Shown here: positions 1 through 64,000 of the stretch, in pieces | Layout of the letters: each line of letters starts with the position of its first letter | How positions within the stretch are numbered: position 1 is the first letter of the stretch | NCBI GenBank assembly: GCA_017849435.1 | Contig: JAFIGY010000014.1 | Location: forward strand, 1 to 64,000 | DNA length: 64,000 bases | Direction of reading: 5' to 3' | Source: Chitinophaga niabensis | GTDB taxonomy: Bacteria > Bacteroidota > Bacteroidia > Chitinophagales > Chitinophagaceae | The notes under the pieces: generated by a model | Seen by the model: only the letters and a program-made list of their open reading frames with translations | Told to the model about the DNA's origin: nothing | Databases searched by the model: none | Program-made: the position numbers and the translations under genes

Positions 1-35
1 AATCCCCCTCTATTTCAATTTTCCATTCTCCGTTA

Positions 36-86
36 GTGACCTTCCCGATGTAGTCGGGACGCTCTAGCCAACTGAGCTAATCCCCC
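36..86 (-). pseudogene. truncated tRNA (5' half only)
   Basis: Read on the minus strand from 86, the sequence gives a 7-nt acceptor strand GGGGGAT, TA at positions 8-9, a D arm with GCTC/GAGC pairing, an anticodon stem TCCCG/CGGGA around a 7-nt loop ACTACAT, and a variable region AGGTC. It then diverges: no T arm (GGTTCGA) and no pairing 3' acceptor strand follow. The nominal anticodon would be TAC (valine), but the base at position 33 is C instead of the nearly universal T, another sign that it is not functional. At 8-1 on the same strand GGGGGATT reappears, as if an intact copy of the same tRNA began there and ran off the window. Most likely a tRNA 5' duplication or remnant. Confidence 0.6.
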
Positions 87-249
87 CGCAGGGAACGGAG
101 TGCAAATTTATACGCTTTTTGCAAAAAACAAAAAATAAAAATCCCTCACCCCAAAACCGCACACTCCCCCGTACGTTTCCGAACACATGTGACATTTTTA
201 ATACATCAATGGACTTGTCAACCAATCTACAGAAACATTGGTATAATTC

Positions 250-2643
250 ATGTTCCCCTTCGCAAAACTGTATACCGTGTTTGGAAATATCTTTCGCATC
301 GCCTTCCGCCAGTTGCTGCGCAACAAAACTTTTTCCCTGATCAATATCCTGGGCCTCGCTTTCGGCATGGCCGGCGCCGTATTCGTGATGCTCTGGATCA
401 ACCATGAGGTGAGCTATGATCGTTTTCATGGAAAGAATGACAGGCTGATGATGGCGTACAGCCGCGGAACGTTTGAAGGAAAGGTATACTGCTGGAACCA
501 GACGGCAGTATCGCTCGGGCCGGCCCTGCAGCAATCTTTCCCGGAATTTGCGCATGTGGCACGGATAGATATGGGAAATGATTTCCTGCTGGACGCCGGA
601 AATACCAGGCTGAAAGCAAACGGCATGCATGCGGACCCTGCATTTCTCAATATGGTGAATTTCCCGCTGCTGCAGGGCGACAAACACACGGCCCTGAATG
701 GGGTGAATCAGGTGGTGATAACGGAGTCGCTTGCACGAAAACTCTTCGGCAACGGAAATGCACTGGATAAAATGATCCGCATCGGGAATAAGGAAGATGT
801 GCTGGTAACGGGAGTGATGAAGGATCTCCCGCTTAACACCCTCTTCAATTTTGAATACATTCTGCCCTGGGCCTTCTTTAAAAAGAGTCCGGGTTATGAT
901 GATAACTCCTGGACCGGCAACAACTACAATACGCTCGTAGAACTGAAGCCCGGCGTATCCCGGGAAGCCCTGAACCGGAAGATTGTGAATTTTATCAACG
1001 AGCACGAGAAAGATGCGGCTACGGAACTGTTCCTGTACCCGTTGAGCGATATGCATCTCTACAACCGCTGGGTAGATGGCAGGGTGGCCGGCGGGCGTAT
1101 TGAAATGGTAAAGCTGATGGGCATCATCGCGGGATTGATCCTGCTGATAGCCTGCATCAATTTTATGAACCTGAGTACTGCGGGCAGTGAGAAGCGTGCG
1201 AAGGAAGTGGGGGTACGCAAAACCATGGGCGCTATGAAATTCTCGCTGATCGGGCAGTTCCTGCTGGAATCGATCCTGACGGCCACTATTGCCGGTATCC
1301 TGGCATTCGCGTTGGTGTATGCAGGCTGGCATGCCTTCACGAGCCTTGTATTGCAACAACAGTTGAGCCTTCCGGAAACGAACGCCGCTTTCTGGTTAGC
1401 GGTGATCACGTTCATACTTATTACAGGAATACTGGCCGGTAGCTATCCGGCTTTTTACCTGTCGGCTTTCCGGCCGGTGAAAGTACTGAAAGGCGCCATG
1501 CAAAGCGCCGGGGCATTGATCACTCCTCGCAAGGTGCTGGTGGTGATACAGTTCTCGGTAGCCATGGTGCTGATCGTGAGCACACTCATCGTGCAACGGC
1601 AGGTGCGCTATGCGCAGCAACGGGATCCTGGTTATGAACGGCAGTTCCTGGCGTATCATTGGTTTTCACCCAACCTGAAGAAGAACTACGATCTGATAAA
1701 ACAGGAATTGCTGAACACCGGCGCAGTAATGAACGTAAACAAAACCAGCGCCCCGATATCCAGCGCCTACAGCAATGCCTGGGCATTCTCCTGGCCCGGA
1801 AGCACGGAGGAAGACAAGCGGATGGTGTTTGACATGTATGCCACTGCAGAAGATTTCGCAGGAACGATGGGGGTAAAGATCCTTGCCGGCCGGGATATTG
1901 ATGTATCAAAATTCCCGACCGACTCCACCGGCTGCCTGCTCAGTGAATCTGCGGTTAAAGCCATGCGCCTGAAAGACCCTCTCGGGCAGACCATTCGCAA
2001 GGATGAGGTGGATTGGCATGTAGTAGGTGTTTTCCGGGATTTCATATGGGGATCTCCATATGAAAATTTGCCCCCTATGTTCGTGAAGGGAGGGAAAGGC
2101 TGGTTTAATACGATCAACTTCCGCCTGAACCCCGATCGTCCGCTGGCAAAGAACCTCGCCACGATCGAAGGTGTCTTCAAAAAGTTTGAACCGGCATATC
2201 CTTTTGAACCAAAGTTCGTAGATGCGGACTATGCCCGGAAATTCAATACGCAGGAGCGTACGGCGCGGATAGCAGGACTCTTCGCCGCGCTGTCCGTCAT
2301 ATTATCCTGCCTCGGCCTGTTCGGCCTGGCCACTTTTATGGCGATCAACAAGACCAAGGAGATAAGCATCCGCAAGATACTCGGTGCCACAACCACCGGC
2401 ATTACGATGATGTTGTCTAAAGATTTCCTGAAACTGGTACTGCTTGCTATTGCATTGGCAACCCCGCTCGCCTGGTGGGCCATGCATCGCTGGCTGGAGA
2501 ACTTCAGCTACCGTATCAACCCGGAATGGGAGATGTTCGCTCTGGCCGGGCTCGGAATGATAGCCATTGCGCTGCTTTCTGTCGGTTTCCAGTCTGTTCG
2601 CGCCGCGCTCGCAAACCCCTCCGGAAGCCTGCGTGCAGATTGA
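250..2643 (+). CDS. FtsX-type ABC transporter permease (MacB-like)
   Basis: 797-aa inner-membrane protein with the duplicated layout usual for Bacteroidota FtsX permeases: an N-terminal transmembrane helix (about 20-48), a MacB-type periplasmic core, a three-helix FtsX block (about 285-430), a second periplasmic segment (about 460-660) and a second FtsX block (about 680-790). The motif KEVGVRKTMGA in the first half and KEISIRKILGA in the second are the paired cytoplasmic coupling motifs. Such permeases work with a separate LolD/MacB-type ATPase to move lipids, lipoproteins or peptides or to drive mechanotransmission. No ATPase gene is in the window, so the partner must be elsewhere. Start ATG 250 places the typical basic N-terminus directly before the first helix. 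Confidence 0.9.
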   Translation: MFPFAKLYTVFGNIFRIAFRQLLRNKTFSLINILGLAFGMAGAVFVMLWINHEVSYDRFHGKNDRLMMAYSRGTFEGKVYCWNQTAVSLGPALQQSFPEFAHVARIDMGNDFLLDAGNTRLKANGMHADPAFLNMVNFPLLQGDKHTALNGVNQVVITESLARKLFGNGNALDKMIRIGNKEDVLVTGVMKDLPLNTLFNFEYILPWAFFKKSPGYDDNSWTGNNYNTLVELKPGVSREALNRKIVNFINEHEKDAATELFLYPLSDMHLYNRWVDGRVAGGRIEMVKLMGIIAGLILLIACINFMNLSTAGSEKRAKEVGVRKTMGAMKFSLIGQFLLESILTATIAGILAFALVYAGWHAFTSLVLQQQLSLPETNAAFWLAVITFILITGILAGSYPAFYLSAFRPVKVLKGAMQSAGALITPRKVLVVIQFSVAMVLIVSTLIVQRQVRYAQQRDPGYERQFLAYHWFSPNLKKNYDLIKQELLNTGAVMNVNKTSAPISSAYSNAWAFSWPGSTEEDKRMVFDMYATAEDFAGTMGVKILAGRDIDVSKFPTDSTGCLLSESAVKAMRLKDPLGQTIRKDEVDWHVVGVFRDFIWGSPYENLPPMFVKGGKGWFNTINFRLNPDRPLAKNLATIEGVFKKFEPAYPFEPKFVDADYARKFNTQERTARIAGLFAALSVILSCLGLFGLATFMAINKTKEISIRKILGATTTGITMMLSKDFLKLVLLAIALATPLAWWAMHRWLENFSYRINPEWEMFALAGLGMIAIALLSVGFQSVRAALANPSGSLRAD

Positions 2644-2727
2644 TCACAAAAAATCAGTACACAAAATTTGGTGAACTGATTTCTTCCCGTATATTTGTCT
2701 ATATATTCTGTAGGATTAATAGAATAA

Positions 2728-2900
2728 ATAATTTACCACCACAAACATAAAACCTGGTCTCTCATGAACATGCTGAATGGAATATCCATGCATAGGGTGG
2801 TATGCTCCTTTCCCTGAAAATATTATTGAAACCAACCATTATATCTTTCGTCAGGCTGCGGGAGAGGTGTGCGCCTTTGAATTACTTGGTGGTAAATTAT
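2728..2900. repeat. 14-bp perfect inverted repeat pair
   Basis: ATAATTTACCACCA at 2728-2741 and TGGTGGTAAATTAT at 2887-2900 are exact reverse complements 145 nt apart. No target-site duplication is visible outside the pair, so a MITE-like element is not supported. The right copy lies in the loop of the 2842-2940 hairpin. Confidence 0.75.
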
Positions 2901-2940
2901 CCGGCGCCGCGGTATCCCGCAACTGCCTGACACAAAGATA
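2842..2940. ncRNA. long imperfect hairpin, candidate structured RNA or terminator
   Basis: The left arm (2842-2874) reads TATCTTT, GTCAGGC, TGCGGGA and GCGCC in order. The right arm (2903-2940) carries GGCGC, TCCCGCA, GCCTGAC and AAAGATA, the reverse complements in reverse order, with only small bulges. The apical region holds TGGTGGTAAATTAT (2887-2900), which is perfectly complementary to 2728-2741, so a pseudoknot between loop and upstream strand is possible. It could instead be a terminator or REP-like repeat behind the permease gene. Neither strand is favoured by the sequence. Confidence 0.45.
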
Positions 2941-3010
2941 GCGTACATGCAACGGTATAGCACAAGAACATCATCGTGTAATTAGTCTATATTGATTGAT
3001 CTGTAAAGCC

Positions 3011-3027
3011 TGGGGAATTCTTTCCCA
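3011..3027. promoter_or_regulatory. 7-bp dyad upstream of crp/fnr-type gene
   Basis: TGGGGAA-TTC-TTTCCCA forms a near-perfect dyad (one G-T pair) that ends 15 nt before the -7 box at 3042. It covers the -33 region, where an operator of the downstream regulator could sit. Confidence 0.3.
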
Positions 3028-3041
3028 CAGGCTGTTTTTTT

Positions 3042-3049
3042 TATCTTTG
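3042..3049 (+). promoter_or_regulatory. -7 box TATCTTTG of crp/fnr-type gene
   Basis: Exact match to the Bacteroidota -7 consensus TAnnTTTG. It ends only 6 nt before the ATG at 3056, so the transcript would be leaderless or nearly so. It also argues against an upstream in-frame start at 2996. Confidence 0.65.
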
Positions 3050-3055
3050 TACAAG

Positions 3056-3622
3056 ATGTACGATCTCATCCTCCATAATATTTCCCGACATGTGAGCCTC
3101 GATCCGCAGGAACAGGAACTTTTTTTGTCCGCCCTCAAACATCGCACGCTCCGCCGCAAGGAATTCCTCCTGCAGGAAGGTGAACGTTGCCGGCATGATC
3201 ACTTCGTTATTAAAGGGAGCCTCCGCCAGTATGAAACAGATGAAGAAGGCCGTGATAACGTGATGCAGTTCGCTTTTGAAGACTGGTGGATAGGGGACTG
3301 GTACAGCATGCTAACGGGAACGCCTACTGTTTTTAATATCGATGCGCTGGAGGATACGGAAGTATTGATGATAGAGAAAACCCGGCTGGATGAACTTTTC
3401 CTGGAGATACCGAAACTGGAAAGATACTTCCGGATCATCATGCAGCATGCTTTCGTAGCGTTGCAACACAGGATACTTTTCCTGCAGAAATCTGCAGAAG
3501 AACGGTACGCAGATTTCTACAGTCGTTATGGCCATTTCGAACAACGTGTGGCGCAGCAGCACATTGCATCCTATCTCGGCATCTCCCGCGAAACCCTCAA
3601 CCGGATCAAAAATAAACAGTGA
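3056..3622 (+). CDS. Crp/Fnr family transcriptional regulator
   Basis: 188-aa regulator with an N-terminal cyclic-nucleotide-binding-like beta barrel (about residues 15-115) and a C-terminal helix-turn-helix, QQHIASYLGISRETLNRIKNK, that ends right after the recognition helix, as in the short Bacteroidota Crp/Fnr subfamily. No cysteine cluster for an Fe-S centre is visible, so an Fnr-like oxygen sensor is not supported and the ligand is unknown. The start is taken at ATG 3056 because the promoter -7 box at 3042-3049 lies inside any longer reading. A palindrome GTGAT-AAAT-ATCAC overlaps its stop codon and precedes doxX, which suggests this protein controls the next gene. Confidence 0.88.
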   Translation: MYDLILHNISRHVSLDPQEQELFLSALKHRTLRRKEFLLQEGERCRHDHFVIKGSLRQYETDEEGRDNVMQFAFEDWWIGDWYSMLTGTPTVFNIDALEDTEVLMIEKTRLDELFLEIPKLERYFRIIMQHAFVALQHRILFLQKSAEERYADFYSRYGHFEQRVAQQHIASYLGISRETLNRIKNKQ

Positions 3623-3632
3623 TAAATATCAC
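3619..3632. promoter_or_regulatory. Crp/Fnr-type operator upstream of doxX
   Basis: GTGAT-AAAT-ATCAC is a perfect 14-bp palindrome with the 5-4-5 geometry of Fnr-family sites. A degenerate -7 box CAACTTTG lies at 3656-3663. If transcription starts near 3667, the palindrome is centred at about -41, the usual class II activator position. Confidence 0.55.
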
Positions 3633-3682
3633 AGGATGGCAGCCGTCTTCCTGCTCAACTTTGCGGTATAATCTTATCGCAC

Positions 3683-4132
3683 ATGTTACGTACAATTTTC
3701 ACGACAGACAATAGCCGGGTGGGATTGATCCTCCGGCTGACGACAGGCCTGGTGCTTTTTCCTCACGGCGCGCAGAAAATGTTAGGCTGGTTCGGCGGAC
3801 CGGGATTTTCCGGTGAGATGAAATACCTCACGCAAGACGCCGGTCTGCCCGCATTCATCTCCCTGCTGGTGATCCTCATTGAATTCTTTGGCGCACTGAT
3901 GCTCATCACGGGCACAGGCACACGTATCGCCGCTTTTTGCGTGATCGTACTTTTCATGGGTATTATCTGGTATGTACATGGCAAAATGGGCTTTTTTATG
4001 AACTGGTTTGGTACGATGCCGGCCGGAACAGAAGGATATGAGTACCATTTGCTGGTGATCGGACTGGCCATTGCGGTATTGTTCACAGGAGGCGGAAGAT
4101 GGTCCGCAGACGGACTGATCAGGCCCTCCTGA
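3683..4132 (+). CDS. DoxX family membrane protein
   Basis: 149-aa four-helix membrane protein of the DoxX/YphA family (the quinol-oxidase-associated DoxD/DoxX group, often of unknown function). Typical features are the first helix ending in LVLFPHGAQKMLGWFGGPG, the helix starting IEFFGALMLITGTGTR, and a C-terminal helix with GLAIAVLFTGGGRWSADG. Members are often induced by redox or nitrosative stress. It follows the Crp/Fnr regulator by 60 nt, and that gap holds the operator-like palindrome. A bare family name is all the sequence supports for function. Confidence 0.85.
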   Translation: MLRTIFTTDNSRVGLILRLTTGLVLFPHGAQKMLGWFGGPGFSGEMKYLTQDAGLPAFISLLVILIEFFGALMLITGTGTRIAAFCVIVLFMGIIWYVHGKMGFFMNWFGTMPAGTEGYEYHLLVIGLAIAVLFTGGGRWSADGLIRPS

Positions 4133-4171
4133 TGCCTTTCAGGAGATTTTCTGTAAATTAAGCCCTGTTAT

Positions 4172-4849
4172 ATGAAGATCCTCATCATAGAAGACGAACA
4201 GGCGCTTAGCAAGAGCATCGCTGCCTACCTGGCCGCGGAGAATTACACCTGCGAGATAGCTGCCGATTGTAAAACGGCGCTGAACAGGATTGAAGCGTTC
4301 GATTACGATTGTATTCTGCTGGACATCTCCCTGCCGGACGGCAATGGTTTGCAGGTGCTCCAGGCACTGAAGGAAAATCAGAAAACAGAAGGGGTGATCA
4401 TCATTTCCGCACGCGATTCCATTGACGACAGAATAAAAGGATTACAGCTGGGAGCGGATGATTATCTCACTAAACCTTTCCACCTTTCGGAGCTCAGCGC
4501 CCGCATTGCGGCCGTAATCCGCCGCCGCCGGTTCCTGGGCAGCACAACACTGGAAGCGGAAGGACTGGCGTTAGATACACAGGCCCGTTCCGTGAAAGTG
4601 AACCAGCAACCGGTAGATCTTACCCGTAAGGAGTATGACCTGCTGCTTTACCTTTTCACGAATCGCAACCGGGTGGTCTCCAAGCAGGCTATCGCGGAGC
4701 ATTTGTCGGGGGACGGGGAAGGGCTTTTCGATAATTATGATTTCATCTACGCCCACATGAAGAACCTGAAAAAGAAATTGCTGCAGGCGGGCTGGAAGGA
4801 TCATATAAGGGCAGTATATGGTATGGGCTATAAAATGGAAGTGCCATGA
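4172..4849 (+). CDS. OmpR/PhoB-type response regulator
   Basis: 225 aa: a receiver domain (residues 1-115) with the acidic pair in IIEDE, the phosphoacceptor Asp in LLDISLPDGNG and the conserved Lys in LTKPF, then a winged-helix DNA-binding domain (about 125-225) with RKEYDLLLYLFTNRNRVVSK and the C-terminal YGMGYKME hairpin. This is the QseB/PmrA/PhoP size class. The sensor kinase begins 42 nt downstream. An 11-bp-period direct repeat in front of the degP-like gene (6180-6200) is a candidate binding site. Confidence 0.93.
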   Translation: MKILIIEDEQALSKSIAAYLAAENYTCEIAADCKTALNRIEAFDYDCILLDISLPDGNGLQVLQALKENQKTEGVIIISARDSIDDRIKGLQLGADDYLTKPFHLSELSARIAAVIRRRRFLGSTTLEAEGLALDTQARSVKVNQQPVDLTRKEYDLLLYLFTNRNRVVSKQAIAEHLSGDGEGLFDNYDFIYAHMKNLKKKLLQAGWKDHIRAVYGMGYKMEVP

Positions 4850-4891
4850 AATGTAACTCCACCAGTCCGCTGAAAAGATAAAAGATTGCAG

Positions 4892-6157
4892 ATGAAACTG
4901 CTGAACAAAACGGTACAATATTATTTTTTGCTATCGGTGGTACTGCTGCTGGTAGCAGTTCCCGTTTTCTACGTAGTGCTAAAAAGGATTGTGATCGCGA
5001 ATGTGGATGCGCGGCTGATCGCCACCAAAACCCAGCTTATCCCGCGTTTACAGGTATTGGAAGTCCCCCCGCCCAAGGGCTCCCCTCTTTTCAATAACGA
5101 CATCAGCCTGGAAAGGGCCGTGCCTCATGGCGGAAGGGACTCACTGTATACATCGGATATGGTGGACAGTCTCTCGCGTCACCGCGGCACATATCGCCTG
5201 CTGACCTCACATATCGTGATTAACCAGGAAACCTATCGCCTCCAGATCAAATCTTCCCTCGCCAATCACGAAGCGCTCATTACCAGCATCATCATCCTGC
5301 AGGTATTGTTACTGATCTTCCTGCTGGCAGGATTGCTGCTGATCAATCGCAGCCTCGCCCGGAAAGTATGGAACCCGTTCTACAAAACGCTGCGTAAACT
5401 TCGTTCCTATAAAGTGGATGATACCGAGCCGCTGCAATTAGAAAGATCCGGGGTGAATGAGTTCGCAGAGCTGAACACTGCTGTGGAGCAACTGGCGGAT
5501 CGTAGCCGGAAAGCGTATGTAGCACAGAAAGAATTCGCGGAAAATGCCTCGCACGAAATGCGCACGCCGCTCGCCATCTTCCAGGGTAAACTCGAGCTGT
5601 TGATGCAAACTTCCCCGCTCACGGAAGAGCAGGCGGCCCTTATCACAGACCTCGCTGCAGCCAGCCAGCGGATGGCAAGACTGAACAAAGGTCTTATCCT
5701 CCTCACCCGCATCCAGAACGGACAGTTCCCGGAAACGGAACCGGTGTCACTGCAAAAAATGGCGATTCATTTACTGGAACAATATCAACCACAGATAGAA
5801 CAGAAAGAGATCGTACTGGAGCAGTATTGGGAACAGGATATTGTTATCAACAGCAACCCCACGCTGATTGAAGTGCTCCTCGGTAACCTGCTGGCCAACG
5901 CTATCCGACACAATCTCAAAGGTGGCAACATGATCGTTCGAATGACGGATCATACTTTTACCGTGCAGAACACGGGACAATTCTATGCGCTCAATCCGGA
6001 CCGGCTTTTCAGGCGTTTTTCCAAAAGCAGTGCGGACGCGGAAAGTATGGGACTGGGACTGGAGATTGTGAAGAAGATCTGCGACCTGTACGGGTTTGAA
6101 GTGTCCTATTCCTATGATCATCCGCTGCACACCTTCCGCATCCTAATAAAAAGTTAA
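4892..6157 (+). CDS. two-component sensor histidine kinase
   Basis: 421-aa membrane kinase. There is a transmembrane helix at about 10-32, a periplasmic sensor region of roughly 95 residues, a second helix at about 130-152, a short linker, HisKA with the phosphoacceptor His in ENASHEMRTPLA, and HATPase with the N box LLGNLLANAIRHN and the G box MGLGLEIVKKIC. The ATG at 4892 is chosen over a TTG two codons upstream. It forms a pair with the OmpR-type regulator before it. The downstream gene encodes an envelope protease, so an envelope-stress role is a reasonable inference. Confidence 0.92.
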   Translation: MKLLNKTVQYYFLLSVVLLLVAVPVFYVVLKRIVIANVDARLIATKTQLIPRLQVLEVPPPKGSPLFNNDISLERAVPHGGRDSLYTSDMVDSLSRHRGTYRLLTSHIVINQETYRLQIKSSLANHEALITSIIILQVLLLIFLLAGLLLINRSLARKVWNPFYKTLRKLRSYKVDDTEPLQLERSGVNEFAELNTAVEQLADRSRKAYVAQKEFAENASHEMRTPLAIFQGKLELLMQTSPLTEEQAALITDLAAASQRMARLNKGLILLTRIQNGQFPETEPVSLQKMAIHLLEQYQPQIEQKEIVLEQYWEQDIVINSNPTLIEVLLGNLLANAIRHNLKGGNMIVRMTDHTFTVQNTGQFYALNPDRLFRRFSKSSADAESMGLGLEIVKKICDLYGFEVSYSYDHPLHTFRILIKS

Positions 6158-6179
6158 AACCTCCGCTCACATCCGCATT

Positions 6180-6200
6180 ATTCAGAATGTATTCAGAATG
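6180..6200 (+). promoter_or_regulatory. 11-bp-period direct repeat, candidate OmpR-type binding site
   Basis: ATTCAGAATG-T-ATTCAGAATG: two identical 10-mers spaced by one base, giving an 11-bp pitch, one helical turn. OmpR/PhoB regulators bind head-to-tail half sites with this pitch. It lies 23 nt after the kinase stop codon and 35 nt before the protease start. Confidence 0.5.
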
Positions 6201-6234
6201 CCGGCCCAATTTTAGGTCATCAAAACTGGATACT

Positions 6235-7731
6235 ATGAACAAAAAATTCACAATCGCTGCCATTGCATTATTGGCAGTAGGCGTTGCCGGAGGATATGCT
6301 ATCAGCGGAAAGATCGGTAAGCCCTACAACAGTATCCTGCAGGATAACGTCAAATCCCTCGTTCAAACTTCTTACACCGGCACCCCTTCCGGTCAGCCGG
6401 TTGATTTTGAAAAAGCAGCGGGTACGGCTGTTCCTTCTGTAGTACATATCAAAACTGTTGTAAAATTCAAACAAACGAATGCCGGTCGTGGTGGAGACAA
6501 CCCTTTCGGCATGGATGACGACATCTTCCAGCGCTTCTTCGGTGGCGGTGGCGGGCGTCAGCTCCAGCGTCCGGATCAGAAAGCTTCCGGCTCCGGCGTG
6601 ATCATCAGTGAAGATGGTTACATCGTTACCAATAATCACGTAGTGGATGGCGCCAACGAACTGACCGTAACGCTCAGCGACCGTAAGAATTATAAGGCCA
6701 AAGTGATCGGAACGGATCCAAACACAGACCTGGCGCTTATCAAGATCGATGCGAAGAACCTGCCGGTTATGCCGCTGGGTAATTCAGACGATGTAAGGCT
6801 GGGACAATGGGTGCTCGCTATCGGTTATCCGCTGGACCTTGACGTAACGGTTACGCAAGGGATCATCAGCGCCAAATCACGGAACATAGGTATCAACCGT
6901 CAGGCCGCCGCTCCCGTGGAATCATTCCTGCAGACGGACGCAGCCGTGAATCCCGGTAGCAGTGGCGGTGCATTAGTGAACACCAATGGAGAACTGATCG
7001 GTATCAATGCCGCTATCGCTTCTCCCACCGGCGCTTTTGCAGGGTATGCCTATTCCATCCCTTCCAACCTCATGAAAAAAGTGATCGGCGATATTATGAA
7101 ATTCGGCACTGTGCAACGCGGATACCTTGGTATCAGCATGGCGCCCGAGAATCTGGATGATGCTGCGAAGAAAGAACTGGGCATCAATAACGATAGCAGA
7201 GGCGCATGGGTGGCAGACGTTGATCCTAACGGAGCCGCTGCGGAAGCGGGTATCCGGAAAGGAGATGCCATCACGAAGATCAACGACATGACCGTGAATT
7301 CAGGAGCGCAGCTTTCTGAACAGATCGCGCGGCAAAAGCCCGGCGACAAAGTAAGCCTCACCGTATTGAGCAATGGAAAGGAAAGCGTGGTGAATGTTAC
7401 ATTGAAAGGCAAGATGGGCAGAATGGCCAGCCAGCAGGCAGCGGCAGTAGAATCCCTGGGCGCTGACCTCTCCGCGCTCTCCCGGGAAGATGCAGCCAAA
7501 CTGGGCCTCTCCGGCGGTGTGCAGGTAACGAACATTCGCGATGGTGTGCTCAGCGATCAGACCAATATGAAGCCGGGTTTCGTGATCACGAAGATCGGCG
7601 GGATACCGGTAAAGAACCTCGATGAGCTGAAAGACGCACTGAACAAGCAAAGCGGGAATTTCCAGATAGAAGGGACTTACCCCGGCAGCAGGAATATTTA
7701 TTACTACGGCATTAACGACTTCAACAACTAA
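6235..7731 (+). CDS. DegP/HtrA-type periplasmic serine protease
   Basis: 498 aa with an N-terminal signal/anchor helix (about 5-25), a trypsin-like protease domain and two PDZ domains (about 300-390 and 405-495). The catalytic triad is visible: His135 in TNNHVVDGA, Asp165 in NTDLALIKI and Ser243 in NPGSSGGAL. Such proteins degrade or refold misfolded envelope proteins. The ATG at 6235 is preferred because the longer in-frame start would put 16 non-hydrophobic residues before the signal helix and would overlap the direct repeat at 6180-6200. It is followed by a strong terminator shared with the convergent gene. Confidence 0.94.
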   Translation: MNKKFTIAAIALLAVGVAGGYAISGKIGKPYNSILQDNVKSLVQTSYTGTPSGQPVDFEKAAGTAVPSVVHIKTVVKFKQTNAGRGGDNPFGMDDDIFQRFFGGGGGRQLQRPDQKASGSGVIISEDGYIVTNNHVVDGANELTVTLSDRKNYKAKVIGTDPNTDLALIKIDAKNLPVMPLGNSDDVRLGQWVLAIGYPLDLDVTVTQGIISAKSRNIGINRQAAAPVESFLQTDAAVNPGSSGGALVNTNGELIGINAAIASPTGAFAGYAYSIPSNLMKKVIGDIMKFGTVQRGYLGISMAPENLDDAAKKELGINNDSRGAWVADVDPNGAAAEAGIRKGDAITKINDMTVNSGAQLSEQIARQKPGDKVSLTVLSNGKESVVNVTLKGKMGRMASQQAAAVESLGADLSALSREDAAKLGLSGGVQVTNIRDGVLSDQTNMKPGFVITKIGGIPVKNLDELKDALNKQSGNFQIEGTYPGSRNIYYYGINDFNN

Positions 7732-7749
7732 GGGGGATATAATGGCGAC

Positions 7750-7786
7750 AAAGGCTTCTTCATTTCGGTGAAGGAGCCTTTTTTAT
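7750..7786. terminator. bidirectional intrinsic terminator
   Basis: AAGGCT-(T)-CTTCA ... TGAAG-GAGCCTT hairpin (7751-7780) followed by a T-run on the plus strand. It separates the convergent protease and receiver genes. Confidence 0.8.
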
Positions 7787-8199
7787 TGGTCCCGGAAGAT
7801 GCCTTCGATCACTTCCTTGAGCTCCCTGGGCTGGAGGGGTTTCTTTAAAAGGCGTATCACCAGCGGGTTAGCGTTCGTGCGGGAGATATCGCCGAAATCC
7901 AGGGACGAGGAGACCATAATGATGTAACACTGGTTCTTGATCTTCTGGGGGTAGGAATCAAAAGAACGGAGGAATTCGAAACCGTCCATTTCCGGCATCT
8001 GGATGTCCAGCAAAATAACGGTAGGAGGGATGTGGGGAAGGGTGATGTTACTGGAAAGGAATTCCAGGGCCTTGTTGGCATTGCTGAAGGCCAGGATGGT
8101 CCTGCTGATCTGCTGGATGGATATTAAACGTTCATGCAGTAACAGGTCGATGTCATTGTCATCTATCAATATGACGCGGAGGTCAGGAATCGAATTCAT
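7783..8199 (-). CDS. single-domain response regulator (receiver)
   Basis: 138-aa stand-alone receiver: acidic pair in LIDDND (Asp13/14), phosphoacceptor Asp65 in ILLDIQMPEMDG, Lys in LLKKPLQP near the C-terminus, and no output domain. The ATG at 8199 is used. A TTG at 8223 would extend it into the end of the previous gene. It overlaps the 3' end of the upstream kinase by 17 nt, so the two are translationally coupled. It is the last gene of the five-gene minus-strand unit and probably acts as the phosphate acceptor or relay for the two kinases encoded before it. Confidence 0.9.
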   Translation of the reverse strand: MNSIPDLRVILIDDNDIDLLLHERLISIQQISRTILAFSNANKALEFLSSNITLPHIPPTVILLDIQMPEMDGFEFLRSFDSYPQKIKNQCYIIMVSSSLDFGDISRTNANPLVIRLLKKPLQPRELKEVIEGIFRDQ

Positions 8200-9280
8200 T
8201 TCTGTTGGGGATAGTAATTTCAAACTGGGTGCCCTCTCCGTAACGGGAATCTACGCCAATCGTGCCGCCTATTTTGTTCAATGCTTCTTTTACGATATAC
8301 AGACCAATGCCGCTGCCGGGTTTGTTGTTATTCTTGGAACGGAAGAACATCTTGAAGATATTGCTGAGATGCTCGCTCAGAATACCGATACCGTTATCTT
8401 CTATCCTAAGGGTAGCCTTATGCGGCTCTACTTTCACGAACAGGTTCACCTGCGGGGAGGTCTCATCCGGTTTCTGGTATTTCACGGCATTCGATATCAG
8501 GTTGTTGACGATAACACTGATCCGGAAAAAATCGCCCTTGAAGGGTACCGGCTGGTCAATTTTTACGTTGAAATTGATGGTGGTGTTCTGATGTTTGAAC
8601 GTATCGATACAATCATCGATCAATGCCGCAAAATCGATTTTCTCATATTCCAGATCAAGACGGGAATTGCGGTAATATTCGATGATCTTCTGGATAAAGC
8701 TGTCCAGCCGTGTAATGCAAACCTCGATCATGCCCATATATCCCTGCGGGTCCGCCATGCTGCCATCCAGCCGGCTCAAATTGATGATCCCCTGTACGCT
8801 CATCAGTGGTGCGCGAAGGTCGTGGGACGTGGAATAGATGAAGCGGTTCAGTTCATCGTTCGTTTTTTCCAGTTCCTGTACTTTCTCTTTGAGCTGTTTG
8901 CGGGCGGAGTAGATCTCGTAAGCATTGTTGATGGTGCGGAAGAGCTCATGTTCGTCCCATGGTTTCTTGATATAAGAGTAGATATGTCCCTTGTTGATGG
9001 CGTCTATGATATCTTCCACATCCGTATAACCGGTGAGCAGTATGCGGACGGGGTCCGGCAGCACTTCTTTTACTTCATGAAAGAATTCCACACCGGTGGT
9101 GACGGGCATTTTCTGATCCGCGATGATGATGTGCACCTCTATGCCTTTGAGCACCTGCATGCCTTCCGCGGCGGAATTGGCGGTGTAGATCTCATAACTC
9201 CGGCGGAAGTTGGCGCGGAACGCGTTGAGGTTATGTACTTCATCATCGATGTACAGGATTCTGATACGGTTATTTTTCAT
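8183..9280 (-). CDS. receiver-histidine kinase hybrid (cytoplasmic)
   Basis: 365 aa with no membrane helix. An N-terminal receiver (1-122) has Asp55 in IIIADQKMP and the GYTD/KKPWD motifs typical of RpfG-like receivers, then comes a coiled-coil linker (about 125-148), HisKA with His153 in STSHDLRAP, and HATPase with NNLISNAVKY and GSGIGLYIVKEA. This REC-first order suggests that it receives phosphate from an upstream kinase and then signals onward. It begins 15 nt after the 7TM sensor kinase stop and overlaps the lone receiver gene. Confidence 0.92.
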   Translation of the reverse strand: MKNNRIRILYIDDEVHNLNAFRANFRRSYEIYTANSAAEGMQVLKGIEVHIIIADQKMPVTTGVEFFHEVKEVLPDPVRILLTGYTDVEDIIDAINKGHIYSYIKKPWDEHELFRTINNAYEIYSARKQLKEKVQELEKTNDELNRFIYSTSHDLRAPLMSVQGIINLSRLDGSMADPQGYMGMIEVCITRLDSFIQKIIEYYRNSRLDLEYEKIDFAALIDDCIDTFKHQNTTINFNVKIDQPVPFKGDFFRISVIVNNLISNAVKYQKPDETSPQVNLFVKVEPHKATLRIEDNGIGILSEHLSNIFKMFFRSKNNNKPGSGIGLYIVKEALNKIGGTIGVDSRYGEGTQFEITIPNRNEFDS

Positions 9281-9295
9281 GTAGTCTTAATTAAA

Positions 9296-11446
9296 TTAGG
9301 AATGCCCCGGAACACTCAGCGGTAAATATATAATAAATTCAGCTCCTTTGCCCGGTGCGGATTCCACTACTATTTTACCGTGATGTTTCTCGATAATACT
9401 GAAAACGATAGAAAGCCCCAGACCGGTACCTTCTCCCACATCTTTGGTGGTGAAGAACGGCTCGAAGATCTTCTCTTTCACTTTATCCGTCATACCTATA
9501 CCCGAGTCCTTAATGCTAATGCTCACCTGCTGGCCCGGCAGCTGGCGGGTGGTAATGGTAATGGATTCATTGCCCTGCTCCGGTTTCATTTTAATGGCAT
9601 TCAGCGCATTGTTGAGGATGTTGAGGAAAACCTGGTTCAGTTTGCCGGCATAGCATTCAATTTTGGGGAGATCTCCATAGTCGTAAATGACCTGCACATT
9701 TTTGGGGATGTTATTGCGTAACAGGACCATCGTAGAGTTGAGGCCCTCGTGGATGTCTATGGATTTAAGATCGCTTTCGTCAAGGCGGCTGAAGGTGCGG
9801 AGACCTTTTACGATCTCTGCGGTACGGTTGGCGCCGTCTTCAATGCCTTTGATCAGCGTGTCGATCTCGGTGTGCACGTAATCGATATCGATCTGTTTTT
9901 TATACTGCTCGATCTCTGCCAGCTGTTCCTGGATGTTACCATTGGCGCCGATGGATTCATACCGGCGCAACAGACTCTTGATATCTTCGAAGTCCAGCTT
10001 CAGCGGCTTGATATTGGAAGTAACGAAGTTGATAGGATTGTTGATCTCATGCGCGATACCGGCGGTCAGCTGACCGAGGGACGCCATCTTCTCGGCTTCC
10101 ACCAGTTGTGTTTGTGCTTCTTTCAGGTTGGTAAGCGCTTTATTCAGCTCTTTGTTACTGCTTTGCAAAGCATCTGTTCTTTCCAGTACCTTGGCCTCGA
10201 GGATAGCGTTCTGCTCCCGTACCAGTTGTTCGTTCTCCTGTGAGATGCGGAGCGCGAGGGCCTGGGATTCCTCCTTTTCCTGCCGGTAGATATTGATCTT
10301 GTTGGCGAGCGCGAAGGACAGCAACGTTACTTCCGCCGCAGACCCGATCTGCAGGGCGTAGTAGGTAAAGTCGTTATACGGCAGCACATTGAAATTCCTC
10401 ATCACAAAAATACATACGCTCGTCAGGAATATCCCCCACGCGATGAGGAAATACCTCGCGGGAACAAACCCTTTGGCCGCCACTTTGTATCCTACGAAGA
10501 TGGCCAGCATGGAGGCACTCATGGCTGTCATCTGCGTCATCATGTTCCCGATGAAGAAGTTGCCGATGAGGGTAGGAATGAAACAAAGTATATACGCGAC
10601 CGTTACACCGCTGAGGATGTTGTGCCCCAGCCGGTATTTCTCCCGTGTATGCAGGAAGGATTGTATGAAAAGCGCGGCTGTGATCCCGTTGAAGATAGGG
10701 ATCAGCAGTGTGTCGTGCGTGGCCAGCCAGACGCTGTTGGGCCAGAGGAAGCGGAAAGTATATCCCTGCTGGGAGGCCTGCGTAAGCCCCACGCAGATGA
10801 TATAGCTTACGTATATCAGATAGCTGGTATCGCGAACGGAGATGAAGATAAAGAGGTTGTACAGGGCCATTACGAGAATGATGCCGATATACAATCCGAA
10901 AATGAAATTACGTTCCGTGTTCTTCTTGCTCACGGCGGCTTCGGAGCCGAGATATACGGGCAGTTGCAGCTGTTCCCCGGCTTTCACCTTGAAATAGAAC
11001 TGCCGGGTTTCGCCCTGGGGGATTTCCAGCGGAAAGATGTAGTTCTGGTGATCATACGGCCGCAACCGGTAAGGCTGGAACTCCCCGAGCCGGGTCTCCT
11101 TCATGCTGCCGTCCGGCTGTAATGCATACAGGGTGATGTCGTCTATGATCGGGTATTCCACTTCCAGCAGCAAGGGGCGCACGGTAGTGTTATTTGTGAT
11201 GGAAAAGCGGGCCCATACGGTGAAGGGGGTGATCTGCAGGTTGGGTACATCCTGTTCGGATGCCACAAAATGCTGGTCCTTCATATCCGCAACCGTCAGC
11301 TTGCCCGTTTTGTCGATGAATAGTTCAAGATGCCGGCCGATTTGCATGAGTTTGGAACTATCGGAGAATGCAGCGGGGTCCGAGGCGAAGGAGGCGCTGC
11401 GCCAGAGTAATCCAAAAATGAATAGGACAAAAAGACGTATCGGCAT
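9296..11446 (-). CDS. 7TM-DISM sensor histidine kinase
   Basis: 716 aa: a signal peptide (1-21), an extracytoplasmic 7TMR-DISMED2 beta domain (about 30-165), a seven-helix 7TMR-DISM membrane domain (about 180-385), a long coiled coil (about 390-455), HisKA with His466 in [13 protein letters not shown], and HATPase with [12 protein letters not shown] and [12 protein letters not shown]. 7TM-DISM receptors bind small ligands, carbohydrate-like or otherwise, outside the cell. The gene sits between biosynthetic-looking genes (ThiF, GNAT) and the downstream receiver proteins. The spacing of 57 nt to the GNAT gene and 15 nt to the hybrid kinase gene supports one transcript. Confidence 0.92.
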
Positions 11447-11503
11447 CTGAAAATCGAAATTGTTCGTGAAGTTACGGCTGTTGTTTCAGCAAACATAACT
11501 GTT

Positions 11504-12202
11504 TTATTCCACCCATTGGGGAAGTCCAAGCTGATAATTTACCTCAAAGGACCCCTTGGGCCCGGTCTCCAGTCTTACCTGGTTCGGGTTCCGCCGCAGT
11601 TCACGGATGAGGTCCCGCTCCGAGGGGTCCGCACTGGCCACTTCATGTATATCTTTGATGATCATGGCGGTAGCGATGAGATCGTCTTTAGGATAATAGA
11701 AGGTCCCCTGATTCCCCAGCGAGGTATCGATTACAGCGCCAACCCTTTTGGCGCCACGGGTGGTGATAGGGGCACAAAGCACGTGTACATTGTCAACCGG
11801 CAATTGCGTCATCAGCGCCACGCACACCCTGCTGAGGATAAGGCTGCCGATGCCCATCCCCGCTACTTCCTTGGAATTCCACAATCCACAGATCTCCGCA
11901 CTCCCGATCTTCACATCGGTATATATTTTCGGATCGTATTTGCCAATGGCCAGCTCTATCGGTAACGGCAGTACGCCGTCTGCCATTTGTATCCTCGAGC
12001 CGCCATACGTCTTGGTACCGGTCTCGTCCTCTACGATCACCACAACGGTATTCCTATGGTGAACCCAGTCCTGGTTGCCGGAAGTGATTTTATTGATCCC
12101 GAAATAGATCTGCAACAGCTTGCTGTGACCTTCATAGAAGCGCATGCAAGCTTCCGGATCATCCGGCGCAAAAAAAGCCCTTACATTTATCGATGCACTC
12201 AT
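11504..12202 (-). CDS. GNAT-like acyltransferase, function unknown
   Basis: 232 aa, cytoplasmic. The region SAEICGLWNSKEVAGMGIG (about 101-119) followed by SLILSRVCVAL resembles the strand-4/helix-3 acyl-CoA pyrophosphate loop (Q/RxxGxG/A) of GNAT and N-acyl-amino-acid-synthase folds. The upstream segment VVVIVEDETGTKTYGGSRI looks like the strand pair preceding it. The C-terminal part after about 150 is not a recognised domain. It begins 27 nt after the ThiF-like gene and precedes the 7TM receptor gene. The family assignment rests on one motif and fold-like spacing, so it could also be an unrelated conserved protein. Confidence 0.6.
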   Translation of the reverse strand: MSASINVRAFFAPDDPEACMRFYEGHSKLLQIYFGINKITSGNQDWVHHRNTVVVIVEDETGTKTYGGSRIQMADGVLPLPIELAIGKYDPKIYTDVKIGSAEICGLWNSKEVAGMGIGSLILSRVCVALMTQLPVDNVHVLCAPITTRGAKRVGAVIDTSLGNQGTFYYPKDDLIATAMIIKDIHEVASADPSERDLIRELRRNPNQVRLETGPKGSFEVNYQLGLPQWVE

Positions 12203-12229
12203 TGGTTGCTCTTTTTATTGATGGGGCAT

Positions 12230-13384
12230 TTATTGAATGAGTTGATCAAAATCTACATAGTAACGGCCCGATGCGCTCAGCTGATCGAGCAGGATCCGCC
12301 TGCAGGTATCTGCCACCAGCGCTCCGCCCAGCATCACGGAAGACGCCAGCTGCGGCCAGGTGGAGATGGATTTACCAATCTCTCCCAGCGAATATTTCAT
12401 CCTGGGACTCATATCTTTCATCCCGGCCATAGGCCCGAGGATGGGGATCTTCTCTTCGTTGGACAGGTGCTTCAGGGCCTTGATGTCTTTTATCTCCGGA
12501 ATAAGGCCATGCAGCAGCGGGTAATCCGGTACCAGGTCAAAGCGTTCAATATCCAGCATACCCCTGTCGTTCGTATCCATTACAACAGGTATTTGCAGCG
12601 CCCTGGCTTTCTGACGGCTGAGTATCTTCACATCCACGCCGTCACACTCTTCCACCAGCACATCCAGCTTGCCGCCTTCCATGAAGAAGCGGTCCAGGTT
12701 CTCTTCCGTTGCCCCGTCTTCAAAGCATTTTATCTTTATATACGGATCCAGCTCCGCGATCTCCCGTGCAGCAACGATCACCTTGGGAACGCCCAGGTTA
12801 TAAAGACCGGTCCGCAGCCGGTTGAGATTAGTCAGCTCCACGGTATCGAAATCCGCCAGCCGCAACTCACCGCCAATACGCTCCATTGCCAGGGTCAGTG
12901 CAATCGTTTGCCCGACGGACAACCCGATCACCCCGATCCTTTTTTGCTGTAACAACTCCCGCTCTTTAACCGTGATCTTGTGAAGGTTGCGCGAAGTGCG
13001 CAAGGCAACGAACTCCTGCTCATCCAGCAGATGTACCAGCTTTTCCGACCAGGGGTAATATACCCACACACCGTACGCTTCCAGGGATGTTTCACCAAGG
13101 TGTTCCGCAATGGCAGAACTGATCTCCGGTTCACTCAGCCTTCGGTCCGGATGCAGACCCTTTACCAACTCTTTCAATTGACATTCCAGTTCATCATACA
13201 CACTGATCTCCGGATGTTCCTCCAATAATTGCAGCAGCGCTTCCTTGTTTTCCCTGAAACGATAAAAAACCGGGGAATAGGTCATGGATCCTTGCTTCGT
13301 CTGCCGTATGCGTTCCTGAATATTCATGCTGCCTCTATGCTTCATTTTACCGGGACTTTCAACATCCCCGCCGGAAGAGCGCAT
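12230..13384 (-). CDS. ThiF/E1-like adenylyltransferase
   Basis: 384 aa. An N-terminal helical region (about 30-145) precedes a Rossmann-type ThiF domain: nucleotide loop IGVIGLSVGQT (GLSVG at 154-158 instead of the usual GxGGxG), then LADFDTVELTNLNR with Asp178, Asp180, Asn186 and Arg189, the ATP/Mg-contacting residues of E1, MoeB and ThiF. No CxxC zinc pairs are present, unlike MoeB/ThiF. The GLSVG variant recalls the ThiF half of Rv1355c-like fusions (from memory), but no nitroreductase part follows here. No ubiquitin-like, ThiS or MoaD gene is nearby. It is the first gene of the five-gene unit. The start is uncertain: ATG also occurs at 13327. Confidence 0.82.
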   Translation of the reverse strand: MRSSGGDVESPGKMKHRGSMNIQERIRQTKQGSMTYSPVFYRFRENKEALLQLLEEHPEISVYDELECQLKELVKGLHPDRRLSEPEISSAIAEHLGETSLEAYGVWVYYPWSEKLVHLLDEQEFVALRTSRNLHKITVKERELLQQKRIGVIGLSVGQTIALTLAMERIGGELRLADFDTVELTNLNRLRTGLYNLGVPKVIVAAREIAELDPYIKIKCFEDGATEENLDRFFMEGGKLDVLVEECDGVDVKILSRQKARALQIPVVMDTNDRGMLDIERFDLVPDYPLLHGLIPEIKDIKALKHLSNEEKIPILGPMAGMKDMSPRMKYSLGEIGKSISTWPQLASSVMLGGALVADTCRRILLDQLSASGRYYVDFDQLIQ

Positions 13385-13910
13385 TTTTCTCTCTTCTTTT
13401 TACAGTCTGATTAAAATTTAAAAAAGATTCAAATACGTAGTTAAAACCGTTTCACCAGGGCTAACGGTTCAGTTATTGTTCGATCTTATATATAGTTAGT
13501 TAAAAAATAAGAACTCCCTCCTCCTCAGTCAGGCAGGTAAGCTAAATAATTCAACGTTCAATGGGGGATGGACGAGTGCCGGCCCTTGTTGCCGGCGAAG
13601 ACAATACAGGGCTGCTTCCGGAGCTTTTAAAGCCGCGGCAGGCCTGCGCCTGCAGCCTGGGATAAATAGCTTCATCTTTTGAAAAAACGATTAAATATTC
13701 TACAACTACACATGAAAGTAAAAGTAAAATAGCAATTTATTTCAAATTAAACTATAATCTTTCGTATTATTTTAATGAAAGCACAAAAATAGCAATAACA
13801 TCATATTGTGCTAGTTTATAATGTTTTGAAAAGTGTGATGTATCTTGGTGTAAAATTTGCGCGGAATTAAACCGCTATCTTTTAGATTTGTACACTTAAT
13901 CCTACTTCAT
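13385..13910. other. long intergenic region with a GC-rich island
   Basis: The region is mostly AT-rich. A dyad AACCGTT-N11-AACGGTT (13445-13469) lies about 60 nt upstream of the ThiF-like gene and may be an operator. At about 13561-13665 there is a sharply GC-rich, structured island that includes GCCGGC...GCCGGC and CTGCGCCTGCAG. The remainder, up to the sod -7 box, shows no gene. Confidence 0.55.
13883..13890 (+). promoter_or_regulatory. -7 box TAGATTTG of sod
   Basis: Exact TAnnTTTG match 20 nt before ATG 13911. A TTG at 13857-13859 could be the -33 element at a long spacing of 23 nt. Confidence 0.55.
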
Positions 13911-14636
13911 ATGCATAAAAGAGAATTCCTCAAAGTGGCCGGCCTCGCAGGCCTCGCCGCTATGGCTGATCCGAAAGGATTATTTGCTGCTGAGGGGCAT
14001 AAAACCCTGCTGGACGGGAAAGCACCCTTCACCCTGCCACCCCTTCCATATGCCACAGGCGCACTGGAACCGCATATCGACAAACTGACGATGGAGATCC
14101 ACCACGACAAGCACCACGGTGCTTACGTGAAGAATCTGAACGACGCCCTGGCCAATTCTCCACTGGGAAGTCTCAGCCTGGAGCAGATACTCGCCCGCGT
14201 TACGGCCAAAGAAGCGGCTATCCGCAACAATGGCGGTGGCCACTACAACCACAGCCTGTTCTGGACCCTGCTGAGCCCTCAGAAAACAACACCTTCCGCA
14301 AAACTGAATAAAGCGATCACTACCGCTTTCGGAAGCTGGGACGATTTTCAGAAAAAATTCAGCGATGCAGCCAAAGGCGTTTTCGGTTCTGGCTGGGCAT
14401 GGCTTATTGTAGGTACAGATGGCAAACTGGCAATCACCTCTACGCCTAATCAGGACAATCCCCTGATGAAAGAACTGGTGAAGGAAACAGGTACGCCTGT
14501 CCTCGGACTGGATGTTTGGGAACATGCCTATTATCTCAAGCACCAGAACAAACGCCCGGATTATATTGCGGCTTTCTGGAATGTGGTGAACTGGAACGAA
14601 GTGGAAAAGCGTTATGACGCAGCCATGAAGAGATAG
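13911..14636 (+). CDS. exported Fe/Mn superoxide dismutase
   Basis: 241 aa. The N-terminus [14 protein letters not shown] followed by a hydrophobic stretch is a Tat-like signal (KR instead of RR), so the enzyme probably acts in the periplasm or at the surface. The Sod core then follows: helix-I ligand His in [11 protein letters not shown], second ligand in [11 protein letters not shown], and the Asp and His ligands in [13 protein letters not shown] in the N-terminal domain and the NQDNPL loop are closer to Mn-type than Fe-type enzymes, though cambialistic use cannot be excluded. It removes superoxide. The start follows the promoter. A TTG 54 nt upstream is rejected. Confidence 0.93.
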
Positions 14637-14641
14637 TGCAG

Positions 14642-14677
14642 GAACGGGGTGTTGCTTTCACAGCTGCACCCTGTTCG
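14642..14677. terminator. hairpin between convergent sod and GT39 genes
   Basis: GAAC-G-GGGTG ... CACCC-T-GTTC stem with a 15-nt loop. No strong T-run follows, so termination strength is uncertain. Confidence 0.5.
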
Positions 14678-14678
14678 C

Positions 14679-16310
14679 TTAATTCTTTCGTTTGAAGAAC
14701 ACAAACCCGTTCTTTTCCCCGATCACCTCCAGGTTGGGGTGAGCTTTGTACGGCGCACTATCCGTGATCCGGCAGATGAAGTAAGCGGGTTTGTCTATCC
14801 GGCCGTTCAGGAGCCATTCTTCTTTCCCTTTGTAGTATTCAGGATTGGCAGAAGGTTGTTTCCGGGTATAGTAAAGATGCGCGTAGCTGAAATACCCCAA
14901 AGGCATCACGTACACGTCTTTCCCAATAAATGACCGGAAGTAGTCGATAGCAGCACCTTGCGAGAAGCGCTCCACCTTGGGCACAAAATGCAGCACGGTC
15001 ACCTGTATCATCAGGATGGTGCTGATGAAAAGGCATAACAGTCCCTGCCGTACCTTTTTATTGAAAAGCAACACACAACCCACGATCACCAATATCATAT
15101 AAACAGCACCGTAGGCGGTTTCTCCGATGCTGAAAGGAACGTCTGCCTGCAGGTTGGCTTTCGCGAACTCGTCCCCGATGTGCATAATCAATTCATGCTT
15201 GTAAACGCCCACCAGCGGCAGCAATCCGATGGCCAGTCCCAATATGAGCCCGATCACGAGGATGATGGAGATGTTCCATTTCTTCAGCATGAACTTTCCT
15301 TCCACCAGGCGGTAGACCTGCAGCGCGGCGAGGTAACTCAACGGGAAGTAGCACAGGGAAGAGTAATGCACGATCTTGGTTTTCACAATGGAGAACAGGA
15401 GCAGCACTACCCAGAAGAGTATCCACATCCAGGTTCTGAAATCCCTTACTTCGTTGGGTTGTTGCAGGTAGATGGATTTGGTGCGGGCGGTCTGCAGATA
15501 GCTTAGCAGGAAGACGCTGGCCGGGAAACATCCGATCAGCAGCACGACCCAGTGATAGAAGAAAGGTCCGCCGTGGCCTGCATCCGGCGTGCTGAACAGG
15601 CGCCATTGATAGATCACGAATTCGTTCACGAACCACCAGCCATGCGCAATGATTTCATAGCCGAACCAAAGCGAGGTGGTAAGGAAGGCAAACAGCACGA
15701 TCAGCAGGAGATGCAGCAGTTTGATGTAGATGCGGAATTTGTTATACACCCAGTACACCAGCAGTGCCAATACGGCGATGATGATGGCAGCGGGACCTTT
15801 AGTGAGCACCGCCAGGCCAAGGCAGATACCGCTGAAGATGGCTGCACGGGAAGGTTTCCCGGCATACCCGATACGATAAGCAAAGTAAACCGCCAGGAAA
15901 ATGAAAAAATTGAAGGTTGGATCGATAATGCCGGATTTGAAATAGAAATGCGGCAGCCAGGAGCCGGCGTACACCAATGCCCACCAAAGCCCGAACTTTT
16001 CATCCACCTGTTTTTTGCCGATATGATAGAAGGTCAGCAACGTCACGATCCCGATCACCGCATTGGGAAAACGGGCAGCAAAATCATTCACCCCGAAAAT
16101 ATTCATGCTTGCGGCCTGCAGCCAGATGAACAGGGGCGGCTTTTCCCAGAAAGGCGCAAAATCGATCTGCACCTGCGAATAATTTCCGGTTACGATCATT
16201 TCCCGCGCGGCTTCGGCAAAATTGATCTCATCCCAGTCGAACAGGTGCACCGCACCAAGGAACGGAATGAATAACAGGGCTGCTATGATGGCTATCAACA
16301 GATATTTCAT
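14679..16310 (-). CDS. GT39/ArnT-like glycosyltransferase
   Basis: 543-aa polytopic membrane protein (about 11-12 helices) of the PMT/ArnT superfamily. The first periplasmic loop carries the Asp-Glu signature in FDWDEINFAEAAREM, the catalytic region of GT-C enzymes, followed by EKPPLFIWLQ, usual for bacterial dolichol/undecaprenyl-phosphate-mannose-type transferases. Such proteins move a sugar from a polyprenyl-phosphate carrier onto lipid A, proteins or glycans in the periplasm. The acceptor here is unknown. The C-terminal soluble stretch (about 440-543) is shorter than that of ArnT. The next genes upstream encode a PAP2 phosphatase and an LptF/G permease, which fits envelope or LPS work. 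Confidence 0.87.
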   Translation of the reverse strand: MKYLLIAIIAALLFIPFLGAVHLFDWDEINFAEAAREMIVTGNYSQVQIDFAPFWEKPPLFIWLQAASMNIFGVNDFAARFPNAVIGIVTLLTFYHIGKKQVDEKFGLWWALVYAGSWLPHFYFKSGIIDPTFNFFIFLAVYFAYRIGYAGKPSRAAIFSGICLGLAVLTKGPAAIIIAVLALLVYWVYNKFRIYIKLLHLLLIVLFAFLTTSLWFGYEIIAHGWWFVNEFVIYQWRLFSTPDAGHGGPFFYHWVVLLIGCFPASVFLLSYLQTARTKSIYLQQPNEVRDFRTWMWILFWVVLLLFSIVKTKIVHYSSLCYFPLSYLAALQVYRLVEGKFMLKKWNISIILVIGLILGLAIGLLPLVGVYKHELIMHIGDEFAKANLQADVPFSIGETAYGAVYMILVIVGCVLLFNKKVRQGLLCLFISTILMIQVTVLHFVPKVERFSQGAAIDYFRSFIGKDVYVMPLGYFSYAHLYYTRKQPSANPEYYKGKEEWLLNGRIDKPAYFICRITDSAPYKAHPNLEVIGEKNGFVFFKRKN

Positions 16311-16412
16311 CAGGATGTACAGATTTTAGCTTCTCTCGTTACGTTGAAATAAGGAAGCGCTAAGTTCGCAAAAGAAACCGTAAAAATATGTAGTAATATA
16401 CCGCCTGTCCGT

Positions 16413-17090
16413 TTATACGGCACTGGCAGGCGGACTAATAACGCTGTTATGCAGGGAACTGGTACCCGGTGTCTGACTTTTTTTATATTCGAACAACCAG
16501 TAAATGAGCGTGCTGCAACAGGTGCCGATAATGCTGCCCGCATACACGTCCGCGAAGAAATGCTGGCTGAGGTACAGCCTGGAGTGCGCGGTGGTCAGCC
16601 CGATAAGAAAAAGCAAAAGGCCTGCTTTTTTCCGGTTCCAGATCAGCGCGATGTAACAGCACATGGCAAAGGCTGTGGAAGTATGCCCGGAAGGGAAGCT
16701 CAGGCTGCTGTGCACACTGATCCAGCTCACGGTATGCAATATGGAAGTATCCGGGAAATAGGCGATGGGCCGGGGATCGTTGAAATAATGTTTGGCGCTT
16801 TGCACGATGAGCGTTACCAGTAACAGGGAAGATGCACCTATAAAGAAGAGGCGCCAGCGGCGCATACACAGAAAAACGGCCAGCAGCACGCCAAAAGCGG
16901 TACCATCTCCCAGATAAGTGCTGCCCGTTACGAGCACATCCGCTACAGGATTGTGCACGCCATTGACGGCGAGGAACAGTTGATCTTTCGTGTACAGGAG
17001 CAGCAATATGCCGCCCACGATCACCCACAGGAAGAAAGGAATAAAGAAATACCGGTTCTTTTGTATCAATGTTGCCAATGTCTTTAACAT
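16413..17090 (-). CDS. PAP2 family membrane phosphatase
   Basis: 225 aa with about six transmembrane helices and the three-part acid phosphatase signature: KHYFNDPRP (KxxxxxxRP), FPSGHTS (PSGH) and SRLYLSQHFFADV (SRxxxxxHxxxD). Family members dephosphorylate undecaprenyl pyrophosphate, phosphatidate, or lipid A at the periplasmic face. It lies between an LptF/G permease and a GT39 transferase on the same strand, with gaps of 44 and 102 nt, so a role in polyprenyl-carrier recycling or lipid A modification is plausible. The hydrophilic tail after about 205 is variable. Confidence 0.9.
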   Translation of the reverse strand: MLKTLATLIQKNRYFFIPFFLWVIVGGILLLLYTKDQLFLAVNGVHNPVADVLVTGSTYLGDGTAFGVLLAVFLCMRRWRLFFIGASSLLLVTLIVQSAKHYFNDPRPIAYFPDTSILHTVSWISVHSSLSFPSGHTSTAFAMCCYIALIWNRKKAGLLLFLIGLTTAHSRLYLSQHFFADVYAGSIIGTCCSTLIYWLFEYKKSQTPGTSSLHNSVISPPASAV

Positions 17091-17134
17091 GTATCGTTCA
17101 GTTGTAGGTCCGTAAAATACAGCGCAGGCATCGT

Positions 17135-18580
17135 TTACGCGCTTATTTCATGTTTCGTGCGCCGCTTCCGTATATATTTCCTGGCATTCTGCCAGGCTCT
17201 GAAATAGAATTCCTTGTTGAACAGCTGGGAATCATTCATGGCTTTGTACACGAGGAACCCCGCAATGGGGAGCAGCACCGCATTGGCCAGCCACATCCCG
17301 CTCCAGGAGGCCATTACATCCTTTCTCGCCATCTTCTCGCCCAACATAAAGAATATGTTGAATATCACAAAGAATATAACGGCAAAGACCAATGGCGTAC
17401 CCAATCCGCCTTTACGGATGATAGAGCCTAACGGTGCGCCGATCAGGAATAATACGATGCAGGCCGCCGCCAGTGAGAATTTCCGCTGCCACTCCACTTT
17501 GAAGAGCGAGATACGGCCGAAATTGTCCGCATAGTCTTTTGCTGTGGAATTCAAAGCACTTTCTGCGTCCCGTATACTGGATTCCGCCCGCTCCACCACA
17601 TACCGCCGGGATTTCTCCGGAATGCTTTCATAAAAGGATTTTGTTTTCAAAGGCGGCGCAGCTGCCAGCCAGCCGGTATCTTTCCACTTGTAGAAGGGAT
17701 AGCGGGTGGTCACATAGGCATTCACGGTACGTCCGTAAACGGAATCCACTTTTCTCAGGGAGTCCAGCGCGAGGTCCAGCTGCCGGACATTGAGCATTTG
17801 CTGGTTGCCGGCAAAAACGTCTGTCGGCAAGCGTTTGAGCGCAAGGTCTGTAAGGTCGAAAGGCTTTTTGTATTTCTTGAAACCCAATCGTATCAGTTCA
17901 TTATTGCTGCTGCTGCGCATGCCTCCTTTATCCTCATATCGCCAGCCATTCTCCAATGTGAAATACAGGTACTTGTTATCAGGGGAAAGTTCCATCACCC
18001 CCTTTTCCGCCAGTATCAACCGTTCTTCCTTAACACCCTGTTGCCGTTCGTAGATGATCACCTGGTGAATGGTCTTGTTATCCGGATCTTTTTTGGCGAC
18101 TTTGATCACGTATCCCTCGAGGTCTTTATAAAACACGCCCTGCTTGATATTGAATGCAGGCTTTGATTTCGTGATGTCGTACAACAGGGATTTGGCGCGC
18201 AGGTTGGCCACGGGAATCACATAGTTGGAGATCAGGAAGGCCATAACGGCCACGCCTGTTGAGAAGAACAGCAGCGGCTGCATGAAGCGTACCAGGGAAA
18301 TACCGGCGGATTTGATCGCCACCAGTTCAAAACTTTCCCCGAGATTACCGAAGGTCATGATGGAGGACAGTAATACCGCCAACGGAAGGGCGAGCGGGAT
18401 CAGCCCCACGCTCGTATATACCAGCAGTTCCACGATCACGGGTGTGTCCAGCCCCTTGCCCACCAGGTCGTCGATGTACTTCCATACAAACTGCATGATA
18501 AGTACGAAAAAGGTCACGAAAAAGGTAACCACAAAGGGTCCGAAGAAGGTTTTTATGATGAGTTTATCGAGTTTCTTCAC
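17135..18580 (-). CDS. LptF/LptG family LPS export permease
   Basis: 481 aa with the YjgP/YjgQ layout: three N-terminal helices (about 12-110), a periplasmic beta-jellyroll domain (about 130-350, longer than in E. coli) and three C-terminal helices (about 370-460). N-terminal MKKLDKLIIKTFFGPFVV is typical of Bacteroidota members. Two copies of such permeases with LptB ATPase pull LPS from the inner membrane to the Lpt bridge. Only one is in the window. The start is a GTG at 18580. A -7 box on the minus strand (18662-18655) precedes it by 75 nt. Confidence 0.91.
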   Translation of the reverse strand: MKKLDKLIIKTFFGPFVVTFFVTFFVLIMQFVWKYIDDLVGKGLDTPVIVELLVYTSVGLIPLALPLAVLLSSIMTFGNLGESFELVAIKSAGISLVRFMQPLLFFSTGVAVMAFLISNYVIPVANLRAKSLLYDITKSKPAFNIKQGVFYKDLEGYVIKVAKKDPDNKTIHQVIIYERQQGVKEERLILAEKGVMELSPDNKYLYFTLENGWRYEDKGGMRSSSNNELIRLGFKKYKKPFDLTDLALKRLPTDVFAGNQQMLNVRQLDLALDSLRKVDSVYGRTVNAYVTTRYPFYKWKDTGWLAAAPPLKTKSFYESIPEKSRRYVVERAESSIRDAESALNSTAKDYADNFGRISLFKVEWQRKFSLAAACIVLFLIGAPLGSIIRKGGLGTPLVFAVIFFVIFNIFFMLGEKMARKDVMASWSGMWLANAVLLPIAGFLVYKAMNDSQLFNKEFYFRAWQNARKYIRKRRTKHEISA

Positions 18581-18654
18581 AACCGGTGAATGAAAATAAA
18601 ATTAAAAAATGTAAAACTAACTGATATTCAATATACTTTTATATCCTGAATGCA

Positions 18655-18662
18655 CAAAGTTA
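18655..18662 (-). promoter_or_regulatory. -7 box TAACTTTG of lptF/G-type gene
   Basis: Reading the minus strand from 18662 gives TAACTTTG, an exact TAnnTTTG match, 75 nt upstream of the GTG start. Confidence 0.45.
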
Positions 18663-18721
18663 ACACGAATCGCGGTAGCTCGTAGCAGGTATCGTCTCAA
18701 AAAAGCGTTAATTTATTGAAT

Positions 18722-19327
18722 ATGGACAGGTATACGCTTCATTCCGCAGAGCAGCGGATCGTTATGGATGCGGACTGGTTGCTGGCCAAGAATCGCATTA
18801 TTGAAAAGGTTTTTTATTTGTTCGGTGCGTTGCACGTGGCGATGGAAGGGGATGTGGGGGTGAGGGGTTTCCCTTTGCCCAATGCACAGTCCGCCAAAAT
18901 ATCCAAAGGTGAGCAATACCTTGGGCTGCCCTACGTGATCCTCGACTATCCCCGGCTGTTTGGCCGTGACAGCATCTTTGCCTGCCGCACTTTTTTCTGG
19001 TGGGGACGTTTTTTCAGCATCACACTGCACCTGGCGGGAGAGGCGCTGGAACAATACAAGTCTGCACTGGTACAGGCACAGGAAAGACTGGCAGCGGATC
19101 ACTGGCACGTTTGTGTACAGGATGATCCCTGGCAGCATCACTTTGAAGCAGATAATTACCGCACCATCGCTTCGCTTACACCGGAACAGTGGGGAAGCCT
19201 GCTCCAAAAGCCATTTGTGAAGCTGGCAAAGCGGTACGACTTATCAGTCTGGGAAAAAATAATACCCTATGCGGTAGCCGGTTACGCATCGCTGCTGGGT
19301 ATGCTGAAAGGGGAGGAACAGGTTTAG
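18722..19327 (+). CDS. conserved protein of unknown function
   Basis: 201 aa, no signal peptide or membrane helix. I do not recognise a named domain. It is rich in aromatic residues, with a notable FACRTFFWWGRFFS segment near the middle and a C-terminal amphipathic part. The length, codon usage and lack of a convincing alternative frame support a real gene. It is convergent with the START-like gene and overlaps it by 4 nt at the stop codons. Confidence 0.7.
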   Translation: MDRYTLHSAEQRIVMDADWLLAKNRIIEKVFYLFGALHVAMEGDVGVRGFPLPNAQSAKISKGEQYLGLPYVILDYPRLFGRDSIFACRTFFWWGRFFSITLHLAGEALEQYKSALVQAQERLAADHWHVCVQDDPWQHHFEADNYRTIASLTPEQWGSLLQKPFVKLAKRYDLSVWEKIIPYAVAGYASLLGMLKGEEQV

Positions 19328-19704
19328 TTGCCGATACGGTGAAAGAGATCTTTGATCTGGTAGTCCCAAAGCTGACTCTGATCCGCCACTTCCTTCTTTT
19401 CTGCAAAATCCCTGATCACGAGTATGGTCATGTTCGTCACTTCAGATATCTGGATCCTGAATTCGAAGTATTCTCCTTTGGGAGCATGGAGCCAACGTAA
19501 ACGTATAAACTCGTCTTCTTCCTGTTCCAGTACTTCTGCTTCTTCCGCCGATCCGTTCCAGGAAAAAGAGAAAACATTATCTCTGAAATCTACTTTATCT
19601 GCAAACCATTCCTGCAGGCCTGCCGGGGTGGATAGAAATTCATATAGGATACTTGGAGAGCACCGTACCGGATATTCTAACTCATATTGCACTTTCTTTG
19701 ACAT
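19324..19704 (-). CDS. START-like/SRPBCC domain protein
   Basis: 126-aa cytoplasmic protein with the helix-grip START/AHSA1-like pattern: an opening strand plus SPSILYEFLSTPAGLQEWFADKV, the substrate-cavity strands in the middle, and a long C-terminal helix with LWDYQIKDLFHRIG. Bacteroidota carry this single-domain START-like protein as a conserved gene near the primary sigma factor. Its ligand is not known. Confidence 0.82.
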   Translation of the reverse strand: MSKKVQYELEYPVRCSPSILYEFLSTPAGLQEWFADKVDFRDNVFSFSWNGSAEEAEVLEQEEDEFIRLRWLHAPKGEYFEFRIQISEVTNMTILVIRDFAEKKEVADQSQLWDYQIKDLFHRIGN

Positions 19705-20087
19705 CGCTCAGTATAAATTAAATAATCAAAACCATCTGCCTGCAATTATAGAAAATTATTTATTCTATCAAAATAAATTTCCTGTTTTTTCGAACCGGTT
19801 AACTCCTTCATTTTCACGTGTGATTATATTTTGAAATATGATCTTTCTTGCTTATATATGCCCCGGTTCCTGGCAGTTTCGCCGAAAAGATACAATGATT
19901 ACATGTGAAAAGAACGTCAGCTTTTGTGAAATAACTATAAGTCTTGCAAACATATCGACAACAATCGATTTAGCTTAAAAAGGTTTCAATAATAAGAAGT
20001 TTTTTTTGGGAGGTATCTAAAAAAAGTTATTTTTGTCTAGCATTCTTCTAAATTAACTTTTTTTTAACCTGTAACTGTTCCCGTGCT
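19705..20087. other. AT-rich upstream region of the sigma factor gene
   Basis: About 380 nt with no credible gene. The only recognisable signal is the promoter at 20006-20035, with a long T-rich leader before the ATG. Confidence 0.6.
20006..20035 (+). promoter_or_regulatory. primary-sigma promoter (TTG-N19-TATTTTTG)
   Basis: TTG at 20006-20008 and TATTTTTG at 20028-20035 with 19 nt between: a full match to the Bacteroidota -33/-7 consensus, 52 nt before the sigma factor ATG. Confidence 0.75.
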
Positions 20088-20963
20088 ATGTCAATGCGCC
20101 AACTCAAAATCACGAAGTCGATCACCAATCGTGAGTCTCAGTCGTTAGAAAAGTACTTGCAGGAGATCGGCAAAGTGGATCTCATTACGCCGGAAGAAGA
20201 AGTGAACCTGGCTATCCGCATCAAACAGGGTGACCAGCGTGCTTTGGAGAAACTTACAAAAGCGAACCTGCGCTTTGTGGTTTCCGTTGCTAAACAATAT
20301 CAGAACCAGGGCTTATCCCTCAGTGATCTGATCAACGAAGGCAACCTTGGCCTTATCAAAGCAGCCCAGCGTTTTGATGAAACCCGTGGTTTCAAGTTCA
20401 TCTCCTATGCCGTTTGGTGGATTCGTCAATCTATCCTCCAGGCACTGGCAGAGCAATCCCGTATCGTACGTCTTCCGCTGAACAAAGTGGGCCTCTCCAA
20501 CAAGATCAGCAAGGCATATTCCCAACTGGAACAGGAGTTTGAAAGGGAACCCTCTCCCGACGAGCTCGCCACCATCCTCGAGATCAATACAGAAGAAGTG
20601 GAAGCCACCCTCGGTGTGGCCGCCCGCCATGTATCCATGGATGCACCCTTTATTGACGGGGAAGACAATTCCCTTCTGGATGTGCTCGAAAATCCGAATG
20701 CTGTTAGCGCGGATGAAGAGCTGGATCATCATGATTCCCTCCGCCGCGAGATCGAACGTTCGCTCTCTACGCTCACCGACCGCCAGAAAGATGTGATCAT
20801 GCTCTATTTCGGCATCGGTGTGGAACATCCCATGTCCCTCGAAGATATCGGTGAAAAATTTGGCCTCACCCGCGAAAGGGTGCGCCAGATCAAAGATAAA
20901 GCCATCACTAAGCTGCGTACTACCTCCCGGAGCAAGCTACTCCGCAACTACCTGGGAGGCTGA
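20088..20963 (+). CDS. rpoD: primary RNA polymerase sigma factor (sigma-70/SigA)
   Basis: 291 aa, the short primary sigma typical of Bacteroidota, without the long region 1.1. Region 1.2 is [22 protein letters not shown], split here by numbering (residues 3-24). Region 2 covers [22 protein letters not shown] and the -10-binding [14 protein letters not shown]. Region 3 is at about 130-190, and region 4 ends in the HTH with [19 protein letters not shown]. It directs RNA polymerase to housekeeping promoters, including the TAnnTTTG boxes listed here. ATG 20094 (two codons in) is an equally good start. Confidence 0.96.
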
Positions 20964-20998
20964 TCTATACGAAAAGCTGTCTGAAGCATAAAAAAATT

Positions 20999-21032
20999 AA
21001 GAAGAGGCGCATACTTTGCGTCTCTTCTTGTT
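20999..21032 (+). terminator. intrinsic terminator after rpoD
   Basis: AAGAAGAG-G-CGCA-TACTT-TGCG-T-CTCTTCTT hairpin followed by a short T-rich stretch. Confidence 0.75.
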
Positions 21033-21043
21033 AAAAGAAACGC

Positions 21044-21051
21044 TATTTTTG
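21044..21051 (+). promoter_or_regulatory. -7 box TATTTTTG of ffh
   Basis: Exact TAnnTTTG match 63 nt before the ffh ATG, just after the rpoD terminator. No clear -33 TTG is seen at normal spacing. Confidence 0.55.
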
Positions 21052-21114
21052 CAGTCCGAATGGTGAATACGGTTATTCACCATTTTTTATTGGAATCATC
21101 AACATACAAACAAC

Positions 21115-22440
21115 ATGTTTGAATCATTATCGGAACGGCTCGAGTCGGCCTTCAAACAGCTGAAAGGGGAAGGACGCATTTCGGAGATCAATATCGCCAC
21201 TACGGTGAAGGAGATTCGCAGGGCTTTGGTGGACGCGGACGTGAACTACAAGATAGCAAAGGAATTTACCGATAAAGTAAAGGATAAGGCCCTGGGCGAA
21301 AAGGTGATCACCGCCATTTCACCCGGCCAGCTCATGGTCAAGATCGTAAAGGATGAGTTGGCGGAGCTGATGGGGAATACGGAGGTGGAACTGGATCTGA
21401 AAACAACCAATCCTACCGTGATCCTGATTGCGGGGCTGCAGGGTTCCGGTAAGACCACCTTTTCCGGAAAGCTGGCCAATTTCCTCAAGACGAAGAAGAA
21501 CAAGAAACCCTTGCTGGTGGCGGCGGACATTTACCGTCCTGCGGCGATCGACCAGTTGAAGGTGCTGGGCGGTCAGATAGATGTGGATGTTTACAGCGAG
21601 CCGGAGAACAAGAATGCCGTGCAGATTGCGGAGAATGCCGTGAAAGAGGCGAAAGCCAAAGGATATAATGTTGTGATCGTGGATACCGCCGGCCGTCTGG
21701 CTGTGGATGAGGCGATGATGACCGAGGTGGCCAATGTGAAAACTGCAGTGAAGCCGCAGGAAATCCTGTTCGTGGTGGACTCCATGACCGGTCAGGATGC
21801 GGTGAATACCGCCAAGGCCTTCAATGACCGGCTGGATTTCTCCGGGGTGGTGCTCACCAAGCTGGATGGCGATACCCGAGGTGGTGCGGCCCTCACCATC
21901 AAGTATACCGTACAGAAGCCCATCAAGTTCGTGAGCATGGGCGAAAAGCTGGATACGCTTGATGTATTCTATCCGGAACGTATGGCCCAGCGTATCCTCG
22001 GCATGGGTGATATCACCACCCTCGTAGAGCGGGCGCAGGAGCAGTTCAATGAAGAACAGGCCAAGAAGCTCGAGAAGAAGATCCGCCAGAACCAGTTCGA
22101 TTTCGACGATTTCAAAGAACAGTTACAGCAGATCAAGAAGATGGGCAGCATCAAGGACCTGCTGGGCATGATCCCCGGTGTAGGCAAGGCTGTTAAGGAC
22201 CTGGACATCAGCGACGACGCCTTCAAGGGCATCGAGGCGATGATCAATTCCATGACCCCCTCCGAAAGGGCCAACCCGGACCTGATAGACGGCAGTCGCC
22301 GTAAGCGGATCGCGAAAGGGGCCGGCAAAGAGATACAGGATGTGAACCAGTTCATGAAGCAGTTTGAGCAGATGCGGGGAATGATGAAGATGATGAACAA
22401 AATGCCGGGTGGCGCAAGGGGAATGAAGACGAGAGGGTAG
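21115..22440 (+). CDS. ffh: signal recognition particle GTPase Ffh
   Basis: 441 aa. N domain (1-90), G domain with G1 GLQGSGKTT, DTAGRL (G3) and TKLDGD (G4), and a methionine-rich M domain (about 300-441) ending in EQMRGMMKMMNKMPGG for signal-sequence and 4.5S RNA binding. With FtsY it delivers nascent membrane proteins to SecYEG. It heads the conserved ffh-rpsP-rimM-trmD-rplS neighbourhood. Confidence 0.97.
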   Translation: MFESLSERLESAFKQLKGEGRISEINIATTVKEIRRALVDADVNYKIAKEFTDKVKDKALGEKVITAISPGQLMVKIVKDELAELMGNTEVELDLKTTNPTVILIAGLQGSGKTTFSGKLANFLKTKKNKKPLLVAADIYRPAAIDQLKVLGGQIDVDVYSEPENKNAVQIAENAVKEAKAKGYNVVIVDTAGRLAVDEAMMTEVANVKTAVKPQEILFVVDSMTGQDAVNTAKAFNDRLDFSGVVLTKLDGDTRGGAALTIKYTVQKPIKFVSMGEKLDTLDVFYPERMAQRILGMGDITTLVERAQEQFNEEQAKKLEKKIRQNQFDFDDFKEQLQQIKKMGSIKDLLGMIPGVGKAVKDLDISDDAFKGIEAMINSMTPSERANPDLIDGSRRKRIAKGAGKEIQDVNQFMKQFEQMRGMMKMMNKMPGGARGMKTRG

Positions 22441-22600
22441 GGGAATTAAGAATTATCAATTGCGAATGGAAGATCGGTGCGGATTCATTTGCCTGTTTTG
22501 TTGAAAATACCAATTCGTAATTTGTAAATTTTTATAAATCAATTCGTAATTCGTAATTCATAATTGTCAATTGAAAAAATTTGGGCATTTTGAATTTATG
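22441..22600. repeat. AT-rich AATTCGTAATT repeats
   Basis: Between ffh and rpsP are several copies of AATTCGTAATT-like words (22512-22522, 22540-22562) and an inverted set near 22443-22466 (AATTAAGAATTATCAATTGCGAA). This is low-complexity intergenic sequence of a kind common in Bacteroidota. A related word occurs at 29513-29527. Confidence 0.55.
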
Positions 22601-22611
22601 CGCTACATTTG
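22581..22611 (+). promoter_or_regulatory. rpsP promoter (TTG-N20-TACATTTG)
   Basis: TTG at 22581-22583 and TACATTTG at 22604-22611, 60 nt before the rpsP ATG. It gives the ribosomal operon a start independent of ffh. Confidence 0.65.
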
Positions 22612-22670
22612 CTCCCCCAATATAGAAACAAAATTTTTTAACCACTCGCAAAAAATAATTCGACTTATTT

Positions 22671-23129
22671 ATGCCAGTAAAGATCAGATTACAGAGACAC
22701 GGCGCGAAAAAGAGACCTTTTTACTTTATTGTTGTGGCAGACGCCCGCGCGCCCAGGGATGGTAAATTCATCCAGAAAATCGGTACCTACAATCCTTTGA
22801 CCGTACCGGCTTCTATCAACATCGATACGCAGAAAGCGTTGCGCTGGCTGCAGAAAGGTGCACAACCTACCGATACTGTTAGAAGGATCCTTTCTTTCAA
22901 AGGTGTACTTTACCTGAAACACCTCCTGAGAGGGGTGAAGCTCGGCCTGTTCGATGAGCCTACGGCTTATACCAAATTCGAGCAATGGCAGGCAGATCAC
23001 GAAGAAAAAGTGTCCGCCCGTCGTGAGCACCAGAAGAGAGCTGCCCGTACAGCTACGCCTGTTGTAAGAAAAGTAGAAGATGCTCCTGCCGCTCCTTCCG
23101 CTGAAGGCGAAGGTGGCGCTGAAGCATAA
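22671..23129 (+). CDS. rpsP: 30S ribosomal protein S16
   Basis: 152 aa. The S16 core (1-85) starts [18 protein letters not shown] and contains the conserved [20 protein letters not shown] long Ala/Glu-rich C-terminal extension (about 110-152) is usual in Bacteroidota. It stabilises the 5' domain of the 30S subunit. Confidence 0.97.
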
Positions 23130-23148
23130 TGTTTCACACATCATATTT

Positions 23149-23192
23149 CAAAAAGGGAAGATTTGTTCGCAAAGATTCCCTTTTTGCTTTTT
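23149..23192 (+). terminator. hairpin between rpsP and rimM
   Basis: CAAAAAGGGAA ... TTCCCTTTTTG (23149-23159 with 23177-23187), an 11-bp stem with a partly paired inner loop, followed by CTTTTT. It is a probable partial terminator that lowers expression of rimM/trmD relative to S16. Confidence 0.7.
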
Positions 23193-23207
23193 AACCGGCA
23201 TCCCATC

Positions 23208-23729
23208 ATGGCCAATTACTTTCATATCGGGAAGCTCTCCGCTACTTATGGTACGGAGGGAGAACTGATCCTCCGGCACAGCCTGGGGAAGCGGACGGCA
23301 TTGAAAGATGTAACGGCCGTATTCATCGAAGAGCGGAAGAACAGCTTCCTGCCTTTTTTTGTAGAAAAAGCCAAAGCCAAAGACCACGAGCATATCTATC
23401 TCAAGCTGGAAGGGGTGAATACCCGGGAGGAGGCGAGGAGACTGCTGCAGAAGGGGATCTACCTGGAGGAGAAGGACTTCAAAGGCCTGGCATCCGCGTC
23501 CGCCCCGCTGTCCCTTTTAGGCTACAAAGTGGAAGACAAACAGCAGGGGCCGCTTGGAGAGATCGAAGAGATCATCGAAATGCCGCTGCAGGTGCTGGCC
23601 AAGGTCACCTTCCGGGAGAAAGAACTGCTGCTGCCCCTGAATGAGCAAACCCTGCTGAAAGTGGACAAGAAGCAGCAGATCGTACACATTGAGCTGCCGG
23701 AAGGCTTGCTGGACGTATATTTGGACTAA
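23208..23729 (+). CDS. rimM: ribosome maturation factor RimM
   Basis: 173 aa. An N-terminal OB-like domain starts [19 protein letters not shown] and a PRC-barrel C-terminal domain includes [31 protein letters not shown]. It binds S19 and helps 30S head assembly. The ATG at 23208 is used. The longer reading from 23163 lies inside the rpsP-rimM hairpin. Confidence 0.94.
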
Positions 23730-23743
23730 TCAAAACAATTCCT

Positions 23744-24424
23744 ATGCGGATAGATATCATTACCGTATTGCCAGAACTGCTGGAAAGCCCTTTTGCGCAT
23801 TCTATCATGAAACGCGCGCGGAGCAAGGGCTTACTGGAAGTGAACGTGCATCACCTCCGGCAGTACTCCAACCTGCGTCAGAACCAGGTGGACGACTATC
23901 AGTTCGGTGGCGGAGCAGGGATGGTGATGATGATAGAGCCGCTGGTGAATGCCATTGAGGCGCTGCAAAAGGAGATCACCTACGACGAGGTTATCTATCT
24001 GACCCCGGATGGCGCCACTTTCAACCAGAAAATGGCTAACCGGCTGTCCCTCAAAGGCAACCTGCTCCTGATCTGCGGACATTATAAGGGGATTGATGAG
24101 CGGGTGCGGGAACATTTTGTGACCATGGAGGTCTCCATCGGGGATTTTGTGCTGTCCGGCGGGGAGCTGGCCGCTGCCGTATTGGTAGATGCTATCGGGA
24201 GACTGTTGCCCGGAGTGCTCAATGATGAAACCTCCGCACTGTTCGATTCCTTCCAGGACAACCTCCTGGCTCCCCCGGTATATACCCGCCCGGAGGAGTT
24301 CCGGGGCTGGAAAGTGCCGGCTGTGCTCATGAGCGGGGATCACCGGAAGATCGAAGAATGGCGGCACGAGGAGGCGCTGAAAAGGACCCGGGAACGCCGC
24401 CCCGACCTGTTGAAACACGACTGA
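23744..24424 (+). CDS. trmD: tRNA (guanine37-N1)-methyltransferase
   Basis: 226-aa SPOUT enzyme. The SAM-binding trefoil knot is visible as [14 protein letters not shown] and [15 protein letters not shown], and the C-terminal helical domain has [10 protein letters not shown]. It methylates G37 of tRNAs that read CNN codons and so prevents frameshifting. It follows rimM by 14 nt. Confidence 0.97.
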
Positions 24425-24457
24425 CCTATTTATTTTTTTAAAAACCGGGAAAAGGTC

Positions 24458-24487
24458 TTGGTTTTTGGATATTCTTCCTTACCTTTG
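24458..24487 (+). promoter_or_regulatory. rplS promoter (TTG-N19-TACCTTTG)
   Basis: TTG at 24458-24460 and TACCTTTG at 24480-24487, spacing 19 nt, 22 nt before the rplS ATG. L19 can therefore be transcribed separately from trmD. Confidence 0.7.
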
Positions 24488-24509
24488 CCGTCCCATAAAT
24501 AATTGAAAG

Positions 24510-24857
24510 ATGAACGCAATTTCTTTTGTTCACGAGCAGCTGACTGCCAACAAGGAATATCCGAAGTTTAAAGCCGGTGACAATATCACCGTTAACTATA
24601 AGATTGTGGAAGGTAACAAGGAGCGTATCCAATCCTTCAAAGGGGATGTGGTAAAGATCCAGGGTACCGGTTTCACAGCTTCTTTCACTGTGCGTAAGAT
24701 CTCCGACGGAGTAGGCGTGGAAAGGCTGTTCCCTTTATATTCTCCGAACATCGACTCTATTGTACTGAATAAAGTGGGTAAGGTTAGAAGGGCTAAGCTG
24801 TACTACCTGCGTGACCGTCAGGGTAAAGCTGCACGTATCAAGGAAAAAAGGGTTTAG
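24510..24857 (+). CDS. rplS: 50S ribosomal protein L19
   Basis: 115 aa with the KOW-like core: [55 protein letters not shown] and the basic end [20 protein letters not shown]. It sits at the 30S-50S interface. It has its own promoter and is followed by a GC-rich terminator. Confidence 0.97.
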
Positions 24858-24881
24858 TATAAATACAGGGAAATTAGTGAT

Positions 24882-24915
24882 GACGGGGGCCCGGCGGGCT
24901 CCCGTTCTTGTTTTC
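24882..24915 (+). terminator. intrinsic terminator after rplS
   Basis: ACGGGGGCCC-GGC-GGGCTCCCGT hairpin followed by TCTTGTTTTCTT. Confidence 0.85.
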
Positions 24916-24945
24916 TTAAAAGTTAATTAAAGTGCCTGTGGAAGA

Positions 24946-24976
24946 TTGAAAAAGCCCGAATTAATATCTATCTTTG
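24946..24976 (+). promoter_or_regulatory. tatA promoter (TTG-N20-TATCTTTG)
   Basis: TTG at 24946-24948 and TATCTTTG at 24969-24976, 27 nt before the ATG at 25004. Confidence 0.65.
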
Positions 24977-25003
24977 TTAGCTAAACATTATAAAAACTGA
25001 GAA

Positions 25004-25231
25004 ATGACTGCAATTTTTGTTAAATCACCGCTTTTACTCTTCCAAGAACTCGGTATGACTGAACTGCTCCTGATCGCGCTGGTGGTATTGCTCCTGTTTG
25101 GTGGCAAAAAGATCCCTGAACTGATGCGTGGCCTGGGTAAAGGCATCCGTGAGTTCAAAGATGCGAAAGATAACGTGCGCCGTGAGGTAGAAGAAGGCAT
25201 GAGAGATTCCGATACCAAGAGCAACAACTAA
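25004..25231 (+). CDS. tatA: TatA/E-type twin-arginine translocase subunit
   Basis: 75 aa: a short N-terminus, one membrane helix ([17 protein letters not shown]) with the [23 protein letters not shown] hinge and amphipathic helix (cited in part), and a charged tail. It forms the pore part of the Tat system. It is pertinent here because sod, the phosphoesterase and GH116 in this window carry Tat-like signals. TatC is not in the window. Confidence 0.93.
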
Positions 25232-25288
25232 GAGAGTAGAGGACGTCCGATTTTTGTAGAGATCTCCCATTGTAAGATTTAAACTGGT

Positions 25289-26740
25289 TTGGGTTTGACT
25301 GAATTCAGCAGTATATCGTCTTTTCATGAGGCGTTGTATGCCGGAAAAACGACCTGCGAGTCCACAGTACGCATGTACCTTGACCGGATTGAGCAGTCCC
25401 GGCATCTCAATGCATACCTGGAAGTATTTACCGATGAAGCCCTTGAACAGGCGCGAGCGCTGGATGCACAGATATATCGCGGAGAGCGCCCGGGCCGGTT
25501 GGCCGGTGTGGTAGTGGGTATTAAGGATGTAATATGCTACAAAGGCCACGTTGTAACGGCGGCCTCGAAAATACTGGAGGGATTCACGTCCCTCTTTTCT
25601 GCTACGGCCGTGGAACGGCTCATCAGGGAAGGCGCCATCATCATCGGGCGCCTTAATTGTGATGAGTTCGCCATGGGTTCCACCAACGAGAATTCCGCAT
25701 ACGGGAAAGTATTGAACGCTTTGGACAATACCCGTGTGCCGGGAGGTTCCTCCGGTGGTTCCGCGGTGGCCGTGCAGGCAGGGCTTTGCCAGGTGAGTCT
25801 TGGCAGCGACACCGGCGGCTCCGTACGCCAGCCGGCCGATTTTTGTGGTATTGTAGGCTTGAAACCGACCTATGGCAGGATCTCCCGCCATGGGTTGATT
25901 GCATATGCCTCTTCTTTTGATCAGATCGGGATTTTTGGCGTGAATATTGCAGATGTGGCCTTGGTTCTACAAATCATGGCAGGACCGGACGCTTACGACA
26001 GTACCGCGTCCCAAAGTGAAGTCCCTGATTATCAAGCGTATCTCCGGCACAATAAAAACCGGAAATTTGCGTATTTAAAAGACGCTTTGCATCATGAAGG
26101 CCTCGATGCCGAGATGCGGGCGGGATACGAAAGCTTCTTTGAACAACTGAAATCCGAAGGTCACACCGTAGAAGGGGTGAATTTCGATTACCTGGACTAT
26201 GTAGTGGCGGCCTATTATGTTCTGACCACGGCAGAAGCCTCCAGTAACCTGAGCCGGTTCGACGGGGTGAAGTACGGTTACCGTACTCCCGGGAAGAATT
26301 TGGACCTGACCGATTTTTACAAAAAAAGCCGGTCAGAAGGTTTTGGAAAAGAGGTAAAACGCCGTATTTTACTGGGCACTTTTGTACTGAGCGCGGGCTA
26401 TTACGATGCTTATTACACCAAAGCCCAGCAGGTAAGAAGGCTGGTGGTGGAGAAGATGCAAAGCATCCTGGCGGAATATGACGCTATCCTGCTGCCTACG
26501 GTACCTTCCACGGCATTCCGGATCGGAGAGAAAATGGAAGATCCGATTGCCATGTATCTGGCCGACATTTATACCGTTTTGGCCAACCTGACCGGCGTAC
26601 CGGCGATTTCAGTACCTTTGCACCGGCATTCAAACGGAATGCCTTACGGCGTACAGATCATCACGAAGGAGTTTGACGAAGGGAACTTGTTACAGATAGC
26701 ACACAACATGTTGCAAGAGCAACAAGTAAACATAGTATAA
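25289..26740 (+). CDS. gatA: glutamyl-tRNA(Gln) amidotransferase subunit A
   Basis: 483-aa amidase-signature enzyme. With a TTG start at 25289, the Ser-cisSer-Lys triad falls at Lys79 (GIKDVICYKG), Ser154 (GGSSGGSA) and Ser178 (GSDTGGSVRQP), the same numbers as in the characterised staphylococcal GatA, which supports this start. No ATG exists near the N-terminus. It releases ammonia from glutamine for GatB to amidate Glu-tRNA(Gln) or Asp-tRNA(Asn). gatB and gatC are not adjacent. Confidence 0.94.
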   Translation: MGLTEFSSISSFHEALYAGKTTCESTVRMYLDRIEQSRHLNAYLEVFTDEALEQARALDAQIYRGERPGRLAGVVVGIKDVICYKGHVVTAASKILEGFTSLFSATAVERLIREGAIIIGRLNCDEFAMGSTNENSAYGKVLNALDNTRVPGGSSGGSAVAVQAGLCQVSLGSDTGGSVRQPADFCGIVGLKPTYGRISRHGLIAYASSFDQIGIFGVNIADVALVLQIMAGPDAYDSTASQSEVPDYQAYLRHNKNRKFAYLKDALHHEGLDAEMRAGYESFFEQLKSEGHTVEGVNFDYLDYVVAAYYVLTTAEASSNLSRFDGVKYGYRTPGKNLDLTDFYKKSRSEGFGKEVKRRILLGTFVLSAGYYDAYYTKAQQVRRLVVEKMQSILAEYDAILLPTVPSTAFRIGEKMEDPIAMYLADIYTVLANLTGVPAISVPLHRHSNGMPYGVQIITKEFDEGNLLQIAHNMLQEQQVNIV

Positions 26741-26755
26741 AACAAACATCAGTGT

Positions 26756-28018
26756 ATGACGAAAGTCTTTTTATTACTCTTATTACCGGCTTTGGGGGGA
26801 ACGACGAGTGTTCTCGCTGCCAGTGATAAGGGCCCTAAGGAGATGGCCGTTTCCGTACAGGAAACGCCCGCCGATACCTCGGTGACCCTTAAGAGGACCG
26901 CTCACCTTCCCAAAGACACAGCGGTGCACGTTTCCGCTGCATCCGCAGCTGTGAAACAAGGTGCACAGACCATGCCCGCTACGCCCGTACGCAGCCCCAA
27001 GGTGTACGAGCAAATGGATAATCACTACATCTCCGGATATGTGAACGATTACGCTACCCGCTACAGCGAACACCTCGCAGTAATGGTGGATAAAGCGGCG
27101 CCTTATTTCGGCATGATAGAAAAGGTATTTACCGATCATGGCATTCCGGAAGAAATGAAATACCTGGCGGTGATCGAATCCGGTATGTCCTACAACGCCC
27201 GCTCCCGCGTTGGCGCCGTAGGGATGTGGCAATTCATGAGCGGTACCGCTAAGATCTTCGGCCTGAACGTAGGCAGAAAAGTGGATGAGCGTAAGGATTT
27301 CTACAAATCCACTGTGGCAGCTGCCAAATATCTCAACGAATTATACGAGCAGTTTGATGACTGGTTACTGGTGGTAGCCGCTTACAATTGCGGCGCCGGC
27401 GGTGTGCAACGCGCACAGAAGATCAGCGGAAGGAATGATTTCTGGGGTATCCAGTACTTCCTGCCCGCGGAATCCCGCAACCACGTGTACAAATTCATCG
27501 CTACCGGCTACATCCTCGATCGTTTCAACAACTTCTTCGGTGTGGGCGACAATTATGCAGTAGCCCCCGGTGCAAGGCTGAGCGCCGCTCCTGAGTTCAG
27601 GAAAGCCACTCCGCTGACGGACGAGGACCTGTATAATACCGTAGTGTTCAATATCAGCGGTAAATACCGGATGGAAGCGATCGCGAAGAAACTGTCCATA
27701 GAACCGAACGAACTGGAACGCCTGAACCCCGGGTTTGCACAGGCACTCGCCGGAGAAACCGGCAGCTATGATCTGCGCATCCCGAAAGAAAAAATGAAAA
27801 CGTTCCAGTCCGAGAAAGAAGAGATACTGAAGGAATCCTTACAACTGACCCTGGACGACAAAGCTTCTACTGTGGATAAATCCCGTTTCCCTGCGCCTGT
27901 TAAACGGCCGGAAGTGAACGAGAACCCGAAGAAGAAAGAGATCGTGAAAAAGAAAGGGCATCATCACAGCAGCAAGCACAAGAGCAGGAAAGGAAAGGGA
28001 ACAAAAAAGAAAAAGTGA
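26756..28018 (+). CDS. MltD-like lytic transglycosylase
   Basis: 420 aa: a signal peptide (1-21), a spacer (about 25-90), an SLT domain (about 95-240) with catalytic Glu in LAVIESGMSYN and the motifs GAVGMWQFM and AAYNCGAGGVQRA, a LysM-like segment (about 295-350) and a strongly basic C-terminus rich in Lys, His and Ser (about 385-420). It cleaves peptidoglycan with formation of 1,6-anhydroMurNAc. The polycationic tail, more than half Lys/Arg/His, is unusual and may bind cell wall acidic groups or nucleic acid. It starts 15 nt after gatA. Confidence 0.9.
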   Translation: MTKVFLLLLLPALGGTTSVLAASDKGPKEMAVSVQETPADTSVTLKRTAHLPKDTAVHVSAASAAVKQGAQTMPATPVRSPKVYEQMDNHYISGYVNDYATRYSEHLAVMVDKAAPYFGMIEKVFTDHGIPEEMKYLAVIESGMSYNARSRVGAVGMWQFMSGTAKIFGLNVGRKVDERKDFYKSTVAAAKYLNELYEQFDDWLLVVAAYNCGAGGVQRAQKISGRNDFWGIQYFLPAESRNHVYKFIATGYILDRFNNFFGVGDNYAVAPGARLSAAPEFRKATPLTDEDLYNTVVFNISGKYRMEAIAKKLSIEPNELERLNPGFAQALAGETGSYDLRIPKEKMKTFQSEKEEILKESLQLTLDDKASTVDKSRFPAPVKRPEVNENPKKKEIVKKKGHHHSSKHKSRKGKGTKKKK

Positions 28019-28035
28019 TCATTGCAAAATATGCA

Positions 28036-28078
28036 GAAAAAGAAAGAGGTCCGTCGCACGGGCCTCTTTCTTTTTTAT
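28036..28078. terminator. bidirectional terminator
   Basis: AAAGAAAGAGG-T-CCGT-CGC-ACGG-G-CCTCTTTCTTT hairpin with A-run before and T-run after. It serves the transglycosylase gene and overlaps the stop of the convergent antiporter gene. Confidence 0.85.
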
Positions 28079-29469
28079 GGCATCACTCTGTGTTGCGCTT
28101 TGGCATGACTGTAATGATGGATCGCATCCAGCAAGGGTCCTGTCATGAAAGTAGTGGCAAGGGCCATCAACACCAGCATAGCAAAGACCTGTGGGTTGAG
28201 GATGCCAAGGTCGTACCCGATGTTTAACACCACGAGTTCCATAAGGCCGCGGGTGTTCATGAGGGCGCCGATAGACAATGCCTCGGGCCAGGGCTGCCCT
28301 ACCAGTCGCGCCGTAAGCGCAGATCCCGCAAATTTGCCGGAAACCGCCACCAGCATGATCGCTCCGAACACTGCCCAGAGTTGCGGATCGTTGAGTAAAC
28401 CGATCTGTGTACGCAGGCCGGTAAAGGCAAAGAAGACAGGGAGCAGGATCAGCACGCTCACATCCTCCAGTTTATCTGTCAATATCTGCTTGATATTCGC
28501 TTCCGCCGGCATGATCACACCTGCGAGGAAAGCTCCGAACAACAAATGTATACCGATCAGTTCCGCCAGGTATCCTGCGATCAGGAGCACAAAGAAACCC
28601 AGCGCCACCTTGGTTTTCGTACCGTTCAATAATGCCATCCTCCTGCGTAGCCACGGCCGTATCACCATCAGCATGGCCAGCACAAACACCAGCGCCAGTG
28701 CAATGGTCATCAGCGCACTGAGGATCCCGCCGGCTTTAGCGATTGCTACTACCACGGCCAGGATACACCATGCAGTGATATCGTCCGCTGCGGCGCAGGT
28801 AATGGCCATCGTGCCCAACGGTGTGCCCGTCAATCCCCGCTCCTGCACAATCCGCGCCAGCACGGGAAAAGCGGTGATGCTCATGGCGATGCCCATAAAC
28901 AGGGCGAAAGAAAGAAAACCGACGTTAGCCGGCGCGAACTGCCGGTAGGTGAAAAAGGCCAGGCAAACGCCCAGGAAGAACGGAATGATAATGCTCGCAT
29001 GGCTGATCATCACGGCGTCTTGCGCCTTTTGCCTGATCTTGCTGATATCCAGCTCCATCCCTACGATAAACATGAAGAACGCCAGCCCGATCTGGCTGAG
29101 GAACTGCAGGTTGCCCAGTGAGCCTGTGGGGAAGATGGTCTTCATACCTTCCGGCCATATCCAGCCAAAGAGAGAGGGGCCGAGCACAATGCCGGCAATG
29201 ATCTCGCCCACCACAGCAGGTTGCCTGACCAGTCGTGCTGCATACCCGAAGAGCCGCGATACACAAAGGATCAGGATGATCTGTAACAACAGCATACTCA
29301 GCGGTTGCTGCGCATGATGGGCTACTTCCGAAAGCATGCCACCGCCGGCGCCTGCAGGAGCTAAAGCACCGTCATGTTGCAGCAGCCGTTCTCCCTGTGC
29401 AATGATCAGCCAGATGAGCGCGGCAAATACGCCGATGATCAAAGGATAGAGCAAATGATTCTTTTTCAT
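28075..29469 (-). CDS. CPA2-family cation/proton antiporter
   Basis: 464 aa with about 13 transmembrane helices of the Na+/H+ or K+/H+ exchanger fold. The core includes GEIIAGIVLGPSLFG, the conserved acidic pair region in TCAAADDITAWCIL, and LNTRG-type sequence in GALMNTRGLMELVVLNI. It has no RCK/TrkA-N domain, unlike KefB/KefC. It contributes to pH or cation homeostasis. The short cytoplasmic N-terminus MKKNHLLYPL marks the start. Confidence 0.9.
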   Translation of the reverse strand: MKKNHLLYPLIIGVFAALIWLIIAQGERLLQHDGALAPAGAGGGMLSEVAHHAQQPLSMLLLQIILILCVSRLFGYAARLVRQPAVVGEIIAGIVLGPSLFGWIWPEGMKTIFPTGSLGNLQFLSQIGLAFFMFIVGMELDISKIRQKAQDAVMISHASIIIPFFLGVCLAFFTYRQFAPANVGFLSFALFMGIAMSITAFPVLARIVQERGLTGTPLGTMAITCAAADDITAWCILAVVVAIAKAGGILSALMTIALALVFVLAMLMVIRPWLRRRMALLNGTKTKVALGFFVLLIAGYLAELIGIHLLFGAFLAGVIMPAEANIKQILTDKLEDVSVLILLPVFFAFTGLRTQIGLLNDPQLWAVFGAIMLVAVSGKFAGSALTARLVGQPWPEALSIGALMNTRGLMELVVLNIGYDLGILNPQVFAMLVLMALATTFMTGPLLDAIHHYSHAKAQHRVMP

Positions 29470-29522
29470 GATAAGCGAAACTTCTAATGCGAAATATACG
29501 AACTCCGCGCAATTCTAATTCG

Positions 29523-29530
29523 TAATTTTG
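29523..29530 (+). promoter_or_regulatory. -7 box TAATTTTG, near-leaderless promoter
   Basis: Exact TAnnTTTG match ending 5 nt before ATG 29536, so the mRNA would begin at or within a few bases of the start codon. Confidence 0.6.
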
Positions 29531-29535
29531 AGGAT

Positions 29536-29922
29536 ATGAACACTGAGAAACTGCGCCTGGACAAGTACCTCTGGGCGATCCGCATATTCAAAACCCGCAC
29601 GCAGGCGGCCGCTGCCTGTGATAGCGGAAAAGTAAAAATGAACGGTGCGGCCGTGAAGGCGGCCAGGACCGTTAATATCGGGGACCAGTATGAAGTAAAG
29701 ACGGAAGCCAGGAAATGGAAGATAGAAGTGACCGGCTTGTTGGCTAACCGTCAGCAATATACGGAGGCCATCAAGTATTACCTGGACGTTACGCCTGAGG
29801 GCGATCAGCAGTTCAATCACCGGGTGGCTGCCAGCTTCCACACCGGTAAACGCCCCAGCAAGATCGGGCGGCCTACCAAAAAGGAACGCCGCGATCTGGA
29901 TGATTTTATGCAGGAAGATTAA
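29536..29922 (+). CDS. S4-domain RNA-binding protein (Hsp15-like)
   Basis: 128 aa. An S4 domain occupies residues 4-65 (LRLDKYLWAIRIFKTRTQAA ... GKVKMNGAAVKAARTVNIGD, cited in parts), followed by a basic tail with RPTKKERRDLDDF, the same layout as Hsp15 (HslR). Hsp15 rescues 50S subunits carrying stalled nascent chains. It is divergent from the antiporter gene and 38 nt before lysA. Confidence 0.9.
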   Translation: MNTEKLRLDKYLWAIRIFKTRTQAAAACDSGKVKMNGAAVKAARTVNIGDQYEVKTEARKWKIEVTGLLANRQQYTEAIKYYLDVTPEGDQQFNHRVAASFHTGKRPSKIGRPTKKERRDLDDFMQED

Positions 29923-29960
29923 ATTCTTATTATTTTCGCACATTCAATTTATTCGAAACA

Positions 29961-31187
29961 ATGGCCAAGCAAAGCGATGTTCTCAGCGCCGATTTCCTGG
30001 TGAAAGTGGCGGAAGAGTTTGGTACACCGGTATATGTGTATCATGCAGAAAAGATCAAAATACAGTACGAAAAGCTACAAAAAGCCTTCAGTAAGGCGGA
30101 TGCGCGTTTTTTCTATGCCTGCAAGGCCCTCACGAACATCAACGTGCTTCGGTATATCAATTCCATCGGATGCGGACTGGATACAGTATCCATTCAGGAA
30201 GTACAGCTGGGACTTAAAGCTGGTTTCGATCCGAAGAATATCCTGTTCACGCCCAATTGTGTGGACCTGCAGGAGATCATCGCCGCTAAAGACTACGGCG
30301 TCAATATCAACATCGACAATATTTCCATCCTCGAACAGTTCGGGAACAGGTTCGGCGGCAGCTATCCCATTTGCATCCGCCTCAACCCGCACATCATGGC
30401 CGGGGGGAACTTCAAGATATCTACCGGGCATGTGGACAGCAAATTCGGTATATCCATTCACCAACTGCGTCACATCGAGCGGATCGTGAAATCCACCAAG
30501 CTGAAAGTGACCGGGTTGCATATGCACACCGGGTCAGAGATCAAGGATGTGGATGTGTTTCTGCGCGGAGTAGAGATCATGTTTGAAATGACCGAACACT
30601 TCCCGGACCTCGAGTTCATTGATCTTGGCAGCGGGTTCAAGGTAGCTTACCAGCAGGGTGATCCTGAAACGGACATCGATTTGCTTGGTAAGAAACTCAC
30701 CGATGCTTTCAATCATTTTGCGAAATCTTACAAACGTCCGTTACAGCTCTGGTTTGAGCCAGGGAAGTTCCTCGTGAGCCAGAGCGGGTACTTTGTGGTG
30801 AAAGCGAATGTGATCAAACAGACCACCGCCACTGTTTTTGTAGGCGTGAACTCCGGTTTCAACCACCTGATCCGACCCATGTTCTACGATGCTTTCCACC
30901 TCATCAAGAATATCTCCAATCCTAAAGGCACAGACCGCATCTACACAGTTGTAGGCAACATCTGCGAAACCGATACTTTCGGCTGGGACCGCAAGATCAA
31001 TGAAGTGCGCGAGGGCGATTACCTCGTGTTCTACAATGCGGGTGCCTATGGTTTTGAAATGTCCAGCAACTTCAACTCCCGGCTCAAACCCGCGGAAGTG
31101 CTGGTAAAAGACGGCAAGGCCCACCTGATCCGCAAGCGGGATACGATCGACGACCTGCTGAAGAACCAGGTGGAAATCCCCCTTTAA
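29961..31187 (+). CDS. lysA: diaminopimelate decarboxylase
   Basis: 408-aa PLP fold-III decarboxylase. The PLP lysine is in FYACKALTN (about residue 54), the phosphate-binding HMHTGSEIKD motif is at about 190, the C-terminal active-site Cys is in NICETDTFGWDR, and YNAGAYGFEMSS is near the end. It makes L-lysine from meso-diaminopimelate. The next gene starts 3 nt after its stop, so the two are probably co-transcribed. Confidence 0.95.
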   Translation: MAKQSDVLSADFLVKVAEEFGTPVYVYHAEKIKIQYEKLQKAFSKADARFFYACKALTNINVLRYINSIGCGLDTVSIQEVQLGLKAGFDPKNILFTPNCVDLQEIIAAKDYGVNINIDNISILEQFGNRFGGSYPICIRLNPHIMAGGNFKISTGHVDSKFGISIHQLRHIERIVKSTKLKVTGLHMHTGSEIKDVDVFLRGVEIMFEMTEHFPDLEFIDLGSGFKVAYQQGDPETDIDLLGKKLTDAFNHFAKSYKRPLQLWFEPGKFLVSQSGYFVVKANVIKQTTATVFVGVNSGFNHLIRPMFYDAFHLIKNISNPKGTDRIYTVVGNICETDTFGWDRKINEVREGDYLVFYNAGAYGFEMSSNFNSRLKPAEVLVKDGKAHLIRKRDTIDDLLKNQVEIPL

Positions 31188-31190
31188 CGT

Positions 31191-31835
31191 ATGACCGAGC
31201 TGATCGATACCCTCAGGGCCCAGGGCTATGAAGAGATGGGACGGTACAGCTTCCGGGAACTGATCATTCCGCTGCGCGAAGGCCTGAAGGCTCGCAACCG
31301 CTATGCACGGCTGTTGTGGCTCTTTTTTCTCCTTGGTGTGGCGGCCATTTTGCTATACTGGTTTTCTACAGATGCATTTGCATTCCTCCCCTTCTGCGGA
31401 TGGTTGCTGGCCGGTATCCCTGCTACTTTTCTGCTGGTGCCTCTGCATGAAATGATCCACGGATGGATGTTCCGCAGGTATGGCGCCAAAGATGTGCGCT
31501 ATGGCGTGATCTGGCGGTATTTCATGTTCTATGCCGTGGCCCACGCTTTTGTAGTTGGTTACCGGCAGTTCCGGTACATTGCCATGGCGCCTTTCGTAGT
31601 GATCTCCCTGCTGTGCGTTATCGGGTTCTGGTGGGTGCCGGCAAACGGGAAAGTGCTGTTGCTGGGACTTTACAGCTTTCATACCCTTTGCTGTGCCGGC
31701 GATTTCGGGCTTTGCGCCTATTTTGAGAAGTACCGCCACCGGCAGCCGGTGAGCTTTGACGATGCAGACGCCGGCATTTCCTATTTTTATGCCCTTCCGG
31801 ACCCCGATCGCGTTTTGGATACGGAAAACCCCTAA
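31191..31835 (+). CDS. DUF3267 family putative zinc metalloprotease
   Basis: 214 aa with four transmembrane helices. Helix 2 ends in LVPLHEMIHGWMFRRYGA, giving the zincin HExxH motif (His86, Glu87, His90), and CCAGDFGLCAYF near 170 supplies a conserved GD that could hold a third ligand. This matches the DUF3267 integral-membrane zincin family, whose substrates are unknown. It is 3 nt after lysA. Confidence 0.87.
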   Translation: MTELIDTLRAQGYEEMGRYSFRELIIPLREGLKARNRYARLLWLFFLLGVAAILLYWFSTDAFAFLPFCGWLLAGIPATFLLVPLHEMIHGWMFRRYGAKDVRYGVIWRYFMFYAVAHAFVVGYRQFRYIAMAPFVVISLLCVIGFWWVPANGKVLLLGLYSFHTLCCAGDFGLCAYFEKYRHRQPVSFDDADAGISYFYALPDPDRVLDTENP

Positions 31836-31902
31836 CTTTGCACATACCTCACACCTCAGTTATCCTGCACTGTCACCTGTCGCTTTATTTTTAGGGTTTT
31901 TT

Positions 31903-34269
31903 ATGAAGATATTAACTGCACACCCGCGTTTATTCAGGGAAGATCATCAGATCGATAGTCATATTTCGTTCGTGCCCTTCATCCGCTTCGTGAAAGAGAA
32001 GGCCGCGCAAACGAAGGGAGCCCGTGCCGACTACTTTGCAGAGATCGCGCGGCACTTTGAGAGCAATCCGGAACTGTTGCAACCGCTGAGAGAAGATGCG
32101 GACATCACCCGGTTCCAGGAGTACCTGGACCTGCTGACAGCGACCGTTTTTCCCGTAACGATGGACGATTCAAAGGATATTTACGGGATAGGGGTTCCTT
32201 ATCGCTTCGCGATATTCTACTATTCAGAACGTTTTAAACAAATATTCTCGAAAGACGGGGACGAGCTGGCGGCCGTGCCACAGGGCATTTCGGAGGAGAA
32301 AATGAAGAAGGATAAGCTGACCTGGTTGTACAAGCTGATCCTGGAACGTGTATACAATGTGCCGGTCAAATATGACAACGAGCTTATCCACAATGTCGTA
32401 AACCCCGAAACCGGGTTGGAGAAATACATTAAGGTCAATGTAGACGCTCGTTTTGTAGATGTAAAACCGAAAGGCGATCTGCCGCCGCTGAATTGCGATA
32501 ACATTTGCTCCACGGATTTCAGGAAACAGAATCTGGCTGATCTGCAACGGATGCTCCCCCTGGAGCACTTTGCACTGGAGGGTTTTGTGATCTGGACTAT
32601 CTCGGATGTGACGCAGGATCATGTGATCACGGGGATGAAGAATCTCGTGCTGAATATCCGAAAGGACAATGAAGCAAAAACGTATAGCCAGGCCCGTGAG
32701 TACCTTAAAACATTGATTGGTCGTGCTGACCTGAATGCGAACCTCATTCCGTTCCTCAAGGTCAATAACAAAAGCGTGCTGGAGCACAACTACGTATCGC
32801 AGAGCATCATCTTTTCCAGCGCCCGCCATGAAACAGAACGTGTGGCTATGTACGAGCAGCTGCAGGCGTATTTATCCGCCAACATGCAACCGCTCACCAT
32901 TCAGCAGGTCACGCGGCAGACGGTGGAATTGTATCCTTTCCTGAAATATCTGCCGCTGCATGGTGTGAAGAGTTTCATTCTTTGCCCCATCCTGCATGAA
33001 GATAACCTGCTCGGTATGCTGGAACTGGCGGTGACGAATGGAGAGGCGCTGGACTGGGAGATACTCGGCCGCCTGCAACCTGTATACGCCGTGGGCTCCA
33101 TGTTACTGCGCCGCAGTGTTGAATTGGCCAATGAGCGTATCAACGAAGTGATCAAAGATCAGTTCACAGCGCTGCAACCCGCGGTGGAGTGGAAGTTTGT
33201 AGAATCTGCCTGGGAATATCTTCACACGCCCAAAGCGCAGCAGAAAGATATCGGCAATATCCTTTTTGAAGAAGTATATCCTTTGTACGGTGCGGTGGAT
33301 ATCCGAAACTCGTCTGTAGAACGGGGCTCGGCCATCCGCGACGATCTCCGGGAACAGCTGCAGCTCATCCAGCAAACGTTTAAACGTATCAACGGAGACC
33401 TGCATCTGCCGTTGCTCGAGGAACTGTCTTATAAGAACAACCTCATGCTCAACAGTATGCAGGAGACCCTGTTTGCGGAGGATGAAGTGAAGATCAACGA
33501 TTTCCTGGAACAGGAGATCGCGCCTACTTTCCGGCATCTTTACGACAGTGAAGTACATCTGAAGCCTTTCCTGAACGAGTACTTCGAGAAGATAGACAAG
33601 GCATCGGGGCATGTGTACCATCACCGCAGAGAGTATGAAGAATCGTTGCAGGAGATCAATTCCGCCATCAACAAATACCTCGAGAACGAAAAAGAAGAAT
33701 TGCAGCGATCATTCCCCTGCTACTTTGAAAAATACAGAACGGATGGCGTGGAGTACAATGTTTACATTGGACAATCGATTTCGCCGGACCGTAAATTCGA
33801 TATGATCTATCTTCGTAACCTGCGCCTGTGGCAGCTTTCATCGATGGCGGAGATCACGCGTATCACGCATGCGCTGGAACCTTTACTGAGGATACCCCTG
33901 CATACCACACAGCTCGTTCTGGCGCATAGTAACCCGATCGATATCAGTTTCCGGAAAGATGAAAGGCGGTTTGATGTGGAGGGGGCGTACAACATCCGTT
34001 ACGAGATCATGAAAAAACGGATCGACAAAGTACGTATCCGTGAAACGAACGAAAGGCTCACACAGCCCGGCAAGATCGCGATCGTATATTCTTACATCAA
34101 GGAAGCGGATGAGTACCGGAAGTACATCGAATTCCTTCAGGACAGGCAGGTACTGTTGCCGGATGTGGAAATGCTGGACCTCGAAGAAGTGCAGGGTATC
34201 AGCGGCCTCAAAGCATTGCGGGTAGGCGTTAACCTTGATCATCAGAACTTGAAGCCGAGTGTAACGTAA
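31903..34269 (+). CDS. large cytoplasmic protein of unknown function, possible GAF domain
   Basis: 788 aa, no signal or membrane helix. The middle (about residues 310-410) has a GAF-like run, ending VKSFILCPILHEDNLLGML and ELAVTNGEALDWEILGRL, then a helical segment. The C-terminal third is helical and acidic/basic mixed with ISFRKDERRFDVEGAYNIR. There is no kinase, HTH or catalytic motif. It appears to be a conserved Bacteroidota protein whose role I cannot assign. ATG 31903 is chosen: the upstream in-frame ATG at 31756 lies inside the previous gene and would add a non-conserved-looking stretch. Its stop overlaps the convergent gene by 28 nt. Confidence 0.75.
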   Translation: MKILTAHPRLFREDHQIDSHISFVPFIRFVKEKAAQTKGARADYFAEIARHFESNPELLQPLREDADITRFQEYLDLLTATVFPVTMDDSKDIYGIGVPYRFAIFYYSERFKQIFSKDGDELAAVPQGISEEKMKKDKLTWLYKLILERVYNVPVKYDNELIHNVVNPETGLEKYIKVNVDARFVDVKPKGDLPPLNCDNICSTDFRKQNLADLQRMLPLEHFALEGFVIWTISDVTQDHVITGMKNLVLNIRKDNEAKTYSQAREYLKTLIGRADLNANLIPFLKVNNKSVLEHNYVSQSIIFSSARHETERVAMYEQLQAYLSANMQPLTIQQVTRQTVELYPFLKYLPLHGVKSFILCPILHEDNLLGMLELAVTNGEALDWEILGRLQPVYAVGSMLLRRSVELANERINEVIKDQFTALQPAVEWKFVESAWEYLHTPKAQQKDIGNILFEEVYPLYGAVDIRNSSVERGSAIRDDLREQLQLIQQTFKRINGDLHLPLLEELSYKNNLMLNSMQETLFAEDEVKINDFLEQEIAPTFRHLYDSEVHLKPFLNEYFEKIDKASGHVYHHRREYEESLQEINSAINKYLENEKEELQRSFPCYFEKYRTDGVEYNVYIGQSISPDRKFDMIYLRNLRLWQLSSMAEITRITHALEPLLRIPLHTTQLVLAHSNPIDISFRKDERRFDVEGAYNIRYEIMKKRIDKVRIRETNERLTQPGKIAIVYSYIKEADEYRKYIEFLQDRQVLLPDVEMLDLEEVQGISGLKALRVGVNLDHQNLKPSVT

Positions 34270-37200
34270 GGCAACGTTTCCTCGTTGGAATGCCCAAGCT
34301 CTGCCGTAACGATCAACATATTCACCGGAGAGAAATAGAATCCGCCGCCGAAGCCATTGTGCCATTGGCGGGAATGTTCACCATCCACCCACACCCTTCC
34401 CACATCATTGAAAGCGATCAGCCCTACTGATCCGGGCAGGATGTAAGAAGTGAAATCGAACAGTTTCAACCGCATTTCCATATTGTTGTAAGCCATGCTG
34501 CGCCCGGCAAAGCGATTGTTCCGGAAGCCGCGAAGACCGCCCGTTCCACCGAGTGAGAGCGATTGAAAGAATTCCGGATTTCCCCAGGTGGTGCCACCGC
34601 CGAAACGCGCAACGAACACCAGGTTGGCCGGCAGTCCGAAAGAGGCGTAGATGCTCATATCCGTGCGGATCTGCGCGTAATTGTTGCTGTAGGTGTTCAA
34701 TCCTGCGTTACCAGACAGCGTGGTGGTCCACAGGAGGCCACGGGTGGGCACGATATGGTTATCCCGTGTGTCAATATGCAACGTACCGTGAAGCCCTCCG
34801 TAAACCTTGTTTTGAAAGAGGAAGGCGGAATCCAGCTTGTTATCGGTGAAGTTCCTGAGATAGCGGCCCTTGTTATCCTCCGGTTCAAGGGTAACGGCGG
34901 TTATGGAAGGCCCGATGAAGACGCTCACCTGCTGCGTAAGGCGCTGACGTAGCGAAACTCCTGCTGAATAGAGATTGAAGCGACTGCGGTAATAACGTAT
35001 ACGCTTGTGCGTTACCGACTCGAATGCTGTTTCATTTCCATACCCAAAGAAATTCATGGTATTATGCGGGGCTTTGGCAAGCGCATTAACGATCAGATCG
35101 GCTTTGCCCACCGCCTCCTTGAACTGCCCTTCGTACCTGAACTGATAGGCTTTGGTGGCGAGGGAATGCAAGGCAGTAATGGTGTGCTTAACGGCGAAGG
35201 AGTCTTTCCGGAACCCCTGCCCAATGTATTGCCCGCCCACACCCAGTAATAATCCGTCATCCAGCGTATAGGCCGCCGCCAGCAGGGGCATGAGCTTGTT
35301 ATATTTGTAGGCCGTGCGCTGATAGGCGATCACATTCTTGTTGGTGGAGAGTTTGAGCTTTTCGCGGCGACCGATGGCGAAGCTGTCTTTCCCGTTATCG
35401 AGATCATAAATGAAGATGCGTTTACCACCACCGCCACTGCTGCTGTCGATATACGTATCACCTTTCTTCCCGCCGATGAGCCGGATACGTATAGGCGTTC
35501 CCGTTTCCCCGCGGATAATGAACCGGTCTTCCCCGCCCAATCCATATACCGCGATCTGTTTGGTTTGTGCCGGATCAAATGTACGGTCGTAGAGGGTTTG
35601 TTCCAGTTCTCCTTTTTTACTGATCTTCCGGGCTTCCACATGTACTTTGCCACCCGGCAGACGGGTGATGGTGAACTGTTCGTTCTTTTTGGAGCCGGTG
35701 ATATCCACGCCTTTGGCGAGGAAGCGGTAATATTTGAGGGCTTGTTGGGGGAGGATGTTCCGCCGGGCCTGCAAGGTGCTGATCATCATATCGCCCACCT
35801 GCCGGCGGATGGTATCCGGGAACTGCGCTACCGCGGCCTGTATCACACTGTCCGTCATAGCCGCCGCGAAAGCTTTGGATTGTTCCTGCCATTGCGCTTC
35901 ACTCAACCCGTTGAGGAAGTTACGATCGAAGTAACGGGAGCTGAAATTGAACCCGTTAATGTCCGGGATCTTTTTCCGGAAACCCTGTATGGAAGGGAGC
36001 AGCCAGGGACGGCTCATCATCCGCGGCAATAATCCCTGATTGATAAAGAATGCCTGATCCCGGTCACGGGGAATAGGGAAGAAAGTTTTTGCTTTCTTAT
36101 TCTTTTCCGCGTACCAGCGCCACTGATCTTCGTGGCGGTCCCAGTCAGCGATATACATATCGAGCAGGCGCGCCTGCAGCATGGCTTGCTGGTTCACCTG
36201 GTTATCGTTATCATCCAGCAGATGTTCCAGCAGTTTTTCCGTGTTATAGGTTTTGCTGGTGGTGACAGGTTCCCTTTCTTCGAGAAGATATACGCCATTG
36301 GCGAAGTCTTTCCGGTAAATGCCTAACGTGGTATCGTCTGCAAGATATACGAATTGCGGATGCGTATGCGGTACACCGGCGGCGGCGGCCAGCGCACTAA
36401 CAGCGAGCGGCGCGTAAGGATTGGCCGCGGATATCTGGTCCTGCACTACTTCCCGGGCGAAGGTTTCCCGGAGCGCCTCGGGGATAGCTGTTAACGGCCA
36501 TTTCCGGAGGGAGCGCAACACCCATTCGTTCTCAGATTTATCTTCCAGGCGAAGGGAGCGTGTTTGTTTGCCGCCGCCGCGTTTGATGATCTTCAGTCCG
36601 CCTTTGATCGTATCCAGGTCGATCGTTGGAAAGGTAAGCGGCGTGGCCCATACCTGCCGGTAATTGTCTCCCAGCAGAAAACGGTGAAGACCGTTCACCT
36701 TCGCGTATTGCGGATCAGGCGCCACGGTCATGGCCGGAGGCCGGGGTTCGGCAGCGTGTTGCTGCTGTTGCCGGCGGTATTCCGCGAGGTTCAGCAGTGT
36801 TTGTGAAAAGATCGGTTGCGCGGATTGATCATCATAAAAATTCAGCCGTACGGTTCCATTCTGCATGACCTCTATGACGCTGTAGCCATTGAGGTTGCTG
36901 GCGAACAGGGATTTCCGACCCTTTTTCACACGATTCTCCTTCGCTCCGGCACCACTCACAACATAATGCCTGGCCTGATCCCGGATCAGCTGCAGGGTAT
37001 GGTCATGCCCGGAAACGAATACCACAGGCGCATCCGCCGGAATAGCCGACTCAATGCCCTTGATCATTTTGCGGTACAGGGGATGCGGAAGATCTTCCCG
37101 CGTGCCGAACACGCCGCGTACGAGCGGATACACCGATCCGATCACCGGTAGCGGCAGGTAAAGGTTCCGTTTGGCATCCGTGAGCGGAAAGATATGTTGT

Positions 37201-37877
37201 TTGAGCGTGTAATAACCGCCATGAATACCGTAGCTGCGTAAAGGATGGTGCGTAGCGAAAATCAGCAGCTTACCGGGGTTCAGTGCTGCAATTTCCCCGA
37301 TAGCGGCGAGCACTTCATCTTCCGTTTTATAATCGCAGCCGGATTCGAGTCCTGGTTTTTTACCGGGATACAACCACCATTCACTGTCCATCACGATCAG
37401 GAGTACATCTGATCCTAAAGGGACTGCGATAGGGCCAGGGCACCCGTTCTTAGGTAGAAAGAGCACATTGGGAAGCAGGAGGGAATCGATGTATTGCTGC
37501 TGGTTGCGGATCTGCTGCCAGCCATCGGGTTTGTGCTTTGACCAGTCGTGATTGCCCGGAATGAAGATACCCTGCGCCGCCGTTCGCTTCACCAGGTTCA
37601 CCTGGTAATCCAGGATTGATCTGGCTGTTTCATAACCGGGGTCGGATGCATCGGGTAACCCTAACGGATACACGTTATCGCCGAGAAAAAGTACCGTACT
37701 CCTGCCTTTATTCAGATCGACATACTTACGAACGGCATCCACCACGGTATTCCTGCCGTTATGCATCTCTCCGGCATCTCCTATCAGGATAATACGCTGC
37801 TGCACACTATCCGTTTGCGCCGCACAAAAAGCAGAGACGAATAAAGACGACAGGAGCGCGAAATATTTTAGCTGCAT
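34242..37877 (-). CDS. phosphoesterase / kinase-like / outer-membrane barrel fusion
   Basis: 1211 aa, secreted. Signal peptide 1-20. The calcineurin-like phosphoesterase domain (about 25-340) has the full metal set: Asp34 in GDAGE, Asp67/Asn68 in LGDNVY, Asn109/His110 in GNHDW, THHPL and SGHDH. The middle region (about 420-760) carries DMYIADWDRHEDQWRW (near 580) and IPRDRDQAFF (near 606), a spacing that recalls the catalytic and metal-binding Asp motifs of CotH/Fam20-type kinases (inference only). The C-terminal 400 residues are a BamA/Omp85-like beta barrel with GGTGGLRGFRNNRFAG and terminal Phe. It would display a phosphatase at the outer membrane. A lipoprotein gene ends 3 nt before its start. 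Confidence 0.85.
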   Translation of the reverse strand: MQLKYFALLSSLFVSAFCAAQTDSVQQRIILIGDAGEMHNGRNTVVDAVRKYVDLNKGRSTVLFLGDNVYPLGLPDASDPGYETARSILDYQVNLVKRTAAQGIFIPGNHDWSKHKPDGWQQIRNQQQYIDSLLLPNVLFLPKNGCPGPIAVPLGSDVLLIVMDSEWWLYPGKKPGLESGCDYKTEDEVLAAIGEIAALNPGKLLIFATHHPLRSYGIHGGYYTLKQHIFPLTDAKRNLYLPLPVIGSVYPLVRGVFGTREDLPHPLYRKMIKGIESAIPADAPVVFVSGHDHTLQLIRDQARHYVVSGAGAKENRVKKGRKSLFASNLNGYSVIEVMQNGTVRLNFYDDQSAQPIFSQTLLNLAEYRRQQQQHAAEPRPPAMTVAPDPQYAKVNGLHRFLLGDNYRQVWATPLTFPTIDLDTIKGGLKIIKRGGGKQTRSLRLEDKSENEWVLRSLRKWPLTAIPEALRETFAREVVQDQISAANPYAPLAVSALAAAAGVPHTHPQFVYLADDTTLGIYRKDFANGVYLLEEREPVTTSKTYNTEKLLEHLLDDNDNQVNQQAMLQARLLDMYIADWDRHEDQWRWYAEKNKKAKTFFPIPRDRDQAFFINQGLLPRMMSRPWLLPSIQGFRKKIPDINGFNFSSRYFDRNFLNGLSEAQWQEQSKAFAAAMTDSVIQAAVAQFPDTIRRQVGDMMISTLQARRNILPQQALKYYRFLAKGVDITGSKKNEQFTITRLPGGKVHVEARKISKKGELEQTLYDRTFDPAQTKQIAVYGLGGEDRFIIRGETGTPIRIRLIGGKKGDTYIDSSSGGGGKRIFIYDLDNGKDSFAIGRREKLKLSTNKNVIAYQRTAYKYNKLMPLLAAAYTLDDGLLLGVGGQYIGQGFRKDSFAVKHTITALHSLATKAYQFRYEGQFKEAVGKADLIVNALAKAPHNTMNFFGYGNETAFESVTHKRIRYYRSRFNLYSAGVSLRQRLTQQVSVFIGPSITAVTLEPEDNKGRYLRNFTDNKLDSAFLFQNKVYGGLHGTLHIDTRDNHIVPTRGLLWTTTLSGNAGLNTYSNNYAQIRTDMSIYASFGLPANLVFVARFGGGTTWGNPEFFQSLSLGGTGGLRGFRNNRFAGRSMAYNNMEMRLKLFDFTSYILPGSVGLIAFNDVGRVWVDGEHSRQWHNGFGGGFYFSPVNMLIVTAELGHSNEETLPYVTLGFKF

Positions 37878-37880
37878 GGA

Positions 37881-38726
37881 TTATGGCTGAGGTTGATATA
37901 TAAATTTCAGAATGTCGGCGGTTTTATCTTCATTTCCTTCGTTGGAAATGTACATATCGCCGTTAGGGGCGAAGGCGATGCCTTCCGGTTGATTGAAGGT
38001 ACGGCGGGGCAGATGATGGTATTCCTGCACTTTGCCGTTCATATCGGTGATCACCAGTAACTTATTAATGGAGCATACGATATACAATCTTTTTTCGATG
38101 GGATGGATGGCTACGCCGGAAGGGCGAAGGTCGTGGTTGAGTTCCGGTATTCCCGCCGCGCTGATCTGGTAAGCAGGTTGAGCAATGTACTTTTTGCTGT
38201 CCATCGGGAACGCATAAACGCTGGTTACGCCTTTCCCTTTATCCGCTTCACAATTCTTACAAATCACGAAGGTGGTGTTTTGGGAGGAGTCGTAATAGGC
38301 CGCTTCAAATTCGCGGCTCAGCCCGTCTTTTGGGAAATGATAAGGGGTGGAGGAGGTAGAGTCGGTAAAAAGATGATGTACGTGATAGAGCGTTCCATTA
38401 CTTTTTAATACCAGCCAGTCCTTTCCCGTGAACAGCACTTCCTCATAATCGCCGTCTTTCCCGAATTTCCAGCTGGGGTAGGCCCGCTTTGTGCGGAGGC
38501 TGATCTGAAAAAGTTTTCCCTGTTCATCATTCATGGCAATGAAATGGTCTTCATCCCCATAATACACCAGTCCTGATATCTCCTGCATAGACTCTCTGAC
38601 CCTGAACCGCTCCGGTTGATCCATCCGATAGCCTTTTGGGGAAGTATATTTCTTCTGCTGCCGTTCGCCGAGCGCCTGGCAGGAGATCAGGAAGATCAGC
38701 AGGCAATAAAGTTTGATCGCCTTCAT
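37881..38726 (-). CDS. SdiA-regulated-type (YjiK-like) beta-propeller lipoprotein
   Basis: 281 aa with a lipobox LIFLISC (Cys16), so it is a lipoprotein. The rest reads as a beta-propeller with repeats such as QEISGLVYYGDEDHFIAMNDEQG, DLRPSGVAIHPIEKRLYIVC and PEGIAFAPNGDMYISNEGN (cited in parts), as in the SdiA-regulated/YjiK family. Its function is not known. Start ATG 38726; the longer reading from 38831 would hide the lipobox. The gene is 3 nt upstream of the phosphoesterase-barrel gene, so the two proteins probably act together at the outer membrane. Confidence 0.83.
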   Translation of the reverse strand: MKAIKLYCLLIFLISCQALGERQQKKYTSPKGYRMDQPERFRVRESMQEISGLVYYGDEDHFIAMNDEQGKLFQISLRTKRAYPSWKFGKDGDYEEVLFTGKDWLVLKSNGTLYHVHHLFTDSTSSTPYHFPKDGLSREFEAAYYDSSQNTTFVICKNCEADKGKGVTSVYAFPMDSKKYIAQPAYQISAAGIPELNHDLRPSGVAIHPIEKRLYIVCSINKLLVITDMNGKVQEYHHLPRRTFNQPEGIAFAPNGDMYISNEGNEDKTADILKFIYQPQP

Positions 38727-38808
38727 AGGCTCTTCTTTAGCAGGTAAATTTAACGCAAAAAATGCCGTAATTTGGAAGAGAATTCTTCTCCCATAAATAC
38801 AATATCCG

Positions 38809-39999
38809 ATGGAAATAAGTTCAGTGATCACGGCCGCGCAGACTTATGTTACTACCCGGTTTGAGCAACATCCTGATCCCGTGCTGGTTTATCACAACCT
38901 CGTGCATACGCAGCAGGTGGTACAGGCCGCGGAGCAGATAGCGGCCTTTTACCGGCTCACGGAAGGCGACCAGCTGGTAGTGTTCCTGGCCGCCTGGTTC
39001 CATGATATCGGGTATCTGCAGGGAAGCCGGGGCAATCATGAGCAAACCGGTGCGGATGCGGCCCGCGTTTTTATCGGCGAGCAGCAGTTGCCGGAAAGCG
39101 TAGCGCAGGCGGTGGCCGACTGCATCCTTGCCACCCGTATCCCGCAAACACCAAAGAACCTGTTGGAGCAGATCGTATGTGATGCGGACCTCTTTCACCT
39201 CGGGAGCAGGGATTTTAACAAAAGGAACAAATTGCTGCGCGCGGAAATGGAGATGGCGACCGGGCAGGCGATATCCGGCGCGGAATGGACCAGAACGAGC
39301 ATTGCATTCCTGGAATCGCATTACTACCATACCGCTTATTGTCAAACATTGCTGAAACAGCAGAAAGAGGAGAACCTCGCTAAATTGCGGACGAAGCTGG
39401 AGAAAAAGGAGAACGAAGCGTCGGAAGCTGCGATAGCAATAGCGAAGATGCCGAAAGTGAAAAAACCGGAAAGAGGCGTGGAAACGATGTTCCGCACTAC
39501 CAGTACCAATCACATCCGGTTAAGCTCCATGGCGGATTCCAAGGCACACATTATGATCACGGTGAATTCTATCATCATATCCGTGTTGCTGAGCCTCCTG
39601 CTGCGCCGGTTGGAAGACTTCCCTAATTTTATCCTTCCTGCCGTCCTTTTTCTTACCACCAGTGTGGTCACTATCGTGTTCTCCGTACTCGCCACCCGCC
39701 CCAATATCACTACAGGCCGGTTCACGGATGAGGACATACGAAATAAGAAAGCCAACCTGCTTTTCTTCGGAAACTTTCACCAGATGTCGTATAAGGATTA
39801 TGAAGAGGGGATGGAAACCATCATGAAGAATGGGGAATATCTCTATAGCAATATGATCCACGACATTTATAACCTCGGGGTAGTGCTCGGTCACAAGTAC
39901 CGCCTGCTGCGGATCGCATATAATACTTTTATGTTCGGTATCATCGCGTCTGTTATTGCGTTTACGGTGGCCGCTATATTTTTTCCTATAAAAGGATAG
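38809..39999 (+). CDS. HD-domain phosphohydrolase fused to Pycsar-effector-like (PycTM) domain
   Basis: 396 aa. The N-terminal HD domain (about 20-150) has the metal ligands His33, His65/Asp66 (WFHDIGY) and Asp125/127 (CDADLF). After a charged linker (about 175-225), the C-terminal part matches the PycTM/DUF5706 family: NHIRLSSMADSKAHIMITVN followed by two hydrophobic helices (about 250-268, 277-298) and a third near 370-392. In Pycsar defence systems PycTM proteins bind cCMP/cUMP and disrupt the membrane. Here no cyclase is adjacent. HD domains hydrolyse nucleotides or cyclic nucleotides. The gene starts a tight run with ppk1. The start lies within the divergent lipoprotein region. Confidence 0.85.
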   Translation: MEISSVITAAQTYVTTRFEQHPDPVLVYHNLVHTQQVVQAAEQIAAFYRLTEGDQLVVFLAAWFHDIGYLQGSRGNHEQTGADAARVFIGEQQLPESVAQAVADCILATRIPQTPKNLLEQIVCDADLFHLGSRDFNKRNKLLRAEMEMATGQAISGAEWTRTSIAFLESHYYHTAYCQTLLKQQKEENLAKLRTKLEKKENEASEAAIAIAKMPKVKKPERGVETMFRTTSTNHIRLSSMADSKAHIMITVNSIIISVLLSLLLRRLEDFPNFILPAVLFLTTSVVTIVFSVLATRPNITTGRFTDEDIRNKKANLLFFGNFHQMSYKDYEEGMETIMKNGEYLYSNMIHDIYNLGVVLGHKYRLLRIAYNTFMFGIIASVIAFTVAAIFFPIKG

Positions 40000-40008
40000 G
40001 CTTGCAAC

Positions 40009-42003
40009 ATGACATCCTCCATGTTTTATGACCGTGACCTGAGCTGGCTTTCATTCAACTACCGCGTACTGATGATGGCGGCGGATGAAAACGTACCGCT
40101 ATATGAACGTATCCGGTTCTTATCGATCTTCTCTTCCAACCTCGATGAATTTTTCCGTGTGCGCATGCCGGCGCTGTTGGCGTTGCGGCAGCTGGACGAT
40201 ACATCCGGAGGCGTTCTTGCCCGCGTACAGCAAACGGTGGCATCACAACTCGAAGCGTATGGAAAGATATTCACCGGCGATATTTTACCGGCGCTGGAGC
40301 GGGAAGGTATTCATCTTTACTATGGTGACCCTGTCCGGAAGGAACATGCATCCGCCATCCGCGACTATTTCCTGTCCATCGTATCCGGCTTCCTGCAACC
40401 TGTTCACATCCTGCTGGATCAGCCGGCGGAAACCTTCCTGGAGAACAACGCCCTTTACCTGATCGTTTGCTTTGCAGGCGATGCGCACGCGGTGGTGAAC
40501 ATCCCTTCCGCGCAGCTCCCGCGCTTCCTGCAGCTGCCGGATCAATGTATCATATTCCTCGATGACGTGATCCGGCATCATTTGCCGGATATTTTTCCCG
40601 GAAAGGAAGTGACCGGTTGTTTCAGCGTGAAAGTAACGCGGGATGCGGAAATAGCGGTAGATGAGTTCAGCGGGGAACTGTTGCAGAAAGTGGAAACGAT
40701 GCTGGTACAGCGCGAACTGGGCCTGCCCACCCGTTTCCTGTACGACATGAAAATGCCGCAGGAGCTCGTGTTGCGCCTGGCCGCCTACTTCAGGGTGCTG
40801 CCGCAGGAGATGGTTACCGGTGGGCGGTACCATCACCTGAAGGACCTGGCGGATCTGCCCATGCCGGTAAAGAAATCTTCGTTCACCTATCCTCCCATGC
40901 CCCCCGCCCGGGTACGCCCCCTGGATGGGGAAACCCGCCTTTTGGATACCGTTCTGAAGGGAGACATGTTGCTACATGTTCCTTACCAGCATTACGACTA
41001 TATCCTGCGCTATTTCAATGAAGCCGCAATAGACCCTGATGTACAGGAGATTTACGTCACGCTCTACCGGGTAGCATCCGGCTCGCAGATCGTGCATGCG
41101 CTCATGAGCGCAGCGCGTAACGGAAAGCAGGTAACGGTGATGGTAGAACTGAAAGCCCGGTTCGATGAAGCGAACAATGTAAGATGGGCTAAGCGGATGA
41201 AAGATACCGGTATAAAAATACTCTACAGCATCCCCGGGTTGAAGGTACATGCGAAAGTAGCATTGATCAAACGGAAGAGGGGGCGCAAGTGGGATCACGT
41301 AGGGCTGCTGGCCACCGGGAATTTTAATGAGAGCACCGCCCGGTTCTATACAGACCATGTGCTTCTCACCGCGCACAGCGGTATCACGCAGGAGCTGGAA
41401 CTGCTTTTCATCTACATGCAAACAGGCATTGTGCCGGCAGCATACAATTTCATTCACTTCGAACATTTGCTGGTGGGGCAGTTCAACCTGATGGACCGCT
41501 TTACCGAAATGATCCGGCGGGAAGCGGAAAACGCCCGTGCAGGTTTCCCGGCCCGGATCGTTATCAAACTGAATAACCTTCAGGAAAAACAAATGATCAA
41601 CGAGCTGTATACGGCGGCAGAAGCCGGTGTGGAGATAGACCTGATCGTACGGAGCATTTGTTGCATCCTGCCCCGGAAGAACATTCGCATTCGCCGGATC
41701 GTGGACCGTTACCTGGAACATGCCCGGGTATTCATTTTCCATAACCGGGGAGAAGAGGAAGTGTTCACGGGATCCGCAGACTGGATGGAGCGTAACCTCC
41801 ATCGCAGGATAGAGGTTTGTTTTCCCATATATGACCCCGTATACGGGCAGCAGGTAAAAGATATTCTGGCTTTCCAGTTGGCGGATAACACAAATGCCGT
41901 AATATTGGATGAAGAAATCAACAACCTGCCGGCCGGAAAGCAGCCTGGTGAACGGGATGTTAATGCACAGCAGGCGATCTATGCTTATGTGCATCAACTT
42001 TAA
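40009..42003 (+). CDS. ppk1: polyphosphate kinase 1
   Basis: 664 aa, slightly shorter than the usual 690. N-terminal domain: YDRDLSWLSFNYRVLMMA and NLDEFFRVRMPAL. The phosphoacceptor His414 is in VHAKVALIKR, followed by LLATGNFNESTARFYTDH; a second conserved His lies in RYLEHARVFIF, and GSADWMERNLHRRIEVCFP forms the C-terminal PLD-like motif. It makes polyphosphate from ATP, reversibly. It starts 9 nt after the HD-PycTM gene. Confidence 0.96.
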   Translation: MTSSMFYDRDLSWLSFNYRVLMMAADENVPLYERIRFLSIFSSNLDEFFRVRMPALLALRQLDDTSGGVLARVQQTVASQLEAYGKIFTGDILPALEREGIHLYYGDPVRKEHASAIRDYFLSIVSGFLQPVHILLDQPAETFLENNALYLIVCFAGDAHAVVNIPSAQLPRFLQLPDQCIIFLDDVIRHHLPDIFPGKEVTGCFSVKVTRDAEIAVDEFSGELLQKVETMLVQRELGLPTRFLYDMKMPQELVLRLAAYFRVLPQEMVTGGRYHHLKDLADLPMPVKKSSFTYPPMPPARVRPLDGETRLLDTVLKGDMLLHVPYQHYDYILRYFNEAAIDPDVQEIYVTLYRVASGSQIVHALMSAARNGKQVTVMVELKARFDEANNVRWAKRMKDTGIKILYSIPGLKVHAKVALIKRKRGRKWDHVGLLATGNFNESTARFYTDHVLLTAHSGITQELELLFIYMQTGIVPAAYNFIHFEHLLVGQFNLMDRFTEMIRREAENARAGFPARIVIKLNNLQEKQMINELYTAAEAGVEIDLIVRSICCILPRKNIRIRRIVDRYLEHARVFIFHNRGEEEVFTGSADWMERNLHRRIEVCFPIYDPVYGQQVKDILAFQLADNTNAVILDEEINNLPAGKQPGERDVNAQQAIYAYVHQL

Positions 42004-42014
42004 GATACAGCAAG

Positions 42015-42518
42015 ATGGCGAAAGCAATGTCCACAGAAAAATTTGTAAGGCTGGTGAATAACCGGCGGCGTTTTTCGCTGTTCCTGCTGTACAAATTACC
42101 CAGCGCGTGGCTGGCTGGCGTGCGGGTGCAGCAAATGAACAGGCAGACCTGCACCACGGTGGTGCCTTACCGCTGGTGGTCGCAGAACCCCTTCGGCTCC
42201 ACTTACTTCGCCTGCCTGGCGATGGCGGCCGAAATGAGCTCGGGTCTTCACGCTATGGCGCACATCAGCGACGCCGGTATTCGTGTATCCATGCTCGTTA
42301 CTGGCATGGAAGCACTTTTCTTCAAGAAGGCAAAAGGCAAAACCTGGTTCACCTGCGATGCGGGGGACCGCATCCGCGAAGCCATCGCCCATACCGTACG
42401 TACAGGCGAGCCTGTTACAAATACCTTTAACGTCACGGGTGTATCCGCGGATGGCACGGAGATTGCGCAATTCCTCATCACCTGGAGCTTCAAAAGCACT
42501 ACCGGGAACAAGACATAA
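42015..42518 (+). CDS. DUF4442 hotdog-fold protein
   Basis: 167 aa. Fits the DUF4442 family of hotdog (thioesterase-like) proteins: PSAWLAGVRV near 35, WWSQNPFGSTYFACLAMAAE with the expected long helix, and C-terminal strands DGTEIAQFLITWSFK. Members are predicted acyl-CoA thioesterase-like proteins, with few experiments. It is 11 nt after ppk1 and 12 nt before the beta-CASP gene. Confidence 0.8.
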   Translation: MAKAMSTEKFVRLVNNRRRFSLFLLYKLPSAWLAGVRVQQMNRQTCTTVVPYRWWSQNPFGSTYFACLAMAAEMSSGLHAMAHISDAGIRVSMLVTGMEALFFKKAKGKTWFTCDAGDRIREAIAHTVRTGEPVTNTFNVTGVSADGTEIAQFLITWSFKSTTGNKT

Positions 42519-42530
42519 AAAAAGAGCATT

Positions 42531-43934
42531 ATGAAGATTGCATTTCACGGGGCCGCCAGAACCGTTACCGGGTCCAAGCACCTCATCACCCTCAAGAACG
42601 GTAAGAAAATATTGCTGGACTGCGGCATGTATCAGGGTATGGGCAAAGATACCGTGCCCCTGAACCTCGATTTCGGGTTTGAACCTTCGGAAGTGGACGT
42701 AATGATCCTTTCCCATGCCCACATCGACCACTCCGGGCTTATTCCCAGGCTTTGCAAAATGGGCTACAAAGGGAAGATCTATTGCACCCGGGCTTCCCGC
42801 GATCTCACGGAAGTGCTCCTGCTGGATTCCGCGGAGATACAGGAAGATGATATCAAGTTTGTGAACAAGAAAAATGCCCGTGAAGGCAAACCATATGTTC
42901 AGCCGCTCTACACCATCGATGACGCTAAGCGCGCGGTGATGCAGTTACGTCCGGTTGAGTATGGAGAATGGTTTAAGATTGACGAAGATGTACAGGTGTT
43001 CTTTACTGATGCCGGCCACATCATCGGCAGTGCCTGCGTGCATCTGCGTATCACCGAAGCGGGCAGAACGCAGCAGGTTACTTTCAGTGGTGACCTTGGC
43101 CGCTACGGCGATCCCATCCTCAAATCACCGGAAGTATTCCCGCAGGCGGATTATATCATCATGGAATCCACTTACGGCAGCACGCTGCATGAGGCGCTTG
43201 CGCCTTCCGATGATGAGCTGTTGCGTTATATCCGCGAAACCTGCGTGGAGAAGAAAGGTAAGCTCATCATTCCAGCATTCAGCGTAGGCCGTACGCAGGA
43301 ACTGCTCTATTCGCTCAACAACGCACAGCTGGCGGGCAAACTGCCGAAGGTGGACCTCTTTGTGGACAGCCCGCTTTCCATGGAAGCGACAGATGTGACC
43401 CGGCAGCACCCCGAGTGCTTTAATAAGAAATTGCAGAAGGTGCTGGAGGTGGATGACGATCCGTTCGGTTTCCCCGGGCTCCGTTACATCCGGTCTGTAG
43501 ACGAATCCAAGCAGCTGAACTTCCGTAAAGAACCCTGCGTGATCATCTCCGCATCAGGTATGGCGGAAGCGGGACGTGTGAAGCATCATATCGCCAATAA
43601 CATCGAAGACCCGAAAAATACGATTCTCATTGTTGGGTATTGTGAACCGGAATCTCTCGGCGGCCGGCTTATGAATGGCGCCAAAGAGGTATCTATCTAC
43701 GGCGAAAGGCATGAAGTGAAAGCGCAGGTAGGCGTAATCCGCTCCATGAGCGCCCATGGCGATTATGAAGATATGAGCCAGTGGCTGGCCTGCCAGGATC
43801 CGAAAGCGGTTCAGCGTTTATTCCTTGTGCATGGCGAATACGAAGTACAGAAAATATTCCGCAACTGGTTGCTGAAGAAAGGTTTCCTTGACATCGAGAT
43901 ACCGGAGCGGCACAGCGAAACCGGCCTCGGTTAA
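42531..43934 (+). CDS. MBL-fold beta-CASP RNase-like hydrolase
   Basis: 467 aa. The metallo-beta-lactamase motif HAHIDHSG gives His62, His64, Asp66 and His67. Later ligands are in FTDAGHIIGSA and FSGDLGRYGDP, a beta-CASP insert follows (FSVGRTQELL), and the Zn-dependent metallohydrolase RNA-specificity domain has GMAEAGRVKHH, SMSAHGDYEDM and LVHGE. Such proteins (YSH1/CPSF-73-like and bacterial RNase J relatives) process or degrade RNA. The stop overlaps the convergent kinase gene by 4 nt. Confidence 0.92.
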   Translation: MKIAFHGAARTVTGSKHLITLKNGKKILLDCGMYQGMGKDTVPLNLDFGFEPSEVDVMILSHAHIDHSGLIPRLCKMGYKGKIYCTRASRDLTEVLLLDSAEIQEDDIKFVNKKNAREGKPYVQPLYTIDDAKRAVMQLRPVEYGEWFKIDEDVQVFFTDAGHIIGSACVHLRITEAGRTQQVTFSGDLGRYGDPILKSPEVFPQADYIIMESTYGSTLHEALAPSDDELLRYIRETCVEKKGKLIIPAFSVGRTQELLYSLNNAQLAGKLPKVDLFVDSPLSMEATDVTRQHPECFNKKLQKVLEVDDDPFGFPGLRYIRSVDESKQLNFRKEPCVIISASGMAEAGRVKHHIANNIEDPKNTILIVGYCEPESLGGRLMNGAKEVSIYGERHEVKAQVGVIRSMSAHGDYEDMSQWLACQDPKAVQRLFLVHGEYEVQKIFRNWLLKKGFLDIEIPERHSETGLG

Positions 43935-46900
43935 TCTTCCAGCAGGGGGAACCAGAGGTTGACCCTTGTGCCGCAGGCTTTGCCTGTGATATCTTTCAGA
44001 TCCTCCATATCAAAAGAAGCATTCATATTGTACCGGCTGTTGTATAACTGCAGCCGGTCTTTTGTTATCTGGAGGCCCCGGGAAATGTGCTTCGGATGGC
44101 TCTGTAGTTTGAATGCGGTGGCGGCTTCCCGCCCGATACCATTATCTTCCACGATGCAATGGATCTTATCGTCTTCCCGGATGAATTCGATGCTGAGGAG
44201 GCCCTTTTCTTCCTTGTGCAACAGGCCATGCCAGATGGCATTCTCCACAAACGGCTGAATCACCATGGCGGGGATCTCTGTGAAATCCGCGTTCAGCAAG
44301 GGATCTATCTCAATGCGGTAATTGAACTGATCCGCCAGGCGCAGCTTTTCCAGTTCCATATAGTTTTCCAGCATTTCCGTTTCACGGCTGATGGATATGT
44401 TATTCAGCTGTGAATGGTCCAATACATTGCGGATCAGGCGGGCGAACCGGCCCAGGTATTCAAGCGCCTGCTCCGTTTCGTTCTTCATCATGAAGGTCTG
44501 AATGGAGTTGAGCGAGTTGAAGATGAAATGTGGATTCATCTGTGCCCGTAAAGCTTTCATTTCCAGCTGCGCCAACTCTTCGCGGAAGGCAGCCCGTTCT
44601 TTCGCCTCTTTCTTCACCAGGTGCACCCTGAACCGGAAGTATCCGTATATCAGCGCCAGCGCCACCAATATACACAAGGCCCTGAACCACCAGGTCTGCC
44701 AGAACGCCGGCAATATTTTGATCTTAAGTGTGGTGATATTGCGGGACGATAATCCTGCCATGTTCATGCTCTTTACCAAAAAGGTATAAGTGCCGGGCGG
44801 CAGATCCGTGTAACGGGCCACCAGCAGGTTTTCTGCCGGTATCCAGCCGTGATCTACCCCCATCAGCTGATAGGAATAGCGCAATTTTTCATCGTGGTAT
44901 TGCAGGGATTTGAAAGCGATGCTGATGAAGTTCTGGTCGTGTTTCAATACCAGCGGTCTGTTGGAACCTACCACAGAGTCCACAATGACGGGTTGTTCCT
45001 GCATCCGGAAATCCGTGATCGTAACATCCGGCGGTGGCAGTTTTACCTGGAGCTGATCGGCGGAAAATGCAATGACGTGGTTGGATGCACCTACGAGCAG
45101 GTTGCTGTTGAGAAGAACGGCAATACGGCGGCGTGTACGCCGGCGATTGTCTATGATATCGTCATTCTGTATGAAAGCAGATAATTGCTGATCGGACACG
45201 CGAAGTTTATAGAACCCGAAAGGCGTGGTGAACCAGATATGCCGGTCGTCCGCCCGCCGCATACAAAGGATCCACTCATCAAAATGCGTATCGTCGATTT
45301 GCTGGGCCGCCCAGGTGTTGCGCAGGGGATTGTAGAAATAGATACCGTGCTCCGTTCCGGCCAGCAGGAGGCTGTCGTTATAACGCAATAACGCCGTGAT
45401 GTTCTCTATGCGGTTGCCCTGGAACCGAAAGATCACCTTCTTTTCCACCCGTTCGGTTTTTTTATTGAACCGGAGGATGCCCCCGGAGCCGGAAGCGATC
45501 CAGAGAATGGAGTCCCCTTGCGGCACAATCTCCGTGACAGGCACGCTGTTTCCCGTGTGCGAAAGCAGTTGGGGGTATGTGCGGGCTTCGCCGGTAGAGG
45601 GGTTCCATCGCACCAATCCGTCTTTATACAAACCTACCCACACAAGCGTGTCGCTTTCGGGGAACATGGTCAGCACCGGCTGATCATTAAATGCAGGTAC
45701 TTTTTGATGCACGAAGCTCTTGTGCACGGGATCAAAAACGGAGACGAACCCGTTCTCCTGCCCAACGAGTATCTTTCCGCACGGCAACTCTGCAAAACCC
45801 CATACCAGTCCTCTTGCCTCCGGGATACCGCTGTTACCCGGGCCGTGAGGATACAGGGCCTTGAGCTGCAATTGCCCGTCCAGCCAGGCAAACCCCGCTC
45901 CCCAATATCCAATATATGCGTCACCGTTAGATGCCACAAAAACGCCGGTCACTTCCGAACGCGGCAGTTGCAGGTCGGTTCCCGGAAAACGCGAGCGATG
46001 GTCGAGGCGGGAAAAGGAAAGGTTATGCAGGCTCATGATATTGATCCCGCGATCGGTGCCTACCCAGAGATGACCGTCCCGGTCGCTGAGCAGGCAATTG
46101 GATTCGTAGTTGTAATGCAGGCCCAGTTTGTCGGCATTATTACCAATGATATTGAGATCGAACCGGCCGGTGGCGGTGTTATACCGGTGCAGGCCGGTAT
46201 GGTCCACGGTTACCCAAATGTTTCCCAGGACATCTTCGGTGATATCATTGGCTTTATCGAATGCGCCTTTTTGGTAAGTGAGCCCGAATTGTTTCAGATG
46301 ATTGGAGGCGGGATCGAACGCATATACGATATTATCGCCACGGGAGGCGATCCACATATGTTGCCGGCTGTCTTCAAAAAGCCTGCGCGCACTGAAGGGA
46401 ATGTTGAGCGCGGCTATGGCCTGTGGGTTGTTGTAACGGCTGTAGATCTCCTGGCGGTTGTTGCTGAGGATATACAATCCATCGTTGCCGCTGACCCAGA
46501 GGCGTCCTGCAGCATCTTCAGCCATGGCACTGTTCATTTGTAAGCGGATGCTGTCCGGTATCCCGGGGGCCCTGCGGAAGCGGTGGTAGCGCTCATCCAG
46601 CTGCAGCAATCCGGCGGAGGTGGTGGCCCATATGATCCCGTGATGATCCTGTTTGATAGTATGGCAACCGAGATCGCCCTGCATCTTCAGGGTGTTTTCC
46701 AGCGGAATGGTAGTGATATGGGCGGTAAGGGGGTCGTATACGCGGATGTTATCCGGCCCGCCGACCCATATCTTCCCGGAGCGGTCTTCATACAGGCAGA
46801 GATCGTCGTAAAATATGGAGCCCGGCAGACGGTCGAACCCGGTGATGGTGACGAGATGCTGACCGTCGTACCGTTGCAGGGCGGTGCCTGCGATCCAGAT

Positions 46901-47062
46901 GAAGCCTTGTTTATCCTGCAGTATGGCGGATATATGATTGCCTTCAAGCCCATCCTCTAACCGGAAATGTTTAAAGGTATACGGATTGTTTTGCTGCTGC
47001 GCGGAGGCGGACAGCCAGATGATCAATACTGCACATAAACTGCAAAATCTGTAACGGCTCAA
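43931..47062 (-). CDS. propeller-sensing LytS-type histidine kinase
   Basis: 1043 aa. Signal peptide (1-21), two seven-bladed propellers of regulator repeats (about 28-680; repeated WVGTDRGI/IWIAGTALQRYDG-type signatures), a Y_Y_Y domain (about 690-770), one membrane helix near 780-798, then the His_kinase domain with AQMNPHFIFNSLNSIQ and a HATPase with MVIQPFVENAIWHGL. It is a half-hybrid without receiver or AraC part, of the type that normally pairs with a LytTR response regulator. None is encoded nearby, so it looks orphan here. The start is TTG 47062: no in-frame ATG exists near the signal peptide. Confidence 0.9.
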   Translation of the reverse strand: MSRYRFCSLCAVLIIWLSASAQQQNNPYTFKHFRLEDGLEGNHISAILQDKQGFIWIAGTALQRYDGQHLVTITGFDRLPGSIFYDDLCLYEDRSGKIWVGGPDNIRVYDPLTAHITTIPLENTLKMQGDLGCHTIKQDHHGIIWATTSAGLLQLDERYHRFRRAPGIPDSIRLQMNSAMAEDAAGRLWVSGNDGLYILSNNRQEIYSRYNNPQAIAALNIPFSARRLFEDSRQHMWIASRGDNIVYAFDPASNHLKQFGLTYQKGAFDKANDITEDVLGNIWVTVDHTGLHRYNTATGRFDLNIIGNNADKLGLHYNYESNCLLSDRDGHLWVGTDRGINIMSLHNLSFSRLDHRSRFPGTDLQLPRSEVTGVFVASNGDAYIGYWGAGFAWLDGQLQLKALYPHGPGNSGIPEARGLVWGFAELPCGKILVGQENGFVSVFDPVHKSFVHQKVPAFNDQPVLTMFPESDTLVWVGLYKDGLVRWNPSTGEARTYPQLLSHTGNSVPVTEIVPQGDSILWIASGSGGILRFNKKTERVEKKVIFRFQGNRIENITALLRYNDSLLLAGTEHGIYFYNPLRNTWAAQQIDDTHFDEWILCMRRADDRHIWFTTPFGFYKLRVSDQQLSAFIQNDDIIDNRRRTRRRIAVLLNSNLLVGASNHVIAFSADQLQVKLPPPDVTITDFRMQEQPVIVDSVVGSNRPLVLKHDQNFISIAFKSLQYHDEKLRYSYQLMGVDHGWIPAENLLVARYTDLPPGTYTFLVKSMNMAGLSSRNITTLKIKILPAFWQTWWFRALCILVALALIYGYFRFRVHLVKKEAKERAAFREELAQLEMKALRAQMNPHFIFNSLNSIQTFMMKNETEQALEYLGRFARLIRNVLDHSQLNNISISRETEMLENYMELEKLRLADQFNYRIEIDPLLNADFTEIPAMVIQPFVENAIWHGLLHKEEKGLLSIEFIREDDKIHCIVEDNGIGREAATAFKLQSHPKHISRGLQITKDRLQLYNSRYNMNASFDMEDLKDITGKACGTRVNLWFPLLED

Positions 47063-47076
47063 ATATGCGGCGTCTT

Positions 47077-47928
47077 TTACTTGGCGACATTCAACTGGTA
47101 AGCAACCACGCGATTACCGTAGAATGTCGGTACATAAACAATTTTCTTTTTCAGATCATACCCGATATCCGCAGTCTGCAGCTTTTCAGCCTGCGTATCC
47201 AGTATTTTGGTGGCGGTGCCTGTTTTGGCATTTACATAAAATATTTCCCCCTGCCAGCACGAAACTACGAATTCGTCTCCTTTCACATGTTCAATGCCGT
47301 CTGTTCCTTTGTCAATCGTAGCCAGTTTCGTGAGTTTACCGTCTTTTTCCGCGCGGTACAGGCTGCCGGCATCCAGTACGAGCAGTCCGGAAGGCATGCA
47401 GAGCAGTCCGTTCGGCCCTCTCAGGCCGCTGTTGGCGCTATCCAGTACGGTCGTGATATTTCCTTTGTAGTAAACATGTACTTTTTTGCGTTTGGAATCG
47501 GAAACATATACGTTGCCTTTGGGGTCGGCGGCCACATCGTTGAGGTTCTGGGCCCCGTCGATCACATGGCGTTTAACGATCACGCCTTTGGCGATATCGA
47601 TTTCCACCAATGCGTCCAGGTCGGCCACAAAGAGATGATCACCGGCAATGCCCATTCCTTTCGGGCAATTCATGCCTTCCACCCATTTCAGCTGGAGGAC
47701 CTTGCCTTCCGGGGAGAGGCGGGAGATAAATCCCTGCCCGTCGCGCGCCCAGGGGGCGCCATCTATGCTGGAGGCATACAGCACATTCCTTTTGGCGTCC
47801 ACATAAACAGATTCCGGCACCCGGAGCGTAGTGTCAGAGGTCCATTTCTTTTCCAGCGACGCCTGCTGGGCGAATGAAGCGGTGAATGGGGTGCATAGCA
47901 GACAGAGGATAGCAGATCTGAGTTTCAT
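47077..47928 (-). CDS. SMP-30/NHL-type beta-propeller protein
   Basis: 283 aa with signal peptide (1-20) and six propeller-like repeats, e.g. PESVYVDAKRNVLYASSID, GMGIAGDHLFVADLDALVEID, NDVAADPKGNVYVSDSK, GPNGLLCMPSGLLVLD. It resembles SMP-30/gluconolactonase/LRE-like proteins, but the catalytic metal-ligand set is not certain, so a binding role is possible. It ends 14 nt before the propeller kinase gene on the same strand, and may supply or sense the same ligand. Confidence 0.78.
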   Translation of the reverse strand: MKLRSAILCLLCTPFTASFAQQASLEKKWTSDTTLRVPESVYVDAKRNVLYASSIDGAPWARDGQGFISRLSPEGKVLQLKWVEGMNCPKGMGIAGDHLFVADLDALVEIDIAKGVIVKRHVIDGAQNLNDVAADPKGNVYVSDSKRKKVHVYYKGNITTVLDSANSGLRGPNGLLCMPSGLLVLDAGSLYRAEKDGKLTKLATIDKGTDGIEHVKGDEFVVSCWQGEIFYVNAKTGTATKILDTQAEKLQTADIGYDLKKKIVYVPTFYGNRVVAYQLNVAK

Positions 47929-48068
47929 AACGTTTTGGATTAGACATTAAATTTAATAAATTTTGTACTTTAGTTTTAGCGAAGCAGACAGTGAACGGAG
48001 AAATATCAACCAGCATAACCGGAATAGGAAATAACACTAGCTTAATAAACGCCAGCAACTAAATTGTA

Positions 48069-48076
48069 TATTTTTG
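48069..48076 (+). promoter_or_regulatory. -7 box TATTTTTG of ECF sigma gene
   Basis: Exact TAnnTTTG match that ends 4 nt before the ATG at 48081, giving a leaderless or nearly leaderless transcript. No good -33 TTG is seen. Confidence 0.5.
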
Positions 48077-48080
48077 AGGC

Positions 48081-48668
48081 ATGATGAATGATGAGCTGAT
48101 CAGACGCCACTTCAGGTGCATTGGGGAAGGAGGGGATATGCAGGCCTATGATGAGTTGTACAGGCTGCTTTGTGGCAGGCTGATACGCTTTTCTGCTGCT
48201 ATCACCGGCTCTTTTCACCTGGCGGAGGAGATCGTTTCCGATGTCTTCATCATGATCTGGCAAAAACGGGAACAGTTAGCAGCAGTGGAAAATCCACTGG
48301 TATATTTATACGTCTGCACCCGCAACCGCTCTTTAAACACCCTTCAACAACACCGCAAACACCAGCATACCAGTCTTGACAGTCTGGACACCGATGCGCT
48401 GGCCATGAGCCCCGACCAGGAGCAGAGTATGATCTCGGCCGAGGTGGCCCAGCGGATCGAAGCCGCCATCCGCAGTTTGCCCGCCCGTTGCCAGCTGATA
48501 TTCAGGCTGGTGAAGCAGGACGGCCTCAAATACAGGGAGGTGGCTGAATTGCTGAATATTTCATCCAAAACGGTAGACGCCCAGCTTACCATTGCGGTGA
48601 AAAAAGTGGCGGAGGCTATCCGGCTGAATATGCCTTCGGAGCTGGCCTGGTCATTTCTTTTTCGTTAG
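48081..48668 (+). CDS. ECF RNA polymerase sigma factor
   Basis: 195 aa. Region 2 has DELYRLLCGRLIRFSAAIT and AEEIVSDVFIMIWQKRE. Region 4 ends in ARCQLIFRLVKQDGLKYREV, then ELLNISSKTVDAQLTIAVKK. Bacteroidota ECF sigmas of this size usually pair with FecR-like anti-sigmas that sense a TonB-dependent receptor. That is the layout here: FecR-like gene, then SusC. It should activate the SusC/SusD genes downstream. Confidence 0.92.
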   Translation: MMNDELIRRHFRCIGEGGDMQAYDELYRLLCGRLIRFSAAITGSFHLAEEIVSDVFIMIWQKREQLAAVENPLVYLYVCTRNRSLNTLQQHRKHQHTSLDSLDTDALAMSPDQEQSMISAEVAQRIEAAIRSLPARCQLIFRLVKQDGLKYREVAELLNISSKTVDAQLTIAVKKVAEAIRLNMPSELAWSFLFR

Positions 48669-48725
48669 TAAAAATTTTTTTCAGATCCTTTAGGGAACTT
48701 TTGGGGTCAGCATTGTCCTTTAGGT

Positions 48726-49796
48726 ATGATGCATGATCAGATCTGGACCCTGCTTGCCAGGAGGATGGCAAACGAACTGCTCCCTGAAGAGGAGGAGGAG
48801 CTGGAACGTTTATTACAGCAGCATCCGGACGCTTCTTATATCAAGGAGGTGATGATGCAGCCCTGGAACGACCGGCAGAAGCCTTTTGGGCCGGAAGAGG
48901 CGGATCAGGCACTGGAAAGGCATAAACTTCGCCTTGAATCCGCTATGGTGGCGGAAGAAGAACCGGAGGCGCCGTCTTCGGGCCGGAAGGTGAGAAGAAT
49001 GGTTTTCCAGTTGACGGGGGTAGCTGCCGCGCTGGTCTTTGCTTTCTTTATAGGGCGTAAATGGTTTGCTGCGCCGAAGCCTGTGGCCGAGGAGGCCCGG
49101 CTCCAGCTGGTGACGCAAAAAGGTTCCCGCTCTCATATCAAACTGCCGGACGGTACGAGTGTATGGCTCAATGCCGGCAGCAAACTGGATTATCCGAAAC
49201 AGTTCACCGGCAGGAAACGCGAGGTGACGCTGGAAGGTGAGGCTTTCTTCACCGTGGTGAAGGATGAGAACAGACCCTTTATGGTGCGTACGAAAGCATT
49301 CGCTGTTCGCGTACTGGGCACCGAGTTCAATGTGCGCGTTTATCCGCAGGAAGATATAGCCGTAGCTTCCCTTGTCACAGGGTCTGTGGAAGTGGTGCTG
49401 GATGAAAAGCAGAACCGGGTAGTGCGGTTAAGACCAAATGAAAAGCTGTCCATCTCCACACTGGAACAGCTTGTTACTACAACTACAGCAAAGGAAACGG
49501 TTGCCCTCAGGCAGCCTGTTAAATCGAGACTTACCGAAGTGCGGGACAGTGTGATCGCTGAAACGGCCTGGGTAGAAAATAAGCTGGCCTTTAAGAAAAT
49601 GCCGCTGGAGAAAGTAGTGGCATTGATGGAACAATGGTACGGCGCGGATATTCGCTTTAAGAATGAAAACAAAAAACAATTAAGCTTTACGGCAGTTTTT
49701 GACAAGGAAAATCTCATCGATGCGTTGAAGGCGCTGGAATTGACCGGTACCTTCCATTTTATGCAGGACGCGGATGGGGTAATCTGGATCGAGTAA
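48726..49796 (+). CDS. FecR-like anti-sigma factor
   Basis: 356 aa. Cytoplasmic N-terminus (1-90), one membrane helix (about 97-115), a FecR domain (about 140-240; GSRSHIKLPDGTSVWLNAG, EVTLEGEAFFTV, VLGTEFNVRVY) and a C-terminal DUF4974-type domain (about 285-356). It transmits a signal from the SusC receptor to the sigma factor. It starts 57 nt after the sigma gene. Confidence 0.94.
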   Translation: MMHDQIWTLLARRMANELLPEEEEELERLLQQHPDASYIKEVMMQPWNDRQKPFGPEEADQALERHKLRLESAMVAEEEPEAPSSGRKVRRMVFQLTGVAAALVFAFFIGRKWFAAPKPVAEEARLQLVTQKGSRSHIKLPDGTSVWLNAGSKLDYPKQFTGRKREVTLEGEAFFTVVKDENRPFMVRTKAFAVRVLGTEFNVRVYPQEDIAVASLVTGSVEVVLDEKQNRVVRLRPNEKLSISTLEQLVTTTTAKETVALRQPVKSRLTEVRDSVIAETAWVENKLAFKKMPLEKVVALMEQWYGADIRFKNENKKQLSFTAVFDKENLIDALKALELTGTFHFMQDADGVIWIE

Positions 49797-49845
49797 CAGA
49801 TTTCAATCACATATTAACATTTCAGCAATTTTAGCCGAAAAAAAA

Positions 49846-49870
49846 CGGGAAATGTTCGCACCATTTCCCG
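49846..49870. promoter_or_regulatory. 9-bp hairpin ahead of SusC gene
   Basis: CGGGAAATG-N7-CATTTCCCG, perfect stem, preceded by an A-run and not followed by a T-run. It therefore looks like a terminator on the minus strand or a leader stem for the SusC mRNA. Confidence 0.5.
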
Positions 49871-49944
49871 CCATCAAAGTCGGTTAGTGACATTGCTATG
49901 CGTAAACATGTAACCAATTATCAATTAACCAACAACTCAAAGGT

Positions 49945-52900
49945 ATGAAAAAAAGTACAGTGGTGAGTTGGCTTCCACCAGGGCGAAGCCTCAAAAAACT
50001 GTTAATTTTTATGAAGCTCTCCGCGATGTTAGTCTTTGTTGTATGTATGCAAGTGAGCGCAAGCGTGCGTTCCCAGCATACAGTTTCAGTAAAGATGTCC
50101 CGTACCAGTCTTGAAAAAGCATTCTCTCTCATCGAGCTGCAAACCAACTACCGCTTTGTGTTCAATGACGACAAACTGCCGGTTGCGCACAAGGTGACGT
50201 TGGATGCCAAAGACTGGCCCATCAAGAAAGTGCTCGAGCAAATGCTGGAGAAAACCAATCTGGACTATCGTTTCCTGTCCAACGACCTGATCGTTATCGC
50301 GCCCGCTGCAACGGTTGCAAAGGATATTGTGGCAAAAGGGAAGGTCGTGAATCCCGCCGGGGAAACGCTCCAGATGGTAAGCGTACGGTTGAAGAATACT
50401 ACTATTGGGGTCTTTACCAATGAGAAAGGGGAATTTGAGTTGAAAGTACCCGAAGAAGGTACGCTCGTATTTTCTTACGTGGGATATGTTACACAGGAAC
50501 AACCGGTGAGCCTGGGCGGTGCGATGAATGTGACCCTGCAGCCGAATGCCAATTCCATGGAAGAAGTAGTGGTGGTAGGTTATGGCATGCAACGCAAGAT
50601 CAGCACTACCGGTGCGGTAGATCAGATCGCCGGCAAACAGCTGGCAGAACGTCCGATCTCTAATATATTCCAGGGATTACAGGGTGTAAGCCCCGGGTTG
50701 AACATTAACTATAAAGGCGGTGCACCCGGAACCACGCCGAGTATCAACATTCGTGGTGCGGGTTCTCTTTTTGGAGAAACTACTCCACTGATCATCATTG
50801 ACGGTATTACCGCCGCTACGGATGACTTTTTCCGGCTGAACGCCAATGATATTGCCACCATCACCGTTTTGCGCGATGCGGCTTCCGCAGCCATCTACGG
50901 CGCCCGCGCCGCATTCGGCGTGATCCTGATCACTACCAAATCCGGTGAAGGCGGGGTGAAGCAAAAGGTAAGCTATAATAACTATTTCTCCAGCTCCAAG
51001 CCAACCGTGCTGCCTACACAGGTAACGGATCCTTACATTTTTTCAAGGGTATTGGAAACATCTACGAACAATACCCCCTGGACTTATGTGCACTTCTCCG
51101 ATTATCAGTATCAGTGGGCAAAAGATCGTTCTGATGATCCTTCTATCGAAGATACCCGCATTGACCCAAGCGATCCAAACAAATGGATCTATATGGGTAA
51201 TAACGACTGGAATCAGTTTTTCTTTAACAAGACCAGCAATTCCGCCAATCATACCGTTACGCTCAGCGGCAGCGGTGAAACAGGAAAAGGTAAACCCTTT
51301 GGTTACTTTTTGTCCGCCGACTATACGAAAGAGAATGGTTTGAACAAGCTGGCGAAGGATGACTGGAATCGTTATGGGTTGAGGGCGCGCATGAACTTCA
51401 TGCCCATGAAGTGGTTGAAGGTGGATAACAACATGAATATCTATCAGATCAAATACGATGCGCCTTCCTATTCTATCACAGACCTTTATTATCTGTCTCC
51501 CATACAGGTGGCTAAAAACCCTGACGGAACCTGGGCGAATACGGATGCCGGCCGATTGGGCGCAAAGCTCACCAACGGCGGCCGGAACGTTACCACCCGC
51601 TTCGGTTTCCAGGATGTGGTAAGGGGTACGGCTACTTTCCTCGACGGCGATCTGCAGATCACCGGTAGCGCCAGCTTCAAACGTGAAATGTGGAAATACA
51701 ATACGGATTACCGGAAATACCGTATCGGTTTCGGACCGAAAGATATCCGGGAAGAAGGCGGCAGCGGCTCCGTTTCTGTAAGGAACGGCAGCGTAAAGCA
51801 TGATGTGTATGACCTGTATGCCAATTATACCAAGAAACTGGGCCGGGATCACGAGATCAAACTGCTGGCCGGGTTTAACCAGGAAGAATATATCTGGTCT
51901 TATGAACAGGCGAAGAAGGATGTGCTGATTACTTCCAGCCTGCCATATCTTTCACTGACCACCGGTACGCCCACCGTTGGTGCGGACTATACCACCTACG
52001 CACTGCGCGGCTATTTCGGACGTGTGAATTATACTTTCAAGAACCGGTATATCCTTGAAGCGAATGGCAGGTATGATGGTTCCTCCAGGTTCCTGCCGGC
52101 AAAACGCTGGGGCTTCTTCCCGTCTATCTCCGCCGCGTGGATAGCGAGCGAAGAACCTTTTATGAGGCAGTTCCAGCAGCTGTCCACACTCAAATTCAGA
52201 ACATCTTACGGTGCATTGGGTAATCAGGTAACGAGCGACTTCAGAGGCATTCCAAGCATTCCCATCGGATCATCCTCCTACCTGATCAACAATCTTTTCC
52301 CGACCATCGCAACAGGTGCTCCGCTGCTGCCGGTAGATCCGCAGTCTTATACCTGGGAAAAGGTGAATACCTTCAACGTTGGTACGGATATCGGATTCCT
52401 TCAGGACAGGATACTGTTAGGGTTTGACATCTATTCCCGTAAAACGCTGGGTATGCTGGTGGCCGGCGCTTCCGTACCCGGTGTGCTGGGTACTTCCATT
52501 CCGCCTACCAACTCTGCCGATCTCAATACAAAAGGCTGGGAACTGTCCGTAGGTTACAAGAATGATTTCATTGTAGCCAACAAACCCTTTAGTTTCAGCT
52601 CCCGTTTCATTATTTCCGACTCCCGCACAACGGTGACAAAGTATGATAAGAATAAGCTTGGCCTGCTGAGCGACTACCGTGTGGGTCAGGAACTGGGAGA
52701 AGTATGGGGATTAGTGAGTGACGGCTACTTCAAGAATAAGGATGAGATCAAAGGACTGGATGAATCTGCCATCGTGCCCTGGGGCGCCCTGGAAATTGTG
52801 CCGGGCTGGCCTAAATATGTGGATCAGAACCATGATAACAAGATCAACAAAGGTAACGGCACTGCAAGCGATCCCGGAGATTACAAGATCATCGGCAACA

Positions 52901-53469
52901 AAAGTACCCGCTACCGTTATGGTCTGAACCTGGACTTCCAGTGGAACGGTATCGATCTTTCCATTTTCATGCAAGGTGTGGCAAAACGTGATTTCTATCC
53001 GAAACACTATCTCTTCTGGGGCCCTTACCAGCAGCCGTATGCCGGGATCTATCCCTGGAACCTGGACTTCTACCGTGGTGCATCTGAAACCGGAGCAGCG
53101 CGTGACAGACACTCCAAAGCTTACATCGCTGCCGGTCTTGCCGATGCCAACACCAATTCTTACTTCCCGGTATTGCAGTCATGGCTCGCAGATGCGAACT
53201 ATGGAGCAGGTCTGGATATTCCGCAAACCAAGTACATGCTGAACGGCGCTTACCTGCGCTTCAAGAACGTGACGATCGGGTATACCCTGCCGGCATCTGT
53301 TTTGAAAAAAGCCAGGATCAGCCGTTTGAGAGTGTTCGTGACCGGCGAGAACCTTTACGAGTTCTCCTCCATCAAAAAATATTTTGATCCCGAAGCCATT
53401 GAAGACGGTTACGGTTGGGCTTATCCCTTCCAGAGAAAATATGCTTTCGGTATTAATCTTGATTTTTAA
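49945..53469 (+). CDS. SusC/RagA-family TonB-dependent outer-membrane transporter
   Basis: 1174 aa. A signal sequence lies after a basic start (about 20-40), then an STN (secretin/TonB N-terminal) domain (about 55-115), a CarboxypepD_reg beta-sandwich (about 130-205), a plug domain (about 215-330) with NSMEEVVVVGYGMQRKIST and the SusC signature PSINIRGAGSLFGE, and a 22-strand barrel ending in AFGINLDF with terminal Phe. The STN domain indicates signalling through FecR. It imports oligosaccharide or glycoconjugate together with the SusD lipoprotein encoded 17 nt downstream. Confidence 0.96.
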   Translation: MKKSTVVSWLPPGRSLKKLLIFMKLSAMLVFVVCMQVSASVRSQHTVSVKMSRTSLEKAFSLIELQTNYRFVFNDDKLPVAHKVTLDAKDWPIKKVLEQMLEKTNLDYRFLSNDLIVIAPAATVAKDIVAKGKVVNPAGETLQMVSVRLKNTTIGVFTNEKGEFELKVPEEGTLVFSYVGYVTQEQPVSLGGAMNVTLQPNANSMEEVVVVGYGMQRKISTTGAVDQIAGKQLAERPISNIFQGLQGVSPGLNINYKGGAPGTTPSINIRGAGSLFGETTPLIIIDGITAATDDFFRLNANDIATITVLRDAASAAIYGARAAFGVILITTKSGEGGVKQKVSYNNYFSSSKPTVLPTQVTDPYIFSRVLETSTNNTPWTYVHFSDYQYQWAKDRSDDPSIEDTRIDPSDPNKWIYMGNNDWNQFFFNKTSNSANHTVTLSGSGETGKGKPFGYFLSADYTKENGLNKLAKDDWNRYGLRARMNFMPMKWLKVDNNMNIYQIKYDAPSYSITDLYYLSPIQVAKNPDGTWANTDAGRLGAKLTNGGRNVTTRFGFQDVVRGTATFLDGDLQITGSASFKREMWKYNTDYRKYRIGFGPKDIREEGGSGSVSVRNGSVKHDVYDLYANYTKKLGRDHEIKLLAGFNQEEYIWSYEQAKKDVLITSSLPYLSLTTGTPTVGADYTTYALRGYFGRVNYTFKNRYILEANGRYDGSSRFLPAKRWGFFPSISAAWIASEEPFMRQFQQLSTLKFRTSYGALGNQVTSDFRGIPSIPIGSSSYLINNLFPTIATGAPLLPVDPQSYTWEKVNTFNVGTDIGFLQDRILLGFDIYSRKTLGMLVAGASVPGVLGTSIPPTNSADLNTKGWELSVGYKNDFIVANKPFSFSSRFIISDSRTTVTKYDKNKLGLLSDYRVGQELGEVWGLVSDGYFKNKDEIKGLDESAIVPWGALEIVPGWPKYVDQNHDNKINKGNGTASDPGDYKIIGNKSTRYRYGLNLDFQWNGIDLSIFMQGVAKRDFYPKHYLFWGPYQQPYAGIYPWNLDFYRGASETGAARDRHSKAYIAAGLADANTNSYFPVLQSWLADANYGAGLDIPQTKYMLNGAYLRFKNVTIGYTLPASVLKKARISRLRVFVTGENLYEFSSIKKYFDPEAIEDGYGWAYPFQRKYAFGINLDF

Positions 53470-53486
53470 GATAAAAAAGATTTCAA

Positions 53487-55307
53487 GTGAAAAAGATCAA
53501 TGCTCTACATATAGTGCTGGTTGTTATTGCGGGAATGATGGCGGCATCCTGCCAGAAGGATTTCATGGATCGCTACCCGCAGACTTCCATTCCACCTGAT
53601 CTGTTTTTTAAAACAGAAGAAGACCTTAACCTGTATGTCACCGGTTTATTAAGCGTGACGGGCCGTGGCGCTTTCCTGGCTGATCAGGATACGGATGATA
53701 AAGCCACCACCGGCGCGATGGAAATTAAAAGTATGATGACGGGCTCGCCCACTTCCCAGACGCTGACAGGTGGCTGGAGCTGGTCCAGGTTGCGGAACAT
53801 CAACTATTTCCTCGATAATTACAGCAAGGCGAATGTAACACAGGAAGTGAAAGATCACTATGCAGGTCTGGCGAGATATTACCGCGCACTTTTTTACATC
53901 GACAAAGTGCGAAGGTTCTCCAATGTGCCCTGGTATTCCACTACGCTTAACCCTGGCGACAGCGTGGCCCTTTACAAACCGAGGGATCCCCGCACACTCA
54001 TCATGGACAGTGTAATGGCCGATCTGAACTTTGCGGTCGCTAAAGTAAAAGAATCCGTACCGGTGGGCACTCCGGGCAAATGGGTGGTGAAGCTTGCGTT
54101 GGCAAGGGCCGCTCTGTATGAAGGTACTTATCGTAAATATCACGATGAGCTGAGCCTGAAAAATACAGCTGATGCGTACCTGCAAACCGCTATAAAAACA
54201 GCGGATGATATCATGACCAATGGCCCGTTCCAGTTGTACAACACCGGTAACCCGGCTACTGACTATGCTACCTTGTTTAACAGCGCCAATTTGGTGAATA
54301 ATAAGGAAGTGATGCTGGTGAATATTTATGATCAGGACCTGAAGAAGAGCGGCGGCAATAATGGTAATATTATCAACTATGAGCAATCGCCTTCCCGTGA
54401 CCTCGTGCAGACTTACCTGATGAAGGACGGCAGTCGCTTTACCGATCAGCCCGGCTATCAGACCATGCTGTATGTGGATGAGTTCAGGAACCGTGATCCC
54501 CGTTTAAGCCAGACGATGATCTATCCGGGTTTGAAAATGGCGGTGAATCCCCCGGCTGTGGCTACGCTCTACATCCCGCGTCTCAACAAAAATTTCTCCG
54601 GTTATCATCAATTGAAAGGATATATCAACAGCACTGACTCTAAAGTGGTGGATGGTGTGGACTTCCCCGCCTGCCGTTATGCAGAGGTGCTGCTGATCTT
54701 CGCGGAAGCGAAAGCGGAATCAGGCGGCCTTGCCCAGGGAGACCTGGACAGGTCCATCAACCTCATCCGCCAACGCGCAGGTATACCTCCGCTGAACATG
54801 GCCGCCGCTAATGCTTCCATCGATCCCGTTCTGGCAGCGAAATACACGGATGTGACCGGTGCCAATACCGGCGTGATCCTGGAAATTCGCCGTGAGAGAA
54901 GAGTGGAACTGGCCATGGAAGGATATCGTTTTGATGACCTTATGCGGTGGCACGCTGCTAAAGCACTGGAGAAAATTCCGGAAGGCATGTACTTCCCCGG
55001 ACTGGGAAAATATGATCTCAACGGAGATGGCGTGGAAGATATCATCCTGATCGATAAAAGCGCTTCCATCCCGCCGGCTGCTTCTCAGGAAACCAACTCA
55101 CTTGGTGTGAAACTGGTGTATTACAAAGCGGGTAATTTTGGCGACGATGTAACGGTATACCTGAAGAACGGGAATTCCGGCGGTACGATTGTTACGGAGG
55201 TAAGGGCGCGTACTTTCAAAGATCCGCAATACTATTATCGTCCTGTTCCGTTCAACGAAGTAGTGCTCAATCCTAAACTTGCGCCGCAATTATTCGGCTG
55301 GCAATAA
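53487..55307 (+). CDS. SusD/RagB-family surface glycan-binding lipoprotein
   Basis: 606 aa. Lipoprotein signal with Cys22 (AASCQKD), TPR-like helical core with YYRALFYIDKVRRFSNVPW, the SusD signature NLIRQRAGIPPLNM near 430 and ILEIRRERRVELAMEGYRF. It captures the substrate at the surface and acts as the lid of the SusC channel. The start is GTG 53487. Confidence 0.95.
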   Translation: MKKINALHIVLVVIAGMMAASCQKDFMDRYPQTSIPPDLFFKTEEDLNLYVTGLLSVTGRGAFLADQDTDDKATTGAMEIKSMMTGSPTSQTLTGGWSWSRLRNINYFLDNYSKANVTQEVKDHYAGLARYYRALFYIDKVRRFSNVPWYSTTLNPGDSVALYKPRDPRTLIMDSVMADLNFAVAKVKESVPVGTPGKWVVKLALARAALYEGTYRKYHDELSLKNTADAYLQTAIKTADDIMTNGPFQLYNTGNPATDYATLFNSANLVNNKEVMLVNIYDQDLKKSGGNNGNIINYEQSPSRDLVQTYLMKDGSRFTDQPGYQTMLYVDEFRNRDPRLSQTMIYPGLKMAVNPPAVATLYIPRLNKNFSGYHQLKGYINSTDSKVVDGVDFPACRYAEVLLIFAEAKAESGGLAQGDLDRSINLIRQRAGIPPLNMAAANASIDPVLAAKYTDVTGANTGVILEIRRERRVELAMEGYRFDDLMRWHAAKALEKIPEGMYFPGLGKYDLNGDGVEDIILIDKSASIPPAASQETNSLGVKLVYYKAGNFGDDVTVYLKNGNSGGTIVTEVRARTFKDPQYYYRPVPFNEVVLNPKLAPQLFGWQ

Positions 55308-55313
55308 TTTTAT

Positions 55314-56210
55314 ATGAACAGAAGAGATTTGTTGAAACAAAGTGGCTTGCTGCTGGCGGCCTCCACTATCGGAGGTCCCGCCGCGGCGGCTTTGAAGCCG
55401 ACGCCTAAACGCGCACACATCACGGTAGCGCATATCACCGACGTGCATTTATCTACAGACGCGGCAGTAGCGGAACGGTTCCGTCAATGCCTGGCCGCGG
55501 TTAAAAAACACAAGGTGGATTTTATCCTCAATGGCGGGGATTCTATTATGGACGCTTCCTATAATGATGTGGTGCGCGATAAGGTGACCGGTCAATGGGC
55601 GGCATGGGATACCTGTATGGAGGACCTGAAAGGATACGAAGTGTTCAGCTGCATCGGGAATCATGATTGCTGGTGGGCGGCGCCTTCGAAGAGCGATGAC
55701 ATGTATGGAAAGGATTATGTGGTGAAAAGACTGAAAATTCCGGCACGCTATTACAGCTTTGACCGTAAAGGATGGCATTTCATTATCCTTGACGGGAACA
55801 ATGAGAGGATATCGCTGGATGAAGCGCAATACAACTGGCTGGTAAACGATCTTGAAAAGTTACCGGCCAATACGCCCACACTGCTGATGTCCCACTTCCC
55901 GGTGTTTGGCGCCACGCCGATACTGGTGGGTGGTAACCATGCTGACAATAAAAAGCTGAAAGATCTTTTTTACAAGCATCGTGATAAAGTAAGAGTGATG
56001 TTAAGCGGACATAACCATTTGTATGATAAGATCCTGTATAATGGTGTTTGGTATTGCTGTAATGGCGCGATGAGCGGGTTCTGGTGGGGAAAAGGCGATA
56101 AAGAGTCCGCTGGTCCGGGTTACTACCTCGAAACACCGCCTGGCTTTGCGATCCTGAAGCTGTACCAGGATGGAACCCTGGAGAACGAGTACTATCCACA
56201 TGCTTTTTAA
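55314..56210 (+). CDS. Tat-exported metallophosphoesterase
   Basis: 298 aa. Twin-Arg signal MNRRDLLKQSGLLLAASTI, then a calcineurin-like domain: ITDVHL, NGGDSI, IGNHDCWW, LMSHFP and SGHNHLYD. It removes phosphate from phosphorylated sugars, lipids or other esters after export; the substrate is unknown. It begins 6 nt after the SusD gene, so it belongs to the same unit. Confidence 0.92.
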   Translation: MNRRDLLKQSGLLLAASTIGGPAAAALKPTPKRAHITVAHITDVHLSTDAAVAERFRQCLAAVKKHKVDFILNGGDSIMDASYNDVVRDKVTGQWAAWDTCMEDLKGYEVFSCIGNHDCWWAAPSKSDDMYGKDYVVKRLKIPARYYSFDRKGWHFIILDGNNERISLDEAQYNWLVNDLEKLPANTPTLLMSHFPVFGATPILVGGNHADNKKLKDLFYKHRDKVRVMLSGHNHLYDKILYNGVWYCCNGAMSGFWWGKGDKESAGPGYYLETPPGFAILKLYQDGTLENEYYPHAF

Positions 56211-56305
56211 AGAACAATAATCATCCAGCTTTGATCAAAAAAACATGAGTGAACGTGGGGAAAGGCGCTAACTTTATAGCAGATAAGCACCACCCACGTT
56301 TACTT

Positions 56306-58912
56306 ATGGCTATTGAACGCAGAACATTCCTCCGCAACGCGGGGTTAACCGCAACAGGCATCCTCGGATACCGCATCGTCGCTTCAGGCAACCCTTTCAC
56401 CCACAGCAGGCAGGCGGCGCCCCTTCTTCCCGCAGACAACAAACCCGATCCCAAATGGATCCAATCACTGTACCAGCGCGGGAAAACAACTACTTATTAC
56501 AAAAGCAGGAACGAACTCCAATACATCGGCATGCCCGTAGGCGGCATTCTCTGTGGTACGTTGTACCTCGGTGGTGACGGCCGTTTGTGGCTCTGGGATA
56601 TTTTCAACAGGAATCAGGAAGGGATAGAGCCCAAGGTCGTGAAATGGAACAGCGATGTGCTGGGAGAAGGAGCGAAGGTTCGTTCCCGCGACGGCGCCTG
56701 CTATATCGAACCTTCGAAAGATATCAGGCCGGTGGATCAGGGATTTGAACTGGAACTGCAATACAATGGCCAAACGATCCGTAAAAAACTGGCGGCGGAT
56801 GACTGGAAGGAGATCACATTCGAAGCCACTTACCCGATCGCCACCATTCGCTACATCGATCCTGCAATACCTGTGGAGCTGGAGCTTGAAGCCTTTTCTC
56901 CGTTCATCCCCTTGCAGGAAGACGACTCCGGTTTGCCTGTGACGCTCTTTGCCTTCCGCATCAGGAACAGAACGAAGCAGCCGGTGAAAGCCACGCTCAA
57001 AGGCTGGCTGGAAAACAAGACCTGCCTCTATACTTTCGATCCCGTTAAGCAGGAGCGGGTGAATTCCATACAAACCGGTGCCCTGAAAGGAGCGCACCTG
57101 CAAATTCAGAGCAGGTTGGCAGCAGATGCTGATAAACTGAAGCAACAGCCGGATTACGGCGATCTTTTCATTGCCACACTTGACGGAGATACCAGCCGTG
57201 TGGAAGGAGAAAAAGGGATTGTTGCGCATTCTGCCACCATCAGACCTTCCGGCGTTGCGCAGAGCAGATTTGCGATCAGCTGGTACTTTCCCAACCTTCG
57301 CTTCCGTGAAATAAAAGATGAGGGCCGGTATTACAGCAGGCAATTTAAGAATGCGCAGGAAGTAGCGGATTATGCGTATCAGCATTATACCCGGTTGTAC
57401 GACCTTACCCGGCGCTGGAAAAATACCTGGTACAACAGCACGCTGCCTTTCTGGTTCCTGGACCGTACTTTCCTGAACATCTCCACACTGGCCACTACTA
57501 CCAGCCACCGCTTCACGTCAGGCAGGTTCTATGCATGGGAAGGTGTAGGCGCTTGTGCGGGTACGTGCACGCACGTATGGCAGTACGCCCAGGCTGTAGG
57601 GCGCCTCTTCCCCACACTGGAGCGGGATACGCGCGAGCGGACGGACCTCGGCATCGCATTGCAGGAAGATGGCGGTATCTGGTTCAGGGGCGAAGCGGAT
57701 AAACGGCCCGCCATTGACGGCCAGGCCGGTACCGTGCTCCGCATCTACCGCGAACATACCATGACGCAGAATCCGGCATTTCTGCAGAAGAACTGGCCGC
57801 AGATCAGGAAAGCCGTGCAGTTCATCCTTCACCAGGACCGGAATGGCGACGGTATGGAAGACACACCGATGGAAAATACCCTCGATGCTGTTTGGGACGG
57901 CGAGATCGCGTGGATCGTGGGGTTATGTATCGCGGCTGTAAGAGCGGGGGAGCTGATGGCTGAGGAGGCCGGGGATACTGCTTTTGCCGCGCAGTGCAAA
58001 ACATATGTCAGCATGGGCCGCATGAACATGGAGAGCAAACTGTTCAACGGAGAATATTTCATTCATCGCCCGGATGCGGTGAAGGGACGCAGTCATCTCG
58101 GATCGTACAACACCTGTCATATCGACCAGGTATATGGCCAGAGCTGGGCATTCCAGGCTGGTATAGGCCGGGTACTGGATAAAGCGAAAACGATATCCGC
58201 ACTTAAAGCGTTGTGGAAATATAACTTCCTCGCAGATGTAGGGCCTTATATCAAAACCCACAAAGGCGGCCGGCCTTATGCGCTGGCGGGAGAAAGCGGG
58301 ATGATCATGAACACCAATCCTAAAAACGAAGCCAAGCCTTATGGCGATAATGTCACCTGGCAGTTAGGGTATTTTCACGAATGCATGACCGGCTTCGAAC
58401 ACCAGGTAGCTTCGCATATGATGGCCGAAGGTATGACCGATGAAGCCCTTGCGCTCACCCGCGCTATACACGACCGCTATCATGCCGCCAAACGGAACCC
58501 CTTCAACGAAATAGAATGCAGTGATCACTATGCCCGCGCCATGGCGAGTTACGGCACCTTCATCAGCGCCTGTGGTTTTGAATATCATGGTCCGAAAGGA
58601 TACATCGCCTTTGCGCCGAAAATGGGGGCGGATAATTTCAGGGCGGCTTTCACGGGGGCCGCGGGGTGGGGGAGTTATAGCCAGGCCTGCCGGAACGGAA
58701 AGCAGGAACATCAGTTACAGCTGGCTTATGGCTCCCTCCAGCTGCAAACGTTGAAACTACCGGCCCGTATAAAAGTGAAGAATGGGGTAGTCCGGCTGAA
58801 TGGCAGACAGCTTTCGGCTACAGTACAGCAGGAAGATGATAGTGTGATGGTGCGGTTGAAGGAGCGGGTGAATATTGCGGAAGGAGGGGTGTTAACCGTG
58901 CAACTGGTCTGA
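56306..58912 (+). CDS. GH116-family glycoside hydrolase (GBA2-like)
   Basis: 868 aa. Tat signal MAIERRTFLRNAGLTATG. N-terminal beta domain (about 60-360) then an (alpha/alpha)6 catalytic domain (about 390-850, DUF608-type). The candidate nucleophile Glu412 is in YAWEGVGACAGTCTHVWQY and the candidate acid/base Asp527 in NTLDAVWDGE, by pattern with known GH116 enzymes; both need alignment. Family members are beta-glucosidases, glucosylceramidases and beta-xylosidases. The ATG at 56306 is preferred over GTG 56249 since it gives the signal directly. It overlaps the convergent kinase gene by 21 nt. Confidence 0.9.
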   Translation: MAIERRTFLRNAGLTATGILGYRIVASGNPFTHSRQAAPLLPADNKPDPKWIQSLYQRGKTTTYYKSRNELQYIGMPVGGILCGTLYLGGDGRLWLWDIFNRNQEGIEPKVVKWNSDVLGEGAKVRSRDGACYIEPSKDIRPVDQGFELELQYNGQTIRKKLAADDWKEITFEATYPIATIRYIDPAIPVELELEAFSPFIPLQEDDSGLPVTLFAFRIRNRTKQPVKATLKGWLENKTCLYTFDPVKQERVNSIQTGALKGAHLQIQSRLAADADKLKQQPDYGDLFIATLDGDTSRVEGEKGIVAHSATIRPSGVAQSRFAISWYFPNLRFREIKDEGRYYSRQFKNAQEVADYAYQHYTRLYDLTRRWKNTWYNSTLPFWFLDRTFLNISTLATTTSHRFTSGRFYAWEGVGACAGTCTHVWQYAQAVGRLFPTLERDTRERTDLGIALQEDGGIWFRGEADKRPAIDGQAGTVLRIYREHTMTQNPAFLQKNWPQIRKAVQFILHQDRNGDGMEDTPMENTLDAVWDGEIAWIVGLCIAAVRAGELMAEEAGDTAFAAQCKTYVSMGRMNMESKLFNGEYFIHRPDAVKGRSHLGSYNTCHIDQVYGQSWAFQAGIGRVLDKAKTISALKALWKYNFLADVGPYIKTHKGGRPYALAGESGMIMNTNPKNEAKPYGDNVTWQLGYFHECMTGFEHQVASHMMAEGMTDEALALTRAIHDRYHAAKRNPFNEIECSDHYARAMASYGTFISACGFEYHGPKGYIAFAPKMGADNFRAAFTGAAGWGSYSQACRNGKQEHQLQLAYGSLQLQTLKLPARIKVKNGVVRLNGRQLSATVQQEDDSVMVRLKERVNIAEGGVLTVQLV

Positions 58913-60631
58913 CCCGCTCAAATACTTTTCCAGTACCAGCTTCAATGCGGTGAACTCAATCGGTTTGATCACGTATTCGCTGGCCCCCTCGCGCAGGAAT
59001 ACATTCGCAGTTTCCGTGAAAGCATCTCCCGATGCGATGATTACGGGAATATGCTGAAGGGAAGGATCAGTTTTCAAATGTTGAAGCGTTTCGCGGCCGT
59101 TCATTTTCGGCATATGTGAATCCAGGATGATCAGGTCCGGGGCTTGTTCACGGGCAGCGTTAAGGCCCTCCAGCCCATTGCCGGCAGTCATCACCTGCAT
59201 GCCGTTGCCCGCAAGGAAATTCTTCAGGATCGCCTGGTTCATCCTGTCATCCTCTATCACCAGCACGGTTTTACGAATATCATTTTCCGATGCCCGCCCA
59301 TTTACAATCGGCTGCATCGTTTGTTCCCGGAGAGCGGTTATCGGGAAGGTAACGGTAAAGGTAGTGCCGGAGCCTTCTTTACAACTGACAGAGATATGCC
59401 CTCTAAGCAGTTTGGCGAAATGTTTGGAGATATACAACCCCAGCCCGGTGCCTTCTACAAAAGTATTTTTCTCGGATACGAAAGGCATGAAGATACGTTT
59501 CAGTTTTTCTTCCTCAATGCCACCACCCTGGTCTGTTATGCTGATCTGCCAGGTATCTTCCTGCGCGCTTGCCCGAATGTGGATGATCGTGTTCGGGCGG
59601 GTGAATTTGATGGCATTGGTCAGCAGATTGTTAATGATCTGGGAGAGTTTGGTTTCGTCCGTTATCACTTTTTCCGGCAGCCTTTCTTCAAATTTCAAAT
59701 CGATATGTACGGATTTTGCACTGGCAACGTATTCGTAGATCCCGGCGATGTTCCGGAGCATGCTGCGGATGAGTACCTGCCGCCATTGCAAAGTATCCAG
59801 CTGCATGGCTTCTATCCGGGACAGCTCCAGTACATTGTTGATGATATCCTTCACATTGAAGCTGGCTACATACAAACTCTCGATCAGCTCCGGCAATGAT
59901 TCCTTCAACGTACCTTTCTTTTGGTCCATCCGCATCAACTGCACGATCCCGAAAATGGCGTTCAGTGGATTCCTGATCTCATGACTGGTTTCCTGGAGGA
60001 AAACGCGCCTGGACTGATGCGCTTTCTCCAGCTCGGAAGTGCGGGTACGAAGCGTTCTCAACAGGTTGTTGTTCGCTCTCTGATAAAAGAGGATGCAAAG
60101 TGTGTTCATCGTCAAAATAAACAGAATGCAACACCAGCGCAGGAGAAAAGTAGTCGTATGCTGGAAGGTCAGTGGTTTGATCCATCCCGTGAAATAAAAG
60201 AACTCTATGATCAGCAGGCCGGCTATGGTCACTCCTAAACAAATGATGATAGAGCGGCGCTTTTTGTAGAGGAGGAATATTGCGCTGATCATAAAAAGAA
60301 GCACCAGCACTACTTCCACGGAAGCGCCCAGCAACACGCCAAAATACACAGCCCAGATCGCCTGCCAGGCAAGCATACTGATGCTGGCCGGTTCATACCA
60401 TCTTTTTTTGTTCAGCCAGATAATGCCGAGAAAACCCAGGCTCTCCACCATGGATGGAATAAAGATGGAAAGCTGGCCGATAGCAAGATAGAGCGCCGCG
60501 CCCATCACAAAAGCAAGGACGGCCGTAGTCAGACTAAGAGAATTGATGATATGCACCCGTTGCTTCTGTTTGGAAGCAAGGCCTTCCGTACCGGTTGAAA
60601 CAAGACGATAAAAAAGGGATGGCAATTTCAT
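58892..60631 (-). CDS. hybrid sensor histidine kinase with C-terminal receiver
   Basis: 579 aa. A membrane sensor of about six helices (30-185), then HisKA with phosphoacceptor His in ETSHEIRNPLNAI, HATPase (NNLLTNAIKF, GTGLGLYISKHF), and a receiver (about 455-575) with acidic pair VIEDD and phosphoacceptor Asp in IILDSHMPKMNG. There is no extracellular sensor domain, so it probably senses membrane or cytosolic cues. The regulatory target is not linked in the window. Confidence 0.92.
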   Translation of the reverse strand: MKLPSLFYRLVSTGTEGLASKQKQRVHIINSLSLTTAVLAFVMGAALYLAIGQLSIFIPSMVESLGFLGIIWLNKKRWYEPASISMLAWQAIWAVYFGVLLGASVEVVLVLLFMISAIFLLYKKRRSIIICLGVTIAGLLIIEFFYFTGWIKPLTFQHTTTFLLRWCCILFILTMNTLCILFYQRANNNLLRTLRTRTSELEKAHQSRRVFLQETSHEIRNPLNAIFGIVQLMRMDQKKGTLKESLPELIESLYVASFNVKDIINNVLELSRIEAMQLDTLQWRQVLIRSMLRNIAGIYEYVASAKSVHIDLKFEERLPEKVITDETKLSQIINNLLTNAIKFTRPNTIIHIRASAQEDTWQISITDQGGGIEEEKLKRIFMPFVSEKNTFVEGTGLGLYISKHFAKLLRGHISVSCKEGSGTTFTVTFPITALREQTMQPIVNGRASENDIRKTVLVIEDDRMNQAILKNFLAGNGMQVMTAGNGLEGLNAAREQAPDLIILDSHMPKMNGRETLQHLKTDPSLQHIPVIIASGDAFTETANVFLREGASEYVIKPIEFTALKLVLEKYLSGSDQLHG

Positions 60632-60746
60632 ACAGATGGATGTTGAAAGTATATCCGTTACTGTTATACCTGGCTGGTTGGTCTTTTCTCATCGAAGAAT
60701 TGTAAATGTAAGCATTAGAATTATCCGCTCAAAATGAGAGTGGTAG

Positions 60747-60766
60747 CACACAAACATGTTTGTGTG
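60747..60766. promoter_or_regulatory. 20-bp perfect palindrome
   Basis: CACACAAACATGTTTGTGTG reads the same on both strands without a spacer, placed 4 nt after the stop codon of the surface protein gene. It may be a protein-binding operator or a hairpin (8-bp stem, CATG loop) ending that transcript. No T-run follows on the minus strand. Confidence 0.6.
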
Positions 60767-60770
60767 GTGT

Positions 60771-63392
60771 TTAACGGAGGAGGGTAGCAGTACCGGATTT
60801 GAAGAACGGGTTGCCCAGGTAGTCCACGGCTTTTACCTGCCAGACATAAACGCCGGAAGATTGCAGTACACCGTTGATCCGCCCGTCCCATCCTTCCCGG
60901 TCTTTCCGGCCGCTGTACACCAGCTGACCCCAGCGGTTGTAGACCATGAAGTATTCTATCTCCCTGATTCCCGCCGCTGTTGGTCGCAGCAGATCGTTTA
61001 TGCCATCTCCGTTAGGAGTAAACGCTGTTGGCACAAATACCTGTGGAAGGGTATTGTAGACCTTCACAGAAAGGAATGCGGAATCCGCACATCCTGCTTC
61101 ATTCTCTACCAGCACCTTGTACCGCAGGAGACCGGGAAAGGACTGGAATATTGCAACAGGATTGGCGATGAATGGCGATGACAGGCCGGTGGCCGGCGAC
61201 CAGGTATAACGCAACCCGCCCGTAGCACTCAATTGCAACGGTTGCCCCGGCACAACCACTGTATCTCTTCCTGCATACGCATGGATCTGCGGCAACACCG
61301 CTATTATTATTGTATCCCTGGAGGGTTTGGGACAGCCTTTGGTATCGTAGGCGGTGAAGATGTAAGTGGACGTAGCCGGAGGGCGCACCACCGCATTCAG
61401 GGAAGGGATTGTGCTGCTACTGCCCGCCATTTGCCAGGTATAGGAACTGCCATCTGTTTCAGCGTGCAGGTTGGCGAAAGTATTGAAGCAAATAGTGGTA
61501 TCCGGTCCGGCGGACACACGGGGATAAGGAACCGCGTTAACCGTAACGCTGCCGGTTGCCGTGCAGCGGCTGATGGAAGCGGTAACGGTATATGTGGTAG
61601 TGTTTGTTGTGGTGACGACAGGCTCCCTCACCCCGGGATCACTCAATCCCGCTACCGGCACCCAAACATACCGCAACCCGTTAGACACCGGCCGTAACCG
61701 GATGGGATCTCCCCGGCAGATGACAGTATCCGCCGGCATGGACAAGCTAACGCTGCCGACTGTACGAATTGTCACGGAGTCGCGATTCCGGCATCCATCG
61801 AGGTTGATATCTACGTAGTACTTCACATCCTGTGCAGGCGTAACCACCGGCGCGGCTGTATTGGTGCCTGTGATATCCCGGTTGGGTGACCAGGTGAAGA
61901 CGCCGTTCCCTGCAGCATTGAGTTGCAGCCGGTCGGGCGGACAGATCAGCGTATCCCGGAAAGACAGCGTGATCGGCGGTTTGTCGATGATATCAAATGT
62001 TTTGAACAGCGTATCCTTGCAGCCCACTGTATTGTGCACGATCAGCCGCGCGGTTTTGCTGCCGCCGGAAGAATAAGCGTAGGAAGGATTCTGCAGGCTG
62101 GAGAAATCTGTCATCGTGGCCAGGTCGCCAAAATCCCAGTCCCAGTAATTCACCGTGCCAAACACGGAAATGCTCTCATCTGTGAACAATGCGGGTTTGT
62201 TGATGCAACCGCCGGTAACCGCAAAGTCCGGCCTGAACCCCGGGTACACCAGCACCTTGGAAGTAGTGGAATCCGGGCATTGCAGACCTCTGTTGGTGGC
62301 CAGTTTAATGGAGTAGGTGCCGGGTGTGGTGAACGTGTGATCCGCCACCGGGTTGGTGGAGCTGTATACAATGTTGCCTGCGCTGTTTTTGAATTCCCAG
62401 TAGTAAGCGGCGATCAGCGGACTGTTGGATTGATTGGCCAGCATGAGCTGTTGGGAGTTACCGCACAGCATGTATTCTGGCAACAGCGAGGCTGCGGCCA
62501 CCGTACAACCGGTAATGTTGATCTGCAGGTCTTTTCGTTGTGTGGCAATGGCTACGCCGTTGCGGATCTCCTGTACGCAAACGGTTACAACATAGATGCC
62601 GGTTTCGGGCGCAATGCCGGAGATGAGCCCTGTATTAGGGTTGATGGTCACCCTGCCGCCGAGCGGCGCGCCGCCGCCATAGCCTGCTCCATAAGGTACG
62701 GAGGCATAGGGTGGCGGTACCGGGGGGCGACTGTTGTTACCGCCTGTTCCGCCGCCACTATAGCCTGTTGTCTGATAGGCCTCGCAGAAGGAATAACGAA
62801 GCTGGTCGCCGTCGGGATCTTCGGCCGCAAAGCTGTAGGAGAAAGGGTTCTGGGCGCATACCGTTACGAGGTCACTGCCAGTGAATCTCGCGCTGTTATT
62901 TTTCGGCGCAGTGGGAAGCGATTGGGTTCCGGGGATCTCTGCGGTGTAGGTGGCTCCGATCCTGCCATAACCGCTCACCAGGTTGTTGATCAGGTCCACG
63001 CGAAAGGTGACCTGGGACGTTAGTACATATCCGTCAGATGTTGCCGGCAGGGAAATATCAAAAATCCAGTATCCTACATAGTAGCATACAAAAGGTGCGC
63101 GGGTGATGCAGGGATCGTTGCTGGTGGCGCTGATCTGTTCTTCATTCGTGAGTGGAACGGCAATGTCTTTGACGCGTTCTCCTGTTGCTTTGTTGAAAAT
63201 ACTGATGTAGCAGGGATTATAGAACTGTCGGTTAGGGGTGCTGCAGCTTCTGAATTGCTTCAGGGTAACATGGTAATTGTACATCCCGTTGCTGGCGCCT
63301 GTGATCGTGTAAAACATTTCCCCGCCGGTGATATGATCGGCTCTGGCAGTCAGGAATGCTCCCAAGAATATAAGCACCAGGATGCGCTTCAT
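60771..63392 (-). CDS. gliding-motility/PKD-domain surface protein with CHU_C sorting domain
   Basis: 873 aa. Signal peptide (1-18), an N-terminal unit (about 20-290) of unclear family with a Gly/Pro-rich linker, several PKD/Ig-like repeats (about 330-780, YYWEFKNSAGN, WDWDFGD, TVSAGPDTTICFN-like repeats) and the C-terminal gliding-motility domain (about 785-873) with PTAFTPNGDGINDLLRP and FMVYNRWGQLVYSG. The C-terminal domain is the type IX secretion sorting signal, so the protein is exported to the surface and anchored or released. ATG 63392 gives the signal peptide; the reading from 63491 does not. Ligand unknown. Confidence 0.88.
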   Translation of the reverse strand: MKRILVLIFLGAFLTARADHITGGEMFYTITGASNGMYNYHVTLKQFRSCSTPNRQFYNPCYISIFNKATGERVKDIAVPLTNEEQISATSNDPCITRAPFVCYYVGYWIFDISLPATSDGYVLTSQVTFRVDLINNLVSGYGRIGATYTAEIPGTQSLPTAPKNNSARFTGSDLVTVCAQNPFSYSFAAEDPDGDQLRYSFCEAYQTTGYSGGGTGGNNSRPPVPPPYASVPYGAGYGGGAPLGGRVTINPNTGLISGIAPETGIYVVTVCVQEIRNGVAIATQRKDLQINITGCTVAAASLLPEYMLCGNSQQLMLANQSNSPLIAAYYWEFKNSAGNIVYSSTNPVADHTFTTPGTYSIKLATNRGLQCPDSTTSKVLVYPGFRPDFAVTGGCINKPALFTDESISVFGTVNYWDWDFGDLATMTDFSSLQNPSYAYSSGGSKTARLIVHNTVGCKDTLFKTFDIIDKPPITLSFRDTLICPPDRLQLNAAGNGVFTWSPNRDITGTNTAAPVVTPAQDVKYYVDINLDGCRNRDSVTIRTVGSVSLSMPADTVICRGDPIRLRPVSNGLRYVWVPVAGLSDPGVREPVVTTTNTTTYTVTASISRCTATGSVTVNAVPYPRVSAGPDTTICFNTFANLHAETDGSSYTWQMAGSSSTIPSLNAVVRPPATSTYIFTAYDTKGCPKPSRDTIIIAVLPQIHAYAGRDTVVVPGQPLQLSATGGLRYTWSPATGLSSPFIANPVAIFQSFPGLLRYKVLVENEAGCADSAFLSVKVYNTLPQVFVPTAFTPNGDGINDLLRPTAAGIREIEYFMVYNRWGQLVYSGRKDREGWDGRINGVLQSSGVYVWQVKAVDYLGNPFFKSGTATLLR

Positions 63393-63628
63393 GCAGATGG
63401 ATTTGGCTGATCTGGGGATACGTAAGTGCCCGGTTAATGGTTGCTCGTTGCAGGATACTGTCAGGTTACATGATCCTTGTAAATGTAGCATTCCTTTGCA
63501 TACGCCGCGCGGGATTTTTTACATGTATTTAATGTTTAATGCGATTGGAACTGCGTATGAAGGTTCTGCTGAAATTATCCATCCGGAATATTATTTTTGA
63601 GAGAAGACCCGCTTTTATTCTTTTTTGT

Positions 63629-64000
63629 ATGACAAGCCTGAAACGCATATTGATTCTTTTGGCCTTCCTCGGTACATTCCGGGTGCAGGCGCAGAACCGT
63701 CCGAACATCGTGTTGTTCCTGGTGGACGACATGGGCTGGCAGGATACCAGCGAACCTTTCTGGACGCAACTAACGGAGCTGAATAAACGATATCATACGC
63801 CGAATATGGAACGCCTTGCCAAACGCGGCATGAAGTTCACAGATGCGTATGCCACGCCTGTTTGTACGCCCACGCGGGTGAGCCTGATGACGGGCATGAA
63901 CGCCACGCGGCATAAGGTGACCAACTGGACGAACTACGAACGGGATCAGCGTTCTGATTATAAAGATTCCACGATGTTGCAGGAAGACTGGAACTGGAAC
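63629..64000 (+). CDS. sulfatase, 5' part only
   Basis: The first 124 codons, cut by the right edge. Signal peptide MTSLKRILILLAFLG to VQAQ. Metal ligands Asp33/Asp34 lie in LVDDMGW, and the formylglycine motif Cys79-Thr-Pro81-Thr-Arg83 (CTPTR) is intact, so it is a Cys-type S1 arylsulfatase-family enzyme that needs an anaerobic or FGE-type maturase. It cleaves sulfate esters, probably from polysaccharides or aryl sulfates. It is divergent from the surface protein gene. Confidence 0.85.
   Translation, partial: MTSLKRILILLAFLGTFRVQAQNRPNIVLFLVDDMGWQDTSEPFWTQLTELNKRYHTPNMERLAKRGMKFTDAYATPVCTPTRVSLMTGMNATRHKVTNWTNYERDQRSDYKDSTMLQEDWNWN

Follow-up and report, generated by a model that had tools for sequence, protein, structure and literature searches.

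A ThiF-like cyclase, an N-acyltransferase and a 7TM-DISM receptor kinase in one Chitinophaga operon: a candidate system for making and sensing an N-acyl amino acid signal

The window, the whole analysed stretch of 64,000 nucleotides from Chitinophaga niabensis contig JAFIGY010000014.1, contains a five-gene operon which, with a probability that we place slightly above even, produces a small N-acyl amino acid signal and senses it, through an acyl-oxazolone synthase and a receptor. The first two genes, encoding a ThiF-like protein and an N-acyltransferase (NAT), probably form an acyl-oxazolone synthase without the usual flavin desaturase, with a product predicted from sequence, because the ThiF protein is closely related to the cyclase portion of TrzS. 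The features are listed below.

12230..13384, minus strand: ThiF/E1-like adenylating cyclase, start alternatively at 13327 (Pfam ThiF 64.4 bits, NF005901 464.6 bits)
11504..12202, minus strand: FeeM/LuxI-like N-acyltransferase (NAT; predicted N-acyl amino acid synthase), 232 aa (AlphaFold2 and Foldseek)
9296..11446, minus strand: 7TM-DISM receptor histidine kinase with leader, periplasmic DISMED2, seven TM helices, HisKA and HATPase
8183..9280, minus strand: receiver-first hybrid histidine kinase (REC-HisKA-HATPase), 365 aa (Pfam, H-box, N/G boxes)
7783..8199, minus strand: lone receiver domain without an output domain (Pfam Response_reg 45.5 bits); the ORF caller extends it to 8223
7750..7781, strand undefined (plus in the terminator scan): 14-pair stem-loop, possible shared terminator

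The five open reading frames described by the sequence-only reading were all found in place, and the intergenic gaps computed from the ORF ends are 27, 57 and 15 nt, in agreement with it. The 17-nt overlap that it gave for the last gene holds with the ATG start at 8199, and becomes 41 nt with the TTG at 8223, which gives the longest ORF. Several relatives of the ThiF protein align well only from about position 13327 and close relatives are similar upstream too; since relatives differ in where the similarity begins, 13384 and 13327 are both possible starts. The stem-loop sits between the operon end and a convergent serine-protease-like gene, and is set apart by its long stem only, because the terminator scan gave 5 sites in the region where shuffled sequence gave 6.7. 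The host is a soil bacterium.

The Pfam ThiF match of the first protein has an E value of 1.1e-17, and its match to NF005901, the Rv1355c/TrzS model (E 5.3e-139), spans profile positions 6-339 of 722. The score of 464.6 bits is just below the curated cut-off of 476 bits for this ThiF-flavin desaturase fusion, and the genome search, in which stops are read through, gave 470.6 bits, again under the cut-off. The homology covers the cyclase half of TrzS only, the flavin desaturase half being missing from the protein. According to excerpts of PMC12856293, the TrzS (Rv1355c family) cyclase closes N-acyl amino acids into oxazolones, where cyclisation precedes desaturation and the cyclised, unoxidised compound accumulates at limited O2. 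Asp248 of EECD, at the ATP site, is invariant in the A2 alignment and aligned in all seven proteins compared, and we infer that it is equivalent to TrzS Asp217. The operon encodes no flavin desaturase, and the genome search found none of the TrzS type. Three nitroreductase-family genes occur in the genome, with open frames of 213-238 aa; against the TrzS profile, one of them scores 20.5 bits over 62 positions. Activation of the ubiquitin-like, MoeB or ThiS kind was rejected, as those profiles match at no more than 61.6 bits against 464.6 and the sequence has no CxxC pair, which bears out the earlier remark that the usual zinc cysteines are missing. E1-E2 anti-phage defence was also rejected, PADLOC giving weak ThiF-domain similarity only (best E 8.3e-7). 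The best 13 plasmid matches, all actinobacterial, are 41-49% identical to the ThiF protein, which was absent from the phage records of the collection searched.

The NAT gave no sequence match in Pfam, NCBIfam (both to E 1), PADLOC or the PDB; a profile of 24 members gave no PDB match, and no autoinducer synthase model matched any of the 24 at E values up to 10. Despite this, its predicted structure (pLDDT 87.7, pTM 0.86) has an acyltransferase fold, as the description of the protein as acyltransferase-like had anticipated. In Foldseek, the AlphaFold2 model matched FeeM first and then the CoA-dependent AHL synthases MesI, RpaI and BjaI. FeeM ranked above the AHL synthases in both structure comparisons, which indicates a GNAT-related FeeM/LuxI fold, and in the second comparison general acetyltransferases scored nearly as high as FeeM. 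The protein differs from FeeM/NasY in showing 10% identity in the alignment, with ElaA and a Pseudomonas acyltransferase within 1 Z unit, and its NAT activity is predicted; it resembles the LuxI AHL synthases in fold, but without any family-model match.

The NAT is homologous to proteins of Rhodococcus and Nocardia whose genes stand next to members of the Rv1355c family, and the name TrzA for these proteins rests on that position. In a profile comparison with 177 sequences and decoys, of which an earlier, shallow version had given a probability of 1.6%, the TrzA-locus proteins ranked 1-3 of 306 sequences including 300 decoys, scoring 17.3, 14.8 and 10.6 bits against 2.1 for the best decoy. The alignment by hhalign covered 219-227 columns, with a probability of 56% in one direction and 91% in the other. 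From the modelled structure and this homology, the NAT is predicted to be an N-acyl amino acid synthase.

The receptor has the architecture of a 7TMR-DISM histidine kinase (DISMED, 7TM and HisKA/HATPase), with Pfam matches to 7TMR-DISM_7TM (4.8e-52), DISMED2 (2.5e-33) and HATPase; its HisKA match of 25.0 bits is just under the cut-off of 26.9, and the motif AHEINNP is present. The hybrid kinase matches Response_reg, HisKA and HATPase and carries the H-box SHDLRAPL and N/G boxes, and the lone receiver carries LLDIQMPEMDG. The domain assignments of the sequence-only reading for these three proteins were thus confirmed by Pfam.

The operon would function as follows. From its fold and homology, the NAT would acylate an amino acid on its amino group, with acyl-CoA or acyl-ACP as the fatty acyl donor, and the ThiF protein, from its close homology to the TrzS cyclase, would adenylate the free carboxylate and close the oxazolone ring. 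The product would be a saturated oxazolone or a derivative of it, because there is no desaturase in the operon and none of the TrzS type was found in the genome. Like the lactone of AHLs, the ring takes away the charge, and the molecule could therefore leave the cell. The signal would then bind the periplasmic DISMED2 domain, the 7TM part of the receptor kinase, or both, and phosphate would pass to the hybrid kinase and the lone receiver, whose motifs are present. In relatives, other enzymes would replace the tailoring step, with the sensor domain differing accordingly. The idea of an operon that both makes and senses a molecule, raised in the sequence-only reading, gains partial support here: the kinship with the TrzS cyclase, the NAT fold and the receptor linkage argue for it, and the product and the ligand remain predictions. 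Counting against it are the missing desaturase and two observations in excerpts of PMC12856293: oxazolones hydrolyse easily and are broken down by acids and alcohols, and in actinobacteria tryptazolones are commoner inside the cells and acyl-tryptophan is found in the supernatant.

The receptor kinase follows the NAT gene in 176 of 178 Bacteroidota NAT loci, and in the remaining two the contig ends 97 and 1 bases after the NAT gene, before any receptor. DISM matches are scarce, numbering only 1-5 per genome in 20 sampled genomes. Left out of the set are two fragments at contig ends in genome G490, as well as second fragments from G420 and G701, and some species are possibly counted twice. The tailoring enzyme at the 178 loci is a ThiF-desaturase fusion, which occupies the operon position in 75 relatives, a ThiF protein (65), a class I methyltransferase (13), an ICMT (9), an FAD oxidase (2) or an O-methyltransferase (1); 10 loci have none and 3 are at a contig edge. 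A search of all loci with class I methyltransferase, FAD oxidase and O-methyltransferase models assigned locus L091 to the methyltransferases instead of "none" and left the 120-row set described below unaffected. Locus L119, scored as "none", has 690 bases between its two genes, where a decayed gene may lie.

The relation between sensor domain and tailoring enzyme was analysed starting from the window and the 178 loci, 179 sequences in all. All four parts were present in 154 of them, and removal of near-copies reduced these to 120; the same 120 rows underlie the distance correlations and the tailoring tests. With the kinase domain and hybrid kinase controlled, loci that differ in tailoring enzyme were further apart in the sensor domain (coefficient 0.143; phylogenetic null p 0.002 and 0.001 in two runs). 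NAT distance showed no effect of tailoring difference (p 0.86 and 0.88), and gene order within the ThiF group showed no such sensor effect (p 0.24). Most of the effect is contributed by Chitinophagaceae, the family to which the window belongs, with a coefficient of 0.166 over 62 rows (plain-permutation p 0.005); the remaining 58 rows, only 5 of which are without ThiF, gave 0.054, which is not significant (p 0.21). Plain distance correlation, tried as a sign of synthase-receptor co-evolution, gave no sensor-specific link, the partial correlations of the NAT being 0.23 with the sensor, 0.11 with the kinase and 0.34 with the hybrid kinase.

The dependence of the sensor on the tailoring enzyme is expected if each receptor reads the product of its own operon, and the pattern fits a receptor tuned to that product, the binding being predicted. 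A shared external cue would give the sensor domains no reason to track the tailoring enzyme. This bears on the alternative, which we consider rather unlikely, that the product has an envelope role or an antimicrobial one, and that the relay senses another cue, such as a glycan or envelope stress, to switch production on. The sensor domain speaks in favour of such a cue: its best match is RetS, whose sensor fold we take to be like that of carbohydrate modules and unlike any known acyl-lipid receptor, and carbohydrate modules are among its weak matches. The absence of a Pfam output domain from the operon proteins points the same way. In addition, excerpts of PMC12856293 describe N-acyl tyrosine derivatives as antimicrobial, and oxazolones as induced by subinhibitory antibiotics in several proteobacteria. 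Against it also counts that no further recurring gene was seen inside the operons inspected; genes outside the profiles were judged by length, so a nearby exporter is possible.

An operon that makes and senses its signal would also be retained if the ThiF protein activated the carboxylate for an amide, an ester or hydrolysis, giving a signal other than an oxazolone; this is improbable in view of the very high similarity to TrzS, where cyclisation comes first. That no desaturase partner was found in the genome favours it, as does the replacement of the tailoring step in relatives by methyltransferases, an oxidase or nothing. Similarly, in excerpts of PMC12479983, the stieleriacine, kyonggic acid and thalassotalic acid families have ThiF genes, yet no oxazolone was observed. 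A chance neighbourhood within one genus, without joint function, is scarcely credible even though closely spaced runs of five genes are frequent in bacteria, because tblastn placed the complete set of five genes in 30 of 30 loci retrieved from named genomes by acyltransferase similarity, and because the NAT, adjacent to the receptor as described above, occurs in 38 of 101 sampled genera of the family and 43 of 197 of the class.

The preferred reading, a synthase coupled to its receptor, has precedents in LuxM-LuxN, CqsA-CqsS and LqsA-LqsS, where a synthase gene stands beside a gene for a multi-TM sensor histidine kinase, followed by a phosphorelay. The window differs from these in its synthase family, its receptor with a periplasmic DISM domain, its two separate kinases and its swappable tailoring enzyme, and the pairing of acyltransferase-ThiF chemistry with a DISM receptor would make it a new form of the synthase and sensor-kinase quorum systems. 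The TrzA/TrzS pair (Rv1356c/Rv1355c type), whose N-acyl tryptazolone chemistry has been demonstrated in actinobacteria (excerpts of PMC12856293), shares the ThiF-like cyclase and the adjacent homologous acyltransferase, and its fusion form is found in Bacteroidota relatives; the window differs in having no flavin desaturase half. In those excerpts and in two Rhodococcus stretches, c-di-GMP-related genes lie near TrzA/TrzS, without any 7TM receptor kinase being listed. The N-acyl tyrazolone systems TyzA/B/C and OxzA/B share the logic of acyltransferase, ThiF cyclase and flavin desaturase, as far as excerpts describe them, and TyzB and OxzB are placed in another ThiF subcluster than TrzS (PMC12856293, in part). 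The words kinase and receptor are absent from the main texts of two Tyz/Oxz oxazolone papers. Searches of an open-access library turned up no paper pairing acyl-oxazolone chemistry with a receptor, in line with the earlier impression that no system of this content had been described.

It is about an even chance that the loci represent a widespread, modular quorum class of Bacteroidota, with a FeeM-like synthase, exchangeable capping enzymes (oxazolone closure, desaturation, methylation, oxidation) and a 7TM-DISM sensor that changes with the chemistry. We know of no well-established acyl-type quorum system in this phylum. If the proposal is true, natural acyl-oxazolones would gain a signalling function and a receptor. 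Since enzymes of this class stand in fixed association with a receptor kinase across many genera of the phylum, the signalling hypothesis can be tested directly in culturable Chitinophaga. Candidate ligands would also be offered for 7TM-DISM receptors, most of which, to our knowledge, have none assigned; RetS and other kinases of this type share the periplasmic DISMED2 and 7TM parts, and we know of no link of RetS to a small-molecule synthase. In trees that included nine receptors without NAT linkage, of eleven candidates, NAT linkage of the receptors required 5 changes on the 184-row tree and 3 on the 49-row tree, and a single clade of NAT-linked receptors was not rejected (AU p 0.311).

Five open reading frames were found in the window sequence, at the positions and with the spacing that the sequence-only reading had assigned to them:

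12230..13384, minus strand, ThiF-like enzyme
11504..12202, minus strand, predicted acyltransferase
9296..11446, minus strand, 7TM-DISM receptor kinase
8183..9280, minus strand, hybrid kinase
7783..8199, minus strand, lone receiver

The identities of the ThiF, the 7TMR-DISM receptor kinase, the REC-HisKA-HATPase protein and the lone REC were borne out by Pfam. Sequence searches of Pfam, NCBIfam, PADLOC and PDB gave no family match for the second gene, whose product is very probably an acyltransferase of the FeeM/LuxI type. The terminator scan places a stem-loop of 14 pairs after the operon end, in a region where terminator-like sites are no commoner than in shuffles. Translations of 4886-7731 read as separate sensor histidine kinase-like and DegP/HtrA-like serine protease genes, both directed toward the operon end.

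The model in which the acyltransferase makes an N-acyl amino acid, the ThiF cyclises it to an oxazolone and the linked receptor senses the product is, as a whole, slightly favoured. A synthase gene beside a multi-TM sensor kinase gene is an arrangement known in Vibrio and Legionella systems; no precedent for the parts, the exchange of tailoring enzymes or the phylum came up in the open-licence literature searched.

The window ThiF matches the NCBIfam Rv1355c family over profile positions 6-339 of 722 (E 5.3e-139), where its 464.6 bits fall below the family cut-off of 476 bits and a counterpart of the second half of the profile is missing. It is 41-48% identical to plasmid-borne "Rv1355c family" proteins of Rhodococcus, Mycolicibacterium and Mycobacterium. 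TrzS, which is of the Rv1355c type, is reported to perform ATP-dependent cyclisation of N-acyl tryptophan first and desaturation by its flavin half second (PMC12856293). Of these two parts, the window ThiF is the counterpart of the cyclase. It is likely that the window ThiF is a cyclase acting on the acyltransferase product. Three nitroreductase-family genes (frames of 213-238 aa) are present in the same genome, one of which also matches the TrzS profile (62 positions, 20.5 bits).

In tblastn searches, all five genes occur in 30/30 named-genome loci chosen for their acyltransferase similarity (by title, 26 Chitinophaga, 3 Pedobacter and 1 MAG Flavihumibacter), in one case, L030, in broken frames. 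The acyltransferases of the Flavihumibacter contig (L022) and of Chitinophaga filiformis (L023) are equally similar to that of the window (69%); the label or binning of the L022 contig may be wrong. Among 395 phylum genomes, 13 match the acyltransferase profile; 11 of these 13, and no others, match the ThiF profile at E up to 1e-40, and in the remaining two an ICMT-family gene sits between acyltransferase and receptor. A broader acyltransferase profile matches 77/244 genomes of the family and 75/395 of the class. In the combined set of 178 loci, which are not independent (136 from family and class searches, plus 12 and 30), a receptor lies on the same strand downstream of the acyltransferase, with its centre within 5 kb, in 176; in the remaining two, L147 and L215, the sequence stops 97 and 1 bases past the acyltransferase. 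DISM matches number 1-5 per genome in the 20 genomes searched, and three in the window's genome.

At L117:6980-8944 and L165:6983-8433 a tandem pair of acyltransferase genes lies within one operon; two acylation steps, or a pair of products, might result. A lone receiver resembling the hybrid-kinase N-terminus adjoins the operon, mostly divergently, in L027-L029, L052-L056, L058-L061 and many of L086-L217; the window operon has none alongside, its translated neighbour there being superoxide-dismutase-like.

Tailoring enzymes, proposed to modify the acyltransferase product, were labelled with models built in this analysis and Pfam scans of representatives.

Tailoring types in the 178 loci
ThiF-desaturase: 75 (4 show the desaturase part only)
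ThiF alone: 65
Class I methyltransferase: 13
None (no recognised type within 3-3.5 kb): 10
ICMT: 9
FAD-binding oxidase: 2
O-methyltransferase: 1
Contig edge: 3

With both ThiF forms lumped, the type changes at least 18 times on a tree of kinase and hybrid-kinase domains from 120 loci. Between the acyltransferase and receptor of L119 lie 690 bases in which no tailoring gene is recognised, possibly a decayed gene; its near relatives of the same genus, L053 and L114, carry an ICMT gene there.

For 120 dereplicated loci, sensor-domain distance was regressed on kinase-domain distance, hybrid-kinase distance and an indicator of different lumped type, and a different type was accompanied by a greater sensor distance (coefficient 0.143). 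A null built by simulating label evolution along the relay tree, with the rate matched, had a mean near 0.001-0.002 and an sd of 0.034-0.037 (p 0.002 and 0.001 in two runs), and acyltransferase distance showed no tailoring-type effect in the same test (−0.046, p 0.86 and 0.88). The nearest neighbour shared the lumped type in 107 of the 120 loci by sensor, 99 by hybrid kinase, 94 by kinase domain and 91 by acyltransferase. The sensor shows no gene-order effect in loci of the ThiF group (0.030, p 0.24), so rearrangement alone does not account for the tailoring-type effect. Where the tailoring gene stands between the acyltransferase and receptor genes (24 loci), the sensor effect is 0.210 (p 0.005) and the acyltransferase shows a smaller one (0.055, p 0.05), so that joint exchange of the tailoring gene and its neighbours is possible there. 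Whether or not a ThiF-group locus has the desaturase makes no more than a slight difference, for the sensor (0.035, p 0.015) as for the acyltransferase (0.028, p 0.04). Most of the sensor effect comes from the 62 rows of the window's family (0.166, plain-permutation p 0.005); the 58 rows outside it, five without ThiF, give 0.054 (p 0.21). Under plain permutation the kinase domain has a small effect too (0.0165, p 0.05), and plain distance correlation showed no preferential acyltransferase-sensor link. That the linked receptor senses the operon's product is reasonably probable.

Outside Bacteroidota, none of six plasmid stretches with the cyclase has a histidine kinase listed in its gene table, which is incomplete, so the acyltransferase/cyclase chemistry seems to occur there unaccompanied by the receptor. 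Both Rhodococcus stretches contain a GGDEF gene. On a plasmid of Streptomyces sp. NBC_01471 (L075:5932-7730), a ThiF 47% identical to that of the window is followed by an annotated GNAT gene, and a "sensor domain-containing protein" is listed about 5 kb from the ThiF. On that of Streptomyces sp. NBC_01431 (L078:5128-8042), a ThiF 49% identical over 322 residues directly precedes a beta-ketoacyl-ACP synthase 3 (KAS III) gene, a different possible partner of the cyclase.
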